Source: a virus
DNA length: 32,391 nucleotides
IMG/VR virus record: IMGVR_UViG_3300047564_005468
Span: 1 to 32,391 of that record
Strand: one strand, 5' to 3'
The stretch's first letter is position 1, and each line of letters opens with the position of its first letter. A program made the position numbers and the translations under genes. Positions 1 to 32,391 of the stretch are shown piece by piece. The notes under the pieces are model-generated. The model made no database searches, was not told where the DNA came from, and saw nothing but the letters and a program-made list of their open reading frames with translations.

Positions 1-829
1 TCTCAACAGTTACTGTAGGATACTCTTGCTCAAAGGTGATAGGGAACCTTTCAAGGAATGCTTCATTAAGAACATTAGTTCCAATGAACCTACCATCATC
101 AGATCCTTTACCTTTAGTGTTTGCAGTAGCAAACACATTGAAACCTGCTTTAGGTGCAATATGCTTACCAATCTTTTTCAGGAAGACACCTTTACCTTCC
201 AGGACAGATTGCAGACACATGATTTTATTGGATGCAAGGTCAATCTCATCCAGAAGGAGGATTGCACCACGTTCCATTGCTTCAACCACAGGACCATTGT
301 GCCATACAGTTTCACCATTAACTAGACGAAAACCACCAATAAGATCATCTTCATCAGTTTCAATAGTGATGTTGACACGAATCAATTCACGTTTGAGTTG
401 AGCACATGCTTGCTCTACTCCAAAAGTTTTACCATTGCCACTGAGACCAGTAATGAAGGCAGGATAAAACAGACCAGAGGATACAACCTTTTTAATATCA
501 GTAAAATTACCAAAGTTGACGAAGGTATCATCTTTTACAGGAATCAAGTTTTGAACTACTGCAGGAAGGGAGTTAATAGTATCAGTTCCTTCTGCAGCAA
601 GAGAGTTATAAGTTTCTTCAAGTTCTTTCACAGTTACCTCAAGATTCCATTTGCCACGACCAGTTTTGTATGCTTGGAGATACTTAGATACAGTAGCATA
701 AGATGTATCAAAGTGAGTTGCAGCAACATGAAGATTGCTGGCATTAACTTCAGTACCAAAGTTTTCCTTAAGGTAACTAATGAATTGTTCTTGCATGGTC
801 TTGGGTTGATTACTTTGTAATGATAGCAT
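1..829 (-). CDS. cobS: CobS-like MoxR-family AAA+ ATPase, 3' end outside window
   Basis: This is an AAA+ ATPase of the MoxR/CobS type; the C-terminus lies beyond base 1. Counting from the Met at 829, a Walker A motif GLSGNGKT sits near residues 128-135. A Walker B motif LLLDEID is near 191-197, a sensor-1-like ATANT near 235, and an LERF segment that could hold the arginine finger near 260. In cobalamin synthesis CobS is the ATPase of the cobaltochelatase with CobN and CobT. Homologues are frequent in T4-like cyanophages, where their role is not settled. The next gene upstream encodes a VWA protein, so the two resemble a MoxR-VWA chaperone pair, and B12 synthesis need not be the function. I chose the start at 829 because the codons to a second in-frame Met at 796 look coding (SNQPKT); 796 is a real alternative. 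Neither start has a clear Shine-Dalgarno sequence. Confidence 0.85.
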   Translation of the reverse strand, partial: MLSLQSNQPKTMQEQFISYLKENFGTEVNASNLHVAATHFDTSYATVSKYLQAYKTGRGKWNLEVTVKELEETYNSLAAEGTDTINSLPAVVQNLIPVKDDTFVNFGNFTDIKKVVSSGLFYPAFITGLSGNGKTFGVEQACAQLKRELIRVNITIETDEDDLIGGFRLVNGETVWHNGPVVEAMERGAILLLDEIDLASNKIMCLQSVLEGKGVFLKKIGKHIAPKAGFNVFATANTKGKGSDDGRFIGTNVLNEAFLERFPITFEQEYPTVTVE

Positions 830-842
830 GGATATGGGGATT

Positions 843-867
843 GGGAACCATCCAGTGGACAGTTCCC
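843..867. other. inverted repeat between VWA gene and cobS-like gene
   Basis: GGGAAC (843-848) is mirrored by GTTCCC (862-867) with a 13-nt loop in the short spacer between the two genes. No T-run follows on the minus strand, so it is not a standard terminator. It could stabilise the mRNA end or modulate cobS-like translation; no function is shown. Confidence 0.35.
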
Positions 868-878
868 ATAGTGGCACA

Positions 879-3038
879 TTAGGCAATAAGATCAACAAAT
901 GAGGACAAAAGTTTCTTATTGGTCTTTTTCTTGCCAAGCATTTTCACAAATGCAGTTTTGATTTGTGCCTTAGATGCATCTTCAGGAACAACAAATTCCT
1001 CATTCTGAGACAAGGAAGTAGAAGGAAGAACATGGAACTGATCAAATCCAGTTCCAGTGAAAGTAATGAACTGATTCTTTTTAAAATCTGCTTTTACTTT
1101 CTCATAACTTCCATACTGTCTGCCATACCAAGCATAGCAATTCTTAAAGTCCCTAGAAGGTGTAATCCTAAAGTTGATAAGGTTTACCTGAGGAAACTTA
1201 TCCTTTAGAGAAGTCAGGATGACATTAGCATACTTAGGAAAGTTGCCATAATCATAAGGTTGATAGACTCTACCAGTTTTCTTATCACGAAGAGTAGTGC
1301 TGTAATATTTGGTATATCCAATACCCTCTTCATCATACCTTTTAACTACTTTTGTAGAGCTGTTTACATAACCTTCACCATCAGTAAGGAAAATGACATT
1401 AACTTTTTGCAGTTTATTTTTCATTTGGAATTGAGGAATAAGAGCATGAAGTGTCAGTAAAGTATCACCAAGAGGACTACCTGACAGATCAAGATGACGA
1501 GGATGAGGTCCAGATTTATGTTGAAATGCTGTGCAACATGCCCAGATATGCTTCATCTGTTGATCCAGTTCCTGAGAATTTACCTTGCTGGTAAAAAGAT
1601 TCATAAGTCTAAATGATTGTTCAGGTGCAATCACATTAGCAACCTTATTGAATACTGAAGGATGATTTGGTTGCAAGTCAACATAAGAATTACAATCCAC
1701 AGTAAATGCATACACTTCAAAAGGAATGTTCACCTTCCTGCAGAACCAAATAAGATTGAACAGTTGCTTACAAGTATCCAACATCCAATCTTGCATAGAT
1801 CCAGACCAGTCAAAGATAAAGATCAGACCATGATTCTTACCATCAGGAATTACAGATACTTTCTTGAACAGATCTTCATTGTACTTATAAGTATGCAGTT
1901 TGGAAGTATCCAGAACACCAGTACGTGCACTGGTAGCGCGAGCATACTGATCTGCAGACTTCTTACATTCAAACTCTTTTACAAGATAAGAAACTTCTTT
2001 CTCTGCGGACTTTTTGTACTTAACAAACTCTGCATTTGCAGTTGCAATCCACTCTGCAGAATATGATGATTGACTGTTGTAAAAATCTTTACAGAGTTTG
2101 TGAATATGATCATTAGGAATAATCACATTCTCAAGGAAGATCTCTGGAAGTTCCACATAGTTAGTTTCCTCTGAAAACTTATCTGTGAGATCTTGAGTTT
2201 TATCATCAAAAGATTTTGAAGTCTTAGACTCAAGTTCATCTACATCACCATGCTTATCGCTAGGTTCAGATCCCAATTCACTTGAAGGTGCTTGATTACT
2301 TGTAGTTACATCTTCACCTTGAGATTCTTCATTAGATGTAGAAGATTCTTGGGATTGTTGTTCCAGTTCCAGTTCATTATTGGATTGTGGTTGTTCACCT
2401 TGATTCATACCATCAGGAAGTTCCACTTCTTGACCACCAGACTCACCAGATTCCTGAGAAATCTCAGGCATTTCAGTCAGTTTTTCACGTTTGTACTTAA
2501 GAAACTCAACAAGTTCCTGTGCAAGATCAAGAACTTCCTTAAAAGTTTCCAGTTTGCTGATGCGAGTCAGAAACTCATTCTCTTGGTCAGAGAATGCAAT
2601 GTTATGGAATGCACCAATCTTGAAATACATGTTGATGCGATCAATCAGATTGAGTTCATCAAGATTAGTTTCTTGAGTGGAAAAGAAATCATCCTTATTC
2701 AGTTCATTATAACCATTGTAGAAAGTCTTAGAAAGACCAGGATATTTCTTCTTCATCAGACGTTCTACACGAACATCCTCAATCACATTGACAAAATCCT
2801 TAGGAACATCAGGATAATCAATTGTCCAATCAATGTTATCAGTAAACAATGCATGACCCACTTCATGACCCACCAGAAGATCATAAACAGTCTCAGATGC
2901 CTTATTCCACATAGGAAGGGTTAGAATCCTACGATCTACATCAAAACATGCTGTAGGCACTTTCTTGTGCTCAATGATAAGATTCTCAGTTGCCAGACAT
3001 TTGGCAAGAGATCCTTTTACTTCAAGGTTGACAGGCAT
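879..3038 (-). CDS. VWA protein with N-terminal HExxH metallopeptidase-like domain (CobT/DUF2201-like)
   Basis: This 719-aa protein has three visible parts. Residues 1-190 carry HEVGH (58-62), followed about 25 residues later by NVIEDVRVE (84-92), the layout of a gluzincin-type zinc site with a downstream acidic ligand. Residues about 190-300 are a Q/E/S/D-rich, probably disordered linker. The C-terminal half is a VWA domain with a MIDAS-like DWSGS (410-414) and a later LTDG (551-554). HExxH-like and ED-x-R-x-E segments next to VWA domains are known in the CobT, NorD and DUF2201 families, whose members pair with MoxR ATPases; here the CobS-like gene follows directly. Proteolytic activity is not shown, and the site may be structural. 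I placed the start at 3038 because a longer reading to 3221 would run through a promoter and a terminator. No membrane segment is visible. Confidence 0.8.
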   Translation of the reverse strand: MPVNLEVKGSLAKCLATENLIIEHKKVPTACFDVDRRILTLPMWNKASETVYDLLVGHEVGHALFTDNIDWTIDYPDVPKDFVNVIEDVRVERLMKKKYPGLSKTFYNGYNELNKDDFFSTQETNLDELNLIDRINMYFKIGAFHNIAFSDQENEFLTRISKLETFKEVLDLAQELVEFLKYKREKLTEMPEISQESGESGGQEVELPDGMNQGEQPQSNNELELEQQSQESSTSNEESQGEDVTTSNQAPSSELGSEPSDKHGDVDELESKTSKSFDDKTQDLTDKFSEETNYVELPEIFLENVIIPNDHIHKLCKDFYNSQSSYSAEWIATANAEFVKYKKSAEKEVSYLVKEFECKKSADQYARATSARTGVLDTSKLHTYKYNEDLFKKVSVIPDGKNHGLIFIFDWSGSMQDWMLDTCKQLFNLIWFCRKVNIPFEVYAFTVDCNSYVDLQPNHPSVFNKVANVIAPEQSFRLMNLFTSKVNSQELDQQMKHIWACCTAFQHKSGPHPRHLDLSGSPLGDTLLTLHALIPQFQMKNKLQKVNVIFLTDGEGYVNSSTKVVKRYDEEGIGYTKYYSTTLRDKKTGRVYQPYDYGNFPKYANVILTSLKDKFPQVNLINFRITPSRDFKNCYAWYGRQYGSYEKVKADFKKNQFITFTGTGFDQFHVLPSTSLSQNEEFVVPEDASKAQIKTAFVKMLGKKKTNKKLLSSFVDLIA

Positions 3039-3075
3039 TTGTGCTTTCTTTACTGTCCTTACAGGATAGCACAAA
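3038..3075 (-). promoter_or_regulatory. leader hairpin abutting the VWA start codon
   Basis: On the minus strand TTTGTGCT (3075-3068) pairs perfectly with AGCACAAA (3045-3038), whose last A is the first base of the start codon. Inside the loop a second stem, TCCT/AGGA, encloses three bases (3066-3056) and holds the only AAGGA-like ribosome-binding sequence nearby. The structure could limit translation initiation. Its 5' arm overlaps the T-run of the preceding terminator by three bases. Confidence 0.4.
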
Positions 3076-3099
3076 AAAAGGAGGCCACCACACCTCCTT
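3073..3099 (-). terminator. rho-independent terminator inside the VWA gene leader
   Basis: On the minus strand AAGGAGG (3099-3093) and CCTCCTT (3084-3078) form a perfect 7-bp stem with an 8-nt loop, running into a T tract that ends at 3073. It lies downstream of the sigma70-like promoter at 3177-3205 and only about 35 nt before the VWA start. It may end read-through from the fibre genes, act as an attenuator, or do both. Confidence 0.75.
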
Positions 3100-3160
3100 A
3101 GGACACTAACTAAACCGTCCACCACCAAAGACGGGTCTGGGGTCTCAAAGTTACAAAGAA

Positions 3161-3199
3161 CCCTCAAGACTTTTACATGATAACATGAGGTCTTGAGGG
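3161..3199. promoter_or_regulatory. 10-bp inverted repeat straddling the -10 box and predicted start site
   Basis: CCCTCAAGAC (3161-3170) and GTCTTGAGGG (3190-3199) are a perfect inverted repeat. One arm lies in the promoter spacer and the other at the expected transcription start; an inner CATG/CATG pair overlaps the -10 box. The geometry suits an operator for a dimeric DNA-binding protein. As RNA it could also form a hairpin at the end of the fibre operon transcript. Confidence 0.45.
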
Positions 3200-3205
3200 T
3201 GTCAA
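3177..3205 (-). promoter_or_regulatory. sigma70-type promoter for the VWA/cobS-like pair
   Basis: On the minus strand TTGACA (3205-3200) is a perfect -35 box. A 17-bp spacer separates it from TATCAT (3182-3177), one mismatch from the -10 consensus. Transcription would start near 3170, giving a leader of about 130 nt before the VWA gene. A host-type promoter suggests early expression, in contrast to the NATAAATA octamers in front of the structural genes. Confidence 0.65.
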
Positions 3206-3264
3206 GTTGACAAGATCTCAAACCATGAGTAGGATCACTCTGTCAGGGTTCAAGACAAATTATA

Positions 3265-3762
3265 TTATCCAATTAAATGTCCTAACCATTGAGATTGCAT
3301 ACCTCTAGCTCCTCCAGTAGTATATACTTCAATATAATCATTAACTGCCATTTCTATGACTGCAGATGATGTCATGATTTCATGGTCTGGGATAGCAGCA
3401 GATTGTCCTATTGGCCATGCATTAGCTAATCCGTTAGTTATTACTCCATTTTTGTAAAAAATAACTCCAGATGCACTTACATTAGAATATAATTCTAATG
3501 TAGCTATAAAATAGTAAAGTCCAGCAGCTGGAGCAGTAAATCTTGATGTTCCAGTATTATATCCAGATCCTTTATCATAAATTCTAGCTTCAAATGTATA
3601 TTTTCCAGCAGCAACTGTTCCACCATTGCTATATTGTACTGCCCAAAATGCAATTGTGTTTAAAATACGTACTCTTCCATTAGAATCTATAAATAAAGCA
3701 TCAACTCCATTAGTATGTTGTATTTTAGTAGCTTTTAATAGATCAGCATTAATTATACTCAT
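3265..3762 (-). CDS. small tail-tip adhesin-like protein with C1q-like head (copy A)
   Basis: This 165-aa protein has an N-terminal module of about 30 residues (IQHTNG and IDSNGRV within it) shared with the five similar small genes nearby. The C-terminal part, about residues 38-165, looks like a C1q/TNF-type jelly roll: a strand with KYTFEARIYDKGSGYN, then FTAPAAGLYYF, then a hydrophobic C-terminus ending WLGHLIG. It is a close paralogue of the gene at 4502-4999; by hand count about 129 of 165 residues are identical. Differences cluster at residues 93-116. In phages such heads usually occur as trimers on fibres. It is probably a virion surface protein, inferred from fold and position. It is the last gene of the fibre block before the early-type promoter. 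The leader is A-rich with no clear Shine-Dalgarno sequence. Confidence 0.7.
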   Translation of the reverse strand: MSIINADLLKATKIQHTNGVDALFIDSNGRVRILNTIAFWAVQYSNGGTVAAGKYTFEARIYDKGSGYNTGTSRFTAPAAGLYYFIATLELYSNVSASGVIFYKNGVITNGLANAWPIGQSAAIPDHEIMTSSAVIEMAVNDYIEVYTTGGARGMQSQWLGHLIG

Positions 3763-3830
3763 GGTATTTTTATTTTAATTTGATAGAAGAGCAATTATTA
3801 CTAATTGAAAATTAAAATTAATTATTTCTA

Positions 3831-4430
3831 TTAAATACTAACTATAGCAGCTGATACTCCACTTACTGATCCACTAGGAATTGAATTATTGTTTCCATAA
3901 AAGTCTCTATGTGTCCATTGGCTTGAGGAATAATTATGCTCTACTATTCCAGTAAACCACATATTTAATCCACCAGTAATTCCTGGACTAACAGATTGTA
4001 TTGCTACCCAAGGATTACCAGCATAAGTTAAGGTTACAAAATTAAATGTAGCTGTTCCTATTTTTGCTCCTGCAGTGACAGCAGTTGATGGAAAGGTAGT
4101 TTTGCTGCAAGCTATACTAAACATTGTATTTCTTTCTCCAGCTCCTCCTCTAAATCCATACATTGTACCAATAACACGAAATGTATCATTAGTATTAGTT
4201 CTTCCTACTAACATGTATTCTGGATATGACCCAGGATCAGCCCAAATTCCAACGTATTTTTCAATTAAATATCTTGTTCCACATGCTATAATACCATTTA
4301 CTTGCAATGGATGACTAGCATCAGTGAAACCAACTCCAACTTGTCCACCAGCACTAAATGTTATTCCAGATGCACCAGTGGAATGTTGAATTGTGTTTGT
4401 TTTAATTAATGATGCGTTTATAGTACTCAT
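3831..4430 (-). CDS. small fibre-tip protein with shared N-terminal module and different head
   Basis: This 199-aa protein begins with the same N-terminal module as its neighbours (MSTINASLIKTNTIQHSTG). The module is followed by a HPLQVNG segment typical of phage fibre proteins, where 'HPLxVNG' repeats link to C-terminal domains. The remaining residues, about 60-199, are rich in Gly, Ser, Thr and aromatics and end in SGVSAAIVSI. They do not resemble the C1q-like heads on either side, so this looks like the same anchor with another head. A perfect TATAAT (minus strand, 4456-4451) lies in its leader but lacks a good -35 box. It is flanked by two near-identical paralogues, so it may have inserted between duplicated copies. 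Function beyond virion adhesion is unknown. Confidence 0.6.
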   Translation of the reverse strand: MSTINASLIKTNTIQHSTGASGITFSAGGQVGVGFTDASHPLQVNGIIACGTRYLIEKYVGIWADPGSYPEYMLVGRTNTNDTFRVIGTMYGFRGGAGERNTMFSIACSKTTFPSTAVTAGAKIGTATFNFVTLTYAGNPWVAIQSVSPGITGGLNMWFTGIVEHNYSSSQWTHRDFYGNNNSIPSGSVSGVSAAIVSI

Positions 4431-4501
4431 AACTTTTTTATTTTTAGTTTATTATAATATGTATTATTAATTAAATTGATTAGAGTTGAAGTAAAATTAT
4501 A

Positions 4502-4999
4502 TTAACCTATTAAATACCCTAACCATTGAGATTGCATACCTCTAGCTCCATTAACTGTATATACTTCAATATAATCATTAACTGCCATTTCCACAATTGC
4601 TGATGATGTCATGATTTCATGGTCTGGGATAGCACCAGATTGTCCTACTGGCCATCCATTACCAGGCACTGGAAGTACTGATCCATTTTTATAAAAAGAT
4701 ATTCCAGATGCAACTGAAAGAGAATATAATTCTAATGTAGCTATAAAATAGTAAAGTCCAGCAGCTGGAGCAGTAAATCTTGATGTTCCAGTATTATATC
4801 CAGATCCTCTGTTGTAAATTGTAGCTTCAAATGTATATTTTCCAGCAGCAACTGTTCCACCATTGCTATATTGTACTGCCCAAAATCCAACTGTATTGGG
4901 TAAAGATACTCTTCCATTAGAATCTATAGTCAAAGCAGAAGATCCATTAGGATGTTGGATTTGAGTAGTTTTTAATAAATTAGCATTAACTATACTCAT
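4502..4999 (-). CDS. small tail-tip adhesin-like protein with C1q-like head (copy B)
   Basis: This 165-aa protein is a paralogue of the gene at 3265-3762 with the same length and the same motifs (KYTFEATIYNRGSGYN, FTAPAAGLYYF, ARGMQSQWLG). Residues 39-92 differ at only three positions between the copies, while residues 93-116 are largely different. The N-terminal anchor also varies moderately. The start codon follows a usable ribosome-binding sequence, AGGATGCC, in a 13-nt spacer after the 91-aa gene, so it is probably co-transcribed from the late promoter at 5311-5322. It is likely a surface-exposed fibre tip; the variable stretch could be a binding loop. Confidence 0.7.
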   Translation of the reverse strand: MSIVNANLLKTTQIQHPNGSSALTIDSNGRVSLPNTVGFWAVQYSNGGTVAAGKYTFEATIYNRGSGYNTGTSRFTAPAAGLYYFIATLELYSLSVASGISFYKNGSVLPVPGNGWPVGQSGAIPDHEIMTSSAIVEMAVNDYIEVYTVNGARGMQSQWLGYLIG

Positions 5000-5012
5000 G
5001 GCATCCTATTTT

Positions 5013-5288
5013 TTAATTTGCTTGGGAAATGGTTGCTGCTAATTGAATATCAAATTCATCCTGCATTTCTTTTCCTGATTTAATGGGGGCATTAATAACA
5101 ATATTTTCCTTTGATCCAGAAATAACACCACCCTCTGTGGTGACTCTTTCCAGCTCTTTTGCTACAATTTCTTCAATGGCTACCCTACATCTTTCTGAAA
5201 TTGTAGATTGAATCCATTCTTGAGGATCATAAGTAACATGTGCCAAAGCTTTGTCTTCTGCAGCATTTAATACGACTGTGTATTCCAT
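5013..5288 (-). CDS. conserved small phage protein of unknown function
   Basis: This 91-aa protein is mostly alpha-helical by composition. It has an acidic, soluble N-terminal half (SERCRVAIEEIVAKELERV) and no signal peptide or membrane segment. Similar short proteins occur among tail-fibre genes of T4-like cyanophages, but I know of no assigned function. It is embedded among six adhesin-like genes without sharing their N-terminal module, so it may be an assembly chaperone for the fibre tips; this is a guess from position. A doubled late octamer lies 22 nt upstream. Confidence 0.65.
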   Translation of the reverse strand: MEYTVVLNAAEDKALAHVTYDPQEWIQSTISERCRVAIEEIVAKELERVTTEGGVISGSKENIVINAPIKSGKEMQDEFDIQLAATISQAN

Positions 5289-5310
5289 AATTATTTTATA
5301 ATAACATTTC

Positions 5311-5322
5311 TATTTATTTATC
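5311..5322 (-). promoter_or_regulatory. tandem T4-type late promoter octamers
   Basis: The minus strand reads GATAAATAAATA, which contains two overlapping NATAAATA octamers (5322-5315 and 5318-5311). The T4 late consensus is TATAAATA, read by the gp55 sigma factor. The first octamer contains the TAA stop of the upstream gene, and the next start codon is 22 nt beyond the second. Confidence 0.6.
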
Positions 5323-5836
5323 CATAATACCATATTGATAAGTGAGAATGCTCTCTACCATACACATTGGCATTAGTAGTAATTATTCTTGGTTGCAATT
5401 GATCATTTGCAGCACAATCTATTGCAAATGTATAACTATTTACAAAATATAAGTTAAATCCATTTGTATTTGAATGAATTCCTCTTGCTGTTACATTAAC
5501 GCCGTTTTTATAAACATAAAGATGGCAAACTCCTCCGCTAGCCCCCATAAGAGCACTTGGGCAAATTAAATAAACTCCTGCTAATGGGCATGTAAAAATT
5601 CCAGTGCTAGTATTATAGTGCCCACCTTTATTTTCTGATGCTATATTATAAGTATATGCTACTGGGGTAGTTCCAAAGTTTTCCCAAGTTTCTGATCCAA
5701 TGTCTCGCCATCCATAAAAAAATGGATTTTCATTTACTGACATCATTCCATTTTGATTTATTAAAATGGAGGGATTTGATGCAGATTCAAATGAAATTTC
5801 TTGAGTTATAATGTCAGATGTAATTAATGTGCTCAT
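5318..5836 (-). CDS. fibre-tip protein with C1q-like head
   Basis: This 172-aa protein has an N-terminal module in the pattern of its neighbours, though diverged (MSTLITSDIITQEISF). A C1q-like head starts near residue 38: FYGWRDIGSETWENFGTTP, then GIFTCPLAGVYLI and LYVYKNGVNVTARGIHSN, ending HLSIWYYG. The GxFxCPxxGxY core and the IW strand near the C-terminus are shared with the genes at 5846-6361 and 6367-6876. A Shine-Dalgarno-like GAGGAAAA precedes the start. It is presumably a trimeric tip or decoration of a tail fibre binding the cell surface. Its stop codon is part of the late promoter for the next gene. Confidence 0.7.
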   Translation of the reverse strand: MSTLITSDIITQEISFESASNPSILINQNGMMSVNENPFFYGWRDIGSETWENFGTTPVAYTYNIASENKGGHYNTSTGIFTCPLAGVYLICPSALMGASGGVCHLYVYKNGVNVTARGIHSNTNGFNLYFVNSYTFAIDCAANDQLQPRIITTNANVYGREHSHLSIWYYG

Positions 5837-5845
5837 AAATTTTCC

Positions 5846-6361
5846 TCAACTAGTCAACCAAATTGAACAATGAGCATATGCTTCAGCATAAATTGTTGCT
5901 GCTCCAGTTTGAGCTCTAATTTGTAATCTATCTTGTTCTTTGCATCTTATCATAAAAATTGTAGATGAATGAGTCCAATTATTATTGCCAAGTGTATTTG
6001 AATGGACTCCTCTTGCAGTTACATTTATGTCATTAAGATATACATATAAAGTTGCAGAATTTCCTCCCTGACCAGTTAATGCTCCAGGACAAACCCCATA
6101 TACTCCTTCTACTGGGCAGGTAAATGTTCCAGTAGAAGGGTTATAACAATTTCCCCTATTAGTTACTGGAACATTGTAATTGTAAACTGCTGGAGTTGCT
6201 CCATAGTTTTCCCAAGTTGCTCCAGCAGACCTATACCCATAAAAAGCTGGTTGATTTGGAGCAACAGTCCTCCCAGAAGAGTCTAGAGTTATAGCGCTTG
6301 GAGAAAGAATTGAAGGTCTTATAGTATTTGTTCTTATTGTTGAAGCTATTAGTGTACTCAT
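5846..6361 (-). CDS. fibre-tip protein with C1q-like head
   Basis: This 171-aa member of the same family starts MSTLIASTIRTNTIRP and shares the LDSSGR segment of the N-terminal module. The head has FYGYRSAGATWENYGATP, GTFTCPVEGVYGV, LYVYLNDINVTARGVHSN and a C-terminal HCSIWLTS. Between these conserved strands the sequence differs strongly from the paralogues, with several Cys residues that differ between copies. It is 5 nt downstream of one paralogue and 9 nt upstream of another, so the three are clearly co-transcribed. A role in host adhesion is inferred from the fold and neighbours. Confidence 0.7.
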   Translation of the reverse strand: MSTLIASTIRTNTIRPSILSPSAITLDSSGRTVAPNQPAFYGYRSAGATWENYGATPAVYNYNVPVTNRGNCYNPSTGTFTCPVEGVYGVCPGALTGQGGNSATLYVYLNDINVTARGVHSNTLGNNNWTHSSTIFMIRCKEQDRLQIRAQTGAATIYAEAYAHCSIWLTS

Positions 6362-6366
6362 ATTTT

Positions 6367-6876
6367 TTACCCCTGAAACCAGATTGAGCAGTGAGCATGT
6401 TCTTTTCCGTAAATTGTTGCATTTCCTGTTACTACTCTCATAGCTAGTTGATCATTGACTGAACAATTAAAGGCAAAAACTTGAGAGTTTACTTTCCAAT
6501 AATTTCCTACATTATGATGAATACTATTAGCAGTTTGATTTATTCCATTTTTATAAACATACATGTAAGAATAACTTGCAGTATTTCCTCCCAAATATCC
6601 ACAGTGAATAAGGTAAACTCCTGCTAATGGACATGTAAATACTCCAGTTCCTGTATTATAATGGTTTCCTCTGTTTACTTGGGCAAGATTATAGTTATAA
6701 ACTACTGGAGTAGTTCCAAAGTTTTCCCAAGATTCTGATCCAATGTCTCGCCATCCATAAAACACAGGTAAATTTGGTCTTCTTACTCTATTAGCACTAT
6801 CAAAGGTTAAAGCTATAGCTCCAGAAGAGTGACTTATATTAGTACATTTTAATTTATTAGTGTTTACTGTGCTCAT
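6367..6876 (-). CDS. fibre-tip protein with C1q-like head
   Basis: This 169-aa protein is first in the cassette of small adhesin-like genes. The N-terminal module reads MSTVNTNKLKCTNISHSSG and is followed by LTFDSANRV. The C1q-like head contains FYGWRDIGSESWENFGTTP, GVFTCPLAGVYLI, MYVYKNGINQTANSIHHN and ends HCSIWFQG. It is closest to the protein at 5318-5836: the first head strand differs by a single residue (T/S) over 19. A late octamer CATAAATA lies 40 nt upstream of the start. Confidence 0.7.
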   Translation of the reverse strand: MSTVNTNKLKCTNISHSSGAIALTFDSANRVRRPNLPVFYGWRDIGSESWENFGTTPVVYNYNLAQVNRGNHYNTGTGVFTCPLAGVYLIHCGYLGGNTASYSYMYVYKNGINQTANSIHHNVGNYWKVNSQVFAFNCSVNDQLAMRVVTGNATIYGKEHAHCSIWFQG

Positions 6877-6916
6877 TATTAAGTTATAGTTTAGAATACT
6901 TTGCTAGAGTTTTCAT

Positions 6917-6924
6917 TATTTATG
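6917..6924 (-). promoter_or_regulatory. T4-type late promoter octamer CATAAATA
   Basis: CATAAATA on the minus strand includes the TAA stop of the preceding gene and lies 40 nt before the first C1q-like gene. One base differs from the T4 late consensus, at the position that also varies in the other copies in this window. Confidence 0.5.
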
Positions 6925-7609
6925 TCACTGAGATTCTTCTTCTTAATGGTGCAAGTGCCAAAGTAATTCTTGCAGTCTCTTCAGATGCAACTTGAGTGAC
7001 TGCAGTTGTACCAGTAGATCCTGCTGTTGCTTTTAATCCAGTGAATACACCAAGTCCACCACCATCTTGCTGAGCTGTGGTTCCATCAATTCTTTCAGTA
7101 AGACTTGTTAGGTTTGCATTTGTTGGGTTACTGAATACTGCAGTAGAGTTAAGGTCATAGTCGGTTGCAACTGCAATAATAATCATACATTCAGGAACAG
7201 TTGTTGTTACTGCAGAACCAGTAACTGTAGTAGCTGCTGTAGCAGTTCCTCCAGCATTGGCATTAAAAGGATTTACTCTATCAACTCCTCTAATAACCAT
7301 AGATCCAACAGCATTGTGATCTCCAGAGTCACCAGTTACATAAGTAGTTTCTGTACCATCAGCAAACTTGTAAAATATAGTTAATCTTACTGCATTAGCA
7401 GCACCAGCAGTACCTGTACCTTGAGGACTACTAGGTACTGCAGTATATCCAGTAACTGCAGTAAATACTTGGTTTGCGGATTCAAGAAAAATTAAAATTA
7501 AATCTCCCTCTTCGGAGATACCACTGGTTCCCCCAATAGTATGAGTAATGGAGCCTGCAGCACCTTGCATTGCTCCAACTCCTCTAATTTCAGGATAATG
7601 TGCTGCCAT
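6920..7609 (-). CDS. putative virion structural protein, beta-sandwich type
   Basis: This 229-aa protein is rich in Thr, Ala, Gly and Val (TVTGSAVTTTVPE, GSTGTTAVTQV) with alternating hydrophobic and polar residues, as expected for a beta-sandwich. The pattern of EEGDLILIFLES near the N-terminus and ARITLALAPL at the C-terminus recalls a domain common in phage and cyanobacterial surface proteins; I cannot name it. I start it at 7609 (MAAHYPEI): there the ATG overlaps the TAA of the upstream 53-codon gene as TAATG, a translational coupling signal. An in-frame Met at 7627 is less likely. It lies between collagen-like and C1q-like genes, so a fibre or decoration role is plausible. Confidence 0.55.
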   Translation of the reverse strand: MAAHYPEIRGVGAMQGAAGSITHTIGGTSGISEEGDLILIFLESANQVFTAVTGYTAVPSSPQGTGTAGAANAVRLTIFYKFADGTETTYVTGDSGDHNAVGSMVIRGVDRVNPFNANAGGTATAATTVTGSAVTTTVPECMIIIAVATDYDLNSTAVFSNPTNANLTSLTERIDGTTAQQDGGGLGVFTGLKATAGSTGTTAVTQVASEETARITLALAPLRRRISVT

Positions 7610-7770
7610 TAGGGCCAAGTCCTCCAAGAAACTACATTTCCAGTCATTTCAATATCAACAGGGTCATTTTCAACTCCTTGCATCCATATATCTCCAGTCC
7701 AATATCCAATCTTTTCTTCGCCACTATCCAAAATAGCAACAACATTTAACCAAAGAGGGGGATATTCCAT
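7609..7770 (-). CDS. 53-aa DUF551-like small protein
   Basis: This short gene starts MEYPPLWLNVVAILDSGEE, continues with GYWTGDIWM and ends GNVVSWRTWP. The order W-x-x-V, then YW-x-G-x-x-W, then a final V-x-W-x-x-x-P matches the small DUF551 family of phage and bacterial proteins of unknown function. The gene fills the space between the collagen-like gene (stop at 7793) and the next gene, which it overlaps by one base (TAATG). Tight packing, the family pattern and the coupling support a real gene despite the weak ribosome-binding site. No function is known. Confidence 0.6.
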   Translation of the reverse strand: MEYPPLWLNVVAILDSGEEKIGYWTGDIWMQGVENDPVDIEMTGNVVSWRTWP

Positions 7771-7792
7771 ATTACTACTCAATTTTCAGTAT

Positions 7793-10700
7793 TTAGAATA
7801 CAAGTGTTGCTCCTAGCTCTTGTGGAACTCCAGAAGTTGCTGTTACAGATAACCAAATATAGTTTCCAGAAGGAACTGTTGCATTAGTGAATGTTGTTGT
7901 ATTAGTCACTGTATTTACTGAGCTGGTTGTAATTGAAACAATAAGAGTTCCTGCTGCAGATAAATCTGTACCATATCTAAGATCATATGTGACACTAGGA
8001 GTTGTGGTTCCTGCAATTACTGAGTATACATTTGTAAGTGTTATTGAAGATGAAGTATAGAAAATAGGAACTTTGTTATCAGAAGTAGAGGGACTTAGTA
8101 ATGTTATAGATTTTGGTGCTGGAGATCCAGTATCCCCTTGTGCACCTTGAGGACCAGATCCTTGTGCACCTTGGGGACCAAATTCACCTTGTGCACCTTG
8201 AGGTCCCTGGAATCCCTGGAATCCTTGAGCACCTTGGGGTCCTTGGAATCCTTGATTTCCTTGAACACCTTGAGGTCCTTGGAATCCTTGATTTCCTTGA
8301 ACACCTTGAGGTCCTTGGAATCCTACATCTCCTTGATTTCCTTGTGCACCTTGATCTCCTTGTGCGCCTTGAGGTCCTTGGGATCCAGTATCTCCTTGGT
8401 TTCCTTGATTGCCTTGATTTCCTTGATTGCCTTGGAATCCTTGAGCACCTTGAGGTCCCTGAAATCCTTGATTTCCCTGAGATCCTTGTGGTCCCTGGAA
8501 TCCTTGATTGCCTTGTGCACCTTGAGGTCCCTGGAATCCTTGATTTCCCTGAGATCCTTGAGGTCCCTGGAATCCTTGATTTCCCTGAGATCCTTGTGGT
8601 CCCTGGAATCCTTGATTTCCTTGAGCACCTTGTGGTCCCTGGAATCCTTGATTTCCTTGAGCACCTTGAGGTCCTTGGAATCCTTGGAATCCTTGAGCAC
8701 CTTGAGGTCCTTGTGGTCCTCTGAATCCTTGAGGACCTTGGAATCCCTGGAATCCTTGTGTACCTTGAGGTCCCTGGAATCCTTGTGCACCTTGTGGACC
8801 TTGGAATCCCTGGAATCCTTGAGATCCCTGAGGTCCTTGGAATCCTTGGTTTCCTTGATTGCCCTGGTTTCCTTGATTTCCTTGAGATCCTTGAGGACCC
8901 TGGAATCCTTGATTTCCCTGAGATCCTTGTGGTCCCTGAAATCCCTGGAATCCTTGAGATCCTTGAGGTCCCTGGAATCCTTGATTTCCTTGATTGCCCT
9001 GATTTCCTTGATTTCCTTGATCTCCTTGTGCTCCTTGTGGACCTTGGAATCCTTGGAACCCTTGTGCGCCTTGAGGTCCTTGAAATCCCTGGAATCCTTG
9101 AGCTCCCTGAGGACCTTGGAATCCCTGAAATCCCTGAGCTCCTTGAGGTCCTTGGAATCCTTGATTTCCTTGATTGCCCTGATTTCCCTGGAATCCTTGT
9201 GATCCTTGAGGACCTTGGAATCCCTGGAATCCCTGGAATCCTTGGAAACCTTGAGGTCCCTGGAATCCTACAGAACCTTGAGGTCCCTGGAATCCCTGGA
9301 ATCCTTGTGCTCCTTGAGGTCCTTGGAATCCTGTATCTCCTCTAATTTGACCAACATTATCCCAATCCGTTCCAGTATAAACCCAAAGATCACCACTAGT
9401 TTCTTCAATAACTCCATCCCCAGTTCCTGGAGGATACCAAGGAAATCCAGTATCATCAGCAGTTAATGTTGTATGTGGTTCTGATGTAGTAACAGTAGTA
9501 ACAACGCCAACAATTGTTACTGATGTGCCAGTATCACCTTGATTTCCTTGTGCACCTTGAGGTCCTTGTAGACCTTGAGGACCTTGAAATCCTATAGAAC
9601 CTTGTGGTCCTTGGAAACCCTGGAATCCTTGAACTCCTTGAGGACCCTGGAATCCTTGGAACCCCTGAAATCCTTGTGGACCTAATAATCCCTGGAATCC
9701 TTGAGTTCCCTGAGGTCCTTGGAATCCCTGGAATCCTTGAGATCCTTGAGGTCCCTGGAATCCCTGGAATCCTTGAGATCCTTGAGGTCCCTGGAATCCC
9801 TGGAATCCTTGAGATCCTTGTGGACCCTGGAATCCTTGGAATCCTTGTGGTCCTTGTGGTCCTCTAAAACCTTGATTTCCTTGTGCACCTTGAGGTCCTT
9901 GGAATCCCTGGAATCCTTGTGCTCCTTGTGGACCCTGGAATCCTTGGAATCCTTGTGCTCCTTGTGGACCCTGGAATCCTTGGAATCCTTGTGCTCCTTG
10001 TGGACCCTGGAATCCTTGATTTCCTTGATTTCCCTGGAATCCTTGATTTCCTTGTGCACCTTGTGGACCTTGGAATCCTTGATTTCCTTGTGCACCTTGA
10101 GGACCTTGGAACCCTTGATTGCCTTGGTTCCCTTGATTGCCTTGATTTCCTTGTTCTCCTTGATTTCCTTGATTTCCTTGAAATCCTTGTTCTCCTTGGA
10201 ATCCCTGAAATCCTTGAACTCCCTGAGGTCCTTGGAATCCTTGATTTCCTTGAGCACCTTGAGGTCCTTGGAATCCCTGGAATCCTTGTGGTCCTTGTGG
10301 TCCTCTAAAACCTTGATTTCCTTGAGCTCCTTGAGGTCCCTGGAATCCCTGGAATCCTTGTGCTCCTTGTGGACCCTGGAATCCTTGATTTCCTTGATTG
10401 CCCTGAGCACCTTGAGGTCCCTGGAATCCTTGATTTCCTTGATTTCCCTGAACACCTTGAGGACCTTGAATGCCTTGAGGTCCTTGTGGTCCCCTAAAAC
10501 CTTGATTTCCTTGAACTCCTTGTGGTCCTTGTGGTCCTCTAAAACCTTGAGTTCCTTGTGGTCCTTGGAATCCCTGAAATCCTTGTGATCCTTGAGGACC
10601 TTGGAATCCCTGGAAACCTTGTGCTCCCTGAGGTCCTTGGAATCCTTGGAATCCTTGAACACCTTGAGGTCCCTGAACTCCTTGAGGTCCTTGAGGTCCT

Positions 10701-11185
10701 CTAAATCCTTGGTTGCCCTGATTTCCCTGAAATCCTTGAACCCCCTGAGGTCCCTGGAATCCCTGATTTCCTTGAGGTCCCTGGAATCCTTGGAATCCTT
10801 GAACTCCTTGAGGTCCCCTATCTCCACCTTCTAGAAAAATAGTTCCTATTCCAGAAGAAACAGTTACAGTAGATATGCCACTTCCTCTAAAATCTAATAC
10901 TGTAGCTCCATATCCTACATTTCCCCCAACAGTATTGATTCCAATTCCAGAAATAGATACTCCCCAATCAGTATTTCCATTACTATCTAATAATTGTAAT
11001 ACTTGCCCAGGAGATCCTAAATTATCTGGTAAAGTTACTGTATAACCAACACCTACAATGTCTGGAGACTTTATATCTACATATCCAGATTCAATTCCAT
11101 CATGAAATCTTACTTTAGATCCAGTAGATCCAACTCCTATAACTTCTGCATTTTTTAGAATTTGAACTCTTGATAGTTCTGCCAT
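7793..11185 (-). CDS. giant collagen-like fibre protein (Gly-X-Gln repeats), 1130 aa
   Basis: Residues 1 to about 121 are a beta-rich head resembling fibre N-termini ([32 protein letters not shown]). Collagen-like Gly-X-Y triplets then run from about 122 to 1020, with one break near 548-617. The Y position is almost always Gln, and X is mostly Pro, Phe, Asn, Ala, Ser or Val, giving [13 protein letters not shown]-type motifs. The break contains [14 protein letters not shown] and [17 protein letters not shown], a globular module also present in the other giant collagen-like protein. The C-terminal 110 residues form a non-collagenous beta domain ([19 protein letters not shown]) that could nucleate trimers. 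It is probably a trimeric stalk or fibre. An AAGGAGG ribosome-binding site encoded in the end of the upstream gene precedes the start by 12 nt. Confidence 0.8.
8125..9345 (-). repeat. collagen-type coding repeat, C-terminal block
   Basis: Nine-base triplet repeats and their 27-, 36- and 45-bp multiples code for Gly-X-Gln. The near-uniform text (variants of CAAGGATTCCAAGG on the coding strand) creates long open frames on both strands that are not genes. It is prone to slippage and to assembly error. Confidence 0.85.
9530..10822 (-). repeat. collagen-type coding repeat, N-terminal block with perfect 36-bp tandem copies
   Basis: The block codes for Gly-X-Gln triplets. At 9915-9950, 9951-9986 and 9987-10017 the same 36-bp unit (12 aa, [12 protein letters not shown]) occurs in tandem without change, the last copy being partial. 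A similar 36-bp series lies at about 9715-9835. Identity at the DNA level points to recent duplication. Confidence 0.85.
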
Positions 11186-11186
11186 T

Positions 11187-14045
11187 TTATGCCTGAGCCT
11201 CCTTCCACCTTAGATTTATATCAAGAGTTGCAGATTGTGAGTTTTGATTTGCAACAACAAGTGCTAAAACTTCTGGTCCATCTGGGTAGGTATTGTCCCC
11301 ACCAATGATGGAATTTTGAACTTCCTTAATTTTATTCAAGTCAAATGTTGATGTACCACTCAAAGATAAGAATCTAAATAGAACTTCTCCATCAGTAGGA
11401 ACTGATGTAAAAGAAGTATTATATTGTGCAAATGATGGTTGGAATACAGTTGCAACTCCAACTGTGGTTCTGTTTGCATTAATCCAAAAACCAGTTCCAC
11501 CAAGAGCATTACTTGGGTTTAAAATTCCTGCAATTTCAATGTTTCTAGAAGATTGGTTGTTTACCACTAAAGCATCAAATTGAATTTGAGATCTGTTTAA
11601 AACTTCTCTTTCTCCAAGTAGTCCTGGAATAGTATTGCTCACTGATGGGGCAGGTCTAAACAATAAAACTGTTCTTGTGGTATTGCCTGGAATAGCAATG
11701 TTAAACCTTGCAAGAGTAAATAAGTATCCAGTATCATCATCATATCCACCATCCATAATTACAGCAGCTCCCCAGTGAGAAATTGATGGTGAGCAAGTAG
11801 TATTTAAAAGTATGGCACTAGATCCTGCTGGGTGATTTTGAGAAGAAGACACTCCAGTAAATGTCCTATTTTGCCCAGATAAGAATAAATTAAAATTAGC
11901 AGTAGTTGTAATTCCTGTTAGGGTATTGCCAGTCTTTCCAGTATATGACATAATTTCATCATAACTAACTCCTCCATTTGTGGAATTAACTAAGACATAA
12001 TTTACCTTTCCAGTAGGTGGAACTGGGAATGGATCTGCATTCACTAGAGATAATGAAGTAGTTCCAATTCCAGTTGCTGCTGCAAGTTTTCCTAATGAAG
12101 TATAGTTAGAAACTTCATATCTTGTTGGAAGATTTCCAGACCTCATGTAAGCTTCTGTATTTACATTATTGTTTGTAAATCTATGGACAGTAATAAATTC
12201 ACCAAGAGGACCACGAATCATAAAGTCAATAAATCCAGCACCATACCAAGAATATTGCATCGCATACATTTGCATCTTGGTAATATCAATATTAAATCCA
12301 GATGGTCCAGTTCCATCTATTTTGTCATAATTAAATTTACTTTGTGGAACTCTAAGATCAATAACTTTAGAAACCTTATTATTTGTACTATCAACTCCAC
12401 GATATTCTGGAGAAATTGTCAGTTCAGTATTACTTTTAATTGAAGTGACTAAGTATGTCTGTCCTTTGATAATTATTTTTTGACCCACACTTAATTGATC
12501 TAAAAATAATGTATTGGTTCCAATTATTGTACGAATTCCATTTTCAACCTCTACTGTTCCTGAAGTTTGTTGTGTTGAAGATCTTCTTACCACATATAAA
12601 TCTTTTCCATCATATTCCCAGAACATTCCATTTGTATCATCAAACATTCCACATCTAAGTGCGCATCCTGTCCATTTTGTAACAGCAACTCTGGCACTAT
12701 CTCCTTGAAGAGCTGGAGTTACTGGTGGTGGGCTATCAGCAACTACTTTAAAGATTTTTGCTGAGGTAATAGAATCTACAACATATGTTCCATTATAATT
12801 AGCACTTACCATACCTGTTATTTTAATAGTAGCACCTGGCTGAAGTCCATGCTCTTCTGAGGTTTCTATTGTAATATAAGGATTTTCATAAGTAATTAAT
12901 TCAATATCATAATTTGGAGCAAGTAGAGCACCAGTAGAATAGAAAAATCCTTTACCAGATTGATATCTAAAATATCTTTTTGTTTGTCTTTTTGCTTCTA
13001 GTCCATGAATTGGGTAGAAGTTACTAATTCTAATACCACCATCAAAGGGTCTATGAATAAAGTTTGCATCATTCTTACCATAAATTGTAAGATTCCCAGT
13101 TGTTATCCCACTAACAACTGCTCCAGCATCATAAACTATTCTTGTTCCTCTTGGAACTTTATTTACAAAGAAACTTCCTTCATGACGCTGCAATCCTCCA
13201 GTTGAATCTAAAACTGCAATTGGAGACCCTGGCACAAATCCATGATTTTCTGAAAAATCTATGGTAACCATAGTTGTGGTTCCAACCCCAACAGTTGAAA
13301 CTCCAGAAATTGCTATTGAAGTTGATCCAAAAATTCCACCCTTTTTGACTGAAATATAAGATGTATAAATGCTTCCTGCTGCAATAAATCCTTTTGCTTT
13401 ATATGTAAATGACGTAGATCCATTTGAAGTTGTGACTAAAAATATACCCTCTGCTAATTCATTTAAAGTTCCAGAAATTGAAACTGGAGTATCTGCAGTA
13501 ATTGCTTCTCCAGCAACAACAGTTACTGTAATATTGGAAAACCCTGCAGCGCCATCAGAAGTGATATCAGTTACATTTAATGATAAACTTGGAAGTTCAA
13601 AAAATGAAGGAATATTTCTATTTAATCCAATACTTTGCCATTTGGTATCTTGTAATCCATATTCAAAGTCTGCATCAATTAATGAAGTTGGATTTGCAAC
13701 TCTTATTCTTTCAATTGCATCTGTACCAAAATCATAAGGTCTAACTTTTAATCCATGTCTTTCATCATCAATGTAAATTGTTAATTCATCATCATCACTC
13801 ATTGATGATGTATCATAATCTAAAATGAATGTACAAGTTCCATCAATTGAATTTGGAAAATCTAAATCTGGGTCGTGATTATGAGTTTTTGAAAATGTTT
13901 TTCCTGGTTCAAATTGACTACCAATTACAATCCCTCTAGTTGCATTGTTAATTAGTAGCAAATCATGCAATTCAATATGACCAGGAATTTTTACTGTTCC
14001 AGCACTGGCATCAAATACATAATGTTCTTCTTTTCTTTTTGCCAT
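11187..14045 (-). CDS. large beta-rich virion structural protein, 952 aa
   Basis: The N-terminus ([20 protein letters not shown], then [17 protein letters not shown]) and the length suggest a tail or fibre-base protein of T4-like cyanophages; I cannot match it to a numbered T4 gene. Several copies of a beta module with the pattern 'HGL-x-x-G-x-x-I-x-I ... YNGTYVV' are visible, for example [16 protein letters not shown] near residue 400 and [15 protein letters not shown] near 265. The same pattern recurs in the 1818-aa protein. No collagen repeat, signal peptide or membrane segment is seen. The stop is one base from the start of the giant collagen-like gene and the start is 6 nt from its upstream neighbour, so it is part of one operon. 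Its last codons carry the ribosome-binding site of the next gene. Confidence 0.65.
11198..11204 (-). promoter_or_regulatory. strong ribosome-binding site AAGGAGG for the 1130-aa gene
   Basis: AAGGAGG on the minus strand is embedded in the last codons of the upstream gene, 12 nt before the ATG at 11185. It supports that start and tight co-expression of the two proteins. Confidence 0.6.
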
Positions 14046-14051
14046 TGCTAG

Positions 14052-14618
14052 TTACACTCCGAATACAATTGCATATGTGATAGGTTCTCCTGCTGGAGCA
14101 AAAGGCAGATTTGGAGAATTAGTTGATTTTATTGCCACACCAAAAAATGCCATTCCTGCTCTTGGGGGTTCAGTGAAATTGATTTTAACTGGATCACTTA
14201 TTCTATTTGTTCCACCAGAAATGTAAAATCCATAATTTTGGGTTGGATCTGGTTGTTGAACTACACCACCTACAGAGATTAAAAGCCTTGCTGCTCCATC
14301 TATTTCACTATTTATAAAATTATTTCCACCTGAAGATATTGTAAATTGTGTGGTAGATCCATTAAATGATGATGTTAAATCATCTAATATTACAGATTGA
14401 TCAGGTACTGTAGATGTTGGTCCTTGAGGTCCAACAAATCCTTGAGGACCTTGAATACCTTGGGGTCCTTGAAATCCTTGAGGTCCTCTAAATCCTTGAT
14501 TGCCCTGATTACCTTGAAATCCCTGAAATCCTTGAGGTCCTCTTGGTCCTCTTCCACTAACAAAGCTTTCTAGAGATTGAGTAGAATTTAACCCAATTTC
14601 AATATCTATGGGACTCAT
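14052..14618 (-). CDS. short collagen-like fibre protein, 188 aa
   Basis: The protein has a short N-terminal segment, about 45 residues of Gly-X-Gln/Arg triplets ([16 protein letters not shown] and onward), then a globular C-terminal domain of about 115 residues. That domain contains [27 protein letters not shown] and [18 protein letters not shown], a beta domain that often ends fibre proteins of marine phages. It uses the same triplet style as the two giant proteins and could be a companion fibre or a cap. The start overlaps the stop of the upstream gene by 4 bases (ATGA), so translation is coupled. Confidence 0.7.
14420..14550 (-). repeat. short collagen-type coding repeat
   Basis: Fifteen or so Gly-X-Y triplets are coded here within the 188-aa protein. 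The text matches the repeat style of the two giant collagen-like genes, including the GFRGPQG variant. Confidence 0.75.
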
Positions 14619-14935
14619 GATGCAGTTCCTCGCACTAAAATCATGCCATCAACTGCCTTTACAACAGTTGTTCCACTATCATAAAGAACATCATAGTAAT
14701 ATCTACCAACAGGAATAGCAGAAGATACTGTGCTTGCTATTGATAAGGTAATTATTCCATCTCCTTCTGATTCAACTGTTATAGGATAAGAACTAGCAGA
14801 CCCATAATGTTTTTTCATTTTAGATGAAAAAGTGTATCCACTTAAATCTAGTGGTGCTCCATCTAATTTAATTCTCATAGCAAAGGAAAAATCAGTTCCT
14901 TGCTCTACTGTTAAATTAACTGATGGAACTGCCAT
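14615..14935 (-). CDS. small virion protein with Ig-like/BppU-N-like pattern
   Basis: This 106-aa protein reads as a compact beta-sandwich: [20 protein letters not shown], then [16 protein letters not shown], then [21 protein letters not shown] and ILVRG. This order (ordinary beta strands around 'LDLSGYTF') resembles N-terminal domains of baseplate or receptor-binding proteins such as the BppU type and small cyanophage structural proteins; the assignment is by pattern only. It overlaps the next gene by 4 bases. A late octamer lies 23 nt upstream, and a GGAAAT ribosome-binding sequence lies between. Confidence 0.6.
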
Positions 14936-14958
14936 ATACTTAATTTCCTATTTAATTA

Positions 14959-14966
14959 TATTTATT
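14959..14966 (-). promoter_or_regulatory. T4-type late promoter octamer AATAAATA
   Basis: AATAAATA on the minus strand lies just after the stop of the 1295-aa collagen-like gene and 23 nt before the 106-aa gene. It would start a late transcript covering the downstream fibre genes. Confidence 0.5.
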
Positions 14967-14968
14967 TT

Positions 14969-17900
14969 TTAAACAATAGTCCAAGTTGCACCACTATTAA
15001 CTGTAACAGTAATTCCACTATTAATTGTGATTGGACCAACACTCATTTCATTGTATGTTGTTGTTACTGTGTAGTTTGCAGCAATTGTAGGAATATTTCT
15101 AAAGAATGGAGTGCTGGTAAGAGTGAATCTACCTCCAACTGATAGCTCACCTGTTCCTGGGTTATAAGATAATGCAGGAGCAGTTGATCTAATTCTAGGA
15201 GTAGCATTAACCCCTGCACTATCAACAAATATTGGATAGTAAGTAGCACTACCTGTAGTATTAGTAGCATTTACTACTGTAGATGGTCCAGTTAATCCTT
15301 GGAATCCTTGGGCACCTTGAGGACCTTGTAATCCTTGGGTTCCATTAGTTCCTTGTGTTCCATTAACACCTTGGAATCCTTGATTTCCTTGGTTGCCTTG
15401 GTTGCCTTGGAATCCTTGAGCCCCCTGAGGTCCTCTTGCACCCTGAGGTCCAATAGCACCAGGAGCTCCCTGAGTTCCTCCAGATCCTGGAGAACCTTGT
15501 GCACCTTGAGGTCCTACTGCACCTTGAGGTCCTTGTCCTCCTTGAACACCTTGAGGTCCTCTAAATCCTTGGTTGCCCTGATTTCCTTGGAAACCTTGTA
15601 CACCTTGAGGTCCTTGTAATCCTTGAGGTCCTATGACACCTTGGAAACCTTGAGCTCCCTGTGGACCCTGAACACCTTGAGGTCCTCTGACACCTTGATT
15701 GCCTTGAGATCCTTGTGGTCCTGTTCCTTGGTTGCCTTGATTGCCTTGGAATCCTTGAGCACCTTGAGGTCCAATTAATCCTTGGAATCCTTGAGGACCT
15801 TGTACACCTTGAGGTCCTCTAGCTCCTTGATTTCCTTGGTTTCCTTGGTTGCCTTGGAAACCTTGTACACCTTGAGGACCTTGGAATCCTTGGAATCCTT
15901 GAGCACCTTGAGATCCTTGAGGTCCTTGTAATCCTTGTGGACCAAGAATTTTTCCTACATTATCATAAGTGGCACCATTACAAACATAAAGATTACCATC
16001 TGCTTGAACAACATAAGCATCACCTATTGTAGTTCCATTACATACTGGAAGATTTCCTACTGTTGCAACAGTTCCTTTAATATCAAGTGCTGTTCCTGCA
16101 GGTCCCTGAGGTCCTTGGAATCCTTGAGGACCTTGAACACCTTGAGGTCCTCTAAATCCTTGATTTCCTTGGTTTCCTTGGAATCCTTGAGTTCCCTGAG
16201 GTCCTTGGAATCCTTGAGCACCCTGAGGTCCTCTTGGTCCCTGGTTTCCTTGGTTTCCTTGGTTTCCTTGTGATCCTTGAGGACCTTGGAAACCTTGTGG
16301 TCCTTGTGAACCTTGAAATCCTTGATTTCCTTGGTTTCCTTGGAATCCTTGTACGCCTTGAGGCCCCTGGAATCCTTGAGGTCCTTGAGGACCAACACCA
16401 CCTTTAAATCCTTGGTTGCCTTGAGCACCTTGAGGTCCTTGAGATCCTATTCCACCAGATCCACCCTGAGGACCTGCAATACCTTGTGGTCCTTGTACTC
16501 CTTGTGGTCCTCTAACTCCTTGGTTGCCTTGATTTCCTTGAGCACCTTGAGGTCCTTGAACACCTTGAGGTCCTGTAAATCCTTGGTTTCCTTGGAATCC
16601 TTGGAATCCTTGAGTTCCTTGTGGTCCCTGGAATCCTTGATTACCTTGATTACCTTGGTTTCCCTGAGTACCTTGAGTTCCTTGAGGTCCTTGTAAACCT
16701 TGAGGTCCTTGTAAACCTTGAGGTCCTACATTTCCTTGGGAACCTTGAGGTCCTTGGAATCCCTGATTACCTTGATTGCCTTGATTGCCTTGATTGCCTT
16801 GAGCACCTTGAGGTCCTCTTACTCCATTTTCTCCTTGGAATCCTTGAGATCCTTGATTTCCTTGGAACCCTTGAGGTCCTTGAGGTCCAAATCCTTGTGG
16901 TCCTTGTAAACCTTGTGGTCCTTGAGGTCCTCTAAATCCTTGGTTTCCTTGATTGCCTTGGTTTCCTTGATTTCCTTGAGCACCCTGAGGTCCCTGGAAT
17001 CCTTGGAATCCTTGAGCACCTTGAGGTCCTCTAACTCCTTGATTGCCTTGATTTCCCTGAGGTCCTTGGAATCCTTGAGTTCCTTGGAATCCTTGAGGAC
17101 CTTGTACCCCCTGAGGTCCTTGAGGTCCAACAAATCCATCACTGCCTTGAATTCCTGCTATTCCTTGGAATCCTTGAGTTCCTTGAGGTCCTATTGTGCC
17201 TTGATTTCCTTGGAATCCTTGAGCTCCTTGAGGACCTTGGAACCCCTGAGCTCCTTGAGGACCTTGGAATCCCTGAGCTCCTTGAGGACCTTGGAATCCT
17301 TGAGGTCCCTGCAAACCTTGAGGTCCTTGGAAGCCTTGATTTCCTTGTGTTCCTTGTGAACCTTGAGGTCCTCTAAATCCTTGGAATCCTTGCGATCCCT
17401 GAGGTCCCTGGAATCCTTGTGTTCCTTGGAATCCTTGAACACCTTGGGGACCTTGCAATCCTTGTGGTCCTTGGGGTCCTCTAAATCCTTGATTTCCTTG
17501 ATTTCCTTGATTTCCTTGAGCACCTTGAGGTCCTTGGAATCCTGTATCTCCTCTAATTTGACCAACATCATCCCAGTCAGACCCATTATAAACCCAAAGA
17601 TTTCCAGTATCTAGAGCAATAACTCCATCTCCAGCAGTAGGAGGATACCAAGGAAATACAGTATCATCAGCAGTTAATGTTGTATGTGGAGAAGAAGTAG
17701 TGACTGATGGAACTGATCCTACAATGCTAATAGATGTTCCAGTGTTTCCTTGGAATCCTTGAGTTCCCTGTGGTCCTTGAACTCCTTGAGGTCCTGTAGA
17801 TCCTTGATTTCCTTGAAAACCTTGAACACCTTGAGGTCCCTGAAATCCTTGGAATCCTTGAGAACCTTGAGGACCTTGTAATCCTTGAGGTCCTTGTAAT

Positions 17901-18856
17901 CCTTGGGGTCCTTGTGCCCCATCAAATCCTTGTGCTCCTTGTGGACCCTGGAATCCTTGGAAACCTTGAGTTCCCTGGAACCCTTGTGCTCCCTGAGGTC
18001 CTTGGAATCCCTGGAATCCTTGAGCTCCCTGAGGTCCTTGAGTACCTTGAGGTCCAAATCCTTGAGGACCTTGGAACCCTTGAGGTCCTTGGGGACCAAC
18101 AGAACCTTGGAATCCTTGTGATCCCTGAGGTCCTCTAAATCCTTGAAATCCTTGAGATCCTTGAGGTCCTCTGAATCCCTGAGGTCCTTGTGGTCCAATA
18201 AATCCACTAACAGAGTTCCAAGTAAATCCTGCTCCTGGACCTAATGATGTTAATACTTGAGGGAATAAACCAACATTCCCATCCTTATTTGCAATATCTC
18301 CTTTTATTCTTACTGTTGGAACTTGTATATCTAACTGATAATTAGAGTCTGGATTATTAGTTCCAATCCCCAAAGATTGTGCAGCAGGAATATAAACAAT
18401 ATTATTTGGTGCAATATCAAATGTGGTTGCTAATCCACCAAATCTTTCTGTAGTAAATCCTAAGTATCTTGGTCTAGCATCATCTGGTTCAACTACTGGT
18501 AATTTTGTATCAACTCTAATAGTTGCAACTCCAACACCAGCAGATGCAAATCCTACAACACTAACACTAGCCCCAACAAAATCTAAAATTGTAATGGAGT
18601 TGGCTACTCCAACTACAGTCCCTTCATCCTTTACTGTAAATCCTAGAGGTAGAGTTTCTAGAGGAATCCAAAATCTTTCACCTGGATAATCTGGAATAGA
18701 AATTAAAAAATATCTATCTCCAACTGGAATAGATCCAGAATATGGAGGATCTCCTAAATTAGGTTCTGTCTGATTTAATCCAAGGTACTGATATCTATCA
18801 GAAGTTAACCTAGATTGTGGAGTTCTTATTACTCTGCGACTAAGATACTTTGCCAT
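14969..18856 (-). CDS. giant collagen-like fibre protein (Gly-X-Gln repeats), 1295 aa
   Basis: Residues 1 to about 218 are non-collagenous. They include GSIPVGDRYFLISIPDYPGE and AAQSLGIGTNNPDSNYQLDI, the latter like fibre segments that precede beta-helices. Gly-X-Gln triplets fill about 219-1190, interrupted by two globular islands: near 370-433 (LTADDTVFPWYPPT, LWVYNGSDWDDVGQIRG) and near 918-970 (GDAYVVQADGNLYVCNGATY). The first island is homologous to the one in the 1130-aa protein. The last 105 residues end in TINSGITVTVNSGATWTIV, a C-terminal motif common on marine phage fibres. The protein is probably a long trimeric stalk; trimerisation and any hydroxylation are not visible. The start overlaps the stop of the 127-aa gene (TAATG). 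Confidence 0.8.
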   Translation of the reverse strand: MAKYLSRRVIRTPQSRLTSDRYQYLGLNQTEPNLGDPPYSGSIPVGDRYFLISIPDYPGERFWIPLETLPLGFTVKDEGTVVGVANSITILDFVGASVSVVGFASAGVGVATIRVDTKLPVVEPDDARPRYLGFTTERFGGLATTFDIAPNNIVYIPAAQSLGIGTNNPDSNYQLDIQVPTVRIKGDIANKDGNVGLFPQVLTSLGPGAGFTWNSVSGFIGPQGPQGFRGPQGSQGFQGFRGPQGSQGFQGSVGPQGPQGFQGPQGFGPQGTQGPQGAQGFQGFQGPQGAQGFQGTQGFQGFQGPQGAQGFDGAQGPQGLQGPQGLQGPQGSQGFQGFQGPQGVQGFQGNQGSTGPQGVQGPQGTQGFQGNTGTSISIVGSVPSVTTSSPHTTLTADDTVFPWYPPTAGDGVIALDTGNLWVYNGSDWDDVGQIRGDTGFQGPQGAQGNQGNQGNQGFRGPQGPQGLQGPQGVQGFQGTQGFQGPQGSQGFQGFRGPQGSQGTQGNQGFQGPQGLQGPQGFQGPQGAQGFQGPQGAQGFQGPQGAQGFQGNQGTIGPQGTQGFQGIAGIQGSDGFVGPQGPQGVQGPQGFQGTQGFQGPQGNQGNQGVRGPQGAQGFQGFQGPQGAQGNQGNQGNQGNQGFRGPQGPQGLQGPQGFGPQGPQGFQGNQGSQGFQGENGVRGPQGAQGNQGNQGNQGNQGFQGPQGSQGNVGPQGLQGPQGLQGPQGTQGTQGNQGNQGNQGFQGPQGTQGFQGFQGNQGFTGPQGVQGPQGAQGNQGNQGVRGPQGVQGPQGIAGPQGGSGGIGSQGPQGAQGNQGFKGGVGPQGPQGFQGPQGVQGFQGNQGNQGFQGSQGPQGFQGPQGSQGNQGNQGNQGPRGPQGAQGFQGPQGTQGFQGNQGNQGFRGPQGVQGPQGFQGPQGPAGTALDIKGTVATVGNLPVCNGTTIGDAYVVQADGNLYVCNGATYDNVGKILGPQGLQGPQGSQGAQGFQGFQGPQGVQGFQGNQGNQGNQGARGPQGVQGPQGFQGLIGPQGAQGFQGNQGNQGTGPQGSQGNQGVRGPQGVQGPQGAQGFQGVIGPQGLQGPQGVQGFQGNQGNQGFRGPQGVQGGQGPQGAVGPQGAQGSPGSGGTQGAPGAIGPQGARGPQGAQGFQGNQGNQGNQGFQGVNGTQGTNGTQGLQGPQGAQGFQGLTGPSTVVNATNTTGSATYYPIFVDSAGVNATPRIRSTAPALSYNPGTGELSVGGRFTLTSTPFFRNIPTIAANYTVTTTYNEMSVGPITINSGITVTVNSGATWTIV
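15290..15945 (-). repeat. collagen-type coding repeat, third block of the 1295-aa protein
   Basis: Gly-X-Gln triplets with some Gly-X-Arg and Gly-X-Pro, between the second globular island and the C-terminal domain. This block has more variety (GSPGSGGTQGAPGAIGPQG) than the others, suggesting an older, less homogenised stretch. Confidence 0.8.
16100..17555 (-). repeat. collagen-type coding repeat, central block of the 1295-aa protein
   Basis: The longest triplet block of this protein. At about 17215-17300 a 27-bp unit (9 aa, GFQGPQGAQ) occurs three times with almost no change, again indicating recent local duplication. Confidence 0.8.
17740..18205 (-). repeat. collagen-type coding repeat, N-terminal block of the 1295-aa protein
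   Basis: Gly-X-Gln triplets between the N-terminal domain and the first globular island, about 150 residues long. Confidence 0.8.
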
Positions 18857-19239
18857 TATTGATTAAGAGTTTCCAGGATACTTACAGTGTATTTGATATG
18901 ATTTGGAGATGTGGTAGAAATTCCACTCATTACAATACTATCAGTTTTTAATGCTGTTCTTTCTAAAACCAATCTTCCTTCTAAAAGAATCAGGGCATCA
19001 TTAGGTGGAACTAATCCTCCATTAATAACTTCTGTAATATCAGTAGATACTCCAGATTGACTTCTATTGACTCTTTTGTGTGAAAATGTTACTGTTCCTA
19101 TTCCAGATCCAGTATTAGATACTTGTGCAAAAAGAACAATGCTAGTATAACCTGTTCTTGTTGTATAAATTTCTGTGTTAGCAGTAGTGCTAACAATACC
19201 AGTAACTGTTTTGTATGTATTTAGTGGTTGTTGGGCCAT
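18856..19239 (-). CDS. small virion protein, beta-rich, 127 aa
   Basis: The protein has alternating hydrophobic and polar residues (GYTSIVLFAQVSNTGSGIG, TVTFSHKRVN) and ends HIKYTVSILETLNQ. This is the style of small structural proteins placed between fibre genes in T4-like cyanophages; its function is not known to me. It lacks a signal peptide and membrane segments. Its start is served by a strong AGGAGGAG site encoded by the last Gly codons of the upstream gene, and its stop overlaps the start of the 1295-aa collagen-like gene. This points to coupled production of the two products, perhaps as a connector or chaperone for the stalk. Confidence 0.6.
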   Translation of the reverse strand: MAQQPLNTYKTVTGIVSTTANTEIYTTRTGYTSIVLFAQVSNTGSGIGTVTFSHKRVNRSQSGVSTDITEVINGGLVPPNDALILLEGRLVLERTALKTDSIVMSGISTTSPNHIKYTVSILETLNQ

Positions 19240-19245
19240 CTAATT

Positions 19246-22200
19246 TTAACCTCCTCCTAGGGCAATGATGAGTGGAGTGACTTCAGATTGAAGACTCTTA
19301 CTGAATGCGGTCCCACTAATGGTTCCTGTGTTTTGATTAATAGTAATTCCTTCACTAATTCTAAAGTTTCCTCCTTGATCAGTACTGGTAAAAGGAACCC
19401 TTCCTCCATCTGTTGCTACTATTTGATTTTCATCTATTGCAACAGCACCCTTAGAAGGAATAGAATTGACAATATCTGTACCTGTACCTATATATTCAAA
19501 TGTTATACCTGATGCAATAATCTTACTTGCTTGGAAGAAGTTGACTGTTGCACCAACAGAAACTGGGTAAGTAATAAATTGGTCAAATGTTACTGTGCAA
19601 ATACCAGTTGGGTCTGGTTTTGTAGAAGAAACAACATTAAAGAATAATTTTTCCATTACTGCAACTGCAGTAGCTGTAGTACCAATTCCTGGTCCAACTA
19701 CTGGAGGAGGAGCAATAGTTACGGTTGGAGGAGTTTCTGTGTATCCAGTTCCAGAAACTAAGATACTAATTTCTTGGATTGTTCCATCAGATCCAACCCC
19801 ATCTTCAAATACAGTGACTTCTGCTGCAATTGCATCATCACCTAATGCAGGAAGTCCAATTTGAACTTCTACTGCAGCTCCAGGAAGGTATCCATATCCA
19901 GGGTTTGTAATCCTAATGCTATTGACTGTATAATATTGAGTTCCAATAAAAGTTACTTGACCATCATAAGGTCTTTGTCCTCTTGGAAGTTGCCTTTCTG
20001 GAATAGAAGTAGTGCCTATTCCAATTATACTTGTAATAATTCCTGCATTAGTTGTAATTGAAGATCTAATTGCAGGAGTGTATCCATTCTTATTTGTATT
20101 CTTAAACTGACTGATGCTACTTACTCCACTTTGATATGATTTTGGAAGATTTTGATTTGCAATAATATAAGTACAAATACCAGCAAGATATTTAATTGAT
20201 TCAATTTCTCCTGTTGCAACATATCCAGTAGAAAATCCAACTGGAAGTGGGGAGGAATCATTCAGATAAGTTCTTGCATAAGTAGGTGAATCTCTGTAGG
20301 CAAGTCCACTATCAATTGAATTTCCATTTCCTTGAGAAAGAAGATCTAATGCAAGGGTTTCTACTATGATCTTAGAATCTCTCTTACAGAAATCTCTTCC
20401 TTTGATTGATCCACCATAATCAAATGTTGGGCCAAGTGCTCCATATGGACCATCTGTACTAGTTACAAATCCAACAACTTCATTTGCAATAAAGTCTGCA
20501 TTTTCTCTTAGTAGATCTACTGCATCTAAAGATGCCTGAGTAACTCCAGCACCAACATTAAGAACAAGAGTATCAATATTATCTCCAGTAGGAGCAACAG
20601 TGACTACTCCAACATATTGAAGTGGAGTTGTTCCATTTGCCCACAATCCATAGTTACCAAATGAGGCATTACTGTTGTTCATGTCACAGACACCACCAGT
20701 ATCATTGTATACTGCAGTATCACAACAAATTGTGAATAGTGAAACTAACTGAGCATATCCAAAGTTGGTGATAGAAACTCCAATTCCACCTTGATTGTAT
20801 TGAGTATATGCATCAAGAACCATGGACTTAAATCCACCTGCTCTGTTGCCATCAATTCTCATTCCAACACTATTAGGAACAAAGTTAGTACAGTTCTGAA
20901 CATATGGTGATTGCCAATTCTGTTCAGTTCCATCAGCATATCCAAGACCTTGTGTTGGGAAAGACACCATAGCATTTGGGTTTGCTATTCCAACAAAGGA
21001 CTGGTGAGAAATATAGCAACCTCTTCTAACATGATAAAGATCAGTTTGACCTCTAGTAGAAACTAGGGTTCTTCTTAAATCTTCTCCTACAACAGCAACT
21101 CTCTCTGCTACTTGTATTGGACCATCTTCAACATAAAGTCCAGCAAAAACTCTTACTGTGTCTCCAGGTTGAGCTAAAGAACATGCTTTTTTAATAGTTA
21201 AGAAAGCATCTCCAGGAGATAACCCTTGATTACTATCATTACCAAACTTACTTACAAACCATTCATTTCCTACTTTTGCTCCTGGAGGAGACCAAACCAA
21301 TTCTCCAACTGGTTTGTTGATTTTTGGAGCAGCAAATGGTCCATTATTAATAATAGTTGTAACAATACCAACACAACTATAAATTGCTGATACTACATTA
21401 GAACAAGCATTTGGATTAATATTACTGTAGCCATCTGGAAGTAATTCAGTATCAATTAATTGTGGAATACTTCCAATTCCAGCAATAGTTCTAGTTGCTG
21501 GAAGTGTTTGTATATTTACATCAATTGCATTTGTGATTATCTGGAAGAATGTGGTAATTGCAGAAGCAATATCAGAGCAATCACCAACATTATAAACTCC
21601 TGGAAGTCCAGAGATATCTCCTACAATTGTATTATCTTTATATTGAGTTAATGCACTATATCCACCAATAGTAATACTTTGATTCCTCATGGCTTGAATA
21701 GCCATGTCTCTTGCTTGATTGAATGCGTAAATTGATTGTGCTTCTTCTTGGAGAAGATAATTATTTTCTAAGTAGATTTTAGCAGCATCATAAACTTGAT
21801 CATTTCCACCAATTTCTAAATTATAACAAATTGCTTCTATTACATCTACAATATCATCAACACAATTTTGATTCCCACCAGGAACAGAAAATCCAGTGTA
21901 GAATGCTAACATTCTGCCAACTGCTACTTCTGCAATTAATTGTTTATTTGCAAGAATTACTCTAGAAGCATCAGCATTCTTTCCAGATATTGGTGGAACT
22001 TGATAAGATTTGGGAAGAATAGCATTATTAATTACATATCTTGATAAACTTGCAATACTGCTAAAACCAACAAGTGTAGCTTGCTTTACGTATCCAGTAG
22101 AAAATCCTGTTGGAATTACTGCAGAATCATCTAGATATTGTAAAGTTACTCCTGAATAATAAGATAATCCAGCTCCAACAGATTTTGAATTTCCTCCCTT

Positions 22201-23742
22201 TGAAATATCAAATGCTATTGCATCAATAATTAAACCAATATCTCTTCTACATTTTGCTCTTCCAGTAGCAACGCCAACTTTTCCATAATCAAAATCAGGA
22301 CCATAATACCCAAAAGGACCATCTGTGCTGGTTATAAATCCTACAATTTCATTGGCAATAAATTCTTTATTTCTTGTTAAAAGATTTGCAGCATCTAAGA
22401 ATCTTCCTGGAATATTATAACCAGAAGAAAGGACTGAATATGCAAATCCTACATTATCATAAGCATCTACTACCTCTCCTCTAATTCTTATATCGCCTGC
22501 TACATCAAGAGTTCTAGTTGGTAAAGTAGTATTAATTCCAACTAAAGGGTTAATTGTTTTTACAAAATCTGTACCAATTGTCCCATATACATCTTCATTA
22601 TTAAAAAATCTCCTTGCTGTTATTATAGTTCCACCAGTTCCAACATTTAATCTTTCTGTAGTTGTAATCCCAGTAACTAAAAGATTTACAATTTCAGAAT
22701 CTATAACAGTTTCTTTTCCAATTGATGCTATTCCAACTGTAGCAATTCCAGTTAAAAATCTAGATGCAGTTAATATGCCTACAGTAGAAATTCCTACGGT
22801 AGAAATTCCAATATAAGTTTCACCAATAGTAGATACACCAATATAAGCAGATGTAATACTTACAATGCCAACTGTGGCAACACCAATTCTAGCATCACTA
22901 ATAGTTGCAAATCCTACAGTTGCAACACCAATGTAAGTTTGTCCAATAGTGGACACACCAATATAAGCAGATGTAATTGATGAAATTCCAACTACTTCTC
23001 TTCCAATAGTTGCTATGCCTGTTGTAGTAATTCCTATTACAGCTTGAGTAATAGTGGCAAATCCAACTGTGGCAACACCTGTTCTTACATCAGTTGCATT
23101 TACATAACCTACAGTGGATATTCCAACTAATTCATCAGTAATATTTGCAAATCCAATTGTAGATATCCCTACTATTTCAGTATCAATAAATGCTTCAGAA
23201 ACAGTGGCAACACCTGTTCTGGAAGATGTAATTGTTCCAAAACCTATAGTTGTGATGCCAAGATATGAAGATGAAATTGTTGCAACTCCAACAGTTGCAA
23301 ACCCAACATATGCAGTTGTTATTGAGGAAAATCCAGTTACCCTAAAGTCTTTTAAAACATCTAATTCATATATTGGGTTAGATACTCCAATACCAACAGA
23401 ACCTAAACCAGTTATTACAACTGATTCTGTATAATCTGTATTAATTTTTACTTTATAGTCACCAAGAGAAGCAACATCAGTATTAACTCCAAACTGATCA
23501 GAAACTAATCCAGTTCCAATTACATCAAGTTCTACAGTTGGATTAATAGTACCTACGCCAAAAGAAGTCTCTGCATAGATATTTTCTGTTGCCCTTATAT
23601 CTCCAGTTACATCAAGAGTTACATTATCACTTACTACTGTCTTTCCTATAGCAACTGTTCTTGTGTTGGAATCAACATACAGTGCTTGTGTTCCTACACC
23701 AAGACCAGTTCTTACTACAAAATAGTTTTCTTGTGATGGCAT
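19246..23742 (-). CDS. large tail-fibre-like protein with internal repeats, 1498 aa
   Basis: The N-terminal 140 residues carry fibre-type segments (ALYVDSNTRTVAIGKT, LDVTGDIRATENIYAETSFG). Residues about 143-343 consist of some thirteen units of 14-15 residues with the core 'G-I/V-x-T-x-G-x-x-x-I-T', probably one beta-helix coil each. A domain near 449-580 (EFIANEIVGFITSTDGPFG, FDYG, PTGFSTGYV, LPKSYQ) recurs at 1074-1204. Between them, about 819-1030, lies a pectate-lyase-like beta-helix region (EWFVSKFGNDSNQG, AFLTIKKACSLAQPGDTVRV). The protein is probably a long distal fibre or side fibre component. A late octamer precedes it by 26 nt. The C-terminal Gly-Gly-Gly codons double as the ribosome-binding site of the next gene. 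Confidence 0.7.
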   Translation of the reverse strand: MPSQENYFVVRTGLGVGTQALYVDSNTRTVAIGKTVVSDNVTLDVTGDIRATENIYAETSFGVGTINPTVELDVIGTGLVSDQFGVNTDVASLGDYKVKINTDYTESVVITGLGSVGIGVSNPIYELDVLKDFRVTGFSSITTAYVGFATVGVATISSSYLGITTIGFGTITSSRTGVATVSEAFIDTEIVGISTIGFANITDELVGISTVGYVNATDVRTGVATVGFATITQAVIGITTTGIATIGREVVGISSITSAYIGVSTIGQTYIGVATVGFATISDARIGVATVGIVSITSAYIGVSTIGETYIGISTVGISTVGILTASRFLTGIATVGIASIGKETVIDSEIVNLLVTGITTTERLNVGTGGTIITARRFFNNEDVYGTIGTDFVKTINPLVGINTTLPTRTLDVAGDIRIRGEVVDAYDNVGFAYSVLSSGYNIPGRFLDAANLLTRNKEFIANEIVGFITSTDGPFGYYGPDFDYGKVGVATGRAKCRRDIGLIIDAIAFDISKGGNSKSVGAGLSYYSGVTLQYLDDSAVIPTGFSTGYVKQATLVGFSSIASLSRYVINNAILPKSYQVPPISGKNADASRVILANKQLIAEVAVGRMLAFYTGFSVPGGNQNCVDDIVDVIEAICYNLEIGGNDQVYDAAKIYLENNYLLQEEAQSIYAFNQARDMAIQAMRNQSITIGGYSALTQYKDNTIVGDISGLPGVYNVGDCSDIASAITTFFQIITNAIDVNIQTLPATRTIAGIGSIPQLIDTELLPDGYSNINPNACSNVVSAIYSCVGIVTTIINNGPFAAPKINKPVGELVWSPPGAKVGNEWFVSKFGNDSNQGLSPGDAFLTIKKACSLAQPGDTVRVFAGLYVEDGPIQVAERVAVVGEDLRRTLVSTRGQTDLYHVRRGCYISHQSFVGIANPNAMVSFPTQGLGYADGTEQNWQSPYVQNCTNFVPNSVGMRIDGNRAGGFKSMVLDAYTQYNQGGIGVSITNFGYAQLVSLFTICCDTAVYNDTGGVCDMNNSNASFGNYGLWANGTTPLQYVGVVTVAPTGDNIDTLVLNVGAGVTQASLDAVDLLRENADFIANEVVGFVTSTDGPYGALGPTFDYGGSIKGRDFCKRDSKIIVETLALDLLSQGNGNSIDSGLAYRDSPTYARTYLNDSSPLPVGFSTGYVATGEIESIKYLAGICTYIIANQNLPKSYQSGVSSISQFKNTNKNGYTPAIRSSITTNAGIITSIIGIGTTSIPERQLPRGQRPYDGQVTFIGTQYYTVNSIRITNPGYGYLPGAAVEVQIGLPALGDDAIAAEVTVFEDGVGSDGTIQEISILVSGTGYTETPPTVTIAPPPVVGPGIGTTATAVAVMEKLFFNVVSSTKPDPTGICTVTFDQFITYPVSVGATVNFFQASKIIASGITFEYIGTGTDIVNSIPSKGAVAIDENQIVATDGGRVPFTSTDQGGNFRISEGITINQNTGTISGTAFSKSLQSEVTPLIIALGGG
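19251..19258 (-). promoter_or_regulatory. strong ribosome-binding site AGGAGGAG for the 127-aa gene
   Basis: AGGAGGAG lies 11 nt before the ATG at 19239 and is formed by the last Gly codons and stop region of the 1498-aa gene. It fixes the start of the 127-aa protein. Confidence 0.65.
22712..23313 (-). repeat. roughly 45-bp coding repeats of the 1498-aa protein
   Basis: About thirteen imperfect units of 42-45 bp code for segments such as TEIVGISTIGFANIT and DVRTGVATVGFATIT. Two longer stretches near 22820-22850 and 22930-22980 (SITSAYIGVSTIG followed by TYIG) are almost identical at the DNA level, showing a more recent duplication within the array. Confidence 0.7.
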
Positions 23743-23768
23743 CGGGTTCCACTATCCCCCTTTTGTAT

Positions 23769-23776
23769 TATTTATA
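23769..23776 (-). promoter_or_regulatory. T4-type late promoter, perfect TATAAATA
   Basis: A perfect TATAAATA on the minus strand overlaps the TAA stop of the 1818-aa gene and lies 26 nt before the 1498-aa gene. It is the clearest late promoter in the window and anchors the interpretation of the variant copies. Confidence 0.75.
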
Positions 23777-26700
23777 AAGTTCTCATAATAAATGCAAGTG
23801 CATAATATGGAGGTCTATTTTCATGAGATCCGTCACCACCAGTATTAGGTTGAATTGTTGTATTAGTTGTAGAAGTTGCACTAGTTGCTGTTGAAGTTTG
23901 GGTAACTGAAGTAATTGCAGAACCACCCTGAATTCCAGACACACCACTTACAGTAGTTACACTAGTTAAAACATTGGCAGGAGATACTGTAGTTGTTGTA
24001 GTAGATATTGCCACATGAGTGTGGGCAGGAATTTGAGATGAAGTTAAGGTTACTTCATTTAATCCACCTTGAGTTCCTGGAGTATATCCTACAGTTCCTG
24101 CTACTGCAGGATTATCACCACCAGCACCAACAATAAATCTTTCTCTCAAATCTGGTGTTCCATTTGTACCATCACAAAGAGCCCATCCTGTAGGAATTCC
24201 TGCTACTGTTCCAGACCACATAATTATTCCATTAATAGGAATAGTTCCATATCCATTAATTTTTGATGGTGCAGAAACTGTAAGATTGCCAGATACAGTA
24301 ATACCACCACCAACAGAGAGATTGTTAGACCCTGAAATATTTAAATTGCCATTAACTGTTGCAATTCCAGAACTAACATCAATGATGCCATTTCCTACAC
24401 CTAGAGAATTTTTACAGATAATACTAACTATACCATTAGGTGTATTGTTATAGATTCCAAATACTCCATCTGGACCTCCATTGCTCCCAATATCACCTGA
24501 ACCAATTCCAACTGTGCCAAGGTTTAATGAATTAACTGTTGCACTTCCAACTACATTTAAATTATCTCCAATACTGACACTTTTATCTACTCCAATTCCA
24601 CCTAAAACAACCAGAGCTCCATTAGAAGGATCAATACTATCTTGAGTACTTGCTATTGTAGTAATTCCAATAACTAATGCATCAGTTGATACTGTAAGTT
24701 TGTTAATATTTGCAGCAGCAGTTGATCCATCTAGTTCATCATTAACAATTACTTTATTAGCAATAACAACATCAAGAGTTGCAGCATTAGAAGATTCTGC
24801 TTCTGGGAGTCCAACATCAATTTGCTTACCAGTTATTGCATCAAATTTAGTCTTACCAATATAGAATTCCCCATCACTATTCATTCCAGTGTAAACTACT
24901 AGTCCTCCTCTAGTATTCAGAGATTGTGAAGTTAATACTTCAGTATCTGAAAGAATTCTATCTTGGTTTGTAGGCATCCCTGTTGAATAGTTGCCAGGAC
25001 CAAATCCAGTATATTCAAAAGTATGTCCAGATGCACGAATAATAGAATTTCTTCTAAGTTCAATTGGTACTATTTTAATTTTCTTAATATTTGAATTATT
25101 TTCATGAGGTACTGCCCTAGTACCAAATAATGCTCTCTTAACATAGATTTCACCACCAGAAATTCTGGTAATAAGCATAATCTCAGAATTAATTTGAATA
25201 AAATCACCTTTATCTAATCCATAAAGATCATTTATTAAGAAGTTAGAGACTGCTGCAGATATTTGTTGAGAAATTGCTCCTTTATATCCTCCAAGAATTG
25301 TAAAATGTCTTGAATTTAAGTTTTCATTAGTGGATGATGTATCTTTTGGATTTGAAAGTAATCCTGCTCCAAACACCCTAATTGCATTACTAGCATCTCC
25401 TTTTACTGTAAATGTAGTAATACCAGTAACTGTAGAAACAGTAGAAATTCCAATTTTTTGAACTGGATTTCCAATTGCATCATCAAAAATAACTTTACTG
25501 CCAACAGCAAATGAATGTGGTTGTTGAGTGGTTATTGTTGTTGTATCAGTTGTTGAATTATATACAGAACCATCTGGACTGTTTCTTATTTGATATCCAA
25601 TTCCAGATAAGAATGCAACTGCATTTATTGGAGTTTCTGGAGTTACATTATTATTATAATAAGTGATTGTATTTGATTTTACTGACTGTATAACAAATGT
25701 TCCATTATTTTGTTCCTTAGAGCATCCAAGTATTTGAATTGTATCAGTATCAGATGCACTGTAATTAACAGAAGATACAGTTAAGAAACAATCATTAGTA
25801 GATCCAGGAATTCCTCTAACTCTTAATAAATCTCCAGAAAGATAACCAGATCCTTGATTTTGAATACTAGCTTCTGCTACTATATTAGATGCTACTCTAA
25901 TATTTGCTGTTGCATTAGATCCACTTCCACCGCAAAGAGGAACATCATAGAATAATCCATTAACATATCCTGATCCTGCAGTGGTAACAGTAAGTCTTCT
26001 AATTCCACCTAATCCATGAGGAATTGTAGTTGTTACCGTTCCAATACCAGATCCTGCTACAGAATCATAATATGTAGTAATGCCTGAAATTTTAGACGTT
26101 AAATTAAAGTCTTTAAGATATGATGTTAGGGTTTCTTTGGTAACACTCTTTTTAACATCATTAACAAGAACTGTGCCAATTTCTTTTCTAGAAGCTAAAC
26201 TAATAGTTCCTTCTGGATCTGAAATTGGATTATCTAAATCTTGAGTTGGATATAATTTTTCTATACTTTGAGATAATTTGTATTCTTCTGTATTAAATGG
26301 AACAATATTTGGAGTATTTTTAAATGCATTTAATGTTACATGATAAATTCCATCAGTAGTTCCTTCTACATATTCCTGAATAGTTTCAATGTCATATAAT
26401 TGATAGTCGTTAATTATTTTTTTATTGACAAAATATGGCAAATTATTTCTATTTACATCATAGATTGTATATGGAGGAACTCTATAGTTTGAAGTTTGAG
26501 CACAATCTCTTTCTGTTAACCAAGTTGCAACAGCAGAAGTCCCTAGAGTTATTGTTCCAGGATTTCTTGAAATTGCATAGGTAAATCTGATCTCATTGAT
26601 TACACTTGCAACAGTAAATTTGCCATTATATCCAGTACCAGTTCCCAATCCTACTGGATTTGGTTCATTACTACTCTTTAAATTGTATATTTCAATAGTA

Positions 26701-29228
26701 TCTCCAACATTTAATTTGTGGGGCTTACTAGTTACTATAGTGACTGTTCCTGAAGAATACCAAGCATCTGCAATAGCCCCATCATTTCTTACTTGGTTGA
26801 TTGGATTTGAAGATACTAACTGCTCACTATCTGCTTGATATAATGCAGAATCTAAAGCATTAGATGCTTTTTGAATTATAAATCCAGAAGATAAATCAGA
26901 AGAGTTTTCTGATTCTTTTGGTATTACGATCCTCACTCTATAAAGTTTATCTTTATTAAATCTTGTATCAACTTTTCTAGTAAAGAACGATCCTGGAGCT
27001 GTAACCCCAATCAAATTTAAGAAAAAGTCAGTTGCTCCAGCACCTACTGAGTTTACCCCAACATACCAATTTTGAGAAGTCTCATCCCATTGAACAGGAC
27101 TTCCAACATCCCCAGAATTTTTTTCCGAAATTCTACTAATAAACTTTAGATTTGATGTAGTTAATCCTACGATATTTTTGATATCTACTGGAGCAGTATT
27201 TGTCTCTGCATTAAGAGAATTAGAGTATAATCTAATTCCAGTTCCTCCAGTCAATCTTATATTATAAAGTTTATCTGCTACTATTCCATCTGGAAGTTCT
27301 CCAGTTCCAGAAATAATTTTTCCTGATAATCCTGTAGATATACCTGATACACTAGAAAGAGTAATAATATTTGTATCCGTATCAATTCCTGTTATATCAT
27401 ACTCAGATTTATAACTTGGGGATACTGGAATAGAATATTCATCATTTGCTCTCTTAAATGAGATAGTATCATTTTGCTTGCCACCAATAACAAAATTTCT
27501 AACATTATTTGGGGGTGGATCCAATAGATCAGTATATCCTTTCAGATATACTCTAGTGTTTTGATTTGAAGGTGCTTTTGCTGATGTTAATGTAGCATCT
27601 AAATCAACATATCTAACATCACTTTCAATTGATGAAATATCTTTTGGTGGAATAATATGAGTTATAAATGCATGATTATCTTTTGCAAGAACAATATCTT
27701 TAAATCCAGTTGAGAATAATGATATGGATCCAAAGTTAGAGTTAGAGTTTGTAATGGATTGATCTCCACCACTTTCAGATACAAACTGTTTGGCATAACC
27801 AATAGCAAAAATAGATACGCACTGAATAAATGCATTATTACTTGCCTTTACATGGAAACTTTCCCAAGATGGTCTATATTTTGCCCTAGATGATTGATGT
27901 AAGAACTTATCAACACCATAATTTTCTTGATAATTATACCCACCAACAGACTCTTCATATTCTACAAAAGCTCTGTCATCTTTTTGTAGAGAGATTCCAG
28001 TAAATTGAGCAGTAACAACTGATTTAAATCCAGATACTTTAGATCCATCAGCATGAATGCCATTCATGCCATAGACGGATTTTAAACTGCAGTTGTATAT
28101 GTAAGGAGATGCAGATGATACTGTATCTGAAATTACTTTAACTGTTGCCCCAGAAACACTTGGGTTTAGAGTTTGAGTAGGAACATTTGAAAGCAAATAT
28201 GTAAATTCTGTTTCGCTAGTTACCTGAGCAACTATAAAATTTCCATTATATTCTAATTCACTTGTTGGACCTTCATCTTGACCAAGACCAGAAAGTAAAA
28301 TTGGAGTTAATGGAGAAAGACCATGAGGAGTTTGAGTCTGTATTGTAATTACATTGGTTCCAGAAGTACCATTTCCAGAAACTGCAGATACAATACTAAT
28401 TGATCCAAGACCTAACTCACCAACAATTCTATTTTCATCAACATTAGGTTGAAAGTTAGTAAATCCATCAATGATGCTTCTTCCAGATTGAGCACCATAC
28501 GCTAAACTTAATTTATAATAATATGCCTCTAAGTCTGTATATCCAGTATCTACTCCATTTCTTACTAAAGTATTACTATCATCTGCATATTCAAATGCAG
28601 TTAATTTATGGTGAGAGTAATTTGGTACTGAAGTATTTGTAGTATAATTACTGTAAACTTTTCCTACTGGATCTCCATCAAAAATAGTAAATCCATAAAT
28701 GTAGCAAGCTCCAGTAAGTCTAAAAATAGCAGCAGGAGCAATTAAATCATTAATTGGATTGGGAACAAACTTTGGTTTAATCTTAGTCTTTCTAAGATCA
28801 GTAGAAACAATAGATGTTCCTTTAGGTAATATTACTCCCCCATCTGCACTATTAAATGCATATAATATGTTTGATGGGTCATCTAAATCAAAATTTGAAG
28901 AAATATTTAATTCAGATATGGTTCTTGAAGAATTATTTGCGTCTCTAAGAATCTGATTTTGATCTACATAAAATCCAGGTCTATTATCAATAAAGTGAGT
29001 GCCAGGAGAGATTAAAATTGTAGTTTGATCAAATAAATCATTATTGGGTCCAGGAATATATGAAAATCTTGCTGCTTCAATTAAAGCTCTTTGGATAGTT
29101 TTAAACGGTCTAATTCTAGAGTTTCCTCTATTTTCAATAGAATCTGAGGCATCTAATTCATTAGGATCTACATACAAAGTATTTCCATTTAAATTCTTCA
29201 AAAAATTCTCTAGTCTCGCTAAAGGCAT
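23772..29228 (-). CDS. 1818-aa tail/baseplate fibre protein with C-terminal tail-collar domain
   Basis: The N-terminal region (NTLYVDPNELDASDS, FKTIQRALIEAARFSYIPG, TILISPGTHFIDNRPG) resembles a pectate-lyase-like beta-helix of T4-like cyanophage structural proteins. The middle contains several 'PHGL-x-x-x-x-x-I ... YNGNFIVAQV ... FTYLL' modules, as in the 952-aa protein. The C-terminal 160 residues hold a phage tail-collar domain: IIMWSGTVAGIPTGWALCDG, PDLRERFIVGAG, SSQIPAHTHVA and a final NRPPYYALAFIMRT. In T4 the collar domain is in short fibre gp12, which binds the cell surface; the same may apply here, fused to a much longer baseplate-bound stalk. A late octamer lies 31 nt upstream in a divergent promoter region. 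I do not assign a T4 gene number. Confidence 0.75.
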   Translation of the reverse strand: MPLARLENFLKNLNGNTLYVDPNELDASDSIENRGNSRIRPFKTIQRALIEAARFSYIPGPNNDLFDQTTILISPGTHFIDNRPGFYVDQNQILRDANNSSRTISELNISSNFDLDDPSNILYAFNSADGGVILPKGTSIVSTDLRKTKIKPKFVPNPINDLIAPAAIFRLTGACYIYGFTIFDGDPVGKVYSNYTTNTSVPNYSHHKLTAFEYADDSNTLVRNGVDTGYTDLEAYYYKLSLAYGAQSGRSIIDGFTNFQPNVDENRIVGELGLGSISIVSAVSGNGTSGTNVITIQTQTPHGLSPLTPILLSGLGQDEGPTSELEYNGNFIVAQVTSETEFTYLLSNVPTQTLNPSVSGATVKVISDTVSSASPYIYNCSLKSVYGMNGIHADGSKVSGFKSVVTAQFTGISLQKDDRAFVEYEESVGGYNYQENYGVDKFLHQSSRAKYRPSWESFHVKASNNAFIQCVSIFAIGYAKQFVSESGGDQSITNSNSNFGSISLFSTGFKDIVLAKDNHAFITHIIPPKDISSIESDVRYVDLDATLTSAKAPSNQNTRVYLKGYTDLLDPPPNNVRNFVIGGKQNDTISFKRANDEYSIPVSPSYKSEYDITGIDTDTNIITLSSVSGISTGLSGKIISGTGELPDGIVADKLYNIRLTGGTGIRLYSNSLNAETNTAPVDIKNIVGLTTSNLKFISRISEKNSGDVGSPVQWDETSQNWYVGVNSVGAGATDFFLNLIGVTAPGSFFTRKVDTRFNKDKLYRVRIVIPKESENSSDLSSGFIIQKASNALDSALYQADSEQLVSSNPINQVRNDGAIADAWYSSGTVTIVTSKPHKLNVGDTIEIYNLKSSNEPNPVGLGTGTGYNGKFTVASVINEIRFTYAISRNPGTITLGTSAVATWLTERDCAQTSNYRVPPYTIYDVNRNNLPYFVNKKIINDYQLYDIETIQEYVEGTTDGIYHVTLNAFKNTPNIVPFNTEEYKLSQSIEKLYPTQDLDNPISDPEGTISLASRKEIGTVLVNDVKKSVTKETLTSYLKDFNLTSKISGITTYYDSVAGSGIGTVTTTIPHGLGGIRRLTVTTAGSGYVNGLFYDVPLCGGSGSNATANIRVASNIVAEASIQNQGSGYLSGDLLRVRGIPGSTNDCFLTVSSVNYSASDTDTIQILGCSKEQNNGTFVIQSVKSNTITYYNNNVTPETPINAVAFLSGIGYQIRNSPDGSVYNSTTDTTTITTQQPHSFAVGSKVIFDDAIGNPVQKIGISTVSTVTGITTFTVKGDASNAIRVFGAGLLSNPKDTSSTNENLNSRHFTILGGYKGAISQQISAAVSNFLINDLYGLDKGDFIQINSEIMLITRISGGEIYVKRALFGTRAVPHENNSNIKKIKIVPIELRRNSIIRASGHTFEYTGFGPGNYSTGMPTNQDRILSDTEVLTSQSLNTRGGLVVYTGMNSDGEFYIGKTKFDAITGKQIDVGLPEAESSNAATLDVVIANKVIVNDELDGSTAAANINKLTVSTDALVIGITTIASTQDSIDPSNGALVVLGGIGVDKSVSIGDNLNVVGSATVNSLNLGTVGIGSGDIGSNGGPDGVFGIYNNTPNGIVSIICKNSLGVGNGIIDVSSGIATVNGNLNISGSNNLSVGGGITVSGNLTVSAPSKINGYGTIPINGIIMWSGTVAGIPTGWALCDGTNGTPDLRERFIVGAGGDNPAVAGTVGYTPGTQGGLNEVTLTSSQIPAHTHVAISTTTTTVSPANVLTSVTTVSGVSGIQGGSAITSVTQTSTATSATSTTNTTIQPNTGGDGSHENRPPYYALAFIMRTL

Positions 29229-29259
29229 TGTAGAGTATCCTGCTATTTTTCTTCTGTCT

Positions 29260-29267
29260 TATTTATC
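29260..29267 (-). promoter_or_regulatory. late promoter octamer GATAAATA (minus strand of a divergent pair)
   Basis: GATAAATA on the minus strand lies 31 nt before the 1818-aa gene and abuts the plus-strand octamer at 29268-29275. Confidence 0.55.
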
Positions 29268-29275
29268 AATAAATA
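29268..29275 (+). promoter_or_regulatory. late promoter octamer AATAAATA (plus strand of a divergent pair)
   Basis: AATAAATA on the plus strand lies 23 nt before the start of the only plus-strand gene. With the minus-strand octamer it forms the near-palindrome TATTTATCAATAAATA. Confidence 0.55.
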
Positions 29276-29298
29276 CTGTTATCTAGATTTTGTAATTT

Positions 29299-30090
29299 AT
29301 GGCAATTAGCACTAACACTGAATCCTTGATTTCGTTATATCAACAAGAGATTTCTTTAAGCGAAAAACAAAAAGAACAAGTAACATACACAGAGAATGGA
29401 TTTACTGTCCCACTTCCAGATGGTGGGGAGTATAAATTATATGCAGTTCAAGAAAGTATAGATTACTTTACAAGTCCAACTCAAAAATTAGATAAAAAAA
29501 TAATTGAAATTAATAATAAAATAGTAGGATTGCAAAATACTCTTTTGCAAGTTGGATTAGCAGCAAATGCTTGTGGGTGTGGAGGACTTACTGGATTTAC
29601 TGCATCTGGATCTCCCCCTTCTGTAACTTACACCCCATTTGTTTATGGTCCAAAAACAACAGTAAATGCAGATACTGCACTTTACAGAGGATACACATAC
29701 ACTTCTCCAAATCCATTTGAAGAAATTAATGGAACATTAACAACTGGAAATGCTGGTATTGGAACCGAAAGTATATTTGGAGTATCTTTTATTGGGGATT
29801 ATTATTCAAATATTGGAGTTGCAAGAACTACACTACCAGTTTGCCCTGGAGTGACTAATTGTACTGGATATGCAACTTCAGAAACTAACTTAAATGCTCA
29901 AATAGCAACATTACAAGCAGAAAGAAATGCTTTAGCTGGAAAAGTAAATATTTTAAAAGATAGTAGAAGTGAGTTTGAAACTAAGAAATATGGACTTAAT
30001 GCATCAAAGGAAGAACTAAATGCACAAATTGCATCTAGCAATTCAATTATAAGTTTTCTTCAAGACCCTGCAAATGAACAGTGGTTGTAA
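29299..30090 (+). CDS. putative virion or assembly protein with coiled-coil ends, 263 aa
   Basis: I do not recognise a named family. Residues about 10-85 and 195-263 are rich in charged and Leu/Ile/Gln residues (QQEISLSEKQKEQV, KLDKKIIEINNKIVGLQNTL, NAQIATLQAERNALAGKV), suggesting two long coiled coils. Between them is a Gly/Thr/Pro/Tyr-rich segment with a Cys cluster NACGCGG and later PVCPGVTNC. The layout suggests a hairpin or trimeric coiled coil around a central domain. It is the only gene on the plus strand, but its late octamer shows that it is expressed with the structural genes. No clear Shine-Dalgarno sequence is present. A structural or fibre-assembly role is inferred from timing and neighbourhood only. 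Confidence 0.65.
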   Translation: MAISTNTESLISLYQQEISLSEKQKEQVTYTENGFTVPLPDGGEYKLYAVQESIDYFTSPTQKLDKKIIEINNKIVGLQNTLLQVGLAANACGCGGLTGFTASGSPPSVTYTPFVYGPKTTVNADTALYRGYTYTSPNPFEEINGTLTTGNAGIGTESIFGVSFIGDYYSNIGVARTTLPVCPGVTNCTGYATSETNLNAQIATLQAERNALAGKVNILKDSRSEFETKKYGLNASKEELNAQIASSNSIISFLQDPANEQWL

Positions 30091-30125
30091 AAAACCCTAC
30101 AGGCATTTTTTACCTGGAATTTTTT
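30087..30125 (+). terminator. possible terminator at the end of the plus-strand gene
   Basis: GTAAAAAA (30087-30094) and TTTTTTAC (30106-30113) form an 8-bp inverted repeat that includes the stop codon. Further T6 tracts follow at 30120-30125 and 30133-30138. The stem is AT-rich and so weak for a classical terminator, but the site lies where convergent transcripts meet, and the symmetric repeat could act on both strands. Confidence 0.35.
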
Positions 30126-30149
30126 AGGCACCTTTTTTGGAATAAAAAG

Positions 30150-30297
30150 TTAATTTTGGTTTTGGGTCTTTTTATTTTTACCTCTGTAAGTTTCTGTTTG
30201 TGCATGACAGTTGGGACAAAGTAATCTCAAATTTTCTAATCTATTATCAGTATGAATTCCATTAATATGGTCTAACTCAACATGTCTACTTTTAAAA
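30150..30297 (-). pseudogene. 5'-truncated HNH endonuclease remnant
   Basis: About 49 codons encode the C-terminal half of an HNH endonuclease: RHVELDHINGIHTDNRLENL holds the DH and N of the motif, and CPNCHAQT holds the second zinc pair, followed by TYRGKNKK. Intact phage relatives have a further N-terminal half with the first Cys pair, which is absent. The reading frame instead continues, without a plausible start, straight into the tRNA gene, whose 3' end joins the remnant. It therefore looks like a decayed homing-type endonuclease next to the tRNA. A functional micro-protein is unlikely because half of the zinc site is missing. Confidence 0.7.
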
Positions 30298-30370
30298 TAC
30301 CCGTGAGTGGATTCGAACCACCGCTGGAGGACTTTTAAGGTCCCTGTCTCTTCCGCTGGACTACACGGGC
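30298..30370 (-). tRNA. tRNA-Leu (anticodon UAA), 73 nt, short variable loop
   Basis: A full cloverleaf can be folded by hand. The acceptor stem GCCCGTG/CACGGGT has one G-U pair at 1-72, with U8, A9, and a D-arm GTCC/AGAC with GG in the loop. The anticodon stem GGGAC/GTCCT carries loop CTTAAAA (anticodon TAA), and the variable loop CCAGC has only 5 nt. The T-arm is GGTGG/CCACT around TTCGAAT, and the discriminator is A. CCA is not encoded. UAA reads the leucine codon UUA, frequent in AT-rich phages. Bacterial tRNA-Leu normally has a long variable arm (class II, over 80 nt), so the class I shape is odd. A sigma70-like promoter lies 64 nt upstream. Confidence 0.9.
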
Positions 30371-30434
30371 TTAGCAAAGGACTTACATAACCATAAAGAT
30401 TACTGCCTTAGCGCGACTTCCTTCACACCTCAAC

Positions 30435-30463
30435 ACTATACTAGAAACTCAACTTCTTGTCAA
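30435..30463 (-). promoter_or_regulatory. near-consensus sigma70 promoter upstream of the tRNA
   Basis: On the minus strand a perfect TTGACA (30463-30458) is followed after exactly 17 bp by TATAGT (30440-30435), one mismatch from consensus. The -35 box includes the TGA stop of the 56-codon gene. It points at the tRNA, which starts 64 nt downstream, and suggests early, host-polymerase transcription. Confidence 0.7.
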
Positions 30464-30630
30464 CCATCATAAGCAAGTTCACCTTTTAGTTCAGCAATTT
30501 TAGCAGTTGCAAAGCACTCAACACAAGTCCAAAAAGTTTCTCCACTCACCATATTTTCTTCACAGAAATGGGAGGCAACATCTTCAAGAATGCCATTGAG
30601 TTCATCAAGTTGAGTGCGATCAATCTGCAT
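30460..30630 (-). CDS. 56-aa conserved small phage protein
   Basis: This short gene reads MQIDRTQLDELNGILEDVAS, then HFCEENMVSGETFWTCVECF and ATAKIAELKGELAYDG. It is acidic and probably helical, with a CxxC (residues 37-40) and a further Cys at 23. Short proteins with this style, including the VSGE-x-FWTCVE core, occur in T4-like cyanophages without known function. The start codon lies in the arm of an inverted repeat, and the stop codon overlaps the tRNA promoter. Upstream is the S74 gene, 37 nt away, so it may be read from the same transcript. Confidence 0.65.
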   Translation of the reverse strand: MQIDRTQLDELNGILEDVASHFCEENMVSGETFWTCVECFATAKIAELKGELAYDG

Positions 30631-30660
30631 GGTAGGTACTGGTCTTGCTTACCCTACCAT
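30629..30660 (-). promoter_or_regulatory. hairpin that includes the start codon of the 56-aa gene
   Basis: ATGGTAGG (30660-30653) and CCTACCAT (30636-30629) form a perfect 8-bp stem with a 16-nt loop on the minus strand. The last two bases of the second arm are the AT of the start codon. It could limit translation of the small protein or end the S74 transcript; there is no T-run. Confidence 0.4.
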
Positions 30661-30667
30661 CATAGCA

Positions 30668-31363
30668 TCAAGGACAGCACTCTGCCAACTTAGTGGACAG
30701 TTCCTGAACTGTCTGCTTCAAGGTATTGATTTGTTCTTGCTGTTCTTTGATTGCTTCTACTAATAGTGCAGTTGCATTTTTATAGTGAAGAATTTTAAAC
30801 CCCTCAGAGTCTTCTTGAACAAGATCTGGAACAATCTTCTCAACTTCTTGAGCAATCATTCCAATTTCATGTCTCTCAATATCTATCCTATCGTATTCTA
30901 CACCTTGTAATTTTAAAACTTTTTCTAAACTATTTTCAAGTGGTTTGATATTAGTTTTTACTTTAATATCAGATATTGTTTCTACAGGTACACCATTTTT
31001 AAACAGTCCACCAATAACATTTAATTTTCCAAAGTACTTTCCAAATGGAGATGCAGCAGTCCAACTAGGTGTTGATTCTTTTTTTCTCTTAATAGCATCT
31101 ACTTTAAAACCCAAATCAAATTTTCCACCAAAAGTTTGACTAATTCCAAATTTTAAATGAGATCCAAAAGCATTAGAAACAGAAAATGCATTATGAACAC
31201 CAAGTTGATTAGTTAATCCATTTAAATTACTGACTCCTGTAGTTTGAAATGCAAAAGGTCTAGTTGGATCAAGACTTTGCCAAACATCAACAGAAGCTAA
31301 TGGAGCTGCTCCTGCTAATCCAACTTGAATTCCTTCTGTTTCTATAGTATTAATGAATGCCAT
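30668..31363 (-). CDS. fibre-type protein with C-terminal S74 self-cleaving chaperone domain, 231 aa
   Basis: The C-terminal 101 residues fit the peptidase S74 / endosialidase-type intramolecular chaperone. They begin SDIKVKTNI (131-139), then HEIGMIAQEVEKIVPDLV and HYKNATALLVEAIKEQQEQI, ending in a coiled coil. Ser131 and Lys136 have the spacing of the Ser-Lys pair in the family, so the protein may cut itself before Ser131 after trimer assembly. The N-terminal 130 residues (GVHNAFSVSNAFGSHLKFGI, KFDLGFKVDAI) are short for a fibre and probably attach to the baseplate or to a neighbour. I start at 31363; a Met three codons earlier (31372) overlaps the previous gene. It follows the spike-like gene by 2 nt. 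Confidence 0.75.
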   Translation of the reverse strand: MAFINTIETEGIQVGLAGAAPLASVDVWQSLDPTRPFAFQTTGVSNLNGLTNQLGVHNAFSVSNAFGSHLKFGISQTFGGKFDLGFKVDAIKRKKESTPSWTAASPFGKYFGKLNVIGGLFKNGVPVETISDIKVKTNIKPLENSLEKVLKLQGVEYDRIDIERHEIGMIAQEVEKIVPDLVQEDSEGFKILHYKNATALLVEAIKEQQEQINTLKQTVQELSTKLAECCP

Positions 31364-31365
31364 AA

Positions 31366-31926
31366 TTAACAACCAGCATCTGGTAAGATAGTTTCTATGA
31401 TTTTTTCTACTAAATCATTAAGATTTGTTGGGATTAATTTACCTCTAGGTTCTATAATGGTAACACCACCAGTACCTCTAATATATGTAGGACCTTTACT
31501 TGAAATTATCAATTTATTTTTAGCTCCAATTGCAATGTTAGCAGCACATATTCTTACTGTATCTCCTGCTTCTATTTCAATGTTATTAGAAGATCTAAAG
31601 ACTAAAGTTTTATCACTAGCAGAAGATTCAAGTCTAATGACTCTTGCTGCTAATGTAAGTTCTCCATTTCTAGCATCAATTCTAATATTATTTCCTTGAA
31701 TATTTAATCCTTCTTTAGAATTGCTATTAATATTATCACATTCTCTTCCTGTAGGATTACTAGTCAACTCAAATCCACCATCATCAAATAATTTTAAATG
31801 CGCATTTGATGCTGAATGAAGTTCTACTTGTCTAGGTCTTTTTACTTTTGTACCTTTGTCCGATCCAATAAACAAAGATCCAAATCTAGAATCATTAAAT
31901 ACATATCCTGGTTGTGGTTCACTCAT
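31366..31926 (-). CDS. spike-like beta-helical baseplate protein (gp5 C-terminal-like), 186 aa
   Basis: After a short N-terminus (MSEPQPGYVFNDSRFGSLFI) comes a run of short strands: GLNIQGNNIRIDARNGELTL, RVIRLESSASDKTLV, NNIEIEAGDTVRICAANIAI, KLIISSKGPTYIRGTGGVTI. The last part (LNDLVEKIIETILPDAGC) is helical. The regular strands with x-I-x-I and Gly-Asn turns resemble the beta-prism of the T4 gp5 needle and VgrG-type spikes. No lysozyme domain is present. The start at 31926 overlaps the stop of the upstream gene by 8 bases (ATGAGTGA), so translation is coupled. It is probably part of the central spike or baseplate; the exact T4 counterpart is uncertain. Confidence 0.6.
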   Translation of the reverse strand: MSEPQPGYVFNDSRFGSLFIGSDKGTKVKRPRQVELHSASNAHLKLFDDGGFELTSNPTGRECDNINSNSKEGLNIQGNNIRIDARNGELTLAARVIRLESSASDKTLVFRSSNNIEIEAGDTVRICAANIAIGAKNKLIISSKGPTYIRGTGGVTIIEPRGKLIPTNLNDLVEKIIETILPDAGC

Positions 31927-32391
31927 GTTCTTCTGCACAAAGAATTACTCTTTCAACTTTTTGTCTATCAGTTTCTGAAGAAACTGTTTTATCTACAGGG
32001 TTAAATCCTAAAATAGGAAGTAAGGATGCTCCAAATCCATCCTCAGTATTTATTACTAATTCTGGATATACTCTAATTGCAGTTCCAGGATTTACTATGT
32101 TGACTCCTATTATTCTTCCATCAGGATCTACTTTAGGATAAATTTCTACATCTGTATTGCAAGTTGCATTTACTATTTTATCTGTAGACTTGTAAGAAAT
32201 TCCTGTATTTAAAATTATAACATCTTTAATAAATCCAACAACTTCATTTCCATTTTCATCAATTGGATTTACATCACAAGGATCTTGTGTTCCAGTACCA
32301 GTTCCTCCAGTACCAGTACCAGTACCAGTTCCTCCAGTACCAGTACCAGTACCAGTTCCTCCAGTACCAGTACCAGTACCAGATCCTCCAG
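31919..32391 (-). CDS. C-terminal part of a virion structural protein with Gly-Thr repeats, 5' end outside window
   Basis: Only the last 157 or so codons are inside the window. The visible part starts within a Gly-Thr-rich spacer of 9-aa units (GGTGTGTGT) and continues with DPCDVNPIDENGNEVVGFIK, IILNTGISYKSTDKI, VEIYPKVDPDGRIIGVNIVN and a C-terminus RVILCAEEHE. The strand pattern (GFIKDVIILNTGISY, GRIIGVNIVNPG) resembles beta modules of baseplate-associated proteins in marine T4-like phages. Position before the spike-like gene and the 8-base overlap suggest a baseplate or spike component. Its full length and N-terminal domain are unknown. Confidence 0.6.
   Translation of the reverse strand, partial: GGSGTGTGTGGTGTGTGTGGTGTGTGTGGTGTGTQDPCDVNPIDENGNEVVGFIKDVIILNTGISYKSTDKIVNATCNTDVEIYPKVDPDGRIIGVNIVNPGTAIRVYPELVINTEDGFGASLLPILGFNPVDKTVSSETDRQKVERVILCAEEHE
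32301..32391 (-). repeat. 27-bp tandem repeat coding for GGTGTGTGT
   Basis: Units start at 32301, 32328, 32355 and 32382 and continue beyond the window edge. The first three are identical; the last begins with a GATCCTCCA variant (Ser for Thr). The repeat codes a flexible Gly-Thr linker and may vary in copy number. Confidence 0.85.

Follow-up and report, generated by a model that had tools for sequence, protein, structure and literature searches.

Gene content of the locus

The 32,391-nt stretch of viral DNA analysed here (the window) carries on its minus strand six small open reading frames, encoding proteins of 165, 199, 165, 172, 171 and 169 residues in order of increasing coordinate (Table 1); all are intact and open, each with its own start, and their positions and lengths are those given by an earlier, sequence-only reading. 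That reading took the six genes, which we call mini-fibres A1–A3, B1, B2 and H, to be adjacent; a gene for a 91-residue protein that lacks their N-terminal module, however, splits the third from the fourth. This gene, which travels with C1q heads, had been overlooked. The source virus is best explained as a freshwater, cyanophage-like myovirus, and the locus as a host-recognition island flanked by collagen-like fibre genes on one side and a peptidase gene on the other.

Table 1 Genes and promoter-like motifs of the mini-fibre locus, with positions in the window
Feature	Position	Strand	Remarks
ATAAATA, T4-type late-promoter-like	6917..6923	−	47 nt before A1 start
Mini-fibre A1, 169 aa	6367..6876	−	N-terminal module ~residues 1-36, C1q head ~37-169; Pfam C1q E=3.9e-8
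Mini-fibre A2, 171 aa	5846..6361	−	C1q head; Pfam C1q E=1.7e-8
Mini-fibre A3, 172 aa	5318..5836	−	C1q head, N-terminus most diverged; Pfam C1q E=2.1e-6
Overlapping ATAAATAAATA, late-promoter-like	5311..5321	−	29-33 nt before 91-aa start; overlaps A3 stop codon
91-aa protein	5013..5288	−	All-helical; proposed assembly chaperone/cap for C1q-headed fibres
Mini-fibre B1, 165 aa	4502..4999	−	Second-subfamily C1q head; Pfam C1q E=3e-6
Mini-fibre H, 199 aa	3831..4430	−	Common N-terminal module and unrelated head, homologue of the S-SRM01 QPX47971 C-terminal tip
Mini-fibre B2, 165 aa	3265..3762	−	B1 duplicate, 78% aa identity; Pfam C1q E=5e-5, 24.0 bits

In six of its eight minus-strand occurrences in the window, the motif ATAAATA, which we take to be linked to T4-type late transcription, sits at most 80 nt ahead of a gene start (binomial 2.8e-7). 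The copy at the A3 stop codon is kept at the same place in the related contigs L010 and L013, but is partly coding, and by itself this conservation says little. No relevant report of a cyanophage late promoter carrying the motif came from a literature search, and Rfam gave no match around the locus.

C1q heads and one unrelated head

Adhesin-type heads had been proposed for these proteins, five of them C1q-like and of two subfamilies, and domain matches support this: Pfam C1q (PF00386) scored above its gathering threshold of 23.7 bits in five of the six (24.0, 27.9, 28.4, 34.0 and 35.2 bits). A1, A2 and A3 are mutually 47-53% identical and B1 and B2 78% identical, whereas identity between the two subfamilies is 26-37%. 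A1, the one head modelled, gave a confident single-chain AlphaFold2 structure (pLDDT 90.5) whose best PDB match is the C1q domain 4ous (E=1.2e-9, TM 0.86 by target), a C1q/TNF-type beta jelly roll.

Three phage lineages have retained the A-type copies as distinct orthologs: identity between orthologs across genomes is 65-79%, against 47-58% between paralogs within one genome; A2 has orthologs in L010 (65% identity) and L011, and A3 in L010 (77%). Head dN/dS among them is ~0.14-0.40, and on these sequence comparisons the A-group heads are under purifying selection. The corresponding value for the B1 and B2 heads is ~0.8 (dN 0.13, dS 0.16), and no close relative of a B-type protein was found in viral contigs.

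The head of H matched no Pfam or PHROG family and was missed by the C1q profile, bearing out the earlier view that it is unrelated to C1q. It matches the tip of a 636-residue fibre of Synechococcus phage S-SRM01 (QPX47971; tblastn E=4e-53, residues 25-178) with 55% identity over 175 columns, the similarity fading at the linker that precedes the head. S-SRM01 provided the only relative, with none in viral contigs, genome contigs or PDB sequences. H has the appearance of a B-type start combined with a head that is used on a long fibre elsewhere.

The N-terminal module

One module had been thought to begin all six proteins. A profile trained only on relatives outside the window, and scanned against 1412 open reading frames, matched all six (E = 2e-14, 4e-10, 3e-5 (2.8e-5, A3), 6e-18 (B1), 4e-14 and 6e-9 (5.7e-9, H)); none of 500 shuffles of each protein reached the real score, and H was the top scorer without a C1q head. 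A common start of ~36 residues therefore stands, as does the proposal that it carries differing heads, since the profile matches both H and the C1q proteins. The module is nonetheless weak in A3, which lacks LT-x-D-S-x-G-R and is 15% identical to A1 across it, and its second half (ALTIDSxGRV) is a head-proximal linker frequent in longer phage fibres, leaving only the initial ~16 residues as a possible anchor.

A constant anchor bearing variable heads, as first suggested, does not describe these proteins. Constant-anchor modular receptor-binding proteins have an N-terminus more conserved than the head between related phages; here, in nine of the ten pairs compared, whether orthologs or duplicates, module dN exceeded head dN by ~1.2-3.2x, and the N-termini of A-group paralogs are 15-30% identical. 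Replacement between contigs begins at the start codon, and start and head therefore leave together.

A putative 91-residue partner of C1q heads

Loci were fetched using the 91-residue family alone, which is present in at least 80 viral loci. Pfam identifies the preceding gene as C1q in 43 of 52 cases, and our own profile does so in 47 of 49, against 23 of 385 elsewhere in the neighbour table (Fisher 7e-43); the second count comes from a profile trained on those preceding genes themselves, the Pfam count does not, and both are not fully independent samples, the loci having been reached through the 91-residue gene and many belonging to related freshwater phages. This unnamed family is nearly always found after phage proteins with a C1q-type tip. 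At our locus, the partner gene is not directly after B1, H or B2.

The pairing is specific to the type of head. C1q heads were followed by the 91-residue family in 47 cases and by an XkdW-like gene in 1, and AMEI heads in 0 and 26 cases, respectively (Fisher 4e-19); the link survives clustering, which at 50% identity of the small genes leaves 8 clusters versus 13 and at 40% identity of the heads 33 versus 18. It holds over many unrelated N-termini, and the partner therefore follows the head.

The AlphaFold2 model of the window protein (pLDDT 92.1) has helices at residues 9-18, 22-51, 60-66 and 72-90. The protein had no PHROG, PDB or convincing Pfam match, Foldseek of the model returned nothing significant (best E=3.4), and the family matched none of the known tail fibre assembly chaperones Tfa (phrog_105), Phage_tail_APC and XkdW by sequence or profile, hhalign giving 0.7% probability of homology to the XkdW-like family; a shared origin with known chaperones was accordingly discarded for lack of support. 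In common with these chaperones, the family has its gene immediately downstream of a fibre gene and is specific for that fibre's C-terminal head. An equivalent slot, also after C1q genes, is occupied by annotated assembly proteins in HMO-2011 (Phage_tail_APC, PF16778) and HTVC100P (XkdW, PF09636), and in L010 a Tfa-type protein (phrog_105) closes the preceding fibre group. We infer that the 91-residue protein is a head-specific assembly partner with a chaperone or cap role. We lean slightly towards a broader head-to-partner code, in which, for fibre cassettes of this kind, every head type would come with a small assembly protein unrelated to those of the other types, whatever the anchor, the moving unit being head gene plus partner; a small hypothetical gene would then predict the head type.

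Exchange of the locus between phages

Comparison of related contigs revealed gain, loss and replacement of mini-fibre genes. Whole genes are replaced, the 91-residue gene included, with the break at the start codon and flanking proteins 84-98% identical. Between L010 and L016, for example, the flanks are 91%, 87% and 98% identical, the C1q proteins at most 35% and the 91-residue proteins 57%, and DNA identity drops at the C1q start codon. The C1q tip apparently moves from phage to phage in company with its small partner. A search of the locus for an inverted-repeat, invertible or repeat-mediated switch and for site-specific repeats found none; the direct repeats that it contains correspond to the paralogous genes, with D1 and D3 (87-88% DNA identity) belonging to the B1/B2 duplication.

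A model for the mini-fibres

The reading we favour, with a probability of roughly two in three, is that these proteins are short trimeric receptor-binding fibres, probably co-displayed, that move between phages in one unit with an assembly partner specific to the head. Each of the six mini-fibres, probably a homotrimer, would consist of a candidate docking segment of ~16 residues, a beta-structured linker of ~20 residues common to longer fibres, and a head, five C1q and one other, that would be the receptor-binding part contacting the host. Late in infection they would be made together with the 91-residue helical protein, which may aid folding or trimerisation of the C1q heads, or cap them. 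A1–A3 are kept together with one partner copy in several phage lineages, and a particle would therefore probably carry a mixture of mini-fibres. The locus evolves by whole-gene replacement or addition, C1q genes and partner being swapped as a block between constant flanks; now and then a new head may be grafted, at the linker, onto a start already present, as exemplified by H.

Could the 91-residue protein instead be a stable structural part, such as a subunit of the tip or collar or an additional adhesin, with the C1q head as its platform, rather than a transient chaperone? gp38 is an extra adhesin in S16-type phages, and glycine-rich loops are a feature of gp38-type adhesins; the 91-residue protein has no such loops and, unlike a receptor-contacting adhesin, is short, all-helical and more conserved than its heads (8 clusters at 50% identity versus 33 head clusters at 40%). 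Its near-constant presence beside C1q heads would suit a structural part, as would the reported retention of the Mu Tfa and V22 gp27 chaperones on their fibres (PMC10579305), but we consider this role unlikely.

The favoured reading of the small C1q proteins as virion fibres must also be weighed against their being accessory products, whether decoration, secreted proteins or decaying duplicates. They have no recognised tail-attachment domain, and the dN/dS of the B1 and B2 heads would fit a relaxation of constraint on the most recent copies; yet the genes belong to the late structural region, where late-promoter motifs are present, and occur within fibre cassettes in many phages, the A-group heads are under purifying selection, and marine phage C1q genes are proposed as receptor-binding proteins (PMC3909814), which makes this alternative improbable.

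Most doubtful is a silent version of the store of tips that the sequence-only reading proposed, with one or few displayed at once and heads swapped by recombination between shared N-termini: the module is shared and H resembles a fusion of a B-type start with a foreign head, but the A-group N-termini are too diverged to act as homology tracts, every gene is open with its own start, the A-type copies are selectively maintained orthologs in three lineages, replacement boundaries fall at start codons, and neither inverted nor site-specific repeats are present. Attachment of all six to one fibre, part of the same proposal, likewise found no support.

Relation to known systems

Few genes of marine and freshwater phages vary as much as those for C1q-tipped proteins. 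C1q-domain receptor-binding proteins of marine phages have been described in metaviromic islands (Mizuno et al. 2014, PMC3909814). The C1q head, the hypervariable host-recognition region and the neighbours (Fe(II) oxygenase, XkdW, tail fibre assembly protein and tail fibre) are alike; that study reports variation, and the portions of it drawn on here mention no partner gene. The present cassettes differ in holding up to five very short C1q proteins, a defined 91-residue partner family and block exchange. A family that tracks the C1q head over many anchors offers a concrete, testable candidate for an assembly partner; its linkage would explain the unit exchanged in host-recognition turnover and offers a route to annotating many hypothetical genes, and the partner may matter for making active recombinant C1q-type phage adhesins.

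Modules of a fibre and its cognate chaperone (Alteromonas phages A5/V22, PMC10579305; Mu Tfa; T4 gp37/gp38) likewise have a small head-specific gene directly after the fibre and co-transfer between unrelated phages, but the 91-residue family is all-helical, has no detectable sequence or fold likeness to known chaperones, and one copy appears to serve three mini-fibres. The S-SRM01 fibre cassette has a C1q fibre, QPX47974, followed by a homologue of the 91-residue protein, QPX47975 (35% identical), as well as the H-type head at the tip of QPX47971; its fibres are long (283-636 aa), whereas the window's heads sit on a start of ~36 residues. In HMO-2011, a cassette of many small fibre genes includes one for a 174-residue C1q protein that begins with this N-terminal module; the gene is followed there by that for the Phage_tail_APC protein instead of the 91-residue family.

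Six putative mini-fibres with fast-diverging N-termini

The six small adhesin-like genes proposed by the sequence-only reading, five with C1q heads (A1-A3, B1 and B2) and one with an unrelated head (H), were all there as described. A 34-residue profile of their shared N-terminal start, built only from relatives outside the window, recovered all six proteins (E 6e-18 to 3e-5) with scores reached by none of 500 shuffles of each; among 1412 ORFs, H was the top-scoring protein that lacks a C1q head. The Pfam C1q cut-off was passed by five of the six, and a single-chain model of A1 (pLDDT 90.5) matched solved C1q heads over ~137 residues, its closest viral match being the C1q protein of phage S-SRM01. 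The genes are not all adjacent, as had been claimed: a 91-aa gene absent from the earlier list interrupts them.

Nor does the shared module behave as a conserved anchor. N-terminal dN exceeded head dN, usually about two- to three-fold, in nine of ten pairs (A1, A2 and A3 against their orthologs in viral contigs L010 and L011, and B1 against B2); A1 and A3 of the window share 15% identity in the module and 60% in the heads. The second half of the module, ALTIDSxGRV, is a linker also seen before the C1q heads of long fibres, and IDSSGRV lies within the consensus of 52 genes that precede 91-aa family members; its first 16 residues (MSxLxxxxI) turn up again, weakly, on fibre genes whose heads are of other kinds. 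The fast divergence would fit a short beta segment whose sequence requirements are relaxed; it would fit equally well as a way of keeping paralogs from mixing within one trimer.

The head of H is ~55% identical to part of the S-SRM01 fibre QPX47971 (residues 455-634 of 636); the tblastn match begins at H residue 25, the DSSGR linker position, and in local alignment similarity fades just upstream of the linker. Out of 523 N-termini, that of B1 is most like the start of H, with 13 of 24 residues shared, and the H gene lies between B1 and B2; most simply, H would be a B-type start fused to a head that elsewhere tops a long fibre.

Features of the cassette, its surroundings and the loci compared with it
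Feature	Location	Strand	Description
A1	window 6367-6876	minus	C1q mini-fibre
A2	window 5846-6361	minus	C1q mini-fibre
A3	window 5318-5836	minus	C1q mini-fibre
91-aa partner	window 5013-5288	minus	between A3 and B1
B1	window 4502-4999	minus	C1q mini-fibre
H	window 3831-4430	minus	mini-fibre, head not C1q
B2	window 3265-3762	minus	C1q mini-fibre
Intergenic DNA	window 3040-3240; L010 4150-4358	minus (window)	between cassette and peptidase gene
Peptidase	window 879-3038	minus	true start 3038, end 879
229-aa protein	window 6920-7609		directly before cassette
53-aa ORF	window 7609-7770		precedes 229-aa gene
Collagen-like protein	window 7793-11185		1130 aa
Collagen-like protein	window 14969-18856		1295 aa
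263-aa gene	window 29299-30090	plus	within structural block otherwise on minus strand
2OG-Fe(II) oxygenase	L010 1205-1792; L015 6467-7054; L016 178-765		inside fibre cassette
84-aa paralogs	S-SRM01 (L007) 3271-3525 and 9870-10124		among fibre genes

A proposed 91-aa partner follows the C1q head

Using a two-sequence alignment (the window protein and its S-SRM01 homolog), we fetched 80 viral loci. All were sampled through the 91-aa gene and some share descent, so counts on preceding genes are not fully independent. Among 52 non-redundant cases, Pfam assigned C1q to the preceding gene in 43, and a profile built here found C1q-like sequence in 47 of 49 preceding genes versus 23 of 385 genes without the family next (Fisher 7e-43). 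One of the two exceptions, a 1632-aa protein, is also C1q-like at its end (GTFSGYLVG). The same order, C1q gene then 91-aa family, occurs in an isolate, Limnohabitans phage DC33. The DC33 record (L091, PQ492659.1) lists Inoviridae, yet has 39 kb and a tailed-phage-like fibre region, and the label is probably a taxonomy error.

The fibres encoded before the partner begin with many unrelated N-termini and range from 161 to about 1,500 residues in length, so the partner tracks the head and not the anchor. In the same loci, a second head type, ending in AMEI, preceded an XkdW-like small family in 26 cases and the 91-aa family in none, while C1q preceded the XkdW-like one a single time (Fisher 4e-19); the contrast persisted after clustering. 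Profile comparison detected no relationship between the two small families, and a single-chain model of the 91-aa protein has four confident helices and no fold match in the PDB.

The gene next after the C1q gene encodes a Phage_tail_APC protein in HMO-2011 and an XkdW protein in HTVC100P, and L010 has a Tfa-type protein (phrog_105) between its collar-head and C1q groups. Mutations in an XkdW gene beside the receptor-binding fibre of Bacillus phage Sam46 alter plaque type, which led the authors of that study to suggest that it acts in tail assembly (PMC8190038); Alteromonas phages of different families have in common a fibre and its cognate downstream chaperone (PMC10579305). By analogy with these cases, we infer from position and specificity, not homology, that the 91-aa family may be a chaperone or cap. 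That phages carry C1q genes in their variable host-recognition islands is already known (PMC3909814, PMC7468147), as are C1q heads on other phage-derived fibres (PMC12923769); in the open-access papers searched, we came across no account of a partner family that goes specifically with C1q heads. S-SRM01 also encodes two paralogous 84-aa proteins (MASFTERHEHKLEIIPP... and MANFTERHEHKLEIIPP...), located among fibre genes with the annotation endosialidase or tail fibre; they may be a further family of small partners.

Exchange and retention of C1q genes

In contigs L010, L015 and L016, the flanking genes (2OG oxygenase and Tfa-type) are 84-94% identical in protein, and the peptidases of L010 and L016 98%. 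Between these flanks, the C1q genes (three in L010, one each in L015 and L016) are at most 37% identical across contigs and the 91-aa genes 57-71%. DNA identity, about 70-90% up to the start codon of the first C1q gene, drops there to 28-40%. The oxygenase, 91-94% conserved across these contigs while the adjoining head genes change, is reminiscent of the Fe(II) oxygenases listed for metaviromic islands.

The window shares all three C1q genes with L010 and, following the partner, carries B1, H and B2 in addition; the A1-A2-A3-partner block is found also in L012 and in the one contig that holds L011 and L013, in a different context and with other head types adjoining. Since A1-A3 orthologs are 65-79% identical across genomes, versus 47-58% for paralogs within one genome, three distinct C1q mini-fibres have long been kept together. 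Of the two uses first suggested, a store of alternative tips or a mixture on the virion, this joint retention favours a mixture in use. B1 and B2 are a more recent duplication; of their 36 differences, residues 94-115 account for 14 and the first 36 residues for 11.

Genomic setting and expression signals

The window is a virus record of 32,391 bases. A peptidase search matched 463 phage records, nearly all from Synechococcus or Prochlorococcus phages and at identities up to 46%, so the window belongs to a thinly sampled lineage of T4-like cyanophages or their close relatives. The cassette is flanked by the peptidase gene and large collagen-like fibre genes, all on the minus strand. The two very large collagen-like proteins carry GPQGxQGFQG repeats, and their genes are overlain by long spurious ORFs on the opposite strand and in other frames. 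The 229-aa protein matched nothing in Pfam or PHROG, and no relative turned up in the fetched loci.

ATAAATA, which resembles a T4-type late promoter, has eight minus-strand copies in the window, six of them with a gene start no more than 80 nt downstream (binomial 2.8e-7); these six include one before A1 and one before the 91-aa gene, a placement consistent with late structural expression. The intergenic DNA after the cassette is nearly identical to that of L010, although identity between the peptidase proteins is just 73%. This DNA contains a sigma70-like TTGACA-N17-TATCAT with an inverted repeat (CCCTCAAGAC/GTCTTGAGGG) around it, has no Rfam match and folds with a z-score of -2.0; a regulated early promoter or a phage small RNA is possible. 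Its terminator hairpin differs between window and L010 by a paired change, AAGGAGG/CCTCCTT versus AAGGGGG/CCCCCTT.
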